A stretch of DNA of 58,168 bases from Myxococcales bacterium (GTDB taxonomy: Bacteria; UBA10199; 2-02-FULL-44-16; JAAZCA01): assembly GCA_012513515.1 (NCBI GenBank), contig JAAZCA010000006.1, forward strand, positions 1-58,168, in the 5' to 3' direction. The first letter of the stretch is position 1, and each line of letters opens with the position of its first letter. The notes below the pieces were generated by a model. The model saw only the letters and a program-made list of their open reading frames with translations, was not told the DNA's origin and did no database searches. Made by a program: the position numbers and the translations under genes. Shown here piece after piece: positions 1-58,168 of the stretch.

Positions 1-1
1 A

Positions 2-271
2 GGACTGCTCGGTTATAAAAAACTCATCTTATCGATTTTAAAGACCTCCCTCGCCAGCGCCATGATGGGGGCCTCCATAGTTTTAGTCGAGCGCATATTA
101 GGGGATTGGAATCTCACATCTCTTCTGATGAAGATCGTAAGGCTGCTTTTGATGATGCTGGCAGGAACTGCGGTCTTTATAGTCATCACGAGGATTATCA
201 ACCGAGATGACTATATGGCGCTGATACAGATGGTTAAAAGGCGCAGAAATTCCAAGCCTGTCAGTTCCTAA
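2..271 (+). CDS. murJ: 3' end of a MurJ/MviN-type lipid II flippase (partial)
   Basis: The frame is open from base 2 to the stop at 269-271, so this is the C-terminal end of a gene that starts before the window. The visible part has a basic stretch (GYKKL), a hydrophobic helix containing LASAMMG, a second hydrophobic helix (LLMMLAGTAVFIVIT) and a short basic tail. A final pair of helices with a SLxxAxxMG-like pattern is typical of the MurJ family, inner-membrane proteins that flip lipid II for peptidoglycan synthesis. Only about 89 residues are visible, so the family call rests on pattern recognition. Another polytopic membrane transporter cannot be excluded. The stop overlaps the end of the convergent minus-strand gene by 11 bases. 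Confidence 0.55.
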   Translation, partial: GLLGYKKLILSILKTSLASAMMGASIVLVERILGDWNLTSLLMKIVRLLLMMLAGTAVFIVITRIINRDDYMALIQMVKRRRNSKPVSS

Positions 272-461
272 GTGAAACCGATCTGATGAAATTTTCAACT
301 GACCTGTCGTAGCTTTTTTCAGCCTCCGGAGGGAAAAAACAACCCGGGATCTCGCCATTTTTTCTGTGGTACATCACGCACTCACAGCATTTGCCCCGCC
401 TGGAACAGGATGTATATGTGCAGGTGCAATTTTTCAGTATATCCTTCTGTTTACACTCCAT
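261..461 (-). CDS. Small cysteine-rich DUF6485-type protein
   Basis: A 66-residue protein beginning MECKQKD. It has seven cysteines in its first 28 residues (C3, C12, C14, C19, C25, C26, C28), followed by MYHRKNGEIPGC and a tail containing YDRSVENF. This matches my memory of the DUF6485 family of small bacterial proteins in length, cysteine spacing and the conserved YDRS.xNF ending. The cysteines suggest zinc or an iron-sulfur cluster, but no function is known to me. It lies just downstream of the membrane-protein gene and mazG on the same strand and is probably the last gene of that block. Confidence 0.7.
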   Translation of the reverse strand: MECKQKDILKNCTCTYTSCSRRGKCCECVMYHRKNGEIPGCFFPPEAEKSYDRSVENFIRSVSLRN

Positions 462-464
462 CGT

Positions 465-821
465 TTATCCCCCGATTGTTATGCTGCGGAATTTTTTGCG
501 CTTCATGATTACATCGACGAGGCAATAGAGCCAGAGAAGAAAGATCGCTGCTATGTAGAGGAAGATCGCGTTTTTGTTGATCTGCCACGCTTCATAGAGG
601 GCTACGCTGGTGGCGTTGGCCCCCATGTCAACGGGGATCATCATGCTCAATCGTTTCACTACCGCCAGGCCATATTGGACTGATGCAGCGGTGAGAAAGA
701 GGATCGAAAGTGCGCTGATGGCTATAGCGCGAATTCTTTCTCCGATCAAAAAATATCCCGCTCCGGGAAGGGCAAATGCATTTATCAGCATAGCGAGCAC
801 GTATCTTTTATCTTTGTCCAT
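465..821 (-). CDS. Small integral membrane protein, unknown function
   Basis: A 118-residue protein with a charged N-terminus (MDKDKRY), two hydrophobic segments near residues 8-50 (ALPGAGYFLIGERIRAI, then ISALSILFLTAASV), and a third near 88-106, followed by a basic tail. The PGxGYF.xG.R pattern in the first segment resembles TM2-like and DUF5683-like small membrane proteins in which a glycine-rich turn joins two helices. I do not recognise a specific family. The gene lies 3 bases downstream of mazG and is very probably co-transcribed with it. Confidence 0.6.
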   Translation of the reverse strand: MDKDKRYVLAMLINAFALPGAGYFLIGERIRAIAISALSILFLTAASVQYGLAVVKRLSMMIPVDMGANATSVALYEAWQINKNAIFLYIAAIFLLWLYCLVDVIMKRKKFRSITIGG

Positions 822-824
822 AAC

Positions 825-1607
825 CTATCCTTTCTCGGCAGCGGATTTTGCATCCTTCCACAGGTCATCCCACTGCTGCGGGGTCAGGGATTTCATATCC
901 ATACTGCTTTGAGATATTTTTTCTTCCATGGAGTTAAACCTGGCTATGAAGCGGTCGGAGGCCCTTCTTAGGCTTCCTTCCGGATCAAGCCCCAGAAATC
1001 TTCCGAGATTGGCCAGGGTAAAAAGGAGGTCGCCGTATTCATGGTCGATGGCATCCGGATCGCCGGATTCCTTCGCCTCTCGAAGTTCGCGAGACTCCTC
1101 TTCTACCTTGCCAAGTATCCCTTCCGCATCGCTCCAGTCAAATCCTACACGCGAGCTCTTTTCGCCTAATCGGAAAGCCTTGAGAAGTGAGGGGAGGGCG
1201 CTTGGGACTCCCCCGAGAACGGTCTTTTTCCCTTCCTTCTTCTTTAAGAATTCCCAGTTTTTAAGGACCTCGTCCGAGTCAGAGACGCGTACATCCCCAA
1301 AGACGTGGGGATGGCGATGGATTAGCTTTGCGCTGATTCCCTCTATCACCTCGTCGATTCCGAAGCGGTTCTCTTCGGTAGCGATCTGGGCGTAGAATAA
1401 GATTTGAAGGAGCAAGTCGCCAAGCTCCTCCTTGAGGGCCTTGAAGTCCCCGCGGTCGATAGCTTCCAGAGTTTCGTAGGTCTCTTCCAGGGTGTGTGCG
1501 GCGATATCCCTGTACCCCTGTTCCCGATCCCACGGGCATCCGTCCGGAGCCCTTAGCTTGGCCATTATTTTAACCAGCTCCTCGAATTTTTTCCCGGTGT
1601 TTTCCAT
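825..1607 (-). CDS. mazG: Nucleoside triphosphate pyrophosphohydrolase MazG
   Basis: MazG hydrolyses (d)NTPs to NMP and pyrophosphate and is a house-cleaning enzyme that also influences (p)ppGpp levels. The 260-residue protein has two tandem all-alpha MazG domains, roughly 1-125 and 130-250. The N-terminal domain opens with LRAPDGCPWD (CPWD at 24-27) and carries the metal-binding EExxE helix (EETYE, 41-45) with ELGD at 61-64. The second domain repeats the pattern with EEESREL and EYGDLLF. Length matches the E. coli-type enzyme. It starts the mazG–membrane protein–DUF6485 block on the minus strand. No strong ribosome-binding site is visible before the ATG. Confidence 0.95.
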   Translation of the reverse strand: MENTGKKFEELVKIMAKLRAPDGCPWDREQGYRDIAAHTLEETYETLEAIDRGDFKALKEELGDLLLQILFYAQIATEENRFGIDEVIEGISAKLIHRHPHVFGDVRVSDSDEVLKNWEFLKKKEGKKTVLGGVPSALPSLLKAFRLGEKSSRVGFDWSDAEGILGKVEEESRELREAKESGDPDAIDHEYGDLLFTLANLGRFLGLDPEGSLRRASDRFIARFNSMEEKISQSSMDMKSLTPQQWDDLWKDAKSAAEKG

Positions 1608-1658
1608 CAGGCATGAATAAACGAGCGAGCGAAGTATGTCAATTTGTAGGGTGTGTAT

Positions 1659-3131
1659 CTATGAAAATATTTCAGCTGCGTCTCTGAAAAATTCCTTGAA
1701 TGATTCTATAACGTCGCGCAGGCGCAGCTCTGGACGGATAGTGTAGAGGTACCATGGGATGTCCTTTTTTATTGTACCGTCCATTTCCTGAGTCCCTGAA
1801 AACTTGGATGTGTAACTCAGGGAATCATGAGTACTCTCTTGGCAGATGACTCCCGGAAAGCGCGGTTCTATATCGAGCATCTTGGAATACACGCATAGGT
1901 TGTTGAACATCTGCAGATTGGGTCCGCTGTAGATATGATCCTTAAGATTGTGATCTTCTTCAGGGTACATGGAGAGGATCTGAGCGCCGTTTATAAGTGC
2001 CATTTCGCGTGCGGTGGAATCTATCGAGAGGAAGGGGTATCTGTCGCTTGCAAATCTTACCTCTGTGGAGCGAAAGATGCTTTTTTTCATTTTCTTCAGC
2101 AGATAATCATAGGTCATCGCCTTGAGGTATATCGAATGGACCGGATGAAGGATCGCCCGGAGCATTTCTTTCTGATTGAGAAATGCCTGGTCAGGAATTA
2201 TTCCGCGATATTTTCTTGCCACTTCTTCATCTTCGCCGGATTCGATTGCCAACTCCAGTATTATCTGACCAGGGCCGAACCCCTGTTTGGTTAAGTTTCC
2301 GCGCATGGAGGTCGCCATCTTCCAGGCTATGAAGAGCCTGTTGGAAGTATGAATTTCAGGAAATGCCTTCCCGATTTCATCTGAAAATTCGCAATCGATT
2401 TCGCGGCATGCGGCGGAATCCTGCCAGATGTCTATCGAATCGAGATTTCTCAGTTCATGTATGAAATGCTGCCTTATCCATATCCTCACGTTGTCGATGT
2501 GAAGATCTGGGTGTGAGCTATGGAGTAGTTTTGCCGCTTTTTCAAAATCGGCATCATATTTTTTTATATAGTTTAAACAGGGCCTGTAGAAGCCCAGGAA
2601 GTTGAATGGTGTAGGCCAGTCTGCGTAGTCGGTGAAAGTTTTTATCTCTCTTTTGCCGGAGTAGAAAATGAAGAGCCCTTCTCTATGGGATTTCGCACCC
2701 CCCTCTTCAATTTTGAATGTGGCTATTGGTTCGCTTTTTTCATTTCCCCATGGCGGGAGCCTCTGAGTTGTGACGATTGGCATCAAAAAGGGCTCTCTAA
2801 GATCCTGGGATACCTTGAGAGGGGAGAAAGCATCTACTCCGTGGATTTTGACGTATCTCTCGACAGTGCCGAATCTTTCTCCAATTCCGTTGCAAAGCGC
2901 CGCAACCCCTTTATCCAGTTTGGAGAGGGGGATGCTGCAGATGCGGCTTAAAAAATCTTCGGATTTTCCACCGTCATAGACCGATTGGGCGCGAATGTCG
3001 ATTTGGGGCTGCTGGAGCAGTAGCGTTTTAAGTCTATCTGTCGTGATTTTGCCGAAATCCTCCGCAGGTATTACGGTGTCAGCGGAGAGCCCTTGCGGAT
3101 CTCCCAAGATTTTTCCGAGAAGTTTTGCCAT
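1659..3131 (-). CDS. Large hypothetical protein, 490 residues
   Basis: A single uninterrupted frame of 490 codons with no family I recognise. It has no signal peptide, membrane helix or nucleotide-binding loop. The middle is rich in aromatic and charged residues (near 160-230: FYSGKREIKTFTDY, NFLGFYRPCLNY, VRIWIRQHFIHEL). The C-terminal third holds DRYPFLSID, IYSGPNLQMFNNL and PGVICQESTHD. The composition suggests a soluble cytoplasmic enzyme or scaffold. It is transcribed towards mazG with a 51-base gap and lies downstream of hsp20 on the same strand, but a terminator separates it from hsp20. It is real by length and codon quality; the function is unknown. Confidence 0.75.
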   Translation of the reverse strand: MAKLLGKILGDPQGLSADTVIPAEDFGKITTDRLKTLLLQQPQIDIRAQSVYDGGKSEDFLSRICSIPLSKLDKGVAALCNGIGERFGTVERYVKIHGVDAFSPLKVSQDLREPFLMPIVTTQRLPPWGNEKSEPIATFKIEEGGAKSHREGLFIFYSGKREIKTFTDYADWPTPFNFLGFYRPCLNYIKKYDADFEKAAKLLHSSHPDLHIDNVRIWIRQHFIHELRNLDSIDIWQDSAACREIDCEFSDEIGKAFPEIHTSNRLFIAWKMATSMRGNLTKQGFGPGQIILELAIESGEDEEVARKYRGIIPDQAFLNQKEMLRAILHPVHSIYLKAMTYDYLLKKMKKSIFRSTEVRFASDRYPFLSIDSTAREMALINGAQILSMYPEEDHNLKDHIYSGPNLQMFNNLCVYSKMLDIEPRFPGVICQESTHDSLSYTSKFSGTQEMDGTIKKDIPWYLYTIRPELRLRDVIESFKEFFRDAAEIFS

Positions 3132-3197
3132 TCTAGAGGCTTTATCGGAGCGGCGCTGAAAATGTTGCTATGATTCGGCTCTCTGTTGGTTTGAAAC

Positions 3198-3220
3198 AAA
3201 AAACCCGCCGAAGCGGGTTT
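3198..3220 (-). terminator. Rho-independent terminator of hsp20
   Basis: An 8-bp stem (AAACCCGC paired with GCGGGTTT, loop CGAA) lies at 3201-3220. Read on the minus strand it is followed by a T run (GGGTTTTTTG). It starts 24 bases after the hsp20 stop codon. Confidence 0.85.
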
Positions 3221-3244
3221 TTATTTGGAGAAATGGCGGCAAAA

Positions 3245-3697
3245 TCAGCTGACCTCTATTTCCACCTTCTTTGGCTTTGCCTCATCCTTCTTGGGGATGT
3301 AGATTTCGAGCACTCCATCTTTCATATTCGCTTTGATCTTTTCAGGATCGACAGTTGAGGGCAGCTCGAAGGATCTGGAGAATGAGCCATAGCTGCGCTC
3401 GATTCTGTAATAGTTTTCCTTTTTCTGTTCATCCTCGAATGAGCGTTCCCCCTTTACGGTCAGTACGCCGTTTTCAATCCCGAGTTTTATATCTTCCTTC
3501 TTTATCCCGGGTAATTCGGCGCTTAAGATAACTGCCTCCTTGTCCTCTCTGATGTCCACCGGAGGTATCCATGCAACCGAGGCGAGGTTTCCCTGTTTGC
3601 GTCCGCCTCTAAATCCGAAACCGTGAAATAGGCGGTCGACGTCATCGTGAAGATCCCAAAGATCCCTCATTGGAGACCAAGTCTGTAAGCTTTTCAT
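3245..3697 (-). CDS. Small heat shock protein, Hsp20/alpha-crystallin family
   Basis: An ATP-independent holdase chaperone that binds unfolding proteins in the cytoplasm and passes them to the DnaK system. The 150-residue protein has the usual short N-terminal arm (W.P..DL.DLHDDVDRLF) and an alpha-crystallin domain over roughly 45-140. That domain contains PPVDIREDKEAVILSAELPG, GVLTVKGER, the YGSFSRSFELP strand and DGVLEIYIPK. It ends in a K-rich tail with VEIEVS. A clear ribosome-binding site (GGAGGG region) precedes the ATG. The gene is monocistronic, between a sigma-32-like promoter and a terminator. Confidence 0.95.
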   Translation of the reverse strand: MKSLQTWSPMRDLWDLHDDVDRLFHGFGFRGGRKQGNLASVAWIPPVDIREDKEAVILSAELPGIKKEDIKLGIENGVLTVKGERSFEDEQKKENYYRIERSYGSFSRSFELPSTVDPEKIKANMKDGVLEIYIPKKDEAKPKKVEIEVS

Positions 3698-3764
3698 AAT
3701 TAACCCTCCCTTGAATTTAAGGTTTAAATTTCCATTCCCGCGGGGGATTTCTTCTACGCAGAAT

Positions 3765-3793
3765 AGATGGGGACCGCTCTGGCTCTAGTCAAG
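3765..3793 (-). promoter_or_regulatory. Sigma-32 (heat shock) promoter of hsp20
   Basis: On the minus strand, CTTGACT (3793-3787) is followed after 14 bases by CCCCATCT (3772-3765). This closely matches the RpoH consensus CTTGAA / CCCCATNT with its usual spacing. A C-run precedes the -35 element. The same arrangement, with the same -35 heptamer and spacing, lies in front of dnaK in this window. Confidence 0.8.
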
Positions 3794-3851
3794 GGGGGCT
3801 TATCATTTTTGCCGTTGCATTTCTGCCCCCATAGGGGCTAGATGTAGGCTT

Positions 3852-4310
3852 ATGATTTTCCTTAGGAATTACTTCTTAAATACCACCCCAGAGGTGGACG
3901 TCTTAAGCGTCATCCACGAGGTGACAAGAACGATAAGGGAGTCCGCTGCGAGCGAGGGGCTAGTTACCATAAGCGTTCCTGCTCCAGGCGGTGCCTTGGC
4001 TATATTGGAGCCCCTCCCTGATATTATAGCGAAGTTCAAGGAGGCGATCCGCATTTTTCCTGGGGAAAATGAACAGACTAAAAACAGGCGCAAGGAAGAG
4101 GTGTTGGTTGGCCCCAGGGTTGTGGCGGCAATTCTCGGAAAATCGCTTTCAATCCCATTTAAGGATGGCAGGCTTCTGCTGGCTCCCCGTGAGGAGCCGG
4201 TCCTGGTGGACCTGGAACGCAAGGGACTTCGCAGGGAGTTTTACGTCCAGGTAGTCGGGGCAGATATGAGACAGCAGGGCCGAGTTCCGCAGCAGATGGC
4301 CAGGAGATGA
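3852..4310 (+). CDS. Divergent YjbQ-like (UPF0047) protein
   Basis: A 152-residue protein whose fold pattern follows the YjbQ/UPF0047 family, some members of which have thiamine-phosphate synthase activity. Shared features are an N-terminal helix VIHEVTRTIRES followed by EGLVTISVP, then AAILGKSLSIPFKDGRLLLAP and a final strand REFYVQVVG. The motif that normally reads H-T-T-A-A-I and supplies an active-site histidine is here APGGALAI (44-51), so the histidine is missing. The R-rich tail after residue 140 is also unusual. It overlaps or abuts phoH and begins that operon. It is probably a non-catalytic or repurposed member. Confidence 0.65.
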   Translation: MIFLRNYFLNTTPEVDVLSVIHEVTRTIRESAASEGLVTISVPAPGGALAILEPLPDIIAKFKEAIRIFPGENEQTKNRRKEEVLVGPRVVAAILGKSLSIPFKDGRLLLAPREEPVLVDLERKGLRREFYVQVVGADMRQQGRVPQQMARR

Positions 4311-4312
4311 AG

Positions 4313-5326
4313 ATGTCCAAAAAAAAAGAGCGCGGGGCGAAGGTCATAAAGCTCCGCTTCGAGGACAACCGCTTGGCCCGCGACCTATTCGGATCGGAGG
4401 ACAGGCACCTGAGGGATCTCGAGAAACATCTCGGGGTTGAGATAAGCGCGCGCGGGAGCGAAGTCAGCATAAAGGGGTCTGAATCCGAGATAGAGCTCGG
4501 CGAGAGAATTCTCAGTGAACTCTATTCACTGCTCAAGAAGGGGTATCCCATAATAGGCGCCGATGTGGAGAGGGTGCTGCGCCTCCTTTCCCGCGACAGG
4601 AATGCCGATCTGGATTCGCTTTTTTCGCAGTCTATATTCATTCCTTCGAAGAAGAAGGTGATCGTTCCGCGCACTCCTGCTCAGCGCGAGTATCTCGAAG
4701 CTATCAAGAATAACGACGTGGTCTTCGCCGTGGGGCCTGCCGGAACCGGTAAAAGCTATCTGGCGGTCGCCATGGCGATTGCCGAGCTCTTCAAGCGCGA
4801 GTTTTCCAAAATAGTCTTGGCGAGGCCTGCGGTTGAGGCCGGAGAAAAGCTCGGATACCTTCCCGGAGACATGCAGGAAAAGGTAAACCCCTATCTGAGG
4901 CCGCTGTACGACGCTCTCTACGATATGCTAGATCCTGACAAGGTCGCCGAGTTGATTGCCGAAGATATGATAGAGGTTGCCCCTCTCGCTTTCATGCGTG
5001 GGCGAACGCTTCACAACTGTTTCATAATTCTCGATGAGGCACAAAACTGCAGCTATCAGCAGATGAAGATGTGCCTGACGAGGCTTGGTGTGAATTCCAA
5101 AATGGTTATCAACGGAGATGTTACGCAGATAGATCTTCCGGAAAATCAGCGTTCCGGACTTTTAGAGGCCTTCAGAATTCTCAAGGGATGCAATGGAATA
5201 GCTTTTCATAGTTTTACCGACGTGGATATAGTCAGGCATCCATTGGTTGGCGAGATAGTGCGGGCTTATAGAGCCGACGAAGAAAAGAATTCCATTGCTG
5301 CCAGAGAGATCAGGGGGGGGCGATGA
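4313..5326 (+). CDS. phoH: PhoH-family ATPase
   Basis: A cytoplasmic P-loop ATPase linked to RNA metabolism and commonly found next to ybeY, as here. The N-terminal part (about 10-75) has the KH-like pattern of PhoH-like proteins. The ATPase domain has Walker A GPAGTGKS at about 141-148 and Walker B IILDEAQN, followed by the sensor GDVTQIDLP. I chose the ATG at 4313 because AGGAG (4302-4306) lies 6 bases upstream; the ATG at 4307 would sit directly against that site. The stop overlaps the start of the 7TM-HD gene, so the two are translationally coupled. Confidence 0.95.
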   Translation: MSKKKERGAKVIKLRFEDNRLARDLFGSEDRHLRDLEKHLGVEISARGSEVSIKGSESEIELGERILSELYSLLKKGYPIIGADVERVLRLLSRDRNADLDSLFSQSIFIPSKKKVIVPRTPAQREYLEAIKNNDVVFAVGPAGTGKSYLAVAMAIAELFKREFSKIVLARPAVEAGEKLGYLPGDMQEKVNPYLRPLYDALYDMLDPDKVAELIAEDMIEVAPLAFMRGRTLHNCFIILDEAQNCSYQQMKMCLTRLGVNSKMVINGDVTQIDLPENQRSGLLEAFRILKGCNGIAFHSFTDVDIVRHPLVGEIVRAYRADEEKNSIAAREIRGGR

Positions 5327-7758
5327 AAATAGAGGGCTACAACAACTTGAAAAATATAATTCTGAAATTGAAAAAGGGGGACCTTGAAGATGTCCCGCCT
5401 TTTTTTCGCTCCAAAGCCTTTTCCTGGCTTCTCATATTGATCTTCGCTTCGATAATTACGTTGCTCGCTACTGTCTCGCTGCAATACGTACCATCCGGAA
5501 TAGTTGAAGGGATGATAGCTCCGAGAAATATCAAGGCCGATCGAAATTATGAAATTACAGATGAAGAGGCTACTGAAAAAATTCGCGGCGAAGCAATTGT
5601 GGGAATTTTGCCGGTATATGATCTTGAAGATGCCGTATCCGCATCTATTGCTGAACGGATAAAGCTGGCATTTGCCAATGCGAGAGTGAAGTATCAGTCG
5701 CAGATGGATCTTTTGAGGGCGCGCAAGCAGAAGAATGACCTTCTCTCCGAGGAAGAAAGCGAGGCGCTTCGCAACCTCTTTGCCGAAAACCTTGGAGTCC
5801 TTCCCTCGCAAGCTCAGTGGAAACTACTATTAGGTGAGAGGCTCGATGCAAGGTCTGAAAATTATCTCATAGACCTGATAATTAAGGCTCTGGAAAAACC
5901 GGTTATCGCTGAAAGGGTTGCGCTGGACGCGGAGGCCGCGAATGGAATCACGGTTCGTAGGAAAATTTCAGTAGATGGCGAGTCTTCTCCGGAGATCAAG
6001 GAGACGACGCTCAAGGATTTGTCGCATATCCTGACAACCGATGAGGCGAGAAAGGGCATAGCCAAGATAGAACTCCCAAATTATGAATTTAGAAATCCCG
6101 AGTTTGCTTCAAAGATCAAGGTGCTGGCTCAGGAACTGATCGAGCCGAACTTCGGGCTCAACCGTTTGGAAACTCAGAAGCGAAGGGACGATGCGGCGCT
6201 TAAAGTGAAGAGCGTCGTCCTCAAGGTAAAATCGGGAGAGATGATCATTCGCGAAGGGGCAAGATACGAGCCTTGGCATATAAAGGTCATAGATGGAATC
6301 CGCAACGAGAAGAGCCGCGGGATGTATCCTCTCGAATTCATCGGGACCTTCGTCTTAGTCATGCTTTTCATAGTTTTTCCGTTTTATCTCGCCGAGCGTT
6401 TTTTTAGAAGGATAAGACCCAGCAAGGCGGACCATATCCTGATGGCCTTCATCGCCATTTCAATTCTTCTCATAGAGAGATTTTACATACTGCTCGCCCC
6501 AGGTCTTCACGATGCTTTCTTTTTTAATGCACCAATCACGGCTCTGCACTATGCGATTCCTATCGCAGGCGGTGCCATGCTTCTGAGGATGTATCTTGCC
6601 CCGGAGATATCGATGGTCTTCGCTCTCTCGATGAGCGTGCTTTCAGGGCTACTGCTGGAAGCAGATATGAATTTCTACGTTTACATAATAATGACCAACT
6701 TGGGCGCGGTGATAGCGGTGGCGAGAGTTGACAAGAGGAGTTCCATCTTGAAGGCCGGGCTTCTCACTGGGGCCATAGGTGTCGCTGCAATAGTGGGCAC
6801 CAGCATGATAGGGTTTGCCAGCGCATCCATGTCGGCCTCTTTCTCCGGAATGATGTGGGGGATTCTTCTGTCCATGATAGGCGGAATTGCCTGTTCGATA
6901 TATACGATGCTCGCAGCCCCGATAGTCGAATCGCTTTCCGGATATACCTCCGACATCAAACTGCTCGAGCTGGCAAATCTCAATCATCCGCTCCTCAGGG
7001 AACTCATCGTAAGGGCTCCCGGGACCTATCATCATTCCCATCTGGTCGGAATTTTAGGAGAGGCGGCGGCCGAGTCGATCGGAGCCAATCCGCTTCTGGT
7101 GCGTGTCGGCGCCTACTATCATGACATAGGAAAGTTGAAAAAGCCCCAGTACTTCATCGAAAATTCAAAAAGCGGCGAGAATAAACACGAGAAGATAAGT
7201 CCCAACATGTCAGCTCTGGTGATCTCTGCGCATGTGAAGGACGGGATGGAATTGGCCCTTAGCTCCGGCATTCCGAAGCGCATAGCCGACATGATACCCC
7301 AGCATCACGGAACGCGCCTTATGAGCTATTTTTACGCCAAGGCCAAGGAGGGTGAAAATCCGGATGTCGAGAAGGTCGATGAAAAGGACTTCAGGTATCC
7401 CGGCCCTAAACCTCAAACCAGGGAGGCTGCTATACTCATGCTCGCTGACACGGTCGAGGCATCCGTCCGGGCTCTCAAAGAAAAGGGAAGCGCTAGAATA
7501 CAGCAGACGGTGGAGCGCTCCATCAACGATATATTCGCAGAATCACAGCTCGATGACTGTGAGCTGACCTTGCAGGATCTTCACGATATAGCGAAAGCCT
7601 TCGTGAGAATACTTTTGGGTATCTATCACCAAAGAATAGAGTATCCTAAGAATGAAGAGGATAAGAATGAAATCAGCATCATCGATGAAAATTCCACACG
7701 TGAAACTGACTCTCTCGAATCGTCACCCGAAGAAGAGAGTCAATCTCAAGGATCTTGA
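5323..7758 (+). CDS. 7TM-HD membrane phosphohydrolase (PgpH type)
   Basis: An 811-residue inner-membrane enzyme of the 7TMR-HD family. Firmicutes members (PgpH) hydrolyse cyclic di-AMP; the substrate here is not shown by sequence. After a short cytoplasmic N-terminus comes one membrane helix near 27-50, then an extracytoplasmic domain to about 335 containing GMIAPRNIKAD and RKISVDGE. A cluster of about seven helices spans 340-540. The cytoplasmic HD domain follows, with GTYHHSH near 567, YYHDIGK near 595 and the late histidine motif QHHGT. An acidic, serine-rich tail ends the protein. A G8 run (5313-5320) serves as ribosome-binding site, and the ATG overlaps the phoH stop. Confidence 0.92.
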   Translation: MKIEGYNNLKNIILKLKKGDLEDVPPFFRSKAFSWLLILIFASIITLLATVSLQYVPSGIVEGMIAPRNIKADRNYEITDEEATEKIRGEAIVGILPVYDLEDAVSASIAERIKLAFANARVKYQSQMDLLRARKQKNDLLSEEESEALRNLFAENLGVLPSQAQWKLLLGERLDARSENYLIDLIIKALEKPVIAERVALDAEAANGITVRRKISVDGESSPEIKETTLKDLSHILTTDEARKGIAKIELPNYEFRNPEFASKIKVLAQELIEPNFGLNRLETQKRRDDAALKVKSVVLKVKSGEMIIREGARYEPWHIKVIDGIRNEKSRGMYPLEFIGTFVLVMLFIVFPFYLAERFFRRIRPSKADHILMAFIAISILLIERFYILLAPGLHDAFFFNAPITALHYAIPIAGGAMLLRMYLAPEISMVFALSMSVLSGLLLEADMNFYVYIIMTNLGAVIAVARVDKRSSILKAGLLTGAIGVAAIVGTSMIGFASASMSASFSGMMWGILLSMIGGIACSIYTMLAAPIVESLSGYTSDIKLLELANLNHPLLRELIVRAPGTYHHSHLVGILGEAAAESIGANPLLVRVGAYYHDIGKLKKPQYFIENSKSGENKHEKISPNMSALVISAHVKDGMELALSSGIPKRIADMIPQHHGTRLMSYFYAKAKEGENPDVEKVDEKDFRYPGPKPQTREAAILMLADTVEASVRALKEKGSARIQQTVERSINDIFAESQLDDCELTLQDLHDIAKAFVRILLGIYHQRIEYPKNEEDKNEISIIDENSTRETDSLESSPEEESQSQGS

Positions 7759-8125
7759 GAGGCGGCTTTCCAGGCATTCCTCCGTTTCCAATGCTGCCCG
7801 CAGAAGAGTGGAGGTCGTCTTTACCGATGATCCTACGATAAGGAAGCTCAGCGGAAAGTATAGGGGCATTCGTCATGCGACTGATGTCCTTTCATTTTGC
7901 TACGGGGATGAAGGGATAAAACAGGGCTTCGCATTTGGTGAAATCATAATTTCTCTTGATACCGCTGCGAAACAGGCGGCGGAGAGAAAGGGGACTTTGC
8001 GCGACGAGTTGCTCCTGCTTATCATCCACGGTCTGCTTCACATGGCAGGCATGGATGATGAGGATCCCGATTCATGGATTGCGATGAGACATGCCGAGTT
8101 TGAAAATCTTATAAAGATTGTTTAG
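7667..8125 (+). CDS. ybeY: Endoribonuclease YbeY (16S rRNA 3'-end maturation)
   Basis: YbeY is a single-strand-specific metal-dependent RNase acting in 16S rRNA maturation and ribosome quality control. The protein shows VEVVFTDD, the substrate-groove pattern RHATDVLSFCYGD, GEIIISLDTA and the metal motif HGLLHMAGMDD at 121-131. The first two histidines (121, 125) are present, but the third ligand, normally histidine, is D131. The ATG at 7667 is preferred because AGAGG lies 6 bases before it; an upstream ATG at 7652 and a downstream ATG at 7685 are possible. The N-terminus overlaps the 3' end of the 7TM-HD gene by about 90 bases, which is common in this operon type. Confidence 0.9.
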   Translation: MKSASSMKIPHVKLTLSNRHPKKRVNLKDLERRLSRHSSVSNAARRRVEVVFTDDPTIRKLSGKYRGIRHATDVLSFCYGDEGIKQGFAFGEIIISLDTAAKQAAERKGTLRDELLLLIIHGLLHMAGMDDEDPDSWIAMRHAEFENLIKIV

Positions 8126-8167
8126 GTTGCGCAGCCACCTGTTTCTAGATAACTCAAGAGGGATTTT

Positions 8168-9745
8168 ATGTATATGATCGAAATGAGCCGATGCAAAAGG
8201 GTGATTCTGGCACTTATTTCCGGTTTGCTTGTCAGCGCTTCTTTTCCATTCTATCTGGCAGGTTTTAGCGCCCCGGACATGGGATGGATTGCGTGGTTTG
8301 CCCTGGTCCCTCTGTTCGTGGCAATCAGGGGGCTCGCTCCCAGAAAAGTTTTTTTGCTCACCTTCGTGGCTGCCTTCGTCTGGTATGGCACTTCGGTTTT
8401 CTGGGTTGGAAATGCGATGTACGTATTCGGCGGGCTCTCCCTGTCCATCTCCTCCCTGATAACCCTTCTGCTGGTTCTCGTAGTGACCCTTCACATATCC
8501 CTGGCCCCTGCGATAGCAGCCTTTATTTCACAGAGGTGGCGCGGTGAACCGATACTTCTGCTGCCGCTGGTCTGGGTAGCGATGGAGCTTTTCAGAAATT
8601 ATTTTCCGTGCGGAGGCTTCCCGTGGTCAACGATGGCGATGTCCCAGTGGAAATATCTTCCGCTCATTCAAATCGCGGATATCGTAGGAGCGTACGGAGT
8701 TATCTTCCTTGTAGTTTTTATCAATGCCTCCATCGCCGAAGCGATCTTTTTTCTCTGCAAAAAAAATGTTTCCCATCCGCTTTTCAAGCTGTCAATTTCA
8801 ATTCTGATAATAGCCGGGGTCTTGTCGTACGGATATTTCAGAATGGGGCGGATAGATTCCATATCGGAAAGTTCGGAGATATATCCGATAGCTCTGATTC
8901 AGGGGAATATATCGCAGGATGAAAAGTGGGATTCCGGAAAGGCGCAAAAAAATCTTGATGCGTATCGCCAAGAGGCGGCGAAACTGCTGCATGGACAGGT
9001 TCAGCTGATAGTCTGGCCGGAGGCCTCCTTTCCATGGTATCTGAAGGGCGATTCCAAAGAGTTGCCTCCCTCTAACTTCGGCATACCGGAGGGTTTCATA
9101 GGAAAAGCTCCGTTCACGCTGTTTGGCGCCATCCTCTCGGAAGAAAACGATATCTATCGAAACAGCGCAGTTCTCGTGGATTCCGGGGGAAAGGTCGAAT
9201 CCGTTTACCATAAGGTCCATATGGTTCCGTTTGGCGAGTATGTCCCGTATGAAAAACTATTTTTCTTTCTCAGAAGAATAGCCCTGCCGACGGGGAATTT
9301 TATTCCAGGCGAAGATATTCATCCAATGAGCGCAGGGGGAGTGCGTTTTACTCCGCTTATATGCTACGAAGATATATTTCCGGAGCTTGCCAGGTCATCG
9401 ACCTTGCAGGGCGGTGAGTTCATAGCCAATATAACGAACAATGCCTGGTTTGGAAGAACGGCGGCTCCTTTTCAGCATCTGGCCCTTTCGATATTTCGTG
9501 CCGTCGAAAACAGAAGGTATATGCTGCGTTCCACGAACACGGGGGTCTCCGCGGTCGTCGATCCTGTTGGAAGGGTTTTAGTGAGATCGGAGCTTTTTGA
9601 GCCTGCGACCATAGTGTCGAGCCTGAAGAGGATGGATCTTATTTCAAGCTACACAAAAAACGGCGACTGGTTCGCGTTGGGGTGCGCGCTTTACACCCTC
9701 ATAGGAATGTTTTTTGGGCTGGCTGCTAAGTACAGGCGCGGATAA
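8168..9745 (+). CDS. lnt: Apolipoprotein N-acyltransferase
   Basis: Lnt transfers a fatty acid from phospholipid to the N-terminal cysteine of lipoproteins in the inner membrane, which licenses them for Lol export. The 525-residue protein has an N-terminal group of membrane helices (about 10-235), a nitrilase-like periplasmic domain and a final helix. The catalytic triad is visible: E285 in VWPEASFPW, K349 in YHKVHMVPFGEYVP and C399 in LICYEDIFP. AGAGGG precedes the ATG. The phoH–HD–ybeY–lnt order is common in deltaproteobacteria. The lolCDE genes lie about 3 kb downstream and act on the same substrates. Confidence 0.97.
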   Translation: MYMIEMSRCKRVILALISGLLVSASFPFYLAGFSAPDMGWIAWFALVPLFVAIRGLAPRKVFLLTFVAAFVWYGTSVFWVGNAMYVFGGLSLSISSLITLLLVLVVTLHISLAPAIAAFISQRWRGEPILLLPLVWVAMELFRNYFPCGGFPWSTMAMSQWKYLPLIQIADIVGAYGVIFLVVFINASIAEAIFFLCKKNVSHPLFKLSISILIIAGVLSYGYFRMGRIDSISESSEIYPIALIQGNISQDEKWDSGKAQKNLDAYRQEAAKLLHGQVQLIVWPEASFPWYLKGDSKELPPSNFGIPEGFIGKAPFTLFGAILSEENDIYRNSAVLVDSGGKVESVYHKVHMVPFGEYVPYEKLFFFLRRIALPTGNFIPGEDIHPMSAGGVRFTPLICYEDIFPELARSSTLQGGEFIANITNNAWFGRTAAPFQHLALSIFRAVENRRYMLRSTNTGVSAVVDPVGRVLVRSELFEPATIVSSLKRMDLISSYTKNGDWFALGCALYTLIGMFFGLAAKYRRG

Positions 9746-9768
9746 TCAGCCATGAATTGGGGGGAATG

Positions 9769-10867
9769 ATGAACAGGGAACTTCGTGAGAAATACGACAA
9801 CCTGAAGGATCGTCTGGTAGAGATTAGGGGGCATCTTTGACGTAGATGCTAAAAAGCAGCGAATATCCGAGATCGACAATATATCACATCAACCTGGCTT
9901 CTGGGACGATGCGCGAAATGCCGGCAAGCTGACCAAAGAGAGAGATTCCCTCGTGGCAGTGGCTGAGGAATACGATTCTCTCGTTGCGATAGCGGGGGAT
10001 GTCGAGGCTATCATCGACTTGTTGGACTCAGACGATTCTCCTGAACTTGTAAAGGAGGCGGAGACGGAGCTCAGTAAAGCCGATGAGATCATAGCTAGGA
10101 TCGAATTTCGACGCATGCTCTCCGGAGAGCATGACGGCAGCGATGCCATCCTCTTTATAAACGCCGGCGCAGGCGGGACCGAGGCATGCGATTGGGTGGA
10201 GATATTGCTGCGCATGTATAGGCGTTGGGCCGATGAAAAGGGGTATAAAACTGAGATAGTCGATTTCACGCTCGGCGATGGGGCAGGTTTTAGAAGCGTG
10301 ACTATGACCGTCGCCGGAGAGTTCGCCTACGGATATTTGAAAGCGGAAAATGGTGTGCATAGGCTGGTGAGAATCTCCCCCTTCGACGCGAACAAGAGGC
10401 GGCACACCTCGTTCACCTCGGTCTTTGTACTTCCCGAGGTCGAGGATGATATCGAGATAGAGATCAGGTCCGAGGACCTTCGGGTCGATACCTACAGGGC
10501 TGGGGGGGCCGGAGGCCAGCACGTAAACAAGACCGACTCCGCCGTAAGGCTCACTCATATCCCGACCGGGATAGTGGTGGCATGTCAGAGCCAGAGAAGT
10601 CAGCACCAGAACAGGGATACTGCGATGAAACTGCTACGTTCGAAATTGTATGAACTCGAGATGCAGAAGAAGATGGATGCCCAGGCCGAACTGGAGAAGG
10701 ATAAGAAAAGAATCGAGTGGGGTTCGCAGATCAGATCATACGTGCTTCAGCCGTACAGGCTCATAAAGGATCACAGGACCGGATATGAGAGCGGCAACGT
10801 CGATGCGGTTCTCGACGGCGATTTGGATGAATTCATCAGGGCCTATCTTTTGAGGGGGGATAGATAG
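9769..10867 (+). CDS. prfB: Peptide chain release factor 2 with programmed +1 frameshift
   Basis: RF2 ends translation at UGA and UAA codons. The gene is in two frames. Codons 1-23 run from ATG 9769 to an in-frame TGA at 9838-9840. The context AGGGGG CAT CTT TGA C is the standard RF2 frameshift site: an internal Shine-Dalgarno-like element 3 bases before the slippery CTT, then the stop. Skipping one T gives CTT GAC and reads on to 10867, for 365 residues in total, the same as E. coli RF2. The downstream part carries the UGA-recognition tripeptide SPF (10376-10384) and the catalytic GGQ (10511-10519). GGGGGG precedes the start; ATG 9766 is an alternative. Confidence 0.96.
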
Positions 10868-10871
10868 CTCC

Positions 10872-10899
10872 TTGACTTCCTGTGCCTTGTAAATATAAC
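10872..10899 (+). promoter_or_regulatory. Putative sigma-70 promoter upstream of lysS
   Basis: TTGACT (10872-10877), a 16-base spacer and TATAAC (10894-10899). It lies just after the prfB stop and about 210 bases before lysS, so it would start the lysS–lol–bamA transcript with a long leader. Confidence 0.5.
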
Positions 10900-11007
10900 T
10901 CGTTGAAATTTCAGTATTTGGCACCTTAGAGGGGAACGGTATTTCCGCTTGAGGCGTGCGTGGAATGAGATTCATGGCCGTCATACTCGAGTGACGAAAA
11001 GGTTGTC

Positions 11008-11032
11008 ATCCCCGAGCGGTTTCGTCGGGGAT
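11008..11032. repeat. Palindrome of the GTCATCCCCGA type
   Basis: An 8-bp perfect stem ATCCCCGA / TCGGGGAT with a 9-base loop, in the prfB–lysS intergenic region. The left side with its flank (TGTCATCCCCGAG.GGT) matches the right part of the dispersed repeat at 55469-55736 almost base for base, so this may be a short relic of that family. There is no T run, so it is not a typical terminator. Confidence 0.55.
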
Positions 11033-11112
11033 CCGGCAAAAATCCTGACCGGGCTCCTCTTTGGATAGATCTTTAATTACCTATGTAAGCACTGCATATA
11101 TAAGGGCCGCAT

Positions 11113-12603
11113 ATGTCTGAATCAGAAAATCAATATGTGAAGATAAGAAAGAAGAAGGGGGCCGACCTCAGAAGTGAAGGGATAAACCCCTTTAAAAACG
11201 GCATCTCTCCGACGCATAAGATAGGCGGTATCCTAGGAAAATATGGCTCAGTGGAGGGGGCTGCCCTGGAGGCCGACCAGTCTGAATTCGTCATAGCCGG
11301 AAGGATGATGGCCCTTCGTTCCTTCGGAAAGGCCGCATTCTTAAAGCTTCGCGACAACTCCGGAGACTTGCAGGTTTTTGTTGAAAAACAAACAGTTGGA
11401 GAGGAACAGTTCAAGCTTTTTAAGAAGCTCGATGTGGGTGATATCGTGCTTTTTAAAGGAAATCTTTTTAGGACCAAAACCGATGAGCTGACTCTTGCAT
11501 CGAACTCCTTAACCCTACTGACTAAATCCTACAGGCCGCTTCCTGAAAAATGGCATGGCCTCACCGATGTCGAAACCAGATACAGGCAGCGCTATGTCGA
11601 TCTCATAGTCAACGAAGGGGTCATGGAGACCTTCATCAAGCGTTCCCGGATAATTCAGGCGCTAAGGGATTTTATGACCGAACGCGATTTTTTGGAGGTC
11701 GAAACTCCCATGATGCATCCGATACCCGGGGGAGCCGCCGCAAAGCCCTTCGTTACGCATCACAACAAGCTCGATATGGATCTATATCTGAGGGTTGCCC
11801 CCGAGTTATATCTCAAGCGATTACTGGTGGGGGGGATGGAGAGGGTCTTCGAGATCAACAGGAATTTTAGAAATGAAGGGATCTCCATCAAGCATAATCC
11901 TGAGTTTACGATGCTCGAGTTCTATCAGAGCTATGCAACATATGAGGACCTTATAAAACTTACGGAGGAGATGCTTTCATCCATTTCGCAAAAAGTTCTT
12001 GGTAAAACCAAGATTTTGTATCAGGGGCAGGAAATAGATTTCACGCCTCCATACAAGCGCTATACCATCGAAGAGTCGTTGATAGAGGTAGGAAAGGTTC
12101 CGCCGGAGGTTTTGAAATCGCGTGAGAAAGCGCTCAACTTTGCCCAGGGACTCGGCGACAAACTCAAATCCAAGGATGAAGGGCTCGGCGCGATAACGAC
12201 CGAAATCTTTGAACTCGTGGTTGAACAAAAGCTGATAAACCCGACGTTCATCACGCAGTATCCTATAGAGGTTTCTCCGCTTTCGAGAAGAAACGAGGCC
12301 AATCCCGAATATGCGGACCGCTTCGAACTCTTCATATATGGAAGGGAGATAGCAAATGGATTTTCTGAGTTGAATGATCCAGAGGATCAGGCCTCCCGTT
12401 TCAAATCGCAGGTCGATGCGCTCCATCGTGGTGACGAAGAGGCGATGCATTTCGACGAGGACTATATCCAGGCACTCGAGTACGGAATGCCGCCAGCTGC
12501 CGGAGAGGGGATAGGAATTGACAGGCTCGTGATGCTTCTTACCGATTCCCCCTCGATACGCGATGTCATTTTATTTCCGCAGCTCAAGAAGATAAACCAG
12601 TGA
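11113..12603 (+). CDS. lysS: Lysyl-tRNA synthetase, class II
   Basis: Charges tRNA-Lys with lysine in the cytoplasm. The 496-residue length is usual for the class II enzyme. The N-terminal OB-fold anticodon-binding domain (about 55-145) includes VIAGRMMALRSFGKAAFLKLRD. The catalytic domain shows motif 1 around RSRIIQALRDFMTERDFLEVETPMM, motif 2 around FEINRNFRNEGIS..HNPEFTMLE and motif 3 GEGIGIDRLVMLL. The ribosome-binding site is weak. It is followed 19 bases later by the first Lol permease, the same order seen in many deltaproteobacteria. Confidence 0.97.
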   Translation: MSESENQYVKIRKKKGADLRSEGINPFKNGISPTHKIGGILGKYGSVEGAALEADQSEFVIAGRMMALRSFGKAAFLKLRDNSGDLQVFVEKQTVGEEQFKLFKKLDVGDIVLFKGNLFRTKTDELTLASNSLTLLTKSYRPLPEKWHGLTDVETRYRQRYVDLIVNEGVMETFIKRSRIIQALRDFMTERDFLEVETPMMHPIPGGAAAKPFVTHHNKLDMDLYLRVAPELYLKRLLVGGMERVFEINRNFRNEGISIKHNPEFTMLEFYQSYATYEDLIKLTEEMLSSISQKVLGKTKILYQGQEIDFTPPYKRYTIEESLIEVGKVPPEVLKSREKALNFAQGLGDKLKSKDEGLGAITTEIFELVVEQKLINPTFITQYPIEVSPLSRRNEANPEYADRFELFIYGREIANGFSELNDPEDQASRFKSQVDALHRGDEEAMHFDEDYIQALEYGMPPAAGEGIGIDRLVMLLTDSPSIRDVILFPQLKKINQ

Positions 12604-12622
12604 TGCCCTCGAAGGGGTTCAG

Positions 12623-13855
12623 ATGAAGTTTTCATCTTGGATAGCCTGGCGATATTTCTTTTCAGGCAATTCCTCCCAATTCGGACCGTTTCTTTCGGCC
12701 GTTTCCGTAACAGGAATCGCCATCGCGATCTTTTTTATGGTCGTGGTGATGTCGGTCATGACCGGTTTTCGCAGCGAGCTTACCGATCGCCTGATAGGGT
12801 TCAATGCGCACGTTGAAATTTCTGCCGACGCAGATTCCAGCTCCGGTCTTAGTGCGGAAAAAATTCTGCAGCTTGCGAACTGGAAGGGGCTTGGCTCGGT
12901 TCAGAGGTATGTCGAGGGCGAGGTCATAGCCCGTTCAGATGCCAGTGGGGAGATGCTCCTCCAAGGGGCAAGATTAAGGGGGATAGACCCTGACGATATC
13001 TCGGCTATCTCTCGTGCCGAATTTCATTTTCCGCAGGTTTACGGATCGGAGGAAAATGGATGGCACGGCGGCGCACTCATCGGGCGCGAAATAGTCGGAC
13101 AGATATTAGTGCATCCCGATTTTGGCGATTCCATCGAGATAGTCGCCCCCCTTGCTGAAGTAGGGCCGAGCGGAGAACTTTCGCCCAATATGCGAAAGGT
13201 CAGGGTGGATGGAGTTTTTAAGACCGGAATATACGAGCACGATTCGAAGTTCATATTACTCCCATACGAACTGGCGGAGGCAACTCTCGGCCTTCAGGGA
13301 AGGCGCGGCTTTCGCCTCTTTCTTGCAGACCCGTTCGATGCGCAGGATCTCGTCGCAAAGTTAAACGCAACCCTTCCTGAGGGCTGGACTGCCATCGGAT
13401 GGCAGGAAAAAAACAAGAGGCTTCTCTCCGCGCTTCGGTTGGAAAGAATCGGGATGGGGATCATACTCACGTTGGCTCTTGTCATTTCCTCACTTTCCAT
13501 AGGCGGGGTTTTGCTTCTCCTCATAGCATCGAAGAGGAAAGATATGGCCGTTCTGCGATCTTTAGGCTTGCGCGAACGATCGATTGCAGCGATTTTTTCT
13601 CTAAACTCGTTTTACATAGGCATGGCCGGTACTTTGATCGGTATGATCTTAGGGGTCGCTGTTTGTCTCTTGCTGGAGGCTAAACCGCTCTCTTTGCCAT
13701 CATCCTATTATCTCGAATATCTGCCGGTGGATCTGAGTGTTTATTCTGTTATGGCGCCTGCAGTTTTGGGTTCTCTTGTTTCAATAGCAGCGGGAATCAG
13801 GCCTGCATTCGGGGCATCCAAATTTTCGGTAGCCGATGCGTTGAGGTATGAATAG
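12623..13855 (+). CDS. lolC: Lipoprotein-releasing system permease, LolC/LolE type (first copy)
   Basis: An inner-membrane subunit of the ABC transporter that extracts mature lipoproteins and passes them to the periplasmic carrier. The 410-residue protein begins with the family signature (a WIAWRY-type start, then a first helix with VSVTGIAIAIFFMVVVMSVM and TGF..EL...). A large periplasmic MacB-like domain spans about 50-265, and three C-terminal FtsX-type helices cover about 275-405. GKxVxxLRSLG-like coupling residues appear as KDMAVLRSLGLRERSI. It abuts the second permease directly (stop 13853-13855, ATG 13856). Whether it corresponds to LolC or LolE cannot be told by eye. Confidence 0.88.
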   Translation: MKFSSWIAWRYFFSGNSSQFGPFLSAVSVTGIAIAIFFMVVVMSVMTGFRSELTDRLIGFNAHVEISADADSSSGLSAEKILQLANWKGLGSVQRYVEGEVIARSDASGEMLLQGARLRGIDPDDISAISRAEFHFPQVYGSEENGWHGGALIGREIVGQILVHPDFGDSIEIVAPLAEVGPSGELSPNMRKVRVDGVFKTGIYEHDSKFILLPYELAEATLGLQGRRGFRLFLADPFDAQDLVAKLNATLPEGWTAIGWQEKNKRLLSALRLERIGMGIILTLALVISSLSIGGVLLLLIASKRKDMAVLRSLGLRERSIAAIFSLNSFYIGMAGTLIGMILGVAVCLLLEAKPLSLPSSYYLEYLPVDLSVYSVMAPAVLGSLVSIAAGIRPAFGASKFSVADALRYE

Positions 13856-15079
13856 ATGAAGATGTATGCACTCAGGCGTTTTTTAAAACACCGCTTTTAT
13901 GCGGACCTCTGCATGCCGCGTTCGGTAAGGGTTATGAAAAGGATATCGACCGTGGCTGTGGCGTTGTCCGTGTGTGCGCTCGTCATTTCGCTTTCGGTGG
14001 GCACGGGTTTTGAACGGGCCTATAGAGAGGCGCTGATGGGCTTCAACTCTCATCTGGTTGTGATGAATACATCCGGCACCTTTCCCGTCGAAGAGATTGA
14101 AAAAATCAAATCGATAGTGGGCGACGATCTTTTGGGAGCGACACCGTTTCTTTATCGCGAGGCACTCGCTATAAGGCGGGGTGAGGTGCGGGGCGTGGTG
14201 TTAAAAGGAATCGATCCCGCTACGTACACGGATGTAAGCGACGTTAAGATTTCTAGCGAGGCGAACCTTTCCACTACAGAACTATTCAGGGGGAATTCTT
14301 CCTCCGGGCCTCATGGTGGAATCGTCGGGCTTTCTCTTGCCGAGGGATTGGAAGATGGGGAGATCATCCGCGTGATGATTCCCGATGACCATGGGGGAAA
14401 GTTTGTGGAGATGCCGGTTCTTGGCACCTTCGAGTCGGGAATCAACGACTACGATTCGCAGTTCATTTTGATGCGAATAGAAGAGCTGGAGAAAATGTTC
14501 GGTTTGAATTCCGGAGAGATAACAGGGGTTGAAATCAAGCTCCGGGATCCCGATTCCTCTGAAAAAATCGGCAGTACTATTACCGATGAGATGGGGCTTC
14601 TGTACGAGGTCACGACATGGCAGGAATTGAATTCCGATCTCTTTTCAGCGATCAAACTCGAGAAGGTCGTCTCATCTCTCATAATGGGGTCGATGGTCGT
14701 TGTTTCGATGCTGAATCTCATGGCGCTGATAGTCCTGATGATGATGAAACGGCTACCGCAGATATCCCTTTTAAAGGCCATAGGGCTTTGCGCTGCCGAG
14801 ATCGAAAAGCTGCTCATTTCAGGAGGGCTTTTGGTCGCCAGGAAGGGCGTCATAGCTGGTCTTGCGGGTGGGCTAATCATTTCCTTGATCATTCAGAGGT
14901 TCCGAATTATAGAGCTCGACCCTGAAATTTATTTGATAAATTCGCTTCCTGTAGAAGTTTCCCCCGCAATCTGCGGAACGGTTCTGGCCTTTTGCATGGC
15001 GGCGGCTTACGCCGCTTCAAAGGTCGCTGCAAAGAGGGTGGCGAAGGGAATTTCAATGGAAGGTTTAAAGATTCGCTGA
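13856..15079 (+). CDS. lolE: Lipoprotein-releasing system permease, LolC/LolE type (second copy)
   Basis: A 407-residue second FtsX-like permease with the same layout as its neighbour: one N-terminal helix (about 27-48, VALSVCALVISLSVGTGFE), a periplasmic domain including MGFNSHLVVMNTS and GVVLKGIDP, and three C-terminal helices from about 275. The coupling segment reads LPQISLLKAIGLCAAEIEKL. Together the two permeases would form a LolC–LolE heterodimer, whereas many deltaproteobacteria encode only one permease. The stop overlaps the lolD ATG by one base (TGATG). The C/E assignment is tentative. Confidence 0.85.
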   Translation: MKMYALRRFLKHRFYADLCMPRSVRVMKRISTVAVALSVCALVISLSVGTGFERAYREALMGFNSHLVVMNTSGTFPVEEIEKIKSIVGDDLLGATPFLYREALAIRRGEVRGVVLKGIDPATYTDVSDVKISSEANLSTTELFRGNSSSGPHGGIVGLSLAEGLEDGEIIRVMIPDDHGGKFVEMPVLGTFESGINDYDSQFILMRIEELEKMFGLNSGEITGVEIKLRDPDSSEKIGSTITDEMGLLYEVTTWQELNSDLFSAIKLEKVVSSLIMGSMVVVSMLNLMALIVLMMMKRLPQISLLKAIGLCAAEIEKLLISGGLLVARKGVIAGLAGGLIISLIIQRFRIIELDPEIYLINSLPVEVSPAICGTVLAFCMAAAYAASKVAAKRVAKGISMEGLKIR

Positions 15080-15780
15080 TGGATAAGACGAGAATAGTAG
15101 AAGCCAAAGGAGTAAGCAAGATCTACACCGGGGCGGCCTCGCCGCTCAAGGTGCTGTCCGGGCTTTCCCTCTCAGTCGAGGCGGGAGAACGCGTCGGTAT
15201 TTACGGTGCATCCGGCTCTGGAAAATCGACGCTTCTCCACATACTCGGCGGAATCGACCTCCCCACCTCCGGTGAAATTTATGTTGCAGGAAGGTCGATC
15301 AGCTCGATTTCACAGGACGAGCTGTCAGATTTCAGAAATAGGACCATAGGATTTGTGTTTCAATTCTATCACCTGCTTCCGGAGTTTACGGCGGTGGAAA
15401 ACGTTATGCTTCCGGCCCTCATATCCGGCCTTCCATTTGAAGAGGCTAGAAATCGCTCGATTTCCTCCCTTTCGGCGGTGGGGCTGGCGGAAAGAGCGGA
15501 TCACAGGCCCGGGATGCTTTCTGGCGGAGAGCAACAGAGGGTGGCGATAGCAAGAGCCTCAGTCATGCGACCTAAGGTCATATTTGCAGATGAACCGACG
15601 GGCAACCTGGACAGGGAAAGCGGCAGGGTGGTCTGGCACTATCTGATGGAGCTCAATCGCTCAGAGGGGATCTCTCTCATCCTGGTCACCCATAACAGGG
15701 AGCTTGTAAAATCACTTTCAAAAGCATATGAGCTGCGGGACGGCGCCCTTTGCGCGTACTCCGATGGAGACTTGAGATGA
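15079..15780 (+). CDS. lolD: Lipoprotein-releasing system ATP-binding protein
   Basis: The ABC ATPase that powers the two adjacent permeases. At 233 residues it has the same length as E. coli LolD. The Walker A motif is GASGSGKST, the Q-loop is [13 protein letters not shown], the ABC signature is [14 protein letters not shown] and Walker B is [12 protein letters not shown], followed by the H-loop VTHNRE. The ATG at 15079 overlaps the stop of the second permease; the frame is open further upstream, but that part is out-of-frame permease coding sequence. The stop overlaps the bamA ATG (ATGA), so translation of the whole set is coupled. Confidence 0.95.
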
Positions 15781-18080
15781 GCATTTGGGGGAGAATAAAT
15801 AGAGGGAGGATATCCCTCGCCTGCATCGCTGTGTTGGCTGCGCTCTTGTTTTCGACGGCAGTTTTTGCGCTGGAGCCGGTGGTAAAAGAGGTCGATGTTA
15901 TCGGGAACAGAAGAACTCCTGACGAGACCATCAAGGAGATGCTCATGATGAGGCGTGAAGGACGCCTCGACATGGACCTCGTCGATGCCGATATAAAACG
16001 CATCTACAAACTCGGCCAGTTCCAAGATGTCCATGCCGAGACCACCCCGGCCGAGGGTGGCGTCAAGCTCACCTACGTGGTTGTTGAAAAACCTCTCATC
16101 TCCAAGATTTCATTCGACGGGAACAAGAAGCTTAAAACCGACGATCTGCTAAACGAGGTCAGACAGCGCACCTATGCGGTTTTCGATGAGAAGAGCGTGG
16201 CGATCTCCATGGAGAACATAAGGGCCGCCTATGCCAAGAAGGGATATTATCTTGCCGATATCGATTATCATACAACCTCTGTCGGCGAGGACGAGGCTGA
16301 GCTCATATTCGACATAAAAGAAAATCAGGGTGTCGCCGTGCGCAGAATCATGTTTATCGGAAATAAGGTTTTTTCCGATGACGAACTTCGCGACGCCGTA
16401 AAGACGAGGCAGAAGGGGGCATTCTCCTTTCTTACCGGTTCAGGGAAATATAGCGAAGAGATGTTACGCAACGATCTTCTCTTCTTGACTTATTTTTATC
16501 TCAATCACGGATACCTCAAGGTGAAGGTCGAACCGCCGAGAACCACCATATCCAAGGACAAGCGCTACATATTTGTTACCTTTCAAGTTCATGAAGGGGA
16601 GCAGTACAGGATCGGCGATGTCAGCATAGAAGGAGATATACTGACGACCAAGGAAGAGCTCACCTCGATACTGAAGACGAAAAAGGGGAACATATATTCG
16701 CAGCAGACCCTCGACCAGGATATCATGAACCTCACCGACAGATACGGCGATGAGGGATATGCGTATGCAAATATAATTCCACAGACTGTTCCGAATGATG
16801 AGGACCTGACCGCCGACCTTTACGTCAGCATAAGCAAGGGGAACAGGATAAAGATCGAACAGATCAACATCTATGGAAATACCAACACCCGCGACAAGGT
16901 GATACGCCGTGAGATGATGATCAAGGAAAACGACAGGTATAGCGAGCGGCTCGTGAGACGAAGCAAAGAAAATCTCATGAGGCTGGGCTTTTTCGAAGAG
17001 GTCAACTTTGCAACCCCCAGGGGTAGCAAGGATGACACTATGATCCTCAATGTGACCGTTAAGGAAAGATCGACGAGGAGTTTCAACGTAGGGGCGGGGT
17101 TTTCATCGGTCGAGAAATTCATATTCAACGCCTCGGTGAGGCTGGACAACTTCAAGGGCTTTGGAATGTCCACCGCTGTTTCCGCGGAACTTTCGAAGAT
17201 AAGACAGCTCTTCATGCTCTCAGTATCGGATCCTTATTTCCTCGATACCAACTGGCTCGCAGGTTTTTCCGTCTATAGAACGGCCTACTATTATACCGAT
17301 TTCAAAAGAGAGGCGACCGGCGGCGACATCAATTTTGGCCACAGATTTTTCGATAATTTTTCTGCAAACCTTGGATATCAGATCGAGCATGTGAGCGTTG
17401 GATCCTTCAGCTACGCGGTGCCACAGAGGTTTCGCGAAGATTCCAGCGGGCTCACGTCGGGGCTCAACTTTACGATAAGCCGCGATACGACTAACAACCG
17501 CCTCGCTCCTACCAAGGGAATGTACAATGCGCTCATGCAGGAGGTCTCTGGTGCGAAGCTTGGCGGCAATAACGATTTTTATAGGGTCAACTTCAGGACG
17601 ATGCTCTACGAGCCGGTCTGGAAGGGGATCATCTTCAGGCAGTTTTTCCGAATGGGCTATGTGAAGAGCCTGAACGACAATCCCGTTCCGCTGTATGAAA
17701 GATTTTTCACAGGCGGTCCCAACTCCCTCAGGGGATTTTATCCCAACTCAGTAGGCCCGTCGCTCAGGATACCTTCATCCGTTTCCGGCCCAGTTGAAAA
17801 CTTCGTTTACGGAGGAGACAAGCTGATGCTCTTCGTGACGGAGTTGGAATTCCCTGTGGTCGACAAGGCTGGAATAAGGGCAGTCGCGTTTTTCGATGCA
17901 GGGAATGCCTACGCTGAGGAACAGAATTATTCCTTCCGCAATATCAGGATGGATTACGGATTTGGAATACGCTGGAACTCTCCTATGGGGCCGCTGCGCT
18001 TTGAATGGGGGATTCCGATACAGCGCCGTTCCGGGGAGGACAGCGTCGTTTTCAACTTCACCATCGGTAATTTCTTCTAA
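15777..18080 (+). CDS. bamA: Outer membrane protein assembly factor BamA
   Basis: The outer-membrane Omp85 protein that folds and inserts beta-barrel proteins. The 767-residue protein has a signal peptide ending near residue 33 (VFALEP). Five POTRA domains follow over about 35-420, each with strands such as VVKEVDVIGNRRTPDETI, LISKISFDGNKKLKTDDLL and IEQINIYGNTNTRDKVI. A 16-strand barrel covers about 430-767. The barrel carries RFFTGGPNSLRGF (the conserved VRGF-type loop 6 motif) and ends in phenylalanine (FTIGNFF), the usual C-terminal sorting signal. The start ATGA overlaps lolD. Confidence 0.97.
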   Translation: MSIWGRINRGRISLACIAVLAALLFSTAVFALEPVVKEVDVIGNRRTPDETIKEMLMMRREGRLDMDLVDADIKRIYKLGQFQDVHAETTPAEGGVKLTYVVVEKPLISKISFDGNKKLKTDDLLNEVRQRTYAVFDEKSVAISMENIRAAYAKKGYYLADIDYHTTSVGEDEAELIFDIKENQGVAVRRIMFIGNKVFSDDELRDAVKTRQKGAFSFLTGSGKYSEEMLRNDLLFLTYFYLNHGYLKVKVEPPRTTISKDKRYIFVTFQVHEGEQYRIGDVSIEGDILTTKEELTSILKTKKGNIYSQQTLDQDIMNLTDRYGDEGYAYANIIPQTVPNDEDLTADLYVSISKGNRIKIEQINIYGNTNTRDKVIRREMMIKENDRYSERLVRRSKENLMRLGFFEEVNFATPRGSKDDTMILNVTVKERSTRSFNVGAGFSSVEKFIFNASVRLDNFKGFGMSTAVSAELSKIRQLFMLSVSDPYFLDTNWLAGFSVYRTAYYYTDFKREATGGDINFGHRFFDNFSANLGYQIEHVSVGSFSYAVPQRFREDSSGLTSGLNFTISRDTTNNRLAPTKGMYNALMQEVSGAKLGGNNDFYRVNFRTMLYEPVWKGIIFRQFFRMGYVKSLNDNPVPLYERFFTGGPNSLRGFYPNSVGPSLRIPSSVSGPVENFVYGGDKLMLFVTELEFPVVDKAGIRAVAFFDAGNAYAEEQNYSFRNIRMDYGFGIRWNSPMGPLRFEWGIPIQRRSGEDSVVFNFTIGNFF

Positions 18081-18099
18081 CTTAACCCCCCGTTTTCAC

Positions 18100-18128
18100 T
18101 TGTCTTATGGCGACCATTATAATATAAG
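18100..18128 (+). promoter_or_regulatory. Putative sigma-70 promoter of the skp pair
   Basis: TTGTCT (18100-18105), a 17-base spacer and TATAAG (18123-18128) in the bamA–skp gap. A perfect TATAAT also lies at 18118-18123 but would have only a 12-base spacer. The next gene has a strong AAGGAGGA ribosome-binding site. Confidence 0.5.
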
Positions 18129-18168
18129 CGCCGGAAACGTGTAACTATGTGTAAAAGGAGGAGTTTTT

Positions 18169-18699
18169 ATGAAAAAGGGTTTGGCCGTGATGGTATTGGT
18201 GTTGTGCGCATCGATGGTTTTTGCCGGGTACGCTAGGGCGGCTGAGCAGAGCGCTCCTTCCATGAAGCTCGGTTATGTCGACCTCAACAGGGCGCTTAAC
18301 GAGGTAAACGAGGGGAAGAAGGCGAAGTCCCAGCTCGAAGCGGATGGAAAGGCAAAGAAACAGAAACTCGAGATCATGCAGAACGAGCTCAAGAAGATGA
18401 AGGAAGACCTCGACAAGCAGAGGTTAGTTCTCTCCGCTGATGCCTACAGGCAGAAGGAAGGAGAGTTTCAGCAGAAGCTCATGGAGCTGCAGCGCATGAC
18501 CATGGAGTTTGAGAGGGATTTCGCCGAAAAAGAGGCGAGCTTCATAAAGCCGATAAGCGACAAGATGCAGAAGATCATCCAGGAAATCGGCTCGAAGGAA
18601 TCTTATTCGATGATCGTTCCGAGAGAGATGGCCCTCTACTCACAGCCCGGTACAGACATCACCGACAGGGTGATAGCTGCATACAATAAAGGCAAATGA
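18169..18699 (+). CDS. Periplasmic chaperone, OmpH/Skp family (first copy)
   Basis: Skp-type chaperones hold unfolded outer-membrane proteins in the periplasm and deliver them to BamA, encoded just upstream. The 176-residue protein has a signal peptide (basic MKKG, a hydrophobic core and a cleavage region near YARAAEQ). After it comes the family strand KLGYVDLNRALNEV. A long coiled coil over about 45-125 is rich in K, E and Q, and the C-terminal part has YSMIVPREMALYSQPGTDITDRVIAAYN. An AAGGAGGA ribosome-binding site precedes the ATG. Its stop overlaps the second copy. Confidence 0.92.
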   Translation: MKKGLAVMVLVLCASMVFAGYARAAEQSAPSMKLGYVDLNRALNEVNEGKKAKSQLEADGKAKKQKLEIMQNELKKMKEDLDKQRLVLSADAYRQKEGEFQQKLMELQRMTMEFERDFAEKEASFIKPISDKMQKIIQEIGSKESYSMIVPREMALYSQPGTDITDRVIAAYNKGK

Positions 18700-19256
18700 T
18701 GAAGCGGTTTTTTCTAGTTGCAGTATTGGTCGCATCGATAACCGCTTTGCAGATATCCCTTCCGCGGATCCTCTTCGCGGAAGGGGCTTTACTGTCTGCC
18801 GTCAGGATCGGGTACGTCGATTTCAATAGAGCTCTCAATACTGTATCAGACGGAGTTGCTGCCAAGAAAAGGCTGAGAGAGGAGTTCAAGGAGAGACAGC
18901 AGCAGCTGGACAGTCTTCAGGAGGATCTGGGCCGTATTCGCTCAGAGCTCGACGGTAAGAAGAGCTCTTTTTCTCCTTCCGAGATGAAGAGCCGCGAGGA
19001 TGATTATCGCAAGAAATTCTTCGAGCTTCAGCAGATGCTTGCGGCATTCAGGCGCGAGATGGAAATCCGTGAGGCGAATCTCACTAAAGATATTTTGAAA
19101 AAGCTGCGCGCGGTGGTCGAGGAGATAGGCAGTGTGGAGGGATATTCACTCATACTCGAAAAATCACAGGATGTAGTCTTGTTTGCCCCCCAGGGAAGCG
19201 ATTTAACCGACAGGGTGATCGCTGGCTATGACAGGGGTAAGGGTAAAAGGAGGTAG
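18699..19256 (+). CDS. Periplasmic chaperone, OmpH/Skp family (second copy)
   Basis: A 185-residue paralogue of the preceding gene with a signal sequence (MKRFFLVAVLVASITAL), the strand RIGYVDFNRALNTVSDG, a coiled coil and the same ending (DVVLFAPQGSDLTDRVIAGYDRG). The two copies share the start strand and the tail but differ through the coil, so they are old paralogues. The ATG at 18699 has AAAGG 6 bases upstream and overlaps the previous stop as TGATG; the ATG at 18696 is closer to that site. They may form mixed trimers or hold different clients. Confidence 0.9.
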   Translation: MKRFFLVAVLVASITALQISLPRILFAEGALLSAVRIGYVDFNRALNTVSDGVAAKKRLREEFKERQQQLDSLQEDLGRIRSELDGKKSSFSPSEMKSREDDYRKKFFELQQMLAAFRREMEIREANLTKDILKKLRAVVEEIGSVEGYSLILEKSQDVVLFAPQGSDLTDRVIAGYDRGKGKRR

Positions 19257-19262
19257 CGCAAT

Positions 19263-19901
19263 TTGGATAAGCAGCTCCTTGCCATATTGGCCTGTCCAAA
19301 ATGCAAAGGCTCCATCAACGAAGCCGATGGCGGCAAGGTGCTTCTCTGTAGTAAATGTGAAATCCGATATCCAATAAGGAATGGTATTCCTGTGATGGCT
19401 CTCGATGAGGCGAGGGCTCTCAAGTCCACCGGAGAGAATTTTTCAGGTGAACTTCCTACCGTCACTTTTCGTGTCATAGATGGTCCGGACAGCAACATGA
19501 TCTTTCAGATAGAAATGGGAACGTGCCGTGCTATCGGAAGGGCCAGCCTCGACGAGAACAAGACCTCCGTTTTCAACGTCGATCTGGCTTTGGAACTGGA
19601 TGAATCCACAAGGCGTCTCGTCCTTCAGTATATCAACCAACAGTTCAAAAAATCCGAGCAAATTGGAGATGAGAAAGGGGGCGGCTTAGGATCATTTCGC
19701 AGATCGCCCGATGTCGTTTTCACCGACACTAGCCTTTCTCGAATACACGCGATGCTCTTCTACGATAAAGCGGGAGTGGGGATACTAGACCTCGTCAGCA
19801 AGAACGGAACCTACGTAAACGGCAAAGAAATCGAATCGAAGCTTCTGGCGCCTGGCGACGTCATAGAGCTCGGCGAAACGACGATATCCTACGATTCTTA
19901 A
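19263..19901 (+). CDS. Trm112-like zinc domain fused to an FHA domain
   Basis: A 212-residue protein made of two recognisable parts. Residues 1-52 are a Trm112-family zinc ribbon: CPKC at 11-14, C29 and C32, then YPIRNGIPVMALDEAR. In other bacteria this is a small stand-alone protein (YcaR type). Residues about 65-212 form a forkhead-associated domain, which reads phosphothreonine. It shows the GR start (AIGRAS), SLSRIHAML, DLVSKNGTYVNG and PGDVIELGETTISY. The start is TTG at 19263, supported by a near-perfect AAGGAGGT upstream. It follows skp with a 6-base gap and precedes yicC. The role of the pairing is unknown. Confidence 0.85.
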   Translation: MDKQLLAILACPKCKGSINEADGGKVLLCSKCEIRYPIRNGIPVMALDEARALKSTGENFSGELPTVTFRVIDGPDSNMIFQIEMGTCRAIGRASLDENKTSVFNVDLALELDESTRRLVLQYINQQFKKSEQIGDEKGGGLGSFRRSPDVVFTDTSLSRIHAMLFYDKAGVGILDLVSKNGTYVNGKEIESKLLAPGDVIELGETTISYDS

Positions 19902-19913
19902 ACAGGGGGCAAG

Positions 19914-20789
19914 ATGCACTCGATGACGGGCTATGGCACGGCTGAGGGAAGGGCGGGGCAGGGCCGCCTTTTTGTGGAGATCAAGTCGGTAAATCACAGA
20001 TACAACGAGCTGATCGTGAAGATTCCGGGCAGGATGACTTCAATCGAGCACCTGATCAGAAAACGCATTCAGGAAAAGTTTGGTCGTGGTAAATTCGATA
20101 TATTCATAAAGGAAAAGGAACCTCTCTTTGGCGGAGTCGAAATCACCATAGATACGAAGCTTGCGAAGAGATATCAGCTAGCCATCAAGAACCTGAAAAA
20201 AGAGCTCGGTCTTTCAGGTGAGGTCGATTTTTTTCATGCTGTCGGGCTGGACAGGATAATCCAGATAGAGGAGCGCGGCGGCTCTTATGAAAAGCTCTGG
20301 CCACAGATATCCAAGGTGATAGATGTTGCCATCAAGCACGTATCCACGATGCGCCTTGCCGAGGGGAAACATATCGCAGCAGATCAAAAAAAGAGGCTTG
20401 CCTTGGTTGCAGGAATGGTCAGGTCGATGAAGAAGCATTCTCAGAGAGCCAAAAGTAACAATATAGCAAGAATAAAGAGCAGGATGAATGGAGTGCTTGG
20501 CGACACTCCCATGGAGGAACAGCGCCTGCAGCTCGAGGCGGCATATCTCGGCGGGCGGCAGGATATCTCCGAGGAACTGGTTCGCCTCGAGAGCCATCTG
20601 AAGCAGTACAGAGCACTGTTATCTTCCAAGGATGCCATAGGAAGAAAACTCGATTTTCTTCTTCAGGAGATGAATCGTGAGATCAACACAATAGGTTCGA
20701 AGGCGTCCGATTCCGACATCTCCAAAACAGTCGTGGAGTGCAAGGCTGAGCTTGAAAGGCTGCGAGAACAGGTTCAAAACGTGGAATAA
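19914..20789 (+). CDS. yicC: YicC/YloC family endoribonuclease
   Basis: A 291-residue cytoplasmic protein starting with the family hallmark MHSMTGYGTAEGR. The YicC-like N-terminal domain contains EIKSVNHRYNEL and the C-terminal DUF1732 domain contains DISEELVRLESHL and GRKLDFLLQEMNREINTIGSK, both typical. Characterised members cleave RNA, including small RNAs. CAGGGGG precedes the ATG. It lies 12 bases after the Trm112–FHA gene and just before the rel gene; yicC often lies near gmk, rpoZ and spoT, and here gmk and rpoZ are missing. Confidence 0.95.
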   Translation: MHSMTGYGTAEGRAGQGRLFVEIKSVNHRYNELIVKIPGRMTSIEHLIRKRIQEKFGRGKFDIFIKEKEPLFGGVEITIDTKLAKRYQLAIKNLKKELGLSGEVDFFHAVGLDRIIQIEERGGSYEKLWPQISKVIDVAIKHVSTMRLAEGKHIAADQKKRLALVAGMVRSMKKHSQRAKSNNIARIKSRMNGVLGDTPMEEQRLQLEAAYLGGRQDISEELVRLESHLKQYRALLSSKDAIGRKLDFLLQEMNREINTIGSKASDSDISKTVVECKAELERLREQVQNVE

Positions 20790-20793
20790 CGCA

Positions 20794-22956
20794 ATGATGA
20801 GGCTAAACGACATCCTGGACATGATCTCGGCCTACAATCCGGAGGCCGATCTCGATCTCATCAAGAAGGCCTACGTCTTTGCTGCAAAGGTTCATCAGGG
20901 TCAGACCAGGCGCTCCGGAGAGCCGTACCTCACCCACCCGATGGAGGTCGCAGGTATTCTCGCGGGCATGAAGCTGGATATACCTTCTATAGCCACCGCA
21001 TTTCTTCATGACACTGTCGAAGATACGGTGGCAACTCTCGAGGAGATCGAACAGCTTTTTGGGGCCGAGGTGAAAGATCTGGTAGATGGTGTGACCAAGC
21101 TTTCCAAAGTCAAGTTTACAACTTCAGAGGAGCGCCAGGCCGAAAACTTCCGCAAGATGATCATGGCGATGGCCAAGGATATCCGAGTGATCATCATCAA
21201 GCTCGCCGACAGGCTCCACAACATGCGCACCCTCGAGCATATGGTTGAGATGAAGCAGATGGACATCGCTCAGGAGACGATAGACATCTATGCACCCATA
21301 GCCAATAGGCTCGGTATTCAAGGAATGAAAGTGGAGCTGGAAGATCTTTGCCTGAAATTTCTGAAGCCCGACATTTATCATCTGATAGACGAGCAGATCA
21401 AAAAGGGACAGGCGCGGCGCGATAAGTTCTCAAAGGAGGTCCGCGAAGTTATAGTTGATAAGATGAAAGAGCATAATATCCCCTGCGAAGTTCAGGGGAG
21501 AATAAAACATTATTACAGCATCTGGAAGAAGATGGAGCGCCAGCATATTCCCTTCGACCAGATCCATGATATTGCGGCGTTCAGGCTTATCGTCGACAGC
21601 GTTCAGCAGTGCTATGAAGTTCTGGGGGCGATACATGCCCTTTGGAAGCCGGTTCCCGGAAGGTTTAGGGATTTCATAGCGATGCCAAAGGCGAACAACT
21701 ATCAGTCATTGCATACCACCGTGATAGGTCCTCAAGGCGAAAGGGTTGAATTTCAGATCAGAACCCACGACATGCACCTTGTCGCGGAACATGGCATCGC
21801 GGCACATTGGAAATACAAGGAAGGGCGGCTCATCGAGGACAAGGATGAGATGAAGTTCAAGTGGATCAGGAAACTCCTCGAATGGCAAAACGAGCTTTCT
21901 GATCCCGCAGAATTTTTGGATACGGTCAAACTTGATCTCTTTGCCGATGATGTCTATGTTTTTACCCCCAAAGGAAAACTTTTGGAGCTTCCCCGAGGTT
22001 CCACCCCGCTGGATTTTGCCTATGCTATACATACCGATGTCGGGCACTCCTGCGTTGGCGCCAAGATCAACGGCAAGATCGTTCCTCTGCGGTACAACCT
22101 CCGTAGCGGTGATACCGTAGAAATTATTACCAGCAAAAAAACTCAGCCCCACAAAGACTGGCTTTCATTTGTTGCCACCTCGAGGGCCAAGGCTAAAATC
22201 AGGCAACGCCTGCGCTTGGAGGAGCACGAGAAAGTTGTATTGATAGGGCGCGAGCTGCTTGAAAAGGCATGCAGAAAATACAAGCTCAACGTCAATACAG
22301 TCGTCAAAAGCAAGGAACTCGAGGAGTTTGCAAAAAAATCATCATACGATGTCGAGATGATACTCGCTAATATAGGTTACGGCAAAATTTCTCCAAAGCA
22401 GATCATCTCGCTTTTCCTTCCCGAGGGCGGAGAAGAATCCGATTCCCGTGAGGCGCCGGGGCAGCGGGCACAGGAGTCGGTGATCAGTAAAATCGTAAGC
22501 AAGATCAAAAGCTCGAAGGGCCTGGTAAAAGTCGGCGGGATGGGAGATATGCTGGTTTCATTCGGCAAATGCTGTAACCCGATACCGGGAGATCCGATCA
22601 TCGGTTTTGTCACCAGGGGAAGAGGTGTTTCGGTTCACGTAACTAACTGCGCAAAAGTTCTGGGCCAAAATCCGGAGAGATTAATAAGGGTGGAATGGGA
22701 TATATCCAACGCGGCCTCACGAGTAGCCAGGATAAAGGTGGTTTGCGCCGATCTTCCGGGGGTCCTCGCCAAAATGACGGAGGCGATTACCTCTCAGGGG
22801 AGCAACATCGCAGGAGCTTCAATCACAGTAAATGAAGATAAAACAGCGACCAACAGTTTCGATGTCGAAATAAAAGACCTCGCCCAACTGCGCAACGTCA
22901 TGAAGGCGCTCGAGAGGGTGAAAGGAATCATTTCCGTGGAAAGGGTTAGGGAGTGA
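20794..22956 (+). CDS. rel: Bifunctional (p)ppGpp synthetase/hydrolase, RelA/SpoT family
   Basis: Makes and degrades the stringent-response alarmone. The 720-residue protein has all usual domains: an N-terminal HD hydrolase (YLTHPMEVAGIL, FLHDTVEDT), a synthetase domain (PGRFRDFIAMPKANNYQSLHTT, then HGIAAHWKYKEG), a TGS domain (DDVYVFTPKGKLLELP), a linker and a C-terminal ACT domain (KVVCADLPGVLAKMTEAIT). The intact HDxxED motif argues for hydrolase activity. The synthetase motif that separates bifunctional from RelA-type enzymes reads R-F-R-D, close to the bifunctional RxKD. The start is the ATG just after the yicC stop; a second ATG follows directly. It ends 2 bases from the convergent rpmB stop. 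Confidence 0.95.
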   Translation: MMRLNDILDMISAYNPEADLDLIKKAYVFAAKVHQGQTRRSGEPYLTHPMEVAGILAGMKLDIPSIATAFLHDTVEDTVATLEEIEQLFGAEVKDLVDGVTKLSKVKFTTSEERQAENFRKMIMAMAKDIRVIIIKLADRLHNMRTLEHMVEMKQMDIAQETIDIYAPIANRLGIQGMKVELEDLCLKFLKPDIYHLIDEQIKKGQARRDKFSKEVREVIVDKMKEHNIPCEVQGRIKHYYSIWKKMERQHIPFDQIHDIAAFRLIVDSVQQCYEVLGAIHALWKPVPGRFRDFIAMPKANNYQSLHTTVIGPQGERVEFQIRTHDMHLVAEHGIAAHWKYKEGRLIEDKDEMKFKWIRKLLEWQNELSDPAEFLDTVKLDLFADDVYVFTPKGKLLELPRGSTPLDFAYAIHTDVGHSCVGAKINGKIVPLRYNLRSGDTVEIITSKKTQPHKDWLSFVATSRAKAKIRQRLRLEEHEKVVLIGRELLEKACRKYKLNVNTVVKSKELEEFAKKSSYDVEMILANIGYGKISPKQIISLFLPEGGEESDSREAPGQRAQESVISKIVSKIKSSKGLVKVGGMGDMLVSFGKCCNPIPGDPIIGFVTRGRGVSVHVTNCAKVLGQNPERLIRVEWDISNAASRVARIKVVCADLPGVLAKMTEAITSQGSNIAGASITVNEDKTATNSFDVEIKDLAQLRNVMKALERVKGIISVERVRE

Positions 22957-22958
22957 AT

Positions 22959-23147
22959 CTAGGCCTTTTCAATCTTGCCGGAGCGAAGGCAGCGGGTGCA
23001 AACCTGCATGCGTTTTACGGTTCCGGCAGTCTTCACGCGTACGCGTTGAAGATTTGGAAGGGAGACCTTCCTGGTCTTGTTGTTCGCATGAGAGACGTTA
23101 CGGCCTACGAGAAGCCCTTTTTTACAAATGGCACAGGTGCGCGGCAT
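22959..23147 (-). CDS. rpmB: 50S ribosomal protein L28
   Basis: A 62-residue L28 with the usual start (a CAICKKG-type zinc ribbon, [12 protein letters not shown]) and end ([14 protein letters not shown]). All four zinc-ribbon cysteines are present (C5, C8, C50, C53), so this is the zinc-binding form, not the cysteine-free form made under zinc limitation in some species. A CGGAGGA ribosome-binding site precedes the ATG. It is convergent with rel. Confidence 0.97.
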
Positions 23148-23184
23148 TGAAATCCTCCGTTATTGCTCTTGTTAAAGTCGGGGG

Positions 23185-23213
23185 CATATAGCGTGACATA
23201 GATGGATTTGCAA
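23185..23213 (-). promoter_or_regulatory. Sigma-70 promoter of rpmB
   Basis: On the minus strand TTGCAA (23213-23208), a 17-base spacer and TATATG (23190-23185), about 38 bases before the rpmB start codon. Confidence 0.6.
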
Positions 23214-23229
23214 GGGTTTTTAATATCTT

Positions 23230-23622
23230 ATGCCCAAAACGGGAGTTAATAATCGGGTCTTTGGTAATTACGGGGAGGATCTGGCCGCGGAATTTCTTTC
23301 TTCCAGAGGATTTAAAATAATAGGGAGAAATTTATCCTATGGTCCAGGTGAACTCGATATAGTCGCTCAAAAAGGGGATGAGCTTCATTTTATAGAGGTT
23401 AAAACCCGTTTTTCGGATGACTTCGTATCCCCCCTTGACGCTATCACCGACAAAAAGCAGCGGAAGATGCTGCTCGCCTCCGAATGTTTCCTTATGGATT
23501 CCTCAAATACCTTCGATCCTGATGACCCGCCCCCCTGTTTTTTTGATGTGATTGCAATCGAGCAAAAAGAGGGGGGTGAAAATATAGAGCTTTTTGAAGA
23601 TGTATTTCAATTCGAGCTTTAA
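23230..23622 (+). CDS. YraN/UPF0102 family endonuclease-like protein
   Basis: A 130-residue protein of the UPF0102 family, which has a restriction-endonuclease-like fold related to archaeal Holliday junction resolvases. It shows GNYGEDLAAEFLSSRGF, the active-site series GELDIVAQKGDELHFIEVKTR (E, D, ExK) and DKKQRKMLLAS. The function in bacteria is not settled. It is divergent from rpmB with an 82-base gap that must hold both promoters. No clear ribosome-binding site is visible before the ATG. An acidic C-terminal tail extends it slightly. Confidence 0.92.
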   Translation: MPKTGVNNRVFGNYGEDLAAEFLSSRGFKIIGRNLSYGPGELDIVAQKGDELHFIEVKTRFSDDFVSPLDAITDKKQRKMLLASECFLMDSSNTFDPDDPPPCFFDVIAIEQKEGGENIELFEDVFQFEL

Positions 23623-23656
23623 CTTAAAAATATAAAGCATCGATATTTATAACAAT

Positions 23657-25423
23657 ATGGCAGATAATATAGTTCAGGCCTTTGTTGATGTTTCGCACAG
23701 ATATGAACAGCTTCCCTGCGCTCACTTCGAGAGGGATGGAAGCTGGGATTTTCTCACTTGGGGTGAGATGCGCCGCAAGGTGCTTGCCCTTTCCGCCGCC
23801 CTAAAAAGGATCGGTCTAAAAAAAGGAGATGCGGCGGTTATCTACAGCAAAACCAGATATGAATGGGCGATCGCCGATTTCGCGGTGATGGCCATTGGGG
23901 GGATCTCCGTTCCCGCTTATCATTCTTTTAAACTGAAAAAACTCAGTCATATAATACGCGATAGCGGTGCGAAGCTCATAATCGCTGAGGATTCCGAATT
24001 ATTCGAGATAGCTGAATCTTCCGTCGAATTTCTGGGTAAAACCGATTCAACAAAGATCCTTTCAATAGATCCCTGCGGGGGCTGCCAAAACCTGGAAGAC
24101 ATAATGATGGGGCCATCTGATGAGGATTTGAATGAGATTGCTAAGGCTCTCGAATCCATCTCAGCCGATGATACAGCCACCTATGTCTATACCAGCGGGG
24201 CGACAGGGGAGATCAAGGGGGTAGTGCTTACCCATGGAAATCTTCTGGCCGAGATTCGTTCCATCGAGCAGATATTCGATTTCAAAAGCGACCAGATCGG
24301 GCTTCTCTGGTTGCCGCTGGCGCACGTTCTTGGGCGTATGATGGAGGTCTATCAGCTGGTCCACGGCTCCCAGACCGCTTTTGCAAACGACATAAACAGG
24401 CTACCCAAAGTCTATCAGGAGATCCAGCCGCATTTTGTCTGCGGAGTTCCGAGGATGCTAGAGAAGATACACGCCCGTGTCGATGAGTACGTATCAAAAC
24501 GGTGGGTGCTTCTCAGGTGGATATTCGAATGGGCATTTGGCGTTGGAAGGGAGTTTAGCAAGCTCGATCGAAAACATCGCAGTATCCCTCTTCTGCTCAG
24601 GCTGAAATTTTTTATAGCCAGGATCCTTATCTTCAGCAGACTTCAGAAGCGGCTCGGAGGCCGGCTGGAATGTTTCATCTGCGGCGGGGCTAAGCTTAAA
24701 AAGGATGTAGCCAGTTTCTTTCACTCCGTAGGCATTTCTGTTTTGGAGGGGTATGGTCTTACGGAGACCTTTGCTGCGATAACGGTCAACAGGAAGGATG
24801 ACTTCCGCTTCGGCACCGTGGGCAAACCGATCCCTGGAAGCGAGATCAGGATATCCGCAGATGGCGAGATCTTGGTGAGGGGACCGACGGTTTTTAAAGA
24901 ATATCTAAACAGCCCCGATGAGACCCGTGAGTCCTTTACTCGGGATGGGTGGTTCAAGACCGGCGATTTGGGTGAATATTCCAGGGACGGATTCCTTCGT
25001 ATAACCGGGCGAAGGAAGGAGGTTATCGTCACATCGGGCGGTAAGAAAATAGTTCCGACGATGATAGAGGAGGCGCTTTCGGCCTCTCCGTATATCGAGC
25101 ATGTGATGGTATATGGGGATGAACGCCCCTATCTTACGGCACTTATCACGTTGAACCGTTCGAAGCTCTTGGCCTACCTGAGAAAACTCGGAGTCCACAG
25201 CGATTCGGAATCTGACCTTGCTTTGAGCGACGATGTTCGAAGGGTAATCTGGAAACATGTCGAGGAGGTGAATGCAAATCTAGCTTCCTTTGAGACTATA
25301 AAGAAGATGGAGATAATCGACTCCTCTTTTACGATAGATGGGGGCGAACTGACTCCCACCTTGAAATTCCGACGTAATTTTATAGCGCTGAAATATCGAA
25401 GGCTAATCGATTCGATGTATTGA
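23657..25423 (+). CDS. Long-chain acyl-CoA synthetase (AMP-dependent ligase)
   Basis: A 588-residue ANL-superfamily enzyme that activates a fatty acid with ATP and transfers it to CoA. The FadD15-like layout is clear: LTWGEMRRKVLALSAALKRIG at the start, GYGLTETFAAITVN, WFKTGDLGEYSRDGFLRITGRRKEVIVTSGGKKIVP, and a C-terminal lid domain. The AMP-binding P-loop is TSGATGEIKG, whereas the common form is TSGTTGxPKG; the threonine-to-alanine and proline-to-isoleucine changes are unusual. It follows yraN with a short gap. Confidence 0.9.
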   Translation: MADNIVQAFVDVSHRYEQLPCAHFERDGSWDFLTWGEMRRKVLALSAALKRIGLKKGDAAVIYSKTRYEWAIADFAVMAIGGISVPAYHSFKLKKLSHIIRDSGAKLIIAEDSELFEIAESSVEFLGKTDSTKILSIDPCGGCQNLEDIMMGPSDEDLNEIAKALESISADDTATYVYTSGATGEIKGVVLTHGNLLAEIRSIEQIFDFKSDQIGLLWLPLAHVLGRMMEVYQLVHGSQTAFANDINRLPKVYQEIQPHFVCGVPRMLEKIHARVDEYVSKRWVLLRWIFEWAFGVGREFSKLDRKHRSIPLLLRLKFFIARILIFSRLQKRLGGRLECFICGGAKLKKDVASFFHSVGISVLEGYGLTETFAAITVNRKDDFRFGTVGKPIPGSEIRISADGEILVRGPTVFKEYLNSPDETRESFTRDGWFKTGDLGEYSRDGFLRITGRRKEVIVTSGGKKIVPTMIEEALSASPYIEHVMVYGDERPYLTALITLNRSKLLAYLRKLGVHSDSESDLALSDDVRRVIWKHVEEVNANLASFETIKKMEIIDSSFTIDGGELTPTLKFRRNFIALKYRRLIDSMY

Positions 25424-25477
25424 TTCTTGCAAGTTGGCGTAAAATTGTGCATAACAGCCAAAAAACAGGGGGGAATT

Positions 25478-25891
25478 ATGATATCAGCGGGTCAGCAAAA
25501 TCAGGGGATGCCTCAGAAGCCTTCTGGCGGTGGGACCGAAACCGGATTAACGCCTAATATCGCAGGGCTTTTGTGCTACATCTGCGCTCCGATCACCGGA
25601 ATTATCTTCATGCTCATCGAAAAGAGCAATAAGGATGTCCGCTTTCATGCGTGGCAGTCGATGATCTTTGGGGTGGCTTACATAGTCGCCATGATCGCCC
25701 TCCAGATTGTTGCTGCAATACTGGGAATGATCGCCAGCGTGTTGGGGATAATCGTCGGGTTCTTCGTCCCCATCCTCATGCTTATCGCATTCATCCTCTG
25801 GATAGTCTGTATGGTTAAGGCCTATCAGGGAGAGCGCTGGAGGATACCGTTCCTTGGCGATATCGCTGCTAAAAAAGCAGGCCTGCTCTAG
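25478..25891 (+). CDS. DUF4870-type small membrane protein
   Basis: A 137-residue protein with a polar glycine-rich N-terminus (about 1-25) followed by three hydrophobic segments. The segment NIAGLLCYICAPITGIIFMLIEK and the following DVRFHAWQSMIFG are the signature of the DUF4870/TM2-like family (a short loop with charged residues and HA.QS between helices). The function is unknown. The start is the ATG with AGGGGGGAATT in front; the open frame further upstream lacks a ribosome-binding site. Confidence 0.8.
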   Translation: MISAGQQNQGMPQKPSGGGTETGLTPNIAGLLCYICAPITGIIFMLIEKSNKDVRFHAWQSMIFGVAYIVAMIALQIVAAILGMIASVLGIIVGFFVPILMLIAFILWIVCMVKAYQGERWRIPFLGDIAAKKAGLL

Positions 25892-25898
25892 GGCTGTC

Positions 25899-26312
25899 GT
25901 GAATATTTCCTCAAGCCGGGTTTTGAATTCCATATGGAGCCGGGGTTTCCTGTTTGTGACCCCGGCTCTATTTTTATTTGCCTACATCCTCGGCGGTGCT
26001 TCCAATCTTGAGTCAATTCCTCTCTGCGGAATAAGATTTGCCACTGGCATCAGATGCCCCGGGTGCGGCCTTACGAGTTCCTTCGCAGCGCTTTCCCGAG
26101 GCAGGGTCAGGGAGAGTATCGATCTCCACCCTCTGGGGATATTGATAGCCCTCTTTTTCGTTTATATGTTCATCAGGGATCTCTTTGAGGTTTTTTCCGA
26201 TAAATCAGTCCCTGATCTTCTCAGCGACAGAGGTCGACAGATTGTTTCACTCCTTTTCCTGATAGCGATCCTCTTTCAATGGATATTCCACCTCATCTTA
26301 GCAGCCTGTTGA
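25899..26312 (+). CDS. DUF2752 family membrane protein
   Basis: A 137-residue protein with the DUF2752 core: ATGIRCPGCGLTSSFAALSRG followed by DLHPLGILIALFFVYMF. It has three predicted membrane helices (about 12-32, 73-95 and 115-135). The two cysteines of the CPGCG motif are conserved in the family, whose function is unknown. I use GTG 25899, 7 bases after the preceding stop; an ATG at 25854 inside the previous gene is an alternative. It is paired with the DUF4870 gene, probably as a small operon. Confidence 0.78.
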   Translation: MNISSSRVLNSIWSRGFLFVTPALFLFAYILGGASNLESIPLCGIRFATGIRCPGCGLTSSFAALSRGRVRESIDLHPLGILIALFFVYMFIRDLFEVFSDKSVPDLLSDRGRQIVSLLFLIAILFQWIFHLILAAC

Positions 26313-26349
26313 CTTTAACCGGCTGCGCACCTAAGGATCGGCACATATT

Positions 26350-27990
26350 ATGAAGATAGCAGCAGCGCAGATAAATACGACGATAGGGGATTTTGATGGA
26401 AACGTCCGGAAGATCATCGAGAATATAAGGAGGGCGAAAAGGCTTTCCGCTGATCTGGTCCTTTTTCCGGAGCTTTCCGTATGCGGATATCCTCCCAAAG
26501 ATCTTCTTGAGAAACCCGCCTTCGTGGAAGCGAATTTGAGGGCCGTTTCTGAAATCGCTTCGGCAACCCGCGGCATTTACGCAGTGATAGGTTTTGTAAG
26601 CATCAACGAGGGTTTAAACGGCAGGCCGCTTTTCAACAGCGCAGGGTTACTCGGTGATGGAGCTGTAAAATTCGTCCAGCACAAGACACTTCTCCCCGAG
26701 TATGACGTCTTTGACGAAGCGAGATATTTCGAACCGGCCTCAAAACAGGATATCTTCAAAGTCGCCGGGGTCGATGTAGGTCTGACCGCCTGCGATGATA
26801 TGTGGAGTTTATATAGCTTTGGAGGGAGGACCCTTTATCGCAGCGATCCGGCGCGTGCGTTGGCAAACGCTGGGGTTCGCGTCATTCTAAATCTCTCGGC
26901 CTCTCCATTTACGATAGGCAAACAACTTATCAGAAGGGAGCTCATAACAAAATCCGCGCAGACTCATGGAGTTGACATAGTTTATTGCAACATGGTGGGC
27001 GGAAATGATGAGCTCGTATTCGACGGCAGGAGTTTTGCCTGTAATTCCAAGGGGAGAATTGTGCATGAATGCGCCGCATTTCGTGAGGATTTCTTCGTCT
27101 TGGATACATTTGCTGACAATCCTGCATTCGATTTAAAAGATATGTGCAGGGACGAGGAAGTCCTGCAGGTCCTTACTCTTGGGCTGGCTGACTATATGTC
27201 GAAATGCGGATTCAGGCGCGCTGTGATAGGGCTTTCCGGTGGAGTAGATTCAGCGGTTGTCGCTGCGGTCGCCTGTAGGGCGATAGGGAGTGAAAACGTC
27301 CTCGGGGTGATGATGCCCTCGATCTATTCCTCCCAGGAAAGCGTCACCGATTCCGAAAAATTGGCGAGAAATCTCGGCATGAAAACTTCTCTGCAACCCA
27401 TAGGAAATATTTATCAGAGCTATCGCGAGGCGCTTGGCTACTCCTCCCATACCGATGTTTCACTGGTAGAAGAGAACATTCAGGCGCGCATACGCGGAAA
27501 CATACTTATGGCGATATCCAACCGCGAAGGGGCACTGCTAATTTCTACCGGAAACAAATCGGAACTTTCCACAGGCTACTGCACTCTTTACGGTGATATG
27601 GCAGGGGGCTTTGCGCTGATATCGGATCTTCCCAAAACTTATGTTTATTCTCTGGCGAGGCATATCAACAAAGATTCGGAAGTGATTCCCAATGCGATAA
27701 TAGAAAAGCCGCCGTCCGCCGAGTTGAAGCCCGGCCAGAGGGATCAGGATTCGCTTCCACCATACGATCAGCTGGATCCTATCATAACTGCCTACATAGA
27801 GGAGAGGCTTTCAGTCCGGGAGATGGTGGCAAAAGGGTTTGACAAGGATCTGGTTCACAGGATCGTGGATATGATTGATAGGAATGAATATAAAAGAAGA
27901 CAGGCCGCTCCCGGGATCAAAATAACTTCAAAGGCATTTGGGAGCGGGCGTCGCCTTCCGATCGCAAAAAAATTGAACTGGGATCGATGA
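26350..27990 (+). CDS. nadE: Glutamine-dependent NAD+ synthetase
   Basis: Converts deamido-NAD to NAD using glutamine nitrogen, the last step of NAD synthesis; nadB lies elsewhere in this window. The 546-residue protein joins an N-terminal nitrilase-like glutaminase domain (E in LFPELSVCGYPP, K in VQHKTLLPEYDVF, C in LTACDDMW) to a C-terminal synthetase domain with the PP-loop GLSGGVDSA near 294-302. ISTGNKSELSTGYCTLYGD is typical of the ammonia-channel region. CDD in place of the usual CEDxW is a mild variation. The stop overlaps the rsmI start (ATGATGG). Confidence 0.96.
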   Translation: MKIAAAQINTTIGDFDGNVRKIIENIRRAKRLSADLVLFPELSVCGYPPKDLLEKPAFVEANLRAVSEIASATRGIYAVIGFVSINEGLNGRPLFNSAGLLGDGAVKFVQHKTLLPEYDVFDEARYFEPASKQDIFKVAGVDVGLTACDDMWSLYSFGGRTLYRSDPARALANAGVRVILNLSASPFTIGKQLIRRELITKSAQTHGVDIVYCNMVGGNDELVFDGRSFACNSKGRIVHECAAFREDFFVLDTFADNPAFDLKDMCRDEEVLQVLTLGLADYMSKCGFRRAVIGLSGGVDSAVVAAVACRAIGSENVLGVMMPSIYSSQESVTDSEKLARNLGMKTSLQPIGNIYQSYREALGYSSHTDVSLVEENIQARIRGNILMAISNREGALLISTGNKSELSTGYCTLYGDMAGGFALISDLPKTYVYSLARHINKDSEVIPNAIIEKPPSAELKPGQRDQDSLPPYDQLDPIITAYIEERLSVREMVAKGFDKDLVHRIVDMIDRNEYKRRQAAPGIKITSKAFGSGRRLPIAKKLNWDR

Positions 27991-28673
27991 TGGCTGGAAA
28001 ATTATTCATAGTCGCAACTCCAATAGGCAACCTGGAAGATATGACCCTTCGCGCGATAAGAGTCCTCAAAGAGGCCGATCTGATCGCGGCTGAAGATACG
28101 AGGCTTACCAAGAAGCTTTTAGCTCATTTCGATATCCATACGGCGATGACGAGTTTTTTCAAGGCCAACGAAAATTACAAGGCCTCGTCTATCATATCCA
28201 GGATAGAGGAGGGGGCAAATGTCGCCTTGGTTTCAAGCGCTGGGACGCCGTGCATTTCCGATCCAGGCTATCCTCTTCTCGCTGAGGCGGTGAAGAGGGG
28301 GATAGAAATCGTTCCGGTGCCAGGGGCATGTGCTGCGATTGCGGCGCTTTCTTCCGGCGGGCTTCCTACAGACCGGTTCACTTTCATCGGATTCCTACCT
28401 GATAAATCAGGAAAGAGGAAAAAACATCTCGAGGAATTGAGCGCGGTTGAACATACCCTCGTTTTTTACGTTTCGAAGTGGAAGGCGGCAGCAACGCTCG
28501 CCGACTGCCTGGCGGTGTTGGGGGATCGCGATGCCTGCGCTGCAAGGGAGATGACAAAAGTTCACGAAGAGATTATTCGTGCGCCGCTATCTGAAATTTG
28601 CGATCGCTATGAAAAAAAATCTCCCAAAGGTGAGATAGTTTTGATCGTCGCCGGAAAGGAAACGAAAGGTTAA
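27987..28673 (+). CDS. rsmI: 16S rRNA 2'-O-ribose C1402 methyltransferase
   Basis: A SAM-dependent enzyme that methylates C1402 in the decoding centre of 16S rRNA. The 228-residue tetrapyrrole-methylase-type fold shows LFIVATPIGNLEDMTLRAI, AAEDTRLTKKLL, NVALVSSAGTPCISDPGYPL, VVPVPGACA-like IVPVPGACAAIAALS and FIGFLPDKSGKR. It is shorter than E. coli RsmI and lacks most of the C-terminal extension. It overlaps nadE by 4 bases; the second ATG at 27990 is equally possible. Confidence 0.95.
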   Translation: MMAGKLFIVATPIGNLEDMTLRAIRVLKEADLIAAEDTRLTKKLLAHFDIHTAMTSFFKANENYKASSIISRIEEGANVALVSSAGTPCISDPGYPLLAEAVKRGIEIVPVPGACAAIAALSSGGLPTDRFTFIGFLPDKSGKRKKHLEELSAVEHTLVFYVSKWKAAATLADCLAVLGDRDACAAREMTKVHEEIIRAPLSEICDRYEKKSPKGEIVLIVAGKETKG

Positions 28674-28680
28674 GATCAAG

Positions 28681-28844
28681 GTTAACCTTTCAGCATGCCG
28701 TCATTCCCGCATGATTTAAGCCGCCGCTACCGCGGGGCAAACGGGAATCCCGTTCCGACCGCTCACCAGTCACGGCTGTTACGGAGATGACAAGCGCATA
28801 GCTTTTAGAGTGCCCTGAATTTGCTGATTTTTCGGAGGTTACTT
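28681..28844 (-). repeat. Dispersed repeat, short copy A
   Basis: This copy is inverted relative to the other three. Its right end (28800-28844) is the reverse complement of the left end of the copies at 47471 and 55469: GTAACCTC.GAAAA, AATCAGCAAATTCAGGG and CTCTAAAAGCTAT. The middle holds the shared palindromic core (ATTCCCG … GCGGGAAT). The hexamer-rich segment is missing. The far end GTTAACCTTTCAGC may be a decayed terminal inverted repeat. It fills the rsmI–dnaK gap. Confidence 0.75.
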
Positions 28845-28874
28845 AAGCAATGGTCTCCGAAATTGTTCGCTTCG

Positions 28875-30785
28875 TTACTTCGTTTCCTCGAACTCGGCAT
28901 CGACCACGTCATCGTCTTTTTTCTTCTCTTCAGCACCTGATTGGGCCTGTCCCTGCTGAGGGCCTCCTTCCGGCTGTGACTTATCAGATGCCGCCTTGTA
29001 CATGGCTTCAGCCATCTTGTGGGAAGCCTGAGTGAGCGTTTCCATCGTGGCTTTGATCTTTGCGGAATCCTTTTCCTCCACGGCCTTCTTGCAAGCCTCG
29101 CATGCCTCTTCGATCTTCTTTACATCGTCCGCGGGGATCTTTTCCTTGTTTTCCTTGAGCATCTTCTCAGTATTGTAGACCATCGCATCGGCCTGATTTC
29201 TGAGCTCGATTTCCTCGCGCCTCTTTTTGTCGTCGGCTTCATGCGACTTGGCGTCCTTTACGAGATTTTCTATATCCTCTTTGGAGAGTCCGGAGGATGC
29301 AGTTATCGTTATCTTCTGTTCCTTGTTAGTCGCCTTGTCCTTCGCAGAGACATGGACTATTCCGTTTGCGTCGATGTCGAATGCGACCTCGACCTGTGGA
29401 ACCCCTCTTGGAGCTGCAGGTATCCCGTCGAGATGGAAGCGCCCGAGAGTTCGGTTTCCTTCCGCCATGTCGCGCTCCCCCTGAAGGACGTGTACTTCCA
29501 CGGAGGTCTGATTGTCAGCGGCGGTCGAAAATATCTGGCTTTTGCGCGTCGGTATGGTCGTATTCCTTTCGATTAGCCTGGTCATCACGCCGCCGAGCGT
29601 CTCGATGCCAAGAGAGAGCGGGGTGACGTCGAGAAGGAGCATGTCCTTGACATCTCCTGCCAGGACGCCGGCTTGAACCGCTGCTCCCGCTGCGACGACC
29701 TCATCCGGGTTGACCCCTTTATGGGGCTCCCTGCCGAAGAACTCCTTAACGAGCTGCTGCACTTTGGGTATTCTTGTGGAGCCTCCGACGAGCACGACTT
29801 CGTTGATGTCGGAAGGTTTTTTCTTAGCGTCTGCCAGCGCCTTCTTACATGGTTCTATTGATCTCAAAAGCAGGTCTTCCACCAGCGCTTCGAATTTCGC
29901 ACGAGTGATCTTTATGCTCATATGCTTCGGGCCGGAGGCGTCCGCGGTGAGGAATGGGAGATTTACCTCTGTCTCCATCGTCTGCGAGAGTTCGATCTTG
30001 GCTTTTTCAGCCGCCTCTTTAAGGCGCTGTAGGACCATCTTATCATGGGAGACGTCGATCCCCTGGTCTTTTTTGAACTCGGCTATGAGGTATTCCATCA
30101 GACGCTGGTCGATATTGTCGCCGCCTAAATGGGTGTCGCCGTTGGTGGAGGCCACCTCGACGACGTTCTCACCGACTTCAAGAATGGAAATGTCGAAGGT
30201 TCCGCCGCCGAAATCGAAGACCGCAATCGTCTCTTCTTTTTTCTTGTCCAGACCATAGGCGAGAGCGGCGGCCGTCGGCTCGTTGACTATTCTTTTCACC
30301 TCGAGTCCGGCGATCTTTCCGGCATCCTTAGTGGCTTGGCGCTGGCTGTCGTTGAAATAAGCCGGGACCGTTATAACAGCATCTGTAACCGTCTCACCGA
30401 GATAATCCTCAGCCGCCTTCTTGAGCTTTCTCAAGACATGGGCCGCTATGGTGGGAGGGGCCATTTTTTTATCGCCGATGCGGACGAGGACATCCCCGTT
30501 GTCCTCCTTATCAACCTTGTACGGGACTATGCGGATTTCCTCCGGGACCTCGTCGTATTTACGGCCCATGAAACGCTTTATCGAATATACTGTGTTTTCC
30601 GGATTCGTGATCGCCTGTCTCTTTGCGATCTGTCCGACCAGAATTTCACTATCCTTCGTAAAAGCGACTACCGAGGGGGTGGTCCTGCTTCCCTCTTCAT
30701 TAGTTATAACTTTTGGCTCCCCGCCTTCCATGACAGCTACGCAAGAATTTGTGGTGCCGAGGTCTATTCCTATGATCTTAGCCAT
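28875..30785 (-). CDS. dnaK: Chaperone protein DnaK (Hsp70)
   Basis: The ATP-driven chaperone that refolds proteins with DnaJ and GrpE. The 636-residue protein has the nucleotide-binding domain ([18 protein letters not shown] at the start, [35 protein letters not shown]), the linker [14 protein letters not shown], the substrate-binding domain and a lid ending in the acidic [11 protein letters not shown] tail. GGAGGA precedes the ATG. grpE and hrcA are not adjacent, and dnaJ lies about 1.7 kb away on the other strand. A sigma-32-like promoter lies 38 bases upstream, and no CIRCE operator is seen. Confidence 0.98.
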
Positions 30786-30822
30786 TTATCTCCTCCAATT
30801 GATTAAAGTAGTTTTGAAGGAG

Positions 30823-30851
30823 ATATGGGACTAGTTATTTATTAAGTCAAG
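30823..30851 (-). promoter_or_regulatory. Sigma-32 (heat shock) promoter of dnaK
   Basis: On the minus strand CTTGACT (30851-30845), a 14-base spacer and TCCCATAT (30830-30823). The -35 heptamer, the C-run before it and the spacer length are the same as at the hsp20 promoter, which strongly supports RpoH control of both genes. Confidence 0.78.
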
Positions 30852-30869
30852 GGGGGGAAAATATCGCCT

Positions 30870-30901
30870 AAAATAGACAAAGGCGACCATCTGGCCGCCT
30901 T
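30870..30901 (-). terminator. Probable terminator of the lipoprotein gene
   Basis: A 9-bp stem with one G-T pair (AAGGCGGCC / GGTCGCCTT, loop AGAT) at 30880-30901, 27 bases after the lipoprotein stop on the minus strand. It is followed by TGTCTATTTT. The T run is broken, so strength is uncertain. It separates this gene from dnaK. Confidence 0.6.
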
Positions 30902-30928
30902 CGATAATGAATCAGAAGAACTTTTTCT

Positions 30929-32311
30929 TCAGTCAAGCGAATCGGAGGTCCAGATAACGGCGTCTCCGTTGATATCCTCGTGGAGCCTTTTATTGCTCTT
31001 GATGTAAGACTGGACCGTATGAACCTCGTTTTCACTCGTGATTTTGCCTTCCACGGTGAAGAATCTACTCCCGGTAGGCTGAATTCTATCTATATGGCAG
31101 CTTATCATAGTTCCGAGGTTTTTGCATTTTCCTATTTTGTTCGCGTCTATTTTGAGCCCTCCCGCGACGACGGCCATGAAAGTTCCATCGGTGTACCAGC
31201 TTTTCCCCGCATTCGTAATTTTAAAAGACACCTTGAAGTTGTTGCCAGCTTGCTGGGTTAGGTCGGGCTCTATCCTGAGATCGTGATCATTCACTATCTT
31301 TATCGTCCTGGTTTTGAGCTTATATTTTTTATCCCCACAGATGACCTCTGGAGTGATCGTCACCGAGCTGATTCCTAGGGGGGCTCCCTCATCCACTGCC
31401 ACGTATATTTGCCTGACGGCTACACCCTTCGGCGATATGGAAGGGGCGGGCTGAGAGTTCTTCGCCTTGCTTTGAGTCGTTTCACCATTTATCGACTGGG
31501 CTTTGCCTTCGACATCTGCCGGTACGATGGCATAGGTCAGCCCTTCGGGAAGTTGCAGCGGCTGCAAAGTGCATAGCTGACCCAAAGATCCCTCCGGATA
31601 GGCGATTGGGATGACGCAGTACTCCTCGCCGGAATAACAGTTCACCGCCTGCGGCTGTGGAAGGTCGGCGATAGCAGGGGAGAAATCTACCTTGAGGCCT
31701 ATCAAAACGTCCATATCAGGACGCTCCTTCTTGAATGTCCGGCAGTACCCTTTTTCGGATGAATATTCCAAAACCAGCTCCTCTTCCTCATCTGCCTCTT
31801 TTTCTTCGGAGTCGTCATCGCAGGCATCCCCTTTGCCATCCCCATCCGAATCCTTCTGGTCGGAGTTGGCGACGTCGATGCAGTTGTCTTCTTCATCCGG
31901 AATTCCGTCGCCATCCCTGTCCGGCTTGTCGGTTGATGTGTCGGTTGCGAGCGCTTTTGATATCAGCGCCTTCGATGGGAGTTCGATCTCCTCAGTGGGG
32001 ATCGGTATCCCGTTCTTCTCGATCGAGGAGGTGTTGATGCGGACGCAATATTCACCTTTGCCCTGAGCCTTTTTTGCGAATGTTCCATCCTCTCTCGTGA
32101 GTCCCTTGGCCAGCTCTTTGCCATCGTGATAGATCGAGACCTCGACGAAGGATGCCGGAGGGTCGTCTAGATCCATCATTCCATTTCCGTTCACGTCATA
32201 GTAAACTTCGCCGCTGATTTTTCCGGAGCATGAGCTCAGAATCAGGGCGGCGAAGATCGTCATCGATGCGAGGAGGAGGGGGAGATTCATCTTGGATTTT
32301 AGAATGCTCAT
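30929..32311 (-). CDS. Surface lipoprotein with SdrD-like and calcium-binding TSP3 repeats
   Basis: A 460-residue lipoprotein: the signal peptide ends in a lipobox with C28 (ILSSC). Next is a region resembling the SdrD B-type/Cna B-like fold ([20 protein letters not shown], then GLTREDGTF). Near 128-165 are acidic thrombospondin type 3 repeats ([28 protein letters not shown]) that should bind calcium, followed by an acidic E-rich linker. The rest is beta-rich and unfamiliar, with a possible CARDB-like part ([18 protein letters not shown]). The start at 32311 is set by AAGGAG in front; upstream frame extension is open but lacks support. It is probably anchored in the outer membrane, since the residues after C28 are SG and not an aspartate retention signal. 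Confidence 0.82.
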
Positions 32312-32336
32312 AAAAGGCTCCTTTCCAACTGAGCGG

Positions 32337-32365
32337 ATTATAAGCAATAAATATGCCAGTGTAAA
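32337..32365 (-). promoter_or_regulatory. Sigma-70 promoter of the lipoprotein gene
   Basis: On the minus strand TTTACA (32365-32360), a 17-base spacer and a perfect TATAAT (32342-32337), 26 bases before the start codon at 32311. Confidence 0.72.
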
Positions 32366-32532
32366 TATATGAAATCTAAGTTTTTTCCATATACAAGCCC
32401 CGCTTCCCCGCGCCAATTTGAGATCTGACGTCATATAATTGACATTATTGGGTTTTTTCTGCATTTATCCCCCCCCCACATATTGATTTCAGCACCATCG
32501 GTAACCATCTCTTGTGGGTGGAGAATTCTGCT

Positions 32533-33582
32533 ATGATAAAGCGTGACTATTATGAAGTTCTTGGTCTTGATCGTGCCGCCAGTGAGGAGGAGATAAAGAG
32601 GGCCTACAGGAAGCTCGCCCTCCAGTTTCATCCGGATAGAAACAGCGATCCCGAGTCCGAGGAAAAATTCAAGGAGGCTTCGGAGGCCTATGAAGTTCTT
32701 TCCGATTCCCATAAGCGGAATCTGTATGACACATATGGGCATCAGGGTTTGGAGGGCTCCGGTTTTCGTGGCTTTACCAACCTCGACGACATATTCAGTT
32801 CGATGGGGGATATCTTCCAGGAATTTTTCGGCGGCATGGGAGGGTTTGGAAGGAGCCGTTCAAGCGGCAGGCACGGTCATGATCTGCGATACGACATCTC
32901 GATATCCTTCGGGGAGTCGGCAACCGGCGTCGAACGGGAAATTTCCGTCTCGAGGCATATCAGATGCAAACGTTGCGGTGGGTCGGGTGAGGAACCGGGA
33001 AGCATGCGTTCAACTTGTGTTCACTGCAGCGGGAGCGGAACGATGACGCAGAGGCAGGGCTTCTTCGTCATCCAGACCGGATGTCCGCACTGCAACGGCG
33101 CCGGTTCTAAGCTGGAGAAACCCTGCAACGAATGCCGCGGAGCCGGGATCTCGAAGGGTAGCAAAAAGCTCAAGGTGAAGATACCGGCCGGCATAGAAGA
33201 TGGAATGCGTCTGATCCTTCGCGGGGAGGGGGATGCGGGCTTGGGCGGCGGAGCGGACGGCGATCTTCACGTTTTTGTGAGAGTAAAATCTCATGATTTT
33301 TTTGAACGCCATGGAGATGATCTCGTCTGCACGGTTCCGATCTCCTTTGTACAGTCGGCCTTGGGTGAGAAAATAGAAGTTCCAACGCTTGATTCCAAGA
33401 TAGAGGTGACGATTCCTCACGGCATAGAAAGCGGCGAGACTCTTCACATCAAGGGAAAGGGGTTTCCGAACGTTCATCAGAAGGGGAAATACGGAGACCT
33501 TGTGATATATTTCAGAGTTACTATTCCGAAAAAGCTTTCCAAAAAACAAAAGGAGCTTCTCAAGGCGTTTTCAAAAAGTTAG
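32533..33582 (+). CDS. dnaJ: Chaperone protein DnaJ (Hsp40)
   Basis: The co-chaperone that delivers clients to DnaK and stimulates its ATPase. The 349-residue protein has the J domain with HPD at 33-35, a G/F-rich linker ([14 protein letters not shown]), four zinc-finger repeats ([32 protein letters not shown]) and the C-terminal substrate-binding domains. It starts at the ATG after GGTGGAG; the open frame extends to a TTG at 32512. A TTGACA element lies at 32439 in the leader, but I see no good -10 or sigma-32-like box. The leader also holds a C9 run at 32469-32477. Confidence 0.96.
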
Positions 33583-33659
33583 CGCCGGGGATTTCGGTGG
33601 CTTTCTGACTCAAGATCGTTGCATTGGATCTTTCAATGGATTATCCGTATGGGGCGAAT

Positions 33660-34517
33660 ATGGAGATGAACGTTGAAATGAAGTTCGCGAAGTTGGGTGA
33701 CGGCTTTGAGTGTTATTATCAGCGTTGGCTGCCGGATTCTCCGAAGGCCTTGCTCATAATGATCCACGGCCTTGGAGATCATATCGGAAGATATAACGAG
33801 CTGGTTTCCCACTTGGGGTGCCAGGGCTACGCATGTGCTCTTTACGACCGAAAAGGGGATGGGCAGAGTCCAGGAAAGCGAGGGCAGATCGGATCCTTCA
33901 GTTCGCTGCTTGAAAATCTTGGTCATTTCATTTCATTTGTGCGCGTCAGGATGGACCCGGGGCTTCCGACAATCCTGATAGGCGGGAGCCTCGGGGGTCT
34001 GATAGCGATAAACTACATCGTCGAAAAGAGAGGGCATGTCGACGGATTGATTCTCGCCTCGCCGGCTATCGAGCCCATAATAAAAATTCCGGAGTGGAAA
34101 AAGAAAATCGTCCGCAGGCTTGCCAGGATATTGCCTTCTATTACCGTAGATAACGAATTCTCCTTTGACGACATGACTTCCGACGAGGATGAAAAAGAAT
34201 ATCTGATGAAGGACAGGTTCTTTCACAAAAGGCTCTCCCTTGGGGGGGCAGTGGAGATAGAGAGCCGACTTAAGTACGTCATGACCATGGCGCACAGGAT
34301 TTACGTTCCAACTCTCATATTGACGGGCTCCGCGGACAGGATATGCGATCCTGAAGGGAGCAAGGCGTTTTACGAAAGGCTTGCTGCGGTCGACAAAACA
34401 ATTATTTCTTACGAAGGAATGTTGCACGATATCCTGCACGACACAGGACGCAAAAGGGTGATGGATGACATGGCAAGCTGGCTCGCAGCCAGGGAGGGCT
34501 CTTGGAGGAAAAAATGA
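33660..34517 (+). CDS. Alpha/beta hydrolase, monoacylglycerol lipase / lysophospholipase type
   Basis: A serine hydrolase of about 285 residues of the Hydrolase_4 family. It shows MIHGLGDHIGRYNEL (oxyanion region), YDRKGDGQSPGKRG, the nucleophile elbow GGSLGG, LILASPAI and the late acid and histidine segments LILTGSADRICD and MLHDILHD. The likely substrate is a monoacylglycerol or lysophospholipid, judged only by family. No signal peptide is present. The start is uncertain among ATGs at 33636, 33660, 33666 and 33678. The stop overlaps the next gene's ATG. Confidence 0.85.
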   Translation: MEMNVEMKFAKLGDGFECYYQRWLPDSPKALLIMIHGLGDHIGRYNELVSHLGCQGYACALYDRKGDGQSPGKRGQIGSFSSLLENLGHFISFVRVRMDPGLPTILIGGSLGGLIAINYIVEKRGHVDGLILASPAIEPIIKIPEWKKKIVRRLARILPSITVDNEFSFDDMTSDEDEKEYLMKDRFFHKRLSLGGAVEIESRLKYVMTMAHRIYVPTLILTGSADRICDPEGSKAFYERLAAVDKTIISYEGMLHDILHDTGRKRVMDDMASWLAAREGSWRKK

Positions 34518-35086
34518 GATCGAAGATATTTTCTGTTATCGCGCTACTGATTGCCGCATCTGTTTTTTCAATCTCTGCCGAAGCCGGATACAATCGTAAA
34601 CTCAGCAGAGCTACCAAATCCGACAGGATATACAGAATAGAGAACATGGACGCGACGCTAATCTGGAATGCCACCTTCTTCAGCGACGATTTCAGGAAGG
34701 CATTCGAGAGCAGGCATTTAAAACTTCATCGTGCACTGGATGATGTCCATAAAAACCTCTTTATATCCGAACAACAGGCCCGGCAGGATAAATACTGGGA
34801 ATTTTTCGTCGGAATCTATACGAAAGATGATTATAAATATTTTTCCGATGAAAGCGGATCATTTTGGAAGGTATATTTGACCGCAGAAAATGGCGACAGG
34901 ATCGACCCCGTGTCTATTTCCAAAGTCAACATAACTCCTTACGAAAGGCAGATGTTTCCATATCTGCATCGCTGGTCGCGCGCCTATAGAATTCTTTTTC
35001 CGAAAGTTCCGCTAGGGGATGAGTTCAACCTGACTGCCACCAGCGTGATAGGGACATCTGCTCTCAGTTGGAAAGTTAAAAAATAG
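34514..35086 (+). CDS. Secreted protein of unknown function
   Basis: A 190-residue protein with a clear signal peptide (basic MRSK, hydrophobic core and a cleavage site near ISAEAG at about residue 24). The mature part has no family I recognise: RIENMDATLIWNATFFS, then a helical charged segment, YWEFFVGIYTKDDYKYF, and LTATSVIGTSALSWKVKK at the end. GGAGG lies 5 bases before ATG 34514, which fixes the start. It is coupled to the hydrolase gene and convergent with nadB (8 bases apart). It is probably periplasmic or outer-membrane-associated. Confidence 0.75.
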   Translation: MRSKIFSVIALLIAASVFSISAEAGYNRKLSRATKSDRIYRIENMDATLIWNATFFSDDFRKAFESRHLKLHRALDDVHKNLFISEQQARQDKYWEFFVGIYTKDDYKYFSDESGSFWKVYLTAENGDRIDPVSISKVNITPYERQMFPYLHRWSRAYRILFPKVPLGDEFNLTATSVIGTSALSWKVKK

Positions 35087-35094
35087 ATTTCAGC

Positions 35095-36669
35095 TCACCT
35101 GTTTGAGATCCTCAGAATGGTATTATATTTCATCGATTTATCCGTCGATGGGTGGTCTATGTTGAAATGGAGACCGCGGCTCTCCTTGCGCATCATCGCT
35201 GAGCGAACGACCAGTTCGGCTACGAGGGCGATATTTCGCAGCTCTATCAAGTTGTTGGTTACGGTAAAATTCCAATAATAATCCCTTATTTCTTCCTGAA
35301 GAAGCTCCAGCCTGTTGTGAGCTCTTTCGAGGCGTTTGTCCGATCTGACTATTCCGACATAATTCCACATGGTCCTCCTTATCTCATCCCAGTTTTGCGT
35401 GATTACAACCTCTTCGTCGGAGTCGGTCGCGTCACCTGAATCCCATTCCGGTACGCCGATATTCTTTTTTGGCATCCGCAGGAGTTCTTCCTTTGCGCTT
35501 TTTGCAGCCCGTGTTGCCATCACAACAGATTCGAGAAGGGAGTTGGAGGCGAGTCTGTTGGCCCCGTGAAGTCCGGTGCAGGTGACCTCTCCGCAGGCAT
35601 AGAGGTTTTCTATGTCCGTCTTGCCGTCGAGGTCGGTTACGACTCCGCCGCAGAAATAGTGGGCAGCGGGTACGACCGGAATGGGAACCTTGCTGATGTC
35701 GAATCCGAATTGAAGACAGCGCCGGTATATGTTAGGGAACCGCGTTTTCACAAACCTCTCGCCAAGCGAGGTGGCATCGAGAAGGACGTATTCATCGCCG
35801 GTTCTTTTTAGCTCGGCGTCGATAGCTCTAGCCACAATGTCGCGCGTGGCGAGATCTCCTCTTGAGTCATATTTTTCCATGAACCTTTCGCCGTCGATTC
35901 TTCGTAAAACCGCACCTTCGCCACGAAGCGCTTCAGATATCAGAAAAGACTTCGCCTGCGGATGAAAAAGGCAAGTCGGATGAAATTGAACGAATTCCAG
36001 ATTCGCTATGCTCGCTCCAGCACGATAAGCCATCGCGATTCCGTCCCCCGATGCGATGTCAGGATTTGAGGTGTACAGATAGACCTTGCCTGCGCCTCCC
36101 GAGGCGAGGCAGATTTTTCTGGCAGCAAAACTGAGCACTTTCTTTTTTTGAATATCCAGGACGTATGCGCCGAGGCATTTTGATTCTGCCGATCTTATCA
36201 GATCGATTGCGAGGTGGTTTTCATAGATCATTACATTCGGATGGGAAGAGAGGGCCTTCAACAGAGAGTCCTCTATCTCCTTGCCGGTGATGTCCCCTGC
36301 GTGAATAACCCTGCGGTGGCTGTGCCCTCCTTCTTTTGTAAGATCGAGAGAGAGTTTTTCGCCGCGCGTGAAACGCACCCCCCAATTTACGAGCCTCGCT
36401 ATTTGTTCCGGCCCCTCTCCGATGATCGTTTTTACCACATTCTCGTCGCATAATCCCGCGCCGGAGCGAATTGTATCCTGGGCATGGCTTTGAAAGGAGT
36501 CGAATTCATCGATGACTGCGGCAATTCCGCCTTGAGCTACTGAAGTGGCGGATTCATCCTTCCTGCGCTTGGTGACTATCGCCACAGACCCTGAGTTTGC
36601 GACGGATAGGGCGAAGGTCAGACCTGCGATACCGCTGCCGATTATAAGATAATCGAATGTGTGGGGCAT
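35095..36669 (-). CDS. nadB: L-aspartate oxidase
   Basis: A FAD enzyme that oxidises L-aspartate to iminoaspartate, the first step of quinolinate and NAD synthesis. The 524-residue protein has the dinucleotide-binding start [18 protein letters not shown], then [26 protein letters not shown]-like [24 protein letters not shown], the RGEGAVLR loop, [13 protein letters not shown], and the helical C-terminal domain with [10 protein letters not shown]. No nadA or nadC is adjacent. It is divergent from pgsA with a 78-base gap. Confidence 0.96.
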
Positions 36670-36747
36670 GGAGGGGCGCTCTATCAGAGAACCCTTTTCG
36701 ATACAATCCCTTTGACAAAGAGAGCTACTGGAAATAGAGCTCCCGAA

Positions 36748-37365
36748 ATGACAAATAGAATCCCGCTGAATATGCCCAACATGATAACGCTAGGCAGGCT
36801 GGCTGCCGTTCCAGCGCTGATTTTCATAATGATATTCATGGATGACTCTTCTCCGAATATATCCTTAAATAAAACCCTCTCCTTCCTCTCGGCGTTTTTA
36901 TTCGTTATAGCCATGAGCTCGGATATGATAGACGGATACTTGGCCAGGAAATATAACCTCATCACCATTTTTGGGAAGTTCATGGATCCCCTGGCGGACA
37001 AGATGCTTTTCATAGTTGCCATGATAATGATGATCGGGCTCGATCGTATTCCGGCGTGGATCGTCGCGCTCTTTTTTATGCGTGAGGTTGCGGTTACTTC
37101 ACTTCGGGCTATTGCATCCAATGAGGGGGTGGTCATATCCGCCAGCCATTGGGGAAAATATAAATCTGCCTTTGTATCCTCTGCCACAGTCGGAATGCTT
37201 CTGCATTATCCCTTTTTTGGTGTGAACTGGAAATTGATAGGATGGGCTCTTTTAGTCCCTTCTTTCATATTTTCGATGGCCTCCGGGCTGCACTACGCGA
37301 TCGGCTTCTTCAGATCTGTTCCTTCGGCTGGCGAAGTTCTTGACAAGGGTTCTCCATCTGTGTAG
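36748..37365 (+). CDS. pgsA: CDP-diacylglycerol–glycerol-3-phosphate 3-phosphatidyltransferase
   Basis: An inner-membrane enzyme making phosphatidylglycerol phosphate, the precursor of phosphatidylglycerol and cardiolipin. The 205-residue protein begins [18 protein letters not shown] as in PgsA. It carries the CDP-alcohol phosphotransferase motif D-G-x2-A-R-x8-G-x3-D-x3-D (from DGYLARKYN to FMDPLADK), with several membrane helices. Open frame continues upstream to 36661, overlapping nadB, but the family start fits 36748. It is followed by tRNA-Gly. Confidence 0.93.
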
Positions 37366-37383
37366 TTAGCGCGGTTCGGCCAC

Positions 37384-37402
37384 CGGCGACGCAAGGTCGC
37401 CG
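37384..37402. other. Hairpin between pgsA and tRNA-Gly
   Basis: A perfect 7-bp stem CGGCGAC / GTCGCCG with loop GCAAG, starting 19 bases after the pgsA stop. There is no T run. It could act as a weak terminator or mark a processing site for the tRNA transcript. Confidence 0.4.
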
Positions 37403-37421
37403 CTGACGTAACGGAATCTAC

Positions 37422-37496
37422 GCGGGAGTAGCTCAGTGGTAGAGCGTCACGTTGCCAACGTGAATGTCGCGAGTTCAACCCTCGTCTCCCGCTCCA
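37422..37496 (+). tRNA. tRNA-Gly (anticodon GCC)
   Basis: A complete cloverleaf. The acceptor GCGGGAG pairs with CTCCCGC, followed by the D arm GCTC…GAGC. The anticodon stem TCACG/CGTGA has loop TTGCCAA with GCC at 37454-37456. The T arm is GCGAG/CTCGT with loop TTCAACC. The discriminator is T93, and the CCA end is encoded (37494-37496). Confidence 0.96.
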
Positions 37497-37501
37497 TTGA
37501 G

Positions 37502-37535
37502 AGGCCTCCAAAAATGGGGGCCTTTTGTTTTTCCT
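37502..37535 (+). terminator. Rho-independent terminator after tRNA-Gly
   Basis: An 8-bp stem AGGCCTCC / GGGGGCCT (one T-G pair) with loop AAAAAT, followed by TTTTGTTTTTC. It lies 5 bases after the tRNA CCA. Confidence 0.85.
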
Positions 37536-37647
37536 GGTTTTTCATGCCCTATCTCCTGAACTTTTTTCAGATGCCTCCCTTTTCCTTTTTCTGGTTTCAA
37601 GCTCGACTCTATGCTAAAAGACAAGGGTCCAAGACCTAGGGGGCAGG

Positions 37648-39372
37648 TTGGATAAAGTCGATTTTCTTTTTATCAATGTCAGCATTGGCACTTTGCCGCT
37701 AAAGGCGAGCAGCAAGATACCTCCGCTTGGAGTGCTTTCAATAGCGTCATTTTTAGAAGATAGCGGTTACCGTTCCAGGGTTGTTGACACAGCCCGTCCG
37801 TTTTTTAGCATCTCATGGCTTAAGGATTATCTCGCTTCAACGACCCCTCGATACATCGGATTTACCCTTTATACGGATTATCTGCACAGCATTAAGAGGC
37901 TCATCTCTATAATCAGAAACGTTTCGCCAGCATCGATTCTGGTTTGCGGAGGCCCCCATGCAAGTATCTGTGATAAATCGACCCTATCCGAGCTTGATGT
38001 GGAAATAGTGGTAAGGGGGAATGGGGAGGTTCCATCCCTTGAGCTCCTATCGGGAAAGCGACTTTCGGAAATAGCGGGGATCTCATACCTTATCAAAGGG
38101 TCGTATCAAAGAAATCCCGATTCGCCATCCCATTCACTGGATACATTTCCATCTCCGGATCTGTCCCTGATCGAACCGGATTCAGCATTTGAATATCTCC
38201 CTGCCATCGCACCTGAAAGGGGGTGCACTTTCAGGTGTTCATTTTGTGCAGCTGGAACGCTTTCTCCAAAGGTACTTTTCAGGTCGATGAATCTGCTCGA
38301 GAAAGATATCCTTAAATTGTTGCCCATGTGTGAAAGTAAAATTTTAGTCCTTGTCGGCGATACATTCACCGTCAATCCTTCGAGGGTTCTAGAATTCTGC
38401 AACATGATCAAAAAAATCGGCGGCGGCAAAAAGTTCATTTGGTATGCGGAAGGGAATGTCAATTCCATCAGGGAAAATCCGGAAATCCTCTCCGCGATGT
38501 ACGACTCCGGACTGAGGTTTCTCCAATTTGCTCTCGAATCTGGAGTTCCATCAGTCTTGAAGGCCTACAACAAGGAGGTCGATCTGGATTATGCGATAGA
38601 CCTCGTTCGTGAATGTGCTCGTCTGGGTATTTTTATACATATTAACTTCATCGTTGGTGGGCCTTTCGAGAGTGATGAGACTATTTCCAGGACAAAGGCC
38701 TACGCCAGAAAATTGATCGCTGCCGGCAATGGATATCTCAATATGCTTTTTCCATATCTCACGCCTTTGCCAGGGACTGATATTTTTGACAATCCAGAAA
38801 AATATGGTCTAAAGATTTTGGATAGAGATCTGCTTTCCTCATTCGCGTTCAACAATGCTGTCGTGGAAAGCGCTGCTTTGTCGCGCGGTGAAATCATATG
38901 GCATAGGTTTAATATAATGCTCGATCTGCTTGGAGAGACATTTGCCATGATGAAATTGCCAGATCCTCTTCGCAATGAGAGGTGTGTTCAGGCTTCATTG
39001 CTTGCTGGGAATTTCCATCCTGCTGTAGTTGCAGATAACTATATCGACTGGAATGACTACTTCGTTTCCGGATGGAAGGGGGTTTTTGCCAAACTGCCAG
39101 AGTATCATCAGTTTTTAGATTCAGCTAAGGAACCATTTGAGCAACTGATTCCAATAAGAACCAGTGCGGTGGTCGTGAACCTCGATGGCAATATCGACTT
39201 TCCCCATGTTGCCGATGATCTTTCCCCGATTCAGAGCAGAGTTTTGGACTTAAGCGCAGGAAAACTCACTGCCGAAGAGATTGCTTCCCGGCTCGGTGAG
39301 AGTTTTTCGGCCGTCAAGGATGCGCTAATAGCTCTGGAAAAGATCGGCGCAATTATCTACGGATCTTTTTGA
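37648..39372 (+). CDS. Cobalamin-binding-type radical SAM protein with C-terminal PqqD-like domain
   Basis: A 574-residue protein with three parts. Residues 1-150 have the Rossmann-like layout of B12-binding radical SAM proteins (PPLGVLSIASFLEDSGYRSRVVD, YIGFTLYT, ILVCGGPHAS). The radical SAM domain has the cluster motif Cx3Cx2C at C193, C197 and C200 (GCTFRCSFC), preceded by APER. The C-terminal 60 residues (LSPIQSRVLDLSAGKLTAEEIASRLG) look like a PqqD-type or winged-helix domain. The DxHxxG cobalamin ligand motif is not obvious. The start is TTG with AGGGGGCAGG in front. It is separated by 15 bases from the aminotransferase gene, so the two form an operon. The substrate is unknown. Confidence 0.82.
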   Translation: MDKVDFLFINVSIGTLPLKASSKIPPLGVLSIASFLEDSGYRSRVVDTARPFFSISWLKDYLASTTPRYIGFTLYTDYLHSIKRLISIIRNVSPASILVCGGPHASICDKSTLSELDVEIVVRGNGEVPSLELLSGKRLSEIAGISYLIKGSYQRNPDSPSHSLDTFPSPDLSLIEPDSAFEYLPAIAPERGCTFRCSFCAAGTLSPKVLFRSMNLLEKDILKLLPMCESKILVLVGDTFTVNPSRVLEFCNMIKKIGGGKKFIWYAEGNVNSIRENPEILSAMYDSGLRFLQFALESGVPSVLKAYNKEVDLDYAIDLVRECARLGIFIHINFIVGGPFESDETISRTKAYARKLIAAGNGYLNMLFPYLTPLPGTDIFDNPEKYGLKILDRDLLSSFAFNNAVVESAALSRGEIIWHRFNIMLDLLGETFAMMKLPDPLRNERCVQASLLAGNFHPAVVADNYIDWNDYFVSGWKGVFAKLPEYHQFLDSAKEPFEQLIPIRTSAVVVNLDGNIDFPHVADDLSPIQSRVLDLSAGKLTAEEIASRLGESFSAVKDALIALEKIGAIIYGSF

Positions 39373-39387
39373 TGCAGAGGATTTAAT

Positions 39388-40650
39388 ATGAAAAATTACA
39401 CTCCATTCAAGCCGTTCCTGAAAAGTCCCGAGGGGCTTTCTAAATTCATGATCAAGCAGCTTCTTTCGAGGTACGAGCGTGGAGTGGGTGGCGTTCCCTC
39501 CGAAATTGCATCCGTGATCAAGCTTCTGTGCGATGATGCTTCTTTGCCCCACATCTCCTACATCCATACCAAAGGCGGTGCGGTAAAAAAACTCGCCGAT
39601 ATTTTTATCTCCTATCTTTCCGACTCCTCCTCCGAATCGGAGCTCTCAACCTCCTTCATGAAGATAAATGGCTGGGATGAGATCCCATTTTATGCCGCCG
39701 GACTCGCCTCTGCTACTTCCGCGCTCTATCTTGCTCTCCTCGAGGCCGGAGCTAAGGGAGGAGAGGTCATAACAACATCATTCAACTACGTAGGCGTAAT
39801 CAACGCCATATACATGTCCGGAGCGACGCCGGTATTTATAGATGTGGATTCCGATCACTGGATGATGGACCCAAACCTTTTGGAATCGGCCATCAATAAT
39901 AATACCAGGGCTATCGTTCTTACCCACTTGAATCAATTTGCCGATCTTTCTCCATATCTCGAACTGTATGAGCGCAAGGGCTTGGAAATTCCGTTTATAC
40001 AGGATGCCTCCGTAGCGATGGGCTCTAAGAATGGAGGCCTTCATCCTGGAATCTTGAATCTGGGGGTAGGGGGGGCGACCATCTTTAGTCTGGCTACATC
40101 GAAAGTTCTCACCGGGCTTGGCGGCGCTCTCATGGTTTCCAATGATGAGAGCTTTTTGCACCGCATCCTTACGATGGCATATCAGGGAATAGACTTGACG
40201 GGCGGAGCTGGAATTCTCTTAGCGGGCGGCAATTTTAAAATGAACGATATCAACGCTGCTATAGCGATCGAGCAGTTAAGGCGCGCAAAGGAGATATTTG
40301 GCAGGAGGAGAAGGTTAAAGGAATTCTACGATCTGGAGCTCGCGGATTTGGAAGAGTCCGGAAAATTAAAGATGCAGAGCTGTTCCGGCGAACCAGTGGT
40401 TACACATTATCCCATCAAGGTTGCGAAACGCGACAGTCTCGCTGCCAAAATGGCTGCAGACGGCATCATCCTATCCCGTTGGCATGCATGTCATATGGAG
40501 GAATTTTGTCGGGTTAATTCCGCAAAGGCCGGATCAGGGTTGCCCGTGACTGAAGACCTCCAGGAGAGGCTGACCTTTCTTCCATTTTACGCTGATCTCA
40601 CGGAATCCGACATTAAGTTCATAGCTGAAAATCTGAAGGGGAAGCTTTAA
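39388..40650 (+). CDS. DegT/DnrJ/EryC1-type PLP aminotransferase
   Basis: A 420-residue PLP enzyme of the family that aminates keto sugars and other ketones. The PLP-contacting aspartate is D206 (QDASVAMGS), and the Schiff-base lysine is K239 (ATSKVLTGLGGALM). The substrate-loop region holds GGNFKMNDINAAIAIEQL. The N-terminal ~95 residues before the conserved fold (FKPFLKSPEGLSKFMIKQLL) are longer than in typical sugar aminotransferases. AGAGGA precedes the ATG. There is no nucleotide-sugar or O-antigen gene nearby. It converges on the aldolase–dehydrogenase gene with a single base between stops. Confidence 0.88.
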   Translation: MKNYTPFKPFLKSPEGLSKFMIKQLLSRYERGVGGVPSEIASVIKLLCDDASLPHISYIHTKGGAVKKLADIFISYLSDSSSESELSTSFMKINGWDEIPFYAAGLASATSALYLALLEAGAKGGEVITTSFNYVGVINAIYMSGATPVFIDVDSDHWMMDPNLLESAINNNTRAIVLTHLNQFADLSPYLELYERKGLEIPFIQDASVAMGSKNGGLHPGILNLGVGGATIFSLATSKVLTGLGGALMVSNDESFLHRILTMAYQGIDLTGGAGILLAGGNFKMNDINAAIAIEQLRRAKEIFGRRRRLKEFYDLELADLEESGKLKMQSCSGEPVVTHYPIKVAKRDSLAAKMAADGIILSRWHACHMEEFCRVNSAKAGSGLPVTEDLQERLTFLPFYADLTESDIKFIAENLKGKL

Positions 40651-40651
40651 T

Positions 40652-42742
40652 TCAGTATCCTTTTTTAAAATCCATTTCACCCAGAAGAGTTTCGCCCTTT
40701 TGGTAGAGGTCCAAGTTCAAGGCGAATCTCGCCATCGTCCGGGGCCAGTACATGTTGCTCCAAGCTGAGATGTGAGGCGTTATTATTATATTGGGGGCTT
40801 TGTAGAGTTTTGACCATCGAGAGAGAGGCTCCCTTTGAAAGACGTCGCAGGCGGCACCGCCTATCTTGCCTCTTTTCAGGGCATCATATAGCGCATCCTC
40901 GTCGACGAGCTCTCCGTGGGCAATATTGATAAGGCATGCGTGTTTTTGCATCATCTCGAATTCGGCAGCCCCCATCATTCCACGTGTGAGATCCGTCGAG
41001 GGGGTCGCGAGAACTACATAATCGGCTATCTTTATGGCTTCGTGGAATCTGTTGAATGGAACCTGCTCATCCACTGCATCGCTTTTTTCAGTTTCATCCC
41101 TCGTGATTCCAAGCACGGCCATTCCGAGCGCTCGGCAAAGTAGTGCCAGTGCGGTGCCGACTCCTCCCACGCCGACTATCGCTACGGTAGATTGCATCAG
41201 TTCCCGGGAAGGTGGAGAGGCGTGATAGATTTCGCGTGTGGCGAAGCGTTTTTTACCTTGGAGGAGTATTGAGTCGCGTATTTTTCTCGATAGGGAGAGC
41301 ATCATCCCGAGAGCAGTTTCTGCAATTGGAACGGCGTGAAGTCCCTTTGGCATGCTGATTTTTATTCCACGTTCCACCGCTTTTTGAGGGACTTTCGAAA
41401 TAGCTATGGTAGAAACCGAGTGGTACCACCTGAGATTTTTTGCCTTTTCAAGGATCTCGTCGGTCAGTTCATGTGAAAATAAAATCTCAGCCTCCTCAAT
41501 CCTTGAAATATTCCTCTGCGCAAAATTGCCGAATGTGAACTCCATATTTTTATGCTCATCACGCACCCAGTCAAGGAGCTCTTGAGGGGGGTCGATTGAA
41601 GGGTTGTCATATTTTATTGGAGCCAGCACCAAGGGGCGCTTTTTCCCTCCGGGTCTCAGAAAACCCTTGAGTACGCCGGATGTTTTTACGCTCGCGAACT
41701 GTTGCTGGCGGAGTTCCCTTAGGCGCTCCTCACCGATTCCCAGCTCCGATAGCGCCTTGTATGTCGCATCGGCGCTGACTTCGGTTAGATCAGGGTTCTT
41801 TCCGAGCATCCGTATCAGATCTAAAAATTCCACGCCGCTTTTTTCTGCGATATCTTTATAGAAGTGGAGTGGATAGAGGTCTATGTTGGAATCCGCCGTC
41901 ATCACGTCTATGGAATCGATGCCTTGATGGCGAGGCAGGATAGGGGCTATTATCGCATCGGCTGCAGCGACTAGGTTCTCAAGTTTTATTCCATCAGCGA
42001 ATCCTTTGCGTTTCAGGAGAGAGACGAGGATCTCCATCTGGGCATTTCCTCCCGCGCGACCTATTCCTTTCAGACTGGCATCCAACATGGATGCGCCGGC
42101 ATCGACCGCCGCCAGGGAGTTCGCTACGGCCATCGCGAGGTTGTTGTGTCCGTGGAAACCGATTCTTATACGAATGGAATTCCTCAGACGGGATATTATC
42201 TCCGATATCTGATCGGGAAGAAAATGCCCGGTCGTATCGACTAGATAGAGGGCATCGATTCCCATTTGCTCCACCTTTTTGGCCGCCTCGATGATTTTTT
42301 CGATCGGGCGCCTGGATGAGCGCATGAGCTGAAAAAACATCTCGATGTCGGAGCGAGCCCCCCTTATGTATTTCACCTGCTCTTCAACCGACTCAGGGCT
42401 GTCCACGTTGGCAGCGACTCTTATGAAGTCGACCTTTTCTATTACTGCGTCAATATCCGAGAAGGAGGTGATAGCCGCCCCCCCTCCTATGACTCCAATT
42501 TTGATATTTTGAGCAGCCGATTTTGCTGCACTTACGTACTCCTCATCGCTTGCGGCTGCCTCTAGCCCTGGGATTCTGCCCGCCCCCAAGCCACAACCAT
42601 GGCTGACCTCCATGTATTGGATCCCTGCCTCTTCGAGTTCTTGCGCGAGTGCAGCAACCTGATCCGGGGTGTACTTGTAATGAAGCAGGTAACTTCCATC
42701 CCGAACGGTCACATCCATAAGGGAAATATCTTTATTATTCAT
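40652..42742 (-). CDS. Fusion of DmpG-like aldolase and D-2-hydroxyacid dehydrogenase
   Basis: A 696-residue bifunctional protein. Residues 1-~360 follow 4-hydroxy-2-oxovalerate aldolase (DmpG) of the HMG-CoA lyase-like TIM barrel: SLMDVTVRDGSY near 7-18, metal ligands FHGHNN with H197 and H199, and the C-terminal communication domain. The catalytic-base position of DmpG (His21) is Y18 here. Residues ~370-696 are a D-2-hydroxyacid dehydrogenase: NAD loop GVGGVG at 524-529, E638 and H657 of the catalytic set. The usual catalytic arginine is replaced by H609 (NIAHGELVDE). I start at ATG 42742 with AAGGAT upstream. The frame is open to ATG 42934, but that part is AT-rich and overlaps the likely rpsA promoter. 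Confidence 0.8.
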   Translation of the reverse strand: MNNKDISLMDVTVRDGSYLLHYKYTPDQVAALAQELEEAGIQYMEVSHGCGLGAGRIPGLEAAASDEEYVSAAKSAAQNIKIGVIGGGAAITSFSDIDAVIEKVDFIRVAANVDSPESVEEQVKYIRGARSDIEMFFQLMRSSRRPIEKIIEAAKKVEQMGIDALYLVDTTGHFLPDQISEIISRLRNSIRIRIGFHGHNNLAMAVANSLAAVDAGASMLDASLKGIGRAGGNAQMEILVSLLKRKGFADGIKLENLVAAADAIIAPILPRHQGIDSIDVMTADSNIDLYPLHFYKDIAEKSGVEFLDLIRMLGKNPDLTEVSADATYKALSELGIGEERLRELRQQQFASVKTSGVLKGFLRPGGKKRPLVLAPIKYDNPSIDPPQELLDWVRDEHKNMEFTFGNFAQRNISRIEEAEILFSHELTDEILEKAKNLRWYHSVSTIAISKVPQKAVERGIKISMPKGLHAVPIAETALGMMLSLSRKIRDSILLQGKKRFATREIYHASPPSRELMQSTVAIVGVGGVGTALALLCRALGMAVLGITRDETEKSDAVDEQVPFNRFHEAIKIADYVVLATPSTDLTRGMMGAAEFEMMQKHACLINIAHGELVDEDALYDALKRGKIGGAACDVFQREPLSRWSKLYKAPNIIITPHISAWSNMYWPRTMARFALNLDLYQKGETLLGEMDFKKGY

Positions 42743-42811
42743 ATAGTTATATCCTTGTTTTAAAATTTTCTCGAGCGGTTGTTTCAGGCCGCCTGATCCT
42801 ATAACTATATG
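42740..42811 (-). promoter_or_regulatory. Inverted repeat that could hide the aldolase–dehydrogenase start codon
   Basis: Perfect 12-bp arms at 42740-42751 and 42800-42811 (CATATAGTTATA / TATAACTATATG), 48 bases apart. On the minus-strand transcript the second arm contains the ATG at 42742 and the end of the AAGGATA ribosome-binding site, so pairing would block initiation. A smaller stem (TCAGG CGG CCTGA) lies in the loop. It could instead be a DNA operator. If translation starts at 42934 the repeat would be coding. Confidence 0.5.
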
Positions 42812-42912
42812 ATTTTTAACCATATGGCGAGCATTTTTAGATTCGATAAATTCTTTGATGATCGCTATCTGATTCATTCGCCGTGAAGGTACTGAGAAAT
42901 AACATAAATCCT

Positions 42913-42941
42913 TTGACAAAAGATTTTGTGGCATCTATGGT
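42913..42941 (+). promoter_or_regulatory. Sigma-70 promoter of rpsA
   Basis: TTGACA (42913-42918), a 17-base spacer and TATGGT (42936-42941), about 65 bases before the rpsA ATG. The -35 is perfect; the -10 is fair. Confidence 0.6.
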
Positions 42942-43005
42942 CCCGACCCAATTGAGGTGGACCAAAACACCTTAAAATTCAAAGGGAAAAGGGAGGTTTT
43001 ACAAG

Positions 43006-44586
43006 ATGAGTGCTGTAAGAATAGAGCCGACGGAGAAGCAGAGAAATACGGAGTTTGCAAGGTTGTTCGAGGAGCGTGCCAAGACGTTAAATTTGAAAGA
43101 GGGGGAGATCGTCAAAGGGAAGGTCGTGCGCATCACGCGCGACAACGTGATCGTCGATATCGGTTTTAAGTCCGAGGGCAGAATTCCAATTGAGGAGTTC
43201 AAGAACATTCACGGTGAAGTGACGGCGAGCCCGGGGGACGAGGTCTCCGTACTCCTTGAATCCGTTGAAAGCGACAATGGGATGATGGTCCTTTCCAAGG
43301 AGAGGGCGGATGCCATGCGCACATGGGACCGCCTGGTCGAGATATGCGATCAGAACGGCGACATAGAGGGGGTTGTCGTCGCCAAGGTGAAAGGCGGTCT
43401 TTCGGTCGATATCGGTGTGAAGGCCTTCCTCCCCGGTTCGCAGATAGACCTGAGGCCTGCACGCAACCTCGATAAGTACGTCGGCAACAGCTACAAGTTC
43501 AAAATAATCAAACTCAATAAGAGGCGCGGAAACGTCGTCCTCTCAAGAAAAATCATTCTTGAAAAGGAACGTGAATCTATGCGCGAAGCGACCTTAGCCA
43601 ACTTGGCTGAAGGTCAGGTTTTCGATGGAATCGTGAAAAATGTCACCGAGTATGGCGTGTTCGTCGATCTCGGAGGTATCGACGGACTTCTTCATGTCAC
43701 CGACATGACTTGGGGGCGCATCAATCACCCTTCCGAGATGTTCTCAGTCGGTGATGACATAAGAGTTGTCGTGTTGAAGTTCGATGCGGAATCCGGAAAG
43801 GTCAGCCTTGGTCTGAAACAGCTTCAGCCCGATCCGTGGCAAAATGTTGAAGAGAGATATCCGGTTGGTTCCAGAGTTTCCGGCAAGGTCGTGAGCCTTA
43901 CCGATTATGGCGCCTTCGTTCAACTTCAGGACGGTGTAGAGGGGCTCATTCACGTTTCCGAGATGAGCTGGACGAAGAAGGTGAAGCACCCCTCCAAGGT
44001 TCTCTCCGTAGGCGATGCGGTTGATGCGATAGTCCTAGATGTTGACTTGGAAAATAAGAGGATCTCCCTCGGCCTCAAGCAGATAGAGGCGAATCCTTGG
44101 GAAAATCTCGAGGAGAGGTACCCCCTCGGCACAAAGCTGAAGGGGACAGTGAGGAATATCGCCGATTTTGGACTTTTTGTGGATGTCGGCGGGGATATCG
44201 ATGGGCTGGTTCATATTTCCGACCTTGCATGGGTTCAGAACTTCGCCCATCCCTCTGAAATTTTTAAGAAGGGGGATGAGGTGGAGGTTATCGTTCTCCA
44301 TATAGATCCAGAGAACGAACGCTTCTCGCTCGGCATGAAACAACTCATGGACGATCCATGGGATACCATCAACAAGACCTACCGTGAGGGCGACACGGTC
44401 AAAGGTACCGTCTCCGGTTTTTCGGGCGCGGGGCTCATAGTCGATCTTGGCGATGAGGTTGAAGGCCTCGTTCCTGAGAAACAGTACTCTGCCGATCTGA
44501 AGGAGGGGGACGAAGTCAGCGTAACGGTTAGAACGGCTGATCCCCGTGAAAGGCGTTTTGTCCTTTCGATCGATTCCGGCAATTGA
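43006..44586 (+). CDS. rpsA: 30S ribosomal protein S1
   Basis: A 526-residue protein with six S1 RNA-binding domains (about 30-100, 115-185, 200-270, 285-357, 372-445 and 458-524). S1 captures mRNA on the 30S subunit. The central domains show the usual GVFVDLGGIDGLLHVTDMTWGR, GAFVQLQDGVEGLIHVSEMSW and GLFVDVGGDIDGLVHISDLAW. The first two domains are more divergent, as expected for ribosome-binding S1 domains. GGGAGG precedes the ATG. It is followed by sppA and the IHF/HU gene, a common order. Confidence 0.95.
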   Translation: MSAVRIEPTEKQRNTEFARLFEERAKTLNLKEGEIVKGKVVRITRDNVIVDIGFKSEGRIPIEEFKNIHGEVTASPGDEVSVLLESVESDNGMMVLSKERADAMRTWDRLVEICDQNGDIEGVVVAKVKGGLSVDIGVKAFLPGSQIDLRPARNLDKYVGNSYKFKIIKLNKRRGNVVLSRKIILEKERESMREATLANLAEGQVFDGIVKNVTEYGVFVDLGGIDGLLHVTDMTWGRINHPSEMFSVGDDIRVVVLKFDAESGKVSLGLKQLQPDPWQNVEERYPVGSRVSGKVVSLTDYGAFVQLQDGVEGLIHVSEMSWTKKVKHPSKVLSVGDAVDAIVLDVDLENKRISLGLKQIEANPWENLEERYPLGTKLKGTVRNIADFGLFVDVGGDIDGLVHISDLAWVQNFAHPSEIFKKGDEVEVIVLHIDPENERFSLGMKQLMDDPWDTINKTYREGDTVKGTVSGFSGAGLIVDLGDEVEGLVPEKQYSADLKEGDEVSVTVRTADPRERRFVLSIDSGN

Positions 44587-44613
44587 ATAGACTAGTCTCC
44601 TTTGGGAGGGATG

Positions 44614-45516
44614 ATGCGCAGGACTTGGATTATTGCGGCCTTGCTTGGCAGTTCGATCCTTGCAATCGCCTTTCTCGCCGGGGTGTTTATGTATCTCGTC
44701 ACGGCCGAAGGGGGAGGGAAATCCCTCTTTTCGTCGGATCGTGGAATTGGAATTCTGAAGATAGAAGGCCCGATCCTCTCTTCCGACAGGGCGATAGAGG
44801 ATATAAAGGAGTTCGGGGAGAATAAGTCGGTTAAGGGAATTCTTCTCAGAGTTGATTCGCCTGGCGGAGCGGTTGCTGCATCGCAGGAGATTTACGAGGC
44901 GCTTCTTGATCTTTCACAGAAAAAGCCGGTGGTGGCATCGATGGGAAGCGTTGCGGCGAGCGGGGGGTATTACGTATCTCTTGCGGCTGATGAAATATGG
45001 GCTAACCCCGGAACTACCACCGGGTCGATAGGGGTCAGGCTCGAGCACGTGATGATCGGAGATCTTCTGGAGTGGATGAAGATCAAGCATGAGACTCTGA
45101 AAAGCGGGGCGCTGAAGGATTTGGTGCCGATGGACAGACCCATCAGCCCAGAGGCAAGAGAGATTCTCGAGAAGATGCTTGCGGAGATCCATGCCCAGTT
45201 CAAGGGAGCTGTTGCCGAGCGTAGAAAGCTCGATCTTCCGACGGTGGATAAAATCGCCGATGGAAGAATCTTTACCGGCGCAGCTGCCAAGGATCTCAAG
45301 CTCGTCGATGAGATCGGTGGGGTTGCCTCTGCTCTTAAAAGGCTTTCGCTCCTCGCAAAGATAGAAGGGGAACCGGAATTGATTTTTCCACGCAAGCGGG
45401 GCCGACTTATCGACCGTATTTTTACAGAGATAAAAAGCAGGATGTCGTCTTTGGCTATTGCAGATTATTGGCAACCGATGGTTATGATGAGAATGGACGG
45501 ACTGTCCGAACGATGA
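44614..45516 (+). CDS. sppA: Signal peptide peptidase SppA (S49 family)
   Basis: An inner-membrane-anchored serine protease that degrades cleaved signal peptides. The 300-residue short form has one N-terminal anchor (about 5-28), the fold GIGILKIEGPI and LLRVDSPGGAVAASQEIYE. The catalytic serine lies in MGSVAASGGYYVSLAAD and the general-base lysine in the KSGALKDL motif. I use ATG 44614 because GGGAGG (44604-44609) leaves 4 bases; the adjacent ATG at 44611 is too close and the TTG at 44602 precedes the site. It starts 27 bases after rpsA. Confidence 0.94.
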   Translation: MRRTWIIAALLGSSILAIAFLAGVFMYLVTAEGGGKSLFSSDRGIGILKIEGPILSSDRAIEDIKEFGENKSVKGILLRVDSPGGAVAASQEIYEALLDLSQKKPVVASMGSVAASGGYYVSLAADEIWANPGTTTGSIGVRLEHVMIGDLLEWMKIKHETLKSGALKDLVPMDRPISPEAREILEKMLAEIHAQFKGAVAERRKLDLPTVDKIADGRIFTGAAAKDLKLVDEIGGVASALKRLSLLAKIEGEPELIFPRKRGRLIDRIFTEIKSRMSSLAIADYWQPMVMMRMDGLSER

Positions 45517-45529
45517 AAGGGGGCTTCAG

Positions 45530-45811
45530 TTGAACAAGAGCGATCTTATTGAAACTTTAGTCAGGAAATTACCTAACCTCTCTGGCAGGGATGTGGAGGT
45601 CATCGTCAACACGATTTTCGATAGCATGACCGATTCGTTGAAATCCGGCGAGCGTATCGAGATCCGCGGATTCGGAAGTTTCGAAGTCCGCACGAGAAAG
45701 CCTCGGATCGGCAGAAATCCCAAGACCGGGATGTCCGTCGATGTGGGTCAAAGAAAGGTTCCTTTCTTCAAGGTTGGCAAGGAGCTTAGGGAAAGGGTCA
45801 ACAAGGCATGA
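45530..45811 (+). CDS. Integration host factor / HU-type DNA-binding protein
   Basis: A 93-residue nucleoid protein that bends DNA. The sequence MNKSDLIETLVRKLPNLSGRDVEVIVNTIF and GERIEIRGFGSFEVRTRKPRIGRNPKTG is closest to the IHF beta subunit, with the proline-tipped DNA-binding arm RIGRNPKTGMSV. The start is TTG with AAAGGGGG upstream. It overlaps the HIT gene by 4 bases and follows sppA by 13 bases. Confidence 0.95.
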   Translation: MNKSDLIETLVRKLPNLSGRDVEVIVNTIFDSMTDSLKSGERIEIRGFGSFEVRTRKPRIGRNPKTGMSVDVGQRKVPFFKVGKELRERVNKA

Positions 45812-46305
45812 GCGGAGATATTCTCTGGGCGCCCTGGAGGATGGAGTTCATAAGGGGCGCAAAATCCTCCAAGGATTCATGTATTTTCTGCGAGCTCGCC
45901 ACATCGGGTGAGATCGATTCCAAAAATCTCGTTTTGCACAGGGCTAAGAGTTCTTATGTCCTGATGAATCGTTATCCTTACAACACCGGTCATCTTTTGG
46001 TGATACCATTTAGCCACACCGGCACACTTTCATCCTTGAGTTCAGATGAGCATGCCGAAATAATGCGCCTGACCTCGGCATCGGTAGAGATACTCCAGAA
46101 GATTCTTGGAGCTGAGGGTTTCAACTGCGGTTTCAACTTGGGGAGGTCGGCGGGGGCGGGGATCGCAGATCATCTCCACATGCATATTGTCCCCAGGTGG
46201 GTCGGGGATTCGAATTTCATGCCTGTAATAGGCGGCACCAGATCGATGCCTGAGTACTTGAAGGAAACCTATTCAGAGCTCGCAGATTCTTTCAAAGCCT
46301 TATAG
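45808..46305 (+). CDS. HIT family nucleotide hydrolase or phosphorylase
   Basis: A 165-residue histidine-triad protein with CIFC near residues 25-28, NRYPYNTGHLLVIP and the triad HLHMHIVPRW. The N-terminal LWAPWRMEFI and this length match the actinobacterial and deltaproteobacterial Ap4A phosphorylase-like HIT group (Rv2613c type), so a dinucleoside polyphosphate substrate is plausible. It overlaps the HU gene (ATGA) and is followed 9 bases later by the LapA gene. Confidence 0.92.
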   Translation: MSGDILWAPWRMEFIRGAKSSKDSCIFCELATSGEIDSKNLVLHRAKSSYVLMNRYPYNTGHLLVIPFSHTGTLSSLSSDEHAEIMRLTSASVEILQKILGAEGFNCGFNLGRSAGAGIADHLHMHIVPRWVGDSNFMPVIGGTRSMPEYLKETYSELADSFKAL

Positions 46306-46314
46306 GGGGATTTC

Positions 46315-46668
46315 ATGAAAAAACTTATATTTGCTATTACGATGGCGCTTTTCTTTTTTATCCTTTTGAACTTCATCTATTGCAATCTTGATGAAGCGAC
46401 TTTCGGCTATGCCCTTGTTATGAAATTCAGGATACCCTACATCTTGAGCGTCCAGTCTGTTCCGATTCCGATAGGTTTCGTTCTGCTCTCCGCATTTTGC
46501 TCAGGAATGGTTGTGATAGCGATGATCGAGGCTCTCCCATCCTTTTATAAAACGCTTGAGCTTCGTGCGAAAAACAAGCGCATACGCCAGCTTGAAAGAG
46601 AGCTTTCGGTAGTGAGACAGATATCAGAAAAGAAGGATTCGGAATCAGCCCCTAAATCCCTTTCGTGA
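46315..46668 (+). CDS. LapA-domain membrane protein
   Basis: A 117-residue protein with two membrane helices (about 4-24 and 48-75) and a C-terminal coiled coil (LELRAKNKRIRQLERELSVVRQ). This layout and the position after a HU/HIT set fit the LapA/DUF1049 family (lipopolysaccharide assembly protein A, partner of LapB). GGGGGA precedes the ATG. No LapB TPR gene is adjacent. The end overlaps the convergent orphan gene by 24 bases. Confidence 0.78.
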   Translation: MKKLIFAITMALFFFILLNFIYCNLDEATFGYALVMKFRIPYILSVQSVPIPIGFVLLSAFCSGMVVIAMIEALPSFYKTLELRAKNKRIRQLERELSVVRQISEKKDSESAPKSLS

Positions 46669-47406
46669 TCTCTTAATCTTTTTTAGTTCCACCTTCGCAG
46701 CGCCGGAGTCGTGCTGATGGTCAGCTTTTTTTGCAGCTTGAAGTTTTTCAAATTCCCTGGCCTTTGCTTCAACCTTTGAGGATGGCCTGGATGTGAATGA
46801 GGATGCCTGACGATTTTCCTGAATCGACGCTATTTGGCTTTCCAGCTTTTGGACTTCCGCTTCCAGTTCGGAGCCCTTTTGCTCCATCATATTGTCGACC
46901 AACAGCTCCAGGTTTCTAAGCGGCGATGGGTTGCCGTCGATGAGGGCCTTTATTCGGAGCTTCGCTTCTTTCTTTATGAGGATGAGCCCATCCGACTGTC
47001 TGAAGTCGGCTTTGAGTTTTTTGAAGAAGGTGTCGATATTGTCTATCGAGAGGTTACAGGATGGGATGATCGAGGCGTTTACCAGGTCATCCAGCCCCTC
47101 GTCCGTATATTTCCCCTCGTTTATGAGCATCGCGTCGAAGGGGATGTGTATCTCCCCCGTAAAACGATATTTTTCCAAGGAGAGGAATTCATCCTTGCTA
47201 AGTATATAGACGTCCTCTTCCTGTTTGTATGGTTCAAAGGCCGATTTCCACGTTGCGATGTCGAATCGGGCGGTGTCAACAAATCCGCTATACCATAGGG
47301 TATCAAGGTCTAGCTCTGTGTAATATACGTGCTCCCCATCGGCAGTTTTTTCGAGCTGCTCCCAGAGATATTCCATCACGCCGCCGCCATCTAGAGTCAT
47401 CGCCAT
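46645..47406 (-). CDS. Hypothetical protein with charged coiled-coil tail
   Basis: A 253-residue protein I do not recognise. The N-terminal ~170 residues are mixed alpha/beta and rich in aspartate and tyrosine (YYTELDLDTLWYSGFVDTARFD, IHIPFDAMLINEGKYTDEGLDDL). Residues ~170-253 form a coiled coil ending in a basic tail (KVELKKIKRSRKGF). There is no signal peptide or membrane helix. GGAGGT lies 9 bases before the ATG. The 3' end overlaps lapA by 24 bases, and it marks the left end of the accessory stretch with the Fic gene and the coiled-coil trio. Confidence 0.72.
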   Translation of the reverse strand: MAMTLDGGGVMEYLWEQLEKTADGEHVYYTELDLDTLWYSGFVDTARFDIATWKSAFEPYKQEEDVYILSKDEFLSLEKYRFTGEIHIPFDAMLINEGKYTDEGLDDLVNASIIPSCNLSIDNIDTFFKKLKADFRQSDGLILIKKEAKLRIKALIDGNPSPLRNLELLVDNMMEQKGSELEAEVQKLESQIASIQENRQASSFTSRPSSKVEAKAREFEKLQAAKKADHQHDSGAAKVELKKIKRSRKGFRG

Positions 47407-47470
47407 CTTGGTTCTACCTCCGTTCGGGCGGCAATTTTAAAGGCCTAGGGAGGGGCTGTCAAATCAATAT

Positions 47471-47806
47471 AGTAACCTCCGAAAAATCAGCAAATTCAGG
47501 GGGGGGTCTCTAAAAGCTATCCACTTGATTCTTCATCTTGATCTTCATCTCCATCTTCATCTTAATCCTGATCTTGATCTTAACCTTAATAACGATATTT
47601 TCGAATATAAACTAGTTTTACAAAATGCTGATCAGAGATCAGCGATCAGGATTCGACGATCACTTTTTCTTTTGACGGGGATTCCCGCTTGCCCCGCGTT
47701 AGCGGCGGCTTAAAACCGCGGGAATGACGGCGTGATTGTCATCCCTGAATGGTCAATCGTCCATGGTCGAAATTATTGCTGCAGCTAGCTTTTCAGAGGT
47801 TACTTA
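47471..47806 (+). mobile_element. MITE-like dispersed repeat, full copy B
   Basis: About 336 bp with terminal inverted repeats AGTAACCTCCGAAAA (left) and TTTTCAGAGGTTACTT (right), and no coding capacity. Internal parts in order: AATCAGCAAATTCAGGG; CTCTAAAAGCTAT; GATTCTT followed by nine hexamers of the ATCTTN type; TTCGAATATAAAC; the palindrome GCTGATCagaGATCAGC; TTTTTCTTTTGACGGGGATTCCCGC; a GC-rich palindromic core ending GCGGGAATGACGGCG; and a TCATCC..GAATGGTCAATCG tail. Copies C and D share all the internal parts. It fills most of the gap from 47407 to 47887. Confidence 0.82.
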
Positions 47807-47826
47807 AAGAATAAAACGATAATACG

Positions 47827-47885
47827 TTGACGGATTATTAGCGAAACGATATAAAAACGCTAATAAGGGGGATTTCTTATTAGCG
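47827..47885 (+). promoter_or_regulatory. Promoter and triple operator of the Fic gene
   Basis: A sigma-70 promoter, TTGACG (47827-47832), a 17-base spacer and TATAAA (47850-47855). It is overlaid by three copies of a 9-mer: TTATTAGCG at 47835-47843 (inside the spacer), its reverse complement CGCTAATAA at 47858-47866 (just after the -10) and TTATTAGCG at 47877-47885 (just before the ATG). The copies are perfect. The layout suggests repression by a protein binding an inverted pair plus a third site. The Fic protein's own C-terminal helix-turn-helix is a candidate. Confidence 0.72.
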
Positions 47886-47887
47886 CT

Positions 47888-49027
47888 ATGTCAAAACAAT
47901 CATCGGGTCATTTTATTCGTTGCAAGGAAGGGTATCAGGCATTCATTCCAAACCAGCTGCCCCCTGAAATTACTTGGAGCACCAAGCTAACCAAAGCCCT
48001 TTCTGATGCAGATAGACTTATAGGAAAACTTGCGGGCGAAGGAAAAAGACTGCCAAACCCTCATCTTTTGATGAGACCTTTCTTAAGGCGTGAAGCTGTT
48101 CTTTCCAGCCGTATCGAAGGAACGCAATCGACTCTTGGTGAGCTACTTGCAAAAGAAGCTGGTGCAAACGTTGAAAGAAGTCCTGACGATCTTAGAGAGG
48201 TGGGAAATTATGTTACCGCTATCGAGTATGGAATAAAGAGATTAAAGACCCTGCCCCTATCTCTTCGCCTTGTTCGTGAACTTCATGAAAAATTGATGAA
48301 AGGTGTTAGAGGAAGAACCGCAACACCCGGAGAATTCAGGCGCAGTCAGAACTGGATAGGAATCCCCGGAAGTACTATATCGAATGCTACTTATATTCCT
48401 CCACCTCCAAATAAACTTATGTCATGTCTCGGCGATTGGGAGAAGTTCCTGCATGATAGAACCATCCCTCCTCTTGTTCAGGTTGCAATGATCCATTATC
48501 AGTTCGAAGCCATCCATCCGTTTCTTGATGGCAATGGTAGAGTTGGGCGTTTACTAATAACGCTTTTATTGATCGAACGAGATATTTTACCAACACCGCT
48601 TCTCTATTTAAGCGCATTCTTTGAAGCCACAAGGCGTGATTATTATGACCTTCTCCTTGATGTGAGCTTAAAGGGTAACTGGGAGAAATGGCTGGAATAT
48701 TTCTTTAATGGGGTTGCGAGGCAGTCTGAGGACGCTTTGAGCCGTGCAGAAAGAATAAATAAGAAGCTGGATACGTGGAAGGATCAGATAACAGCGAAGA
48801 CCCTGCTAAAAGTTATCGATATGATCGCGGCCAATCCATTCGTTACGGTCAAAGGCGTTGCGGCCAAGTTAAAGGTTGCCTTTACCACTGCCCAACGAGC
48901 GGTTGATAAACTTAAAGACCTCGGCATCTTGAAGCAAATGGATAAAGCCAAGCGCGACCGTGTCTATTGCGCCAAAGATATATTCGATATTCTTGAAGAA
49001 CCTGCGAAGCTTGATTCTTCATCTTAA
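47888..49027 (+). CDS. Fic family protein (class II, AMPylase type) with winged helix
   Basis: A 379-residue Fic protein. Such enzymes usually transfer AMP from ATP to protein hydroxyls. The Fic motif HPFLDGNGRVGR is intact at 210-221. The inhibitory motif S-x-x-x-E-G lies N-terminal (S73 to G78), which makes it a class II, self-inhibited member. An N-terminal Fic_N-like domain precedes it, and a winged helix-turn-helix lies at about 305-370 (NPFVTVKGVAAKLKVAFTTAQRAVDKLKDLGIL). The last six codons (KLDSSS) and the stop lie in the start of repeat copy C. The gene looks AT-richer than its neighbours, suggesting transfer. No partner antitoxin is adjacent. Confidence 0.92.
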   Translation: MSKQSSGHFIRCKEGYQAFIPNQLPPEITWSTKLTKALSDADRLIGKLAGEGKRLPNPHLLMRPFLRREAVLSSRIEGTQSTLGELLAKEAGANVERSPDDLREVGNYVTAIEYGIKRLKTLPLSLRLVRELHEKLMKGVRGRTATPGEFRRSQNWIGIPGSTISNATYIPPPPNKLMSCLGDWEKFLHDRTIPPLVQVAMIHYQFEAIHPFLDGNGRVGRLLITLLLIERDILPTPLLYLSAFFEATRRDYYDLLLDVSLKGNWEKWLEYFFNGVARQSEDALSRAERINKKLDTWKDQITAKTLLKVIDMIAANPFVTVKGVAAKLKVAFTTAQRAVDKLKDLGILKQMDKAKRDRVYCAKDIFDILEEPAKLDSSS

Positions 49028-49300
49028 TCTTCATCTTAATCTTAATCCTGATCTTGATCTTAATCTTAATAAGGATGTTTTCGAATATAAACTAGTCTTA
49101 CAAAATGCTGATCAAAGATCAGCGATCAGGATTTGACGATCACTTTTTCTTTTGACGGGGATTCCCGCTTGCCCCGCGCGGTAGCGGTGGTTTGCTCCGC
49201 GTTAGCGGCGGCCTAAAACCGCGAGAATGACAGCGTGGTCGTCATCCCCGAATGGTCAATCGTACATGGTCGAAGTTATTGTTGCAGCTAGCTTTTCAGA
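49008..49300 (+). mobile_element. MITE-like dispersed repeat, left-truncated copy C
   Basis: It begins at CTTGATTCTTC, inside the last codons of the Fic gene, so the left terminal repeat and the first ~60 bases are missing. The hexamer tract has eight units. The GC-rich core has an internal duplication (two GCGGTAGCGG-like parts) compared with copy B. The right end keeps GCTAGCTTTTCAGA and then diverges. It accounts for most of the 342-base gap between the Fic gene and the coiled-coil operon. Confidence 0.8.
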
Positions 49301-49314
49301 TATTCCTTATAAAA

Positions 49315-49347
49315 AATAAAATAAAAGGGCCGGCTTTTGCCGACCCT
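49315..49347 (-). terminator. Terminator of the coiled-coil operon
   Basis: A 9-bp stem with one C/A mismatch (AGGGCCGGC / GCCGACCCT, loop TTTT) at 49326-49347. On the minus strand it is followed by TTTTATTTTATTTTTT. It lies about 22 bases after the stop of the last gene of the trio. Confidence 0.8.
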
Positions 49348-49369
49348 GGATTTTTCTCTGGTACGATCC

Positions 49370-49873
49370 TCATCGTGCGGTCGGAGTTCCTCTTGACCTT
49401 TCATTTCTCATTGGGTTCTGTCCCCTATAGTTGCAAAACATGGCACGAAGAGCGGTCTTGCTTATCGCCGACTGCTTGGCCGTGAGTTTTTGCTCCACGA
49501 TAGCCGCTTCCAGCTCTTTGCCTTTGAGCTCCTGAGCACGAAGCTCGCGCTTTTGCTCCAGCCCTATCTTGAACATGCTCTCCTGCATCGCCAACTTTTT
49601 CTCATTATTTTCGAGGGCATTTAGCTGGTCTTCCATGGAGATCTTTTCCATCTCCTTGTTATGGTTGAGGGCGCTTAGCTGCATCTCCTTTTGTATCTCA
49701 ATTATCTCACCCTGGTAAACATACCCGGCGATTCCCTCGCACATTTGGAAGACTGAGGAGGAGATGCTTGAGATAGCGTTGCCGGCGGTCATAAGGCCTT
49801 GTATTGCTGATCCGCCGCCACCACCACCACCACCACCACCACCACCACTATCACCAACGGGAGCAGTGCTCAT
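49370..49873 (-). CDS. Unknown coiled-coil protein, third gene of the trio
   Basis: A 167-residue protein. After MSTAPVGDS comes a run of 12 glycines (10-21), nine of them from consecutive identical GGT codons. Next is a small-residue-rich, weakly hydrophobic segment (AIQGLMTAGNAISSISSSVFQMCEGIAGYV, about 23-52). A long amphipathic helix of about 90 residues rich in E, K, Q, L and M follows (QKEMQLSALNHNKEMEKIS, ENNEKKLAMQ, KRELRAQELKGKELEAAI). The tail is basic (NPMRNERSRGT). GAGGAA precedes the ATG. I recognise no family. Confidence 0.7.
   Translation of the reverse strand: MSTAPVGDSGGGGGGGGGGGGSAIQGLMTAGNAISSISSSVFQMCEGIAGYVYQGEIIEIQKEMQLSALNHNKEMEKISMEDQLNALENNEKKLAMQESMFKIGLEQKRELRAQELKGKELEAAIVEQKLTAKQSAISKTALRAMFCNYRGQNPMRNERSRGTPTAR
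49812..49848 (-). repeat. Trinucleotide microsatellite encoding polyglycine
   Basis: Ten CCA triplets preceded by two CCG on the plus strand; on the coding strand, nine GGT codons then GGC and GGA codons. Slippage would change the glycine count without breaking the frame. Confidence 0.85.
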
Positions 49874-49890
49874 ATGTTCCTCGATTCCCT

Positions 49891-49923
49891 ATGTTAATAA
49901 AATGTTAATAAAATGTTAATAAA
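49891..49923. repeat. Three perfect 11-bp tandem repeats
   Basis: ATGTTAATAAA three times in a row, between the second and third genes of the coiled-coil operon. It covers the stop codon of the second gene (49916-49918). On the coding strand the unit is TTTATTAACAT, so each unit supplies an A/U-rich, unstructured spacer with TAA stops. Confidence 0.88.
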
Positions 49924-50407
49924 TCCTGCTCGGATAGCCGTAATTCCAGGAACGCCTTGCGCTGAAGGTGTTGGCAACGGAAAGGACTCTTGCCCTTTCG
50001 TTTTTGCCATTCTCCTGAACCCTGGCTATGGCAATCCTTGCCGAATTTTCAAGCTTCATCATCCTCTGCTCATGATCTATCTGTGCCTGATGCATATTCT
50101 GCTGTGCGTATATGGCTGTTTCCTGGACGTCGAGCTGCCTCATTGCGACATGTTGTTTATAGCTGGCTATGGTGTTAACCGATTCATAGTATGCCTCGGC
50201 GACGGCCCTGTTGGCGTCGATCTGCTTCGCTTGAAGGCCATAGTTGAAGCCAGCTGCCATCATATTTCCAATGGAGTCCAATGCCTGCATAGCTGCATTG
50301 ATCTTAAGGGCTTTGTCTTTTTGCTTGTTATCAGTTAGCTCCATGGTTGTCTGAGTTGGGTTTGATGTATTATTGTAACTGATCTGTTGAGGGATGAATG
50401 GTAGCAT
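49916..50407 (-). CDS. Unknown coiled-coil protein, second gene of the trio
   Basis: A 163-residue protein. The polar N-terminus (about 1-30, LPFIPQQISYNNTSN) leads to a small-residue-rich stretch INAAMQALDSIGNMMAAGFNYGLQ. A long helix rich in A, Q, E and M follows (about 58-145: QIDANRAVAEAYYES, RQLDVQETAIYAQQN, EQRMMKLENSARIAIARVQ). It ends with an aromatic/basic tail SARRSWNYGYPSRIY. AAGGAGG precedes the ATG, and only 10 bases separate it from the gene upstream. No signal peptide, no family recognised. The layout is the same as in its two neighbours. Confidence 0.7.
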   Translation of the reverse strand: MLPFIPQQISYNNTSNPTQTTMELTDNKQKDKALKINAAMQALDSIGNMMAAGFNYGLQAKQIDANRAVAEAYYESVNTIASYKQHVAMRQLDVQETAIYAQQNMHQAQIDHEQRMMKLENSARIAIARVQENGKNERARVLSVANTFSARRSWNYGYPSRIY

Positions 50408-50417
50408 AATTTCCTCC

Positions 50418-50825
50418 TTAAGAATTGTTCACTGGTTTGCCTGCTAAATATACCGCTTTTGGCGCCGATGATCCGTCAACTTTCTTGTTTTTGCCCGTTT
50501 CCAGCCCCCTCAGCTCTTCACGCTTTTTCGCATTTTCATATTTCATCTGTTTCGTGGAGAGGTAGTCGAGGGCGATAGTCGAGCCCATCTGTGCGCGAAG
50601 TTTGGCGGCGCTGCGTTCCTGTGCTGCCTCATTGGCTCGCTTCTGGTATAGGGCGCGGTTGCGGGCATCGACTTGCATCTGCTCCTGCATTTTCTTTTGC
50701 TCAGCAGCAGCTTCCTTCGCCTCATATTGACTAGCTATACCAAGTCCAGTGCTTATAATGGTACATGCAGCGCCTATGATCGCAACGACAATTACGCAGC
50801 TAATTAATCCTAAAACTCCCAACAT
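50418..50825 (-). CDS. Unknown membrane-anchored coiled-coil protein, first gene of the trio
   Basis: A 135-residue protein with a strongly hydrophobic N-terminal segment (about 2-32: LGVLGLISCVIVVAIIGAAC, then TIISTGLGI). A long charged helix rich in A, E, Q and K follows (QYEAKEAAAEQKKMQEQMQ, RNRALYQKRANEAAQERSA). It ends in a short polar tail (KAVYLAGKPVNNS). The start at 50825 is fixed by GGAGGT 5 bases upstream; the frame is open further up but without a site. The upstream 200 bases (to mutS) are AT-rich with TATAAT-like boxes but no convincing -35. I recognise no family. Confidence 0.7.
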   Translation of the reverse strand: MLGVLGLISCVIVVAIIGAACTIISTGLGIASQYEAKEAAAEQKKMQEQMQVDARNRALYQKRANEAAQERSAAKLRAQMGSTIALDYLSTKQMKYENAKKREELRGLETGKNKKVDGSSAPKAVYLAGKPVNNS

Positions 50826-51026
50826 AGGAACCTCCACTTCTCTCGTCCTAGTTATCGGTATCCGGTGAATCCATAGTTGCGTATCCCAGAAAATTTTTAT
50901 CATTATATAGTTTTTTCAGTGCATTATAATAATCTTTTAAAATTAATATGTTATCTCTTTATTCAACTGCTTAGAAAGTTTTCTATCCGCTTGATCATCG
51001 GATAAAGGCGTGCTACCCCGTCCAAT

Positions 51027-53621
51027 ATGCAGAACAGATCGCAAGGGGGGGCAACCCCGATGCTTCGCCAATATGCTAAAATCAAAAGGGAATATCCCGA
51101 TGCGATACTCATGTTTCGCCTCGGCGACTTTTATGAAATGTTCTATGAAGACGCTAAGATAGCATCGAAGGTGTTAGATATTACTTTAACTTCTAGGAAT
51201 AGGAATGACCCCAATCCTGTCCCCCTATGCGGGGTTCCCTTTCATTCCGTCGAGCCGTACATAGCCAAACTCGTCGAAAGTGGAAGGAGGGTGGCAGTCT
51301 GTGATCAGGTCGAGGATCCGGCGCTGGCCAAAGGGATAGTAAAGCGCGAAATAACCAGGGTTATCACCCCAGGGGTGGTTCCCGACGGCCTCTCGCTTCC
51401 CGCGAAAAGGCATAACTTTTTGATTGCCCTTTCTTTCGGCGCTGCTGAGATAGGCTTTGCTATTGCCGATGCATCGATGGGATTTTTTGAGGCCGGTATT
51501 TTTTCGGACAAGGGCTCCCTTTTTGAGGAACTGCTTCGCAGAGAGCCCAAGGAAATTCTCTTTGCCGGAGAGGGAGAGGGTTTTCCGATTATTGAAGAGA
51601 TTCGTGAAAAGTTCGCCGACATTTTAATATCAGACTCTTCTAAAAATGCCGATGGGCTCTCCCATCTTGAAAAAATTCTTGGCCGGGAGAAGAGGGGGGA
51701 CTTTCCCCCACCATCACTCGATGCTGCCGCGAACTTGCTCTCTTATGTGAGTCAGATGCAGAAGGGGAGGATTGCGCAGTTTTCCTCTCTAGAGCTTCAT
51801 AGGCGCGGAGGCGGAATGCGCCTGGACGAGTCCACGATTCGGAACCTGGAATTAGTCGCTTCCATGCGCGATGGTGAAAGGGCCGGATCCCTTCTCGACG
51901 TAATAGACAGGACCTCCACTGCCGTTGGCGCCAGAAAACTGCGCGAATGGCTTTTGTACCCCCTCACCGAGGTCGGGAAGATAGAGATGCGCCTTGGAGC
52001 AGTTTCTGAAATCATCTCCGGCGGAAGAATTTTGCGGGAGGCCCCTCCCTTTCTTTCTCAGGTGTACGATCTGGAGAGATTGACTGGCAGGATAGGTTCT
52101 GGGACAGCCAACGCCAGGGATCTCGTCGCGCTGATGAATTCCCTCAAGGCCGTTTCTTCCCTGAAGTCCATCTTGCAGGATTCTTCAGGATATTTCAGAG
52201 ATTGTGTAGAAAGGCTCGATCCCTGCGATGAGATATCTTCCAGAATAGAAAATACCATCGCGGAGGATCCCCCCTTTGCCCTCAGGGAGGGCGGAATCAT
52301 AAGAAAGGGGTGCAACCAGGAACTCGATGAGCTGAGAGATGTCATCGCGCATGGAAAGGATTACATAGCCGGAATTGAAAACTCAGAGAGAGAAAAAACC
52401 GGGATACCTTCTTTGAAGATCCGCTTCAACAGGGTCTTCGGGTATTACATTGAGATAACGAATGTTCACCGCGACAAGGTCCCCTTGGATTACATCAGGA
52501 AACAGACTCTCACAAATGCCGAGAGGTATATCACTCCCGAATTGAAAGAGTACGAGGGAAAGGTTCTCGGCGCCGAGGAAAAAAGCAAGTCCTTGGAATA
52601 CTCCATTTTCAGCGAGCTGCGCGAATCCCTGCTTTCGGAGATAGTCAGAATTCAAGAAACGGCTGATGCTGTAGGAACCATCGATGTTCTTATTTCATTT
52701 GCTAGGCTGGCCGCGGAGATGAATTACGCCCGCCCAAAGGTTTCTGATTCCAGCATTCTGGAAATAAAGGGTGGGAGGCATCCAGTGGTCGAAGTGCTTT
52801 CTTCTGCCGAGCGCTTCGTTCCGAACGATCTCTCCATGGATGGACGCAGCGGAAGATTCATGATGATCACCGGCCCCAATATGGCCGGCAAATCGACCGT
52901 GATGCGTCAGACCGCTCTGATAGTTCTTATGGCTCAGATCGGATCCTTCGTGCCGGCGACCTCCGCAGAGATCGGAGTTGTTGACAGAATCTTCACGAGG
53001 GTAGGGGCGTCCGACGCGCTTTCCCGGGGACAATCCACCTTTATGGTCGAGATGTCAGAGGCCGCTATGATACTCAAGGAGGCGACCGACAGGAGTCTGA
53101 TAATCATCGACGAAATCGGAAGGGGGACCTCCACCTTCGATGGATTGGCGATAGCTTGGGCTATTGCGGAAGATATCCACGATAGAATTCGAGCCAGAAC
53201 GATGTTCGCAACACACTATCATGAGCTGACCGATCTCGCCTCCACCAGAGCGGGGATCAGGAATATGCAGATAGCCATCAAAGAATGGCAGGATGGAATA
53301 GTCTTTCTCAGGAAGCTCATGCCGGGCGGGACCTCCAGAAGCTATGGCATCGAGGTGGCGAAGCTGGCAGGACTTTCTTCAGGGTTGATAACTCGTGCCA
53401 GCGAGATTCTCAAAAATCTTGAGAGGGGTGAGTTCGATGATCGCGGCATTCCCAGAATAGCCGGTCATTTGGAGGAATATGACTCCGATCAGTCGCAATT
53501 CAATCTTTTTACAACTTCTCAAAATTCTGAAATAACCGAGCGACTCGGCACGATTGACACCTCCAGGATAACTCCGATAGAGGCGCTCAACATTCTCCAT
53601 GAGCTTAAACAGAAAATTTGA
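51027..53621 (+). CDS. mutS: DNA mismatch repair protein MutS
   Basis: Recognises mismatches and small loops and starts mismatch repair. The 864-residue protein has the mismatch-binding domain with the F-x-E wedge (GDFYEMFYEDA), then connector, core and clamp domains. The ATPase domain has Walker A GPNMAGKST near 616-624, Walker B LIIIDEIGRGTSTFDG and the trans-acting helix region, followed by FATHYHELTDL. The usual start pattern TPM.RQY is near residue 10, supporting ATG 51027. The C-terminal dimerisation tail is short. mutL is not in the window. Confidence 0.97.
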   Translation: MQNRSQGGATPMLRQYAKIKREYPDAILMFRLGDFYEMFYEDAKIASKVLDITLTSRNRNDPNPVPLCGVPFHSVEPYIAKLVESGRRVAVCDQVEDPALAKGIVKREITRVITPGVVPDGLSLPAKRHNFLIALSFGAAEIGFAIADASMGFFEAGIFSDKGSLFEELLRREPKEILFAGEGEGFPIIEEIREKFADILISDSSKNADGLSHLEKILGREKRGDFPPPSLDAAANLLSYVSQMQKGRIAQFSSLELHRRGGGMRLDESTIRNLELVASMRDGERAGSLLDVIDRTSTAVGARKLREWLLYPLTEVGKIEMRLGAVSEIISGGRILREAPPFLSQVYDLERLTGRIGSGTANARDLVALMNSLKAVSSLKSILQDSSGYFRDCVERLDPCDEISSRIENTIAEDPPFALREGGIIRKGCNQELDELRDVIAHGKDYIAGIENSEREKTGIPSLKIRFNRVFGYYIEITNVHRDKVPLDYIRKQTLTNAERYITPELKEYEGKVLGAEEKSKSLEYSIFSELRESLLSEIVRIQETADAVGTIDVLISFARLAAEMNYARPKVSDSSILEIKGGRHPVVEVLSSAERFVPNDLSMDGRSGRFMMITGPNMAGKSTVMRQTALIVLMAQIGSFVPATSAEIGVVDRIFTRVGASDALSRGQSTFMVEMSEAAMILKEATDRSLIIIDEIGRGTSTFDGLAIAWAIAEDIHDRIRARTMFATHYHELTDLASTRAGIRNMQIAIKEWQDGIVFLRKLMPGGTSRSYGIEVAKLAGLSSGLITRASEILKNLERGEFDDRGIPRIAGHLEEYDSDQSQFNLFTTSQNSEITERLGTIDTSRITPIEALNILHELKQKI

Positions 53622-53677
53622 TCGATGCCGAGAAGTTCCAACTTGATGGCCTTTGGCCACGATGTTATTATCCGCAC

Positions 53678-54739
53678 ATGAAATTTAGATTATACGCCGC
53701 CTTTTTTGCGCTCCTCTCCGTTTTTATCGCGTCCAATCTCCTTGCTCAGGCGACGGGAGAGGAGGCCTACGCAGAGGCCAAGAGATGCTATGAGTCCGTC
53801 AAGTTGAATCCTGAAACCTCGAGTGTTAAAGCGGAATACGAAAGGTGCATAGACAGATTCGAGAAGATGAGCGAGGCATTTCCTTCGGACAAGAGGGCGG
53901 CCGACGCGCTTTACAGCGCAGCGAAGTTCAGACAGGAGCTTTATTTCAAGTTTAAAGATAAATCCGATCTCGAACACTCCATAGAGCTCTACAACAAGCT
54001 TGTAAGGCAATATCCAAATAGCTCGCTTGCCGATGATTCGCTCTACCAGATAGCCAAAATACGTCACAAGCCGTTGGCTGAAAACGAGAAGGCCATCAAG
54101 GCCCTGGAGTTTCAGCTTGAGCAGTATCCGACTGGCGACATGGCGCCAAAGGCAAAAGAACTCCTCTCTTCTATAAAGGAAGCTCCTCCGGCTGCCAGCA
54201 AGCCCTCCGCTCTTTCCGGGGGAAGGGGAGAGGTCGCTGCGTCGGTTACAGCCGCTCAGGCCGCTGAGAGAAACAGCGCAAACCATTTCCCTTCCGATGT
54301 CGCAGGCCCCTTCGATTTGGCACAGCTTCTTTCGTATGAGGTGGAGGATGTAGGCGATTCCACGAAGATAGAGCTTTTTTTCGATATGCCGGTTCCCTAT
54401 TCGGTATCGTACATCGAACAGGGAAAAAGGACCGGATCTCCCGCAGAACTCGAACTTGCTCTTTCCTACGCGAAGCCCTCCGCCGATATCGAAAAGAATC
54501 TGACGGTGTCATCAAAATATATCGACAGGATAAAACTCAAAAAAAGAGTTCTGGGCAGCGGGTGCGTCGTTTCATTTCGCCTCAAGTTGGGGGCGGCTTA
54601 TGATATCGTTCCTCGAGGTAAAAATCTGATAGTTACATTTCACGCAGATTCCGGTCCCTCAGTTGGTGTGCCTGAGCCCGATCCTTCAGATGGACCGGAG
54701 GCCTCTTTCTCTAAATCTAAAAAAAAAAGTTTCACGTAG
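53678..54739 (+). CDS. N-terminal half of a split N-acetylmuramoyl-L-alanine amidase (TPR and AMIN domains)
   Basis: 353 residues with a signal peptide (MKFRLYAAFFALLSVFIASNLLAQ). TPR-like helices lie at about 25-165 (AEYERCIDRFEKMSEAFPSDKRAADALY, YNKLVRQYPNSSLADDSLYQIAK). An AMIN domain at about 210-330 targets such amidases to the cell wall or division site. A serine/proline linker ends at the A10 run (54719-54728) and the frame stops at TAG 54737-54739. The amidase domain begins directly after, in the -1 frame, so the two halves were or are one AmiC-type protein. The frame is open 60 bases further upstream; I chose the methionine of the signal peptide. Confidence 0.85.
   Translation: MKFRLYAAFFALLSVFIASNLLAQATGEEAYAEAKRCYESVKLNPETSSVKAEYERCIDRFEKMSEAFPSDKRAADALYSAAKFRQELYFKFKDKSDLEHSIELYNKLVRQYPNSSLADDSLYQIAKIRHKPLAENEKAIKALEFQLEQYPTGDMAPKAKELLSSIKEAPPAASKPSALSGGRGEVAASVTAAQAAERNSANHFPSDVAGPFDLAQLLSYEVEDVGDSTKIELFFDMPVPYSVSYIEQGKRTGSPAELELALSYAKPSADIEKNLTVSSKYIDRIKLKKRVLGSGCVVSFRLKLGAAYDIVPRGKNLIVTFHADSGPSVGVPEPDPSDGPEASFSKSKKKSFT
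54719..54728 (+). promoter_or_regulatory. A10 slippery run joining the two amidase halves
   Basis: Ten A residues followed by G. Slipping back one base (or adding one A during transcription) moves the reading frame from the TPR–AMIN half into the amidase half, giving …KKFHVVIDPGHGG with the full first strand of the catalytic domain. Confidence 0.7.
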
Positions 54740-55401
54740 TGATTGATCCGGGGCACGGCGGGCACGATCACGGTGCCATTGGACAATTTGGAACCAGCGA
54801 AAAGGATGTGGTTCTCTCCATATCGAAGATGCTGGCAAAAGAACTCTCCAGGGATCTCGGCAGGGTTACCCTGACGCGCAGCAAAGACAAATACATCAGC
54901 TTGGATGAAAGAGATAAAATAGCGGTGAGGAAGAAGGCCGATCTTTTTATTTCTATACATGCGAATGCGGCCAACGACAGGAAGATGGGCGGGGTTGAGA
55001 CATACTATCTAAACAACGCGACCGACAAAGCGGCTGAGCGCCTCGCCGAAAGGGAAAACAAGTCCCTCGGAAAGAAAATGAGCGACGTTCAGCAAATTCT
55101 ATCCACCATGCAGCAGAATTTCGACACGGTGGAATCCAGAAAGCTGGCTCAGCATATTCAAAATTCGCTGGTGAAAAATCTGTCGAAAAAATACAAGGGC
55201 ATCAAGGATAGAAAGGTGAGATCAGCCCTCTTTTATGTTCTGGTGGGCTCGAAGTGTCCTGCCGTTCTGGTCGAGGCCTCATTTTTGTCCAATCCCATAG
55301 AGGAGAAGAGGCTCCGCAGTGAAAGTTATCAGATGGAAGTCGCTTTATCGATTGCCGATGGAGTTAGAAAATACCTGAATTCCGTATCATACGGCACCTA
55401 A
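54739..55401 (+). CDS. amiC: Catalytic half of N-acetylmuramoyl-L-alanine amidase (Amidase_3)
   Basis: A zinc amidase domain that cuts the bond between muramic acid and the stem peptide, in the periplasm. All key parts are present: DPGHGG at the start (zinc histidine), RSKDKYISLDERDKIA, ADLFISIHANA (zinc histidine), GVETYYL, and the catalytic glutamate in VLVEASFLSN. Read alone it could start at GTG 54739, which overlaps the TAG stop of the first half. That would remove the first beta strand (FHVV) and leave no signal peptide, so expression through the A10 frameshift is more likely. The domain is intact with no other damage. Confidence 0.9.
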   Translation: MIDPGHGGHDHGAIGQFGTSEKDVVLSISKMLAKELSRDLGRVTLTRSKDKYISLDERDKIAVRKKADLFISIHANAANDRKMGGVETYYLNNATDKAAERLAERENKSLGKKMSDVQQILSTMQQNFDTVESRKLAQHIQNSLVKNLSKKYKGIKDRKVRSALFYVLVGSKCPAVLVEASFLSNPIEEKRLRSESYQMEVALSIADGVRKYLNSVSYGT

Positions 55402-55468
55402 AGCCCCCCTCCAAATCTGTAGTCACCAGCCATCAGTCGCGGAGCTTTCCGTCGGGTGGAGCAAATTG

Positions 55469-55736
55469 AGTAACCTCTGAAAAATCAGCAAATTCAGGGG
55501 GTCTCTAAAAGCTATACGCTTGATTCTTAATCTTAATCCTAATCTTAATCTTAATAACGATATTTTCGAATATAAGTTAGTCTTACAAAATGCTGATCAA
55601 AGATCAGCGATTAGGATTCGAGGATTACTTTTTCTTTTGACGGGGATTCCCGCGTTAGCGGCGGCCTAAAACCGCGGGAATGACGGCGTAATTGTCATCC
55701 CCGAGTGGTCAATCGTCCATGGTCGAAGTTATTGTT
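55469..55736 (+). mobile_element. MITE-like dispersed repeat, right-truncated copy D
   Basis: It starts with the terminal sequence AGTAACCTCTGAAAA and carries AATCAGCAAATTCAGGG and CTCTAAAAGCTAT. Only four hexamers follow, then TTCGAATATAAG, the GCTGATCaaaGATCAGC palindrome, a core shortened by a deletion, and the TCATCCCCGAGTGGTCAATCG tail. It lacks the right terminal repeat. It makes up most of the non-coding stretch 55402-55863; the rest holds two 12-base direct repeats (AAAAACTTCCTG-like, near 55745) and a TTGACA at 55809 with no good -10. Confidence 0.8.
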
Positions 55737-55863
55737 ATCATTGTGAAAAACTTCCTGAAAAACTTCCTCCGTCTGACTTTCCTCCCTCTGACTTCATATC
55801 CACACATATTGACAGGGTAATAGAGGTCGTTTAGTTCTGCCATCTCCTTTGATGGGGGGTTTT

Positions 55864-56100
55864 ATGTACCTGTGGCTGATTCTCGGGGCGGTGTTCACAG
55901 CGATTCTCTTTGCCGGACTCTTTTATATACATCTGAGCGACAGAAGATATGAGAAGAAGAAAACCTCTGAGGTCTTCAGCCCCGAGCTTAAAGAGGAAAT
56001 AGAGGCCGAGCGGGAGGGAGCCGCCGCAAGGCGTGAAAAGTTTATGAAGTTTATTGAAGCCGCCAAATCTGCAGAAGATCCTGATAAGACTGTCCAGTAA
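55864..56100 (+). CDS. Small single-span membrane protein
   Basis: A 78-residue protein with one N-terminal membrane helix (LWLILGAVFTAILFAGLFYI) and a charged cytoplasmic tail rich in E, K and R (ELKEEIEAEREGAAARREKFMKFIEAAK). I see no family. The ATG at 55864 has GGGGGG just before it; ATG 55852 is an alternative start. It looks like a small accessory or regulatory membrane protein, and nothing around it suggests a specific role. Confidence 0.55.
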   Translation: MYLWLILGAVFTAILFAGLFYIHLSDRRYEKKKTSEVFSPELKEEIEAEREGAAARREKFMKFIEAAKSAEDPDKTVQ

Positions 56101-56177
56101 AACACATCAAGGATAGATTGACTCTTTTTCGATTGGCTGTTACTTACGGGCAAACTGGTATCGGATGGATAGCAGCG

Positions 56178-56519
56178 ATGGCAAAGATCAAGATTTGCAA
56201 GGAAGTCAACTGCAAGAACGCCGCAACGACCAAGGCGTACTGCCGCCTTCACTATCTTCGCAATTGGAAACAGATAAAGGAAGAGGAACACAAAAAGGCT
56301 GCAAAGCGTTTAAATTCGTATATTTTAAGTGTTTGCAAGAGACATCCCGACAGATATCTCGAGGTGATCAAGGAAAGTCTCCGCTCATCCAGCTTTGATC
56401 AGGAGATAAGCCGCATGTTCGATGATGATGATGATGAGGGGTTTGTGCTGGATGAGCCAACCTATGAGGAGGAAATTGAGCGCCTCATAGATGAGCTCAA
56501 GATCGAAAAGGGTTTCTGA
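56178..56519 (+). CDS. Small protein with putative zinc knuckle and acidic tail
   Basis: A 113-residue soluble protein. The start MAKIKICKEVNC…AYCRLHYLRNWKQI contains C7 and C12, then C22 and H25, a C-x4-C-x9-C-x2-H pattern that could bind zinc. A helical middle follows (KRLNSYILSVCKRHPDRYLEVIKESL). The C-terminus is strongly acidic, with a run of five aspartates (MFDDDDDEGFVLDEPTYEEEIERLI). I believe similar small proteins occur in deltaproteobacteria but know no function. The start is the ATG at the family-like MAKIKICK; the frame is open further upstream. The ribosome-binding site is weak. Confidence 0.65.
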   Translation: MAKIKICKEVNCKNAATTKAYCRLHYLRNWKQIKEEEHKKAAKRLNSYILSVCKRHPDRYLEVIKESLRSSSFDQEISRMFDDDDDEGFVLDEPTYEEEIERLIDELKIEKGF

Positions 56520-56633
56520 TCCACTTCTCGCTTTTAGCCCAATTTCTATGCCGGTGAAATTTTCTTGCCTTTTTAAGGCTCTGTGTTATCAACCCCCAAT
56601 CATTTCAAAATGTTACCTTGATGCGGGGCTCAT

Positions 56634-57077
56634 ATGGTCGATCGAACTTTTCCTATAAAGGAGCTTATCGACAGATATCTCGACGCGTATAACGCACGGG
56701 ATATAGATGCTCTCACGACGGCGGTGGCGACTGATGAGACCCTTATTGTCTATGGCACCGACGAAGGTGAAAATTGGCATGGTTGGAAAGCCTTTTCTCG
56801 CGTGACTGAAAAACTTTTTCACGCTGTTGAGGAAATTTTCTGGGAGCGTGGCGAACCGAAGGTTTTTTTCTCCACTGATGGAAATATCGCCTGGTTTGCA
56901 GAGGAGCTGGTCGGTCGATTCATGGCTCTGGGTGTCGAGCATAGGTCTCCGATCAGGTTCTCCGGCGTCGCCGAGAACAGAGACGGTGAATGGAAGATAG
57001 TGCACATTCACAGATCCGTTGCTGTTGAAGGGGTTACGGTTCCTTATCTTGAGTCTCATGGAGTTCGCTTCGACTGA
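56634..57077 (+). CDS. SnoaL-like/NTF2-fold protein
   Basis: A 147-residue single-domain protein of the NTF2-like superfamily, SnoaL_3 type. It shows LIDRYLDAYNARDIDALTTAVA, VYGTDEGENWHGWKAF, DGNIAWFAEEL and the final strand GEWKIVHIHRSVAVEG. These cone-shaped folds serve as enzymes or ligand-binding domains, and nothing here identifies the ligand. It lies 22 bases before the OPT transporter gene and may share its transcript. Confidence 0.85.
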   Translation: MVDRTFPIKELIDRYLDAYNARDIDALTTAVATDETLIVYGTDEGENWHGWKAFSRVTEKLFHAVEEIFWERGEPKVFFSTDGNIAWFAEELVGRFMALGVEHRSPIRFSGVAENRDGEWKIVHIHRSVAVEGVTVPYLESHGVRFD

Positions 57078-57099
57078 TATAACAACAAAGGGGGTCACA

Positions 57100-58168
57100 A
57101 TGTCACAGCACGTGCCTTATGTTCCGGAGAGTTCCAACCTGAGGGAGATGTCGCTTCGAGCTATTCTGCTCGGTGTGATAATGGCGGTTATTTTGGGCGC
57201 AGCGAACGCCTATTTGGGCCTCAAGGCCGGGGTTACGGTTGCTGCGACCTTTCCTGCTGCGGTTGTCGCGATGACCGTCCTTCGTTTTTTCAAGGGGAGC
57301 ATTCTCGAAGAAAATATATCAAGGACGACTGCGAGCGTCGGCGAGGCACTCGTGGCCGGTGCCATATTCACCATTCCCGGCTTCGTAATAGCGGGGCTCT
57401 GGACCGAATTTGGAACTGCGCTGCATTACCTGGAAACAACCGTGATAATGATCATCGGCGGTGTTCTCGGCGTGCTGTTCGTGACCCTGCTTCGCAGGAC
57501 GATGGTCGAGGAAGCGAGCCTTCCTTATCCGGAATCCGTGGCTGCCGCTGAAATTCACAAGGCCGGAAGGGCGGGCGGAACGGGTGCGAGGCTGCTCTTC
57601 GGTGCGATGGGCATCGGCGGCCTGATCGAGCTTCTTTCCAAGTGTGGGTTTTTTGCGGCGACCTGGGAGAAATTTATTCACTTCAAGAGCACTGCGGTTA
57701 CCTTTCTTACTAATAGGAATAATATGATCACCGAAGTTCCGGGCGGCGGTGGTTTTATGGCCGGCACTCCTGCTGTGAGCCCCGCCTATCTCGGAGTGGG
57801 ATACATCATCGGCTCTCGCTTGGCGTCGATAACTTTTGCGGGCGGAGTTCTCGGATGGGGGCTTTTCATACCACTTTTGCTCTATTTTACAGGGCCAAGC
57901 CTTGAATCCCTCATAGGTTCGACTCCGGATGGCATTGGCACGTCACCCCTTGGATGGGATGCGCTGGCCTACGGCGTCTGGAAGTTCATGGTTCGTCCAA
58001 TCGCGGTCGGGGGAATGATAGTTGGCGCAGTGAACACCTTATATAAGATGAGGAAACAGCTTTTCGGTGGAATCGCCCGCTCCTTTTCGGATATCAAAAA
58101 GGCGGCTGAGTCCGGAGTGGCGCAGAGCAGGCTGCAGAAAGATCTGAATCTCAAGATGATCCTCGTTA
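57100..58168 (+). CDS. OPT family oligopeptide transporter (5' part, runs off the window)
   Basis: The frame starts at ATG 57100, with AAAGGGGG upstream, and is open to the end of the window (about 356 residues visible). It begins MSQHVPYVPESSNLREMSLRA and has many membrane helices. Family marks are GAANAYLGLKAGVTVAATFPAAV, the SLPYPESVAAAEIHKAG segment and TPAVSPAYLGVGYIIG. OPT proteins import small peptides or metal chelates with protons. The complete protein would be about 600-700 residues. Confidence 0.9.
   Translation, partial: MSQHVPYVPESSNLREMSLRAILLGVIMAVILGAANAYLGLKAGVTVAATFPAAVVAMTVLRFFKGSILEENISRTTASVGEALVAGAIFTIPGFVIAGLWTEFGTALHYLETTVIMIIGGVLGVLFVTLLRRTMVEEASLPYPESVAAAEIHKAGRAGGTGARLLFGAMGIGGLIELLSKCGFFAATWEKFIHFKSTAVTFLTNRNNMITEVPGGGGFMAGTPAVSPAYLGVGYIIGSRLASITFAGGVLGWGLFIPLLLYFTGPSLESLIGSTPDGIGTSPLGWDALAYGVWKFMVRPIAVGGMIVGAVNTLYKMRKQLFGGIARSFSDIKKAAESGVAQSRLQKDLNLKMILV

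What the first reader, a model, noticed from the sequence alone, without database searches (positions are those of the whole stretch)
49370..50825. Operon of three unknown proteins with the same small-residue-then-coiled-coil layout
All three genes have strong ribosome-binding sites, one shared terminator and no relatives I can name. Each protein has a polar, glycine-rich or membrane-spanning start, a small-residue-rich hydrophobic patch, a 70-90-residue Q/A/E/K-rich helix and a short aromatic or basic tail. Phage DNA-ejection (pilot) proteins have a similar general look, so a membrane-piercing or filament-forming assembly is one idea. This is inference from layout only.
Basis: partly seen in the sequence, partly recalled or inferred. 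Interest (0 to 1): 0.75.

Follow-up and report, generated by a model that had tools for sequence, protein, structure and literature searches.

The report
Secretion-system helper genes in uncultured bacteria
The three small unknown proteins are related to one another, belong with a fourth gene to an operon kept across an uncultured bacterial class, and share their genetic switch with that class's type III secretion machine, so they are probably accessory or exported parts of that machine rather than phage proteins.

Summary
Three minus-strand genes (A 49370-49873, B 49916-50407, C 50418-50825) have good ribosome-binding sites, a shared terminator and no named relatives. The trio is conserved next to mutS in related genera. 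A, B and C are one paralogous family (hhalign 94-97% for A-B and A-C; reversed and shuffled controls under 2%), and most members carry a C-terminal GxP tail. C alone has a membrane segment. A and B do not, and no heptad periodicity exceeds shuffles. A fourth gene, D (46645-47406), belongs to the operon (C-B-A-D in relatives); here a Fic gene flanked by direct repeats separates it. D occurs in 39 of 46 genomes of the class and 0 of 339 outside.

The decisive find is upstream of C: GCAACT-N16-CCGATAA, a sigma28/FliA-like promoter present in 11 of 11 relatives. It occurs 1-24 times per genome in 41 of 46 class genomes and at background level elsewhere. In this genome it also precedes two type III secretion operons, one of which encodes a FliA-family sigma factor. 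The phage-pilot idea is not supported. Best reading: a lineage-specific accessory, probably exported, module of a type III system with no recognised secretin. Export and assembly are untested.

The parts
50418..50825 (-). gene C (135 aa): N-terminal membrane segment, helix, tail ...YLAGKPVNNS; first gene of the operon
   Evidence: orthologs in 11 genomes, start fixed by homology and by promoter position
49916..50407 (-). gene B (163 aa): polar start, small-residue patch, long helix (27-153), tail WNYGYP
49370..49873 (-). gene A (167 aa): 12-glycine run, small-residue patch, helix, tail RGTP; homologous to B and C
46645..47406 (-). gene D (253 aa): conserved fourth operon member, downstream of A (or of B or C paralogs) in relatives; class-restricted
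   Evidence: confident AlphaFold model (pLDDT 87), no fold match
50852..50880 (-). sigma28/FliA-like promoter GCAACT-N16-CCGATAA; motif ends 27 nt before the C start codon
49326..49347 (-). intrinsic terminator-like hairpin after gene A
47536..47816 (.). left copy of the direct repeat flanking the Fic gene that separates D from the trio
   Evidence: 163 nt at 94% plus 128 nt at 87% identity to the right copy
47888..49027 (+). Fic/DOC-family gene inserted between A and D in this genome only (not part of the module)
   Evidence: PF13784, PF02661; absent between A and D in the relatives G001, G002, G003 and G005
49016..49319 (.). right copy of the direct repeat flanking the Fic gene

Best explanation
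[quoted passage not shown] A FliA/sigma28-type sigma factor encoded inside a T3SS operon most likely transcribes C-B-A(-D) from GCAACT-N16-CCGATAA, together with the T3SS operons (needle-like protein, TPR protein, SctJ; SctI-like, SctL, SctN, SctQ, SctR, SctS, SctT) and candidate effectors. A, B and C are diverged paralogs: C has an N-terminal membrane segment, while A and B are soluble long-helix proteins. I propose that they are late T3SS products that assemble at the distal or membrane end of the machine, with C in a membrane and A and B packing as helices, and that D is their dedicated partner. Shown: homology, operon, conservation, promoter sharing, T3SS presence. Inferred: that this sigma factor reads the promoter, and export, location, stoichiometry and D's role.
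For: Promoter conserved upstream of C in 11 of 11 relatives. In this genome 7 sites, where about 0.05 are expected by base count; three are the trio and the two T3SS-cluster operons. 85 of 89 distinct sites have an ORF start within 140 nt. Outside the class 11 sites in 147 genomes, equal to the reversed-pattern control. T3SS parts identified: SctV above cut-off; SctN and SctR above cut-off; SctJ, SctQ, SctL, SctT, two SycD-like TPR proteins and a FliA-family sigma factor by strong but below-cut-off matches. SctV/FlhA family in 44 of 46 genomes, SctJ/FliF family in 40 of 46. A-B-C homology. D in 39 of 46 class genomes, 0 of 339 outside. C is the only one of A, B and C with a strong membrane segment.
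Against: Neither export nor physical association with the T3SS can be tested here. The trio and D are not encoded inside the T3SS cluster in any genome examined. C's membrane segment at the very N-terminus is unusual for a type III substrate and could mean an ordinary inner-membrane protein. Candidate translocator-like proteins with SycD-like chaperones already sit in the T3SS cluster. 7 of 46 genomes lack a detectable D although most have SctV. In deep clades the exact promoter is missing upstream of many D copies (19 of 37 have it within 3 kb at one mismatch or fewer). Regulon membership does not prove a shared machine: the regulon also holds lipoprotein-like and unrelated genes.
Confidence: 0.55

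Rival explanations
1. The trio and D are T3SS effectors (toxins or host manipulators) rather than structural parts, delivered into a target cell; the many tandem paralogs in some genomes reflect an arms race with hosts or prey.
For: Fast divergence (28-47% amino-acid identity between genera); copy-number expansion in G014 and G009; the same promoter precedes other effector-like genes in G001.
Against: Near-universal conservation of D across a class at a conserved chromosomal position is more typical of a machine part; there is no catalytic motif or enzyme fold; effectors rarely come as three homologs plus a fixed partner.
Confidence: 0.2
2. The operon encodes an inner-membrane or cytoplasmic assembly, chaperone or regulatory complex for the T3SS that is never exported: C is the anchor, A and B helical linkers, D a docking protein.
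For: C has a signal-anchor-like N-terminus; D ends in a conserved basic tail (LKKIKRSRKGFRG) and is a confident alpha/beta fold; the operon is separate from the apparatus genes.
Against: Sequence variability and paralog turnover are high for an internal scaffold; A and B begin with polar, glycine-rich disordered ends like the T3SS-cluster needle-like protein.
Confidence: 0.22
3. Domesticated phage DNA-ejection (pilot or internal virion) proteins forming a helical membrane conduit.
For: General layout; weak hits of single members to an internal virion protein profile (phrog_15746, E 0.00035 for C and 0.0049 for one A ortholog) and to phiX174 H (E 0.17).
Against: Hits are not reproduced across orthologs; no phage record matches D or B; conserved chromosomal synteny; T3SS promoter.
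Confidence: 0.03

Closest known systems
Non-flagellar type III secretion systems, 'Myxo' group / needleless T3SS* of Myxococcus xanthus (Abby and Rocha 2012, PMC3459982; Herrou et al. 2025, PMC12075869)
   Same: Core export apparatus without a recognised T3SS secretin or PF09392 needle above cut-off; deltaproteobacterial-type lineage.
   Different: Here the T3SS cluster encodes a FliA-type sigma factor, FliG/FliM-like C-ring proteins, a needle-like protein and SycD-like chaperones; the Myxo systems are reported to lack FliG, needle and translocon. The trio and D have no counterpart named in the passages I read.
T3SS translocon proteins (SctE, SctB; IpaB/YopB and YopD type)
   Same: Membrane-inserting helical proteins expressed with the T3SS and thought to act at its distal end.
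   Different: No homology above cut-off (one C ortholog scores 17 bits against a 37-bit cut-off for SctB); no adjacent SycD-like chaperone; C has one N-terminal segment.
FliA/sigma28 flagellar late promoters (consensus TAAA-N15-GCCGATAA, from general knowledge)
   Same: -10 element CCGATAA; FliA-family sigma factor present; controls late genes of a type III machine.
   Different: -35 element is GCAACT rather than TAAA; most genomes of the class show only the non-flagellar SctV.
Phage DNA pilot proteins (phiX174 H, T7-type internal virion proteins)
   Same: Small-residue patch followed by a long helix.
   Different: No reproducible sequence relation and no phage context.

Membership tests
Component of the type III secretion regulon of this class | Shares the dedicated sigma28-like promoter with T3SS operons | tested here: met
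Component of the type III secretion regulon of this class | Host genome carries a non-flagellar T3SS | tested here: met
   SctV above TIGR01399 cut-off; SctN and SctR above cut-off, SctS above cut-off but scoring higher as FliQ, SctJ/Q/L/T below cut-off; YscJ_FliF family
Component of the type III secretion regulon of this class | Exported by or assembled on the T3SS | not testable with these tools
   needs secretion assay or proteomics
T3SS translocon (SctE/SctB) | Homology to SctE or SctB profiles | tested here: not met
   only sub-threshold matches of single members
T3SS translocon (SctE/SctB) | Membrane-inserting segment | tested here: met
   C only, 11 of 11 orthologs with 19-residue hydropathy 1.7-2.8
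T3SS translocon (SctE/SctB) | Co-encoded SycD/LcrH chaperone | tested here: not met
   the partner gene D is not a TPR protein; SycD-like genes lie in the T3SS cluster
Phage DNA-ejection (pilot/internal virion) proteins | Homology to phage families | tested here: not met
Phage DNA-ejection (pilot/internal virion) proteins | Phage structural gene neighbourhood | tested here: not met
   mutS on one side; D beside HIT/LapA/SppA/S1 genes across the class
Secretin-less 'Myxo'-type T3SS | No T3SS secretin | tested here: inconclusive
   0 of 46 genomes over the TIGR02516 cut-off; lower-scoring secretins exist, and one of the two in this genome lies in a pilus-like operon
Secretin-less 'Myxo'-type T3SS | No needle subunit SctF | tested here: inconclusive
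   0 of 46 over the PF09392 cut-off, but a needle-like family sits upstream of SctJ
Coiled-coil proteins in the strict sense | Heptad hydrophobic periodicity | tested here: not met
   no better than shuffles in A, B and C of the window

The most novel reading that the evidence does not exclude
C, B, A and D form a previously unknown kind of distal or membrane-spanning helical assembly (a translocon or conduit substitute) for a type III system with no recognised secretin or translocon, built from three homologous subunits and a dedicated partner, and universal to one uncultured bacterial class.
Probability: 0.27. Interest if true: 0.82.

Novelty: new variant of a known kind. Interest (0 to 1): 0.62.

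Why it matters
The operon is a marker for a whole uncultured class that carries a type III secretion system under its own sigma28-type regulon. The 13-base promoter is specific enough to list that regulon, including candidate effectors and accessory parts, directly from genomes. If the trio and D substitute for the missing distal parts, they show how an early-branching, secretin-poor type III machine could reach a target cell, a question left open by the needleless system of Myxococcus.

Tried and rejected
Phage pilot proteins: rejected. Homology of D to A, B or C: none. Homology of the T3SS needle-like family to A, B or C: none. Paralogs in deep clades: linked to C only weakly through the membrane segment (61.6%). 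Fold of D: no PDB match below E 0.03; the best hits are EF-hand proteins with TM-scores near 0.2, not meaningful. B model: one long helix with poor overall confidence, not searched. The GxP tail as a general export tag: only 8 of 85 first ORFs in the regulon carry it in the last 28 residues, mostly C orthologs, so it marks the family rather than the regulon. A dedicated T3SS secretin: none over cut-off; the second secretin of this genome lies in an ExeA/PilM-like operon. Papers on the class's secretion system: none found; the name UBA10199 was only my guess for the phylum and was not confirmed.

Full report
What is there. Three minus-strand genes lie between a Fic gene and mutS: A (49370-49873), B (49916-50407) and C (50418-50825). 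Ribosome-binding sites are good, a terminator-like hairpin follows A (49347-49326), and no Pfam, PHROG or NCBIfam family passes a curated cut-off. Codon-position differences against the nearest relative show constraint on the protein frames.

They are a set. Orthologs of the trio occur in the same order and divergent from mutS in related genera. Profile-profile comparison gives 97.3% for A-B and 93.6% for A-C (B-C 35.7%), while reversed and shuffled controls give under 2%. Most members end in a tail with the core GxP, often YxYGxP. Only C has a membrane segment. The helix is predicted, but a heptad pattern is not supported.

There is a fourth gene. In relatives the operon is C-B-A-D, where D corresponds to window 46645-47406. 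In this genome a Fic gene flanked by closely similar direct repeats (87-94%) lies between A and D. D is found in 39 of 46 genomes of the class and in none of 339 genomes outside. In distant families of the class D follows other small proteins, often tandem copies, with a small-residue hydrophobic start and a helix; their homology to A-C is only weakly supported. D lies beside the same HIT/LapA/SppA/S1 block in several families, so the locus is old and chromosomal. AlphaFold gives D a confident fold with no convincing PDB match.

The key link. Upstream of C in 11 of 11 genomes lies GCAACT-N16-CCGATAA, whose second half is the -10 element of FliA/sigma28 promoters. The pattern occurs 1-24 times in 41 of 46 class genomes, with two reversed-pattern matches in all. 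In 147 genomes outside the class 11 matches occur, the same as the reversed control there. Of 89 distinct sites in fetched DNA, 85 have an ORF start within 140 nt downstream. In this genome the seven sites precede the trio, two T3SS operons and four small or unknown genes. In relatives they precede SctV, the needle-like/TPR/SctJ operon, a translocator-like gene followed by a SycD-like chaperone gene, lytic transglycosylase-like genes and effector-like genes. Upstream of D, 19 of 37 loci carry the site at one mismatch or fewer, against none for the reversed pattern.

The machine. G000:C17 encodes SctN and SctR over cut-off, an SctS homolog that scores slightly higher as FliQ, SctT, SctQ/FliN-like, SctL, SctJ, two SycD-like TPR proteins and a FliA-family sigma factor, with FliM- and FliG-like proteins; SctV is on another contig. 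No genome of the class has a secretin over the T3SS cut-off or a needle over the PF09392 cut-off, although a needle-like family lies upstream of SctJ. This recalls the secretin-less 'Myxo' systems (PMC3459982) and the needleless T3SS* of Myxococcus (PMC12075869), but with a sigma factor, FliG-like protein and needle-like gene that those accounts do not describe. The tree placement was not tested.

How it most likely works. Shown: shared ancestry of A, B and C; the operon with D; class restriction; a promoter shared with the T3SS. Inferred: the T3SS-encoded sigma factor reads this promoter; C inserts in a membrane; A and B are helical subunits; the products act at, and probably leave through, the T3SS; D is their dedicated partner. 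Rivals are secreted effectors and a non-exported accessory complex. Phage ejection proteins are effectively excluded.

Taxonomy. The nearest named contig, JABGOS010000083.1, a 'Deltaproteobacteria' MAG, has the same length as G002:C63 and carries the same trio and D. The class itself was not named by any tool.

Noticed in passing
window 47536-49319: A Fic/DOC-family gene is flanked by direct repeats (163 nt at 94% and 128 nt at 87% identity) and separates the trio from D only in this genome; looks like a recent insertion.
   Followed up: partly
L245 (G000:C39 near 23727): A 73-aa regulon protein carries TTYSYGQP near its C-terminus, the same tail type as A, B and C, and FDPAAINEG, which resembles the PFDxxxINEG motif of D.
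   Followed up: no
L217, L242, L248, L213, L216 (upstream of comEC in G000 and G001): A conserved protein of about 212-216 aa (LPLDHRxxF) starts just after the sigma28-like promoter in at least four genomes; function unknown.
   Followed up: no
L173:15900-16781 and L175:5343-6218: FliA-family sigma factor genes sit inside T3SS operons, next to FliG- and FliM-like genes; a mixed flagellar/injectisome gene set.
   Followed up: partly
L246, L260: Soluble lytic transglycosylase-like genes directly behind the T3SS-type promoter.
   Followed up: no
L173:5708-6775: Translocator-like 355-aa protein with a canonical EF hand at its N-terminus (PF13202), next to a SycD-like chaperone gene.
   Followed up: no
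L143, L144, L146 (G014, G009): Several D paralogs per genome, each near further small helix proteins or HMG-lyase-like and radical-SAM-like genes.
   Followed up: no
window 49800-49850: Twelve consecutive glycine codons in A form an in-frame trinucleotide repeat that could vary in length.
   Followed up: no
L173:19124-19663 and family: Needle-like family (C-terminal TKSNxLxxxHxAxMxMIxKF) upstream of SctJ across the class, below the PF09392 cut-off.
   Followed up: partly
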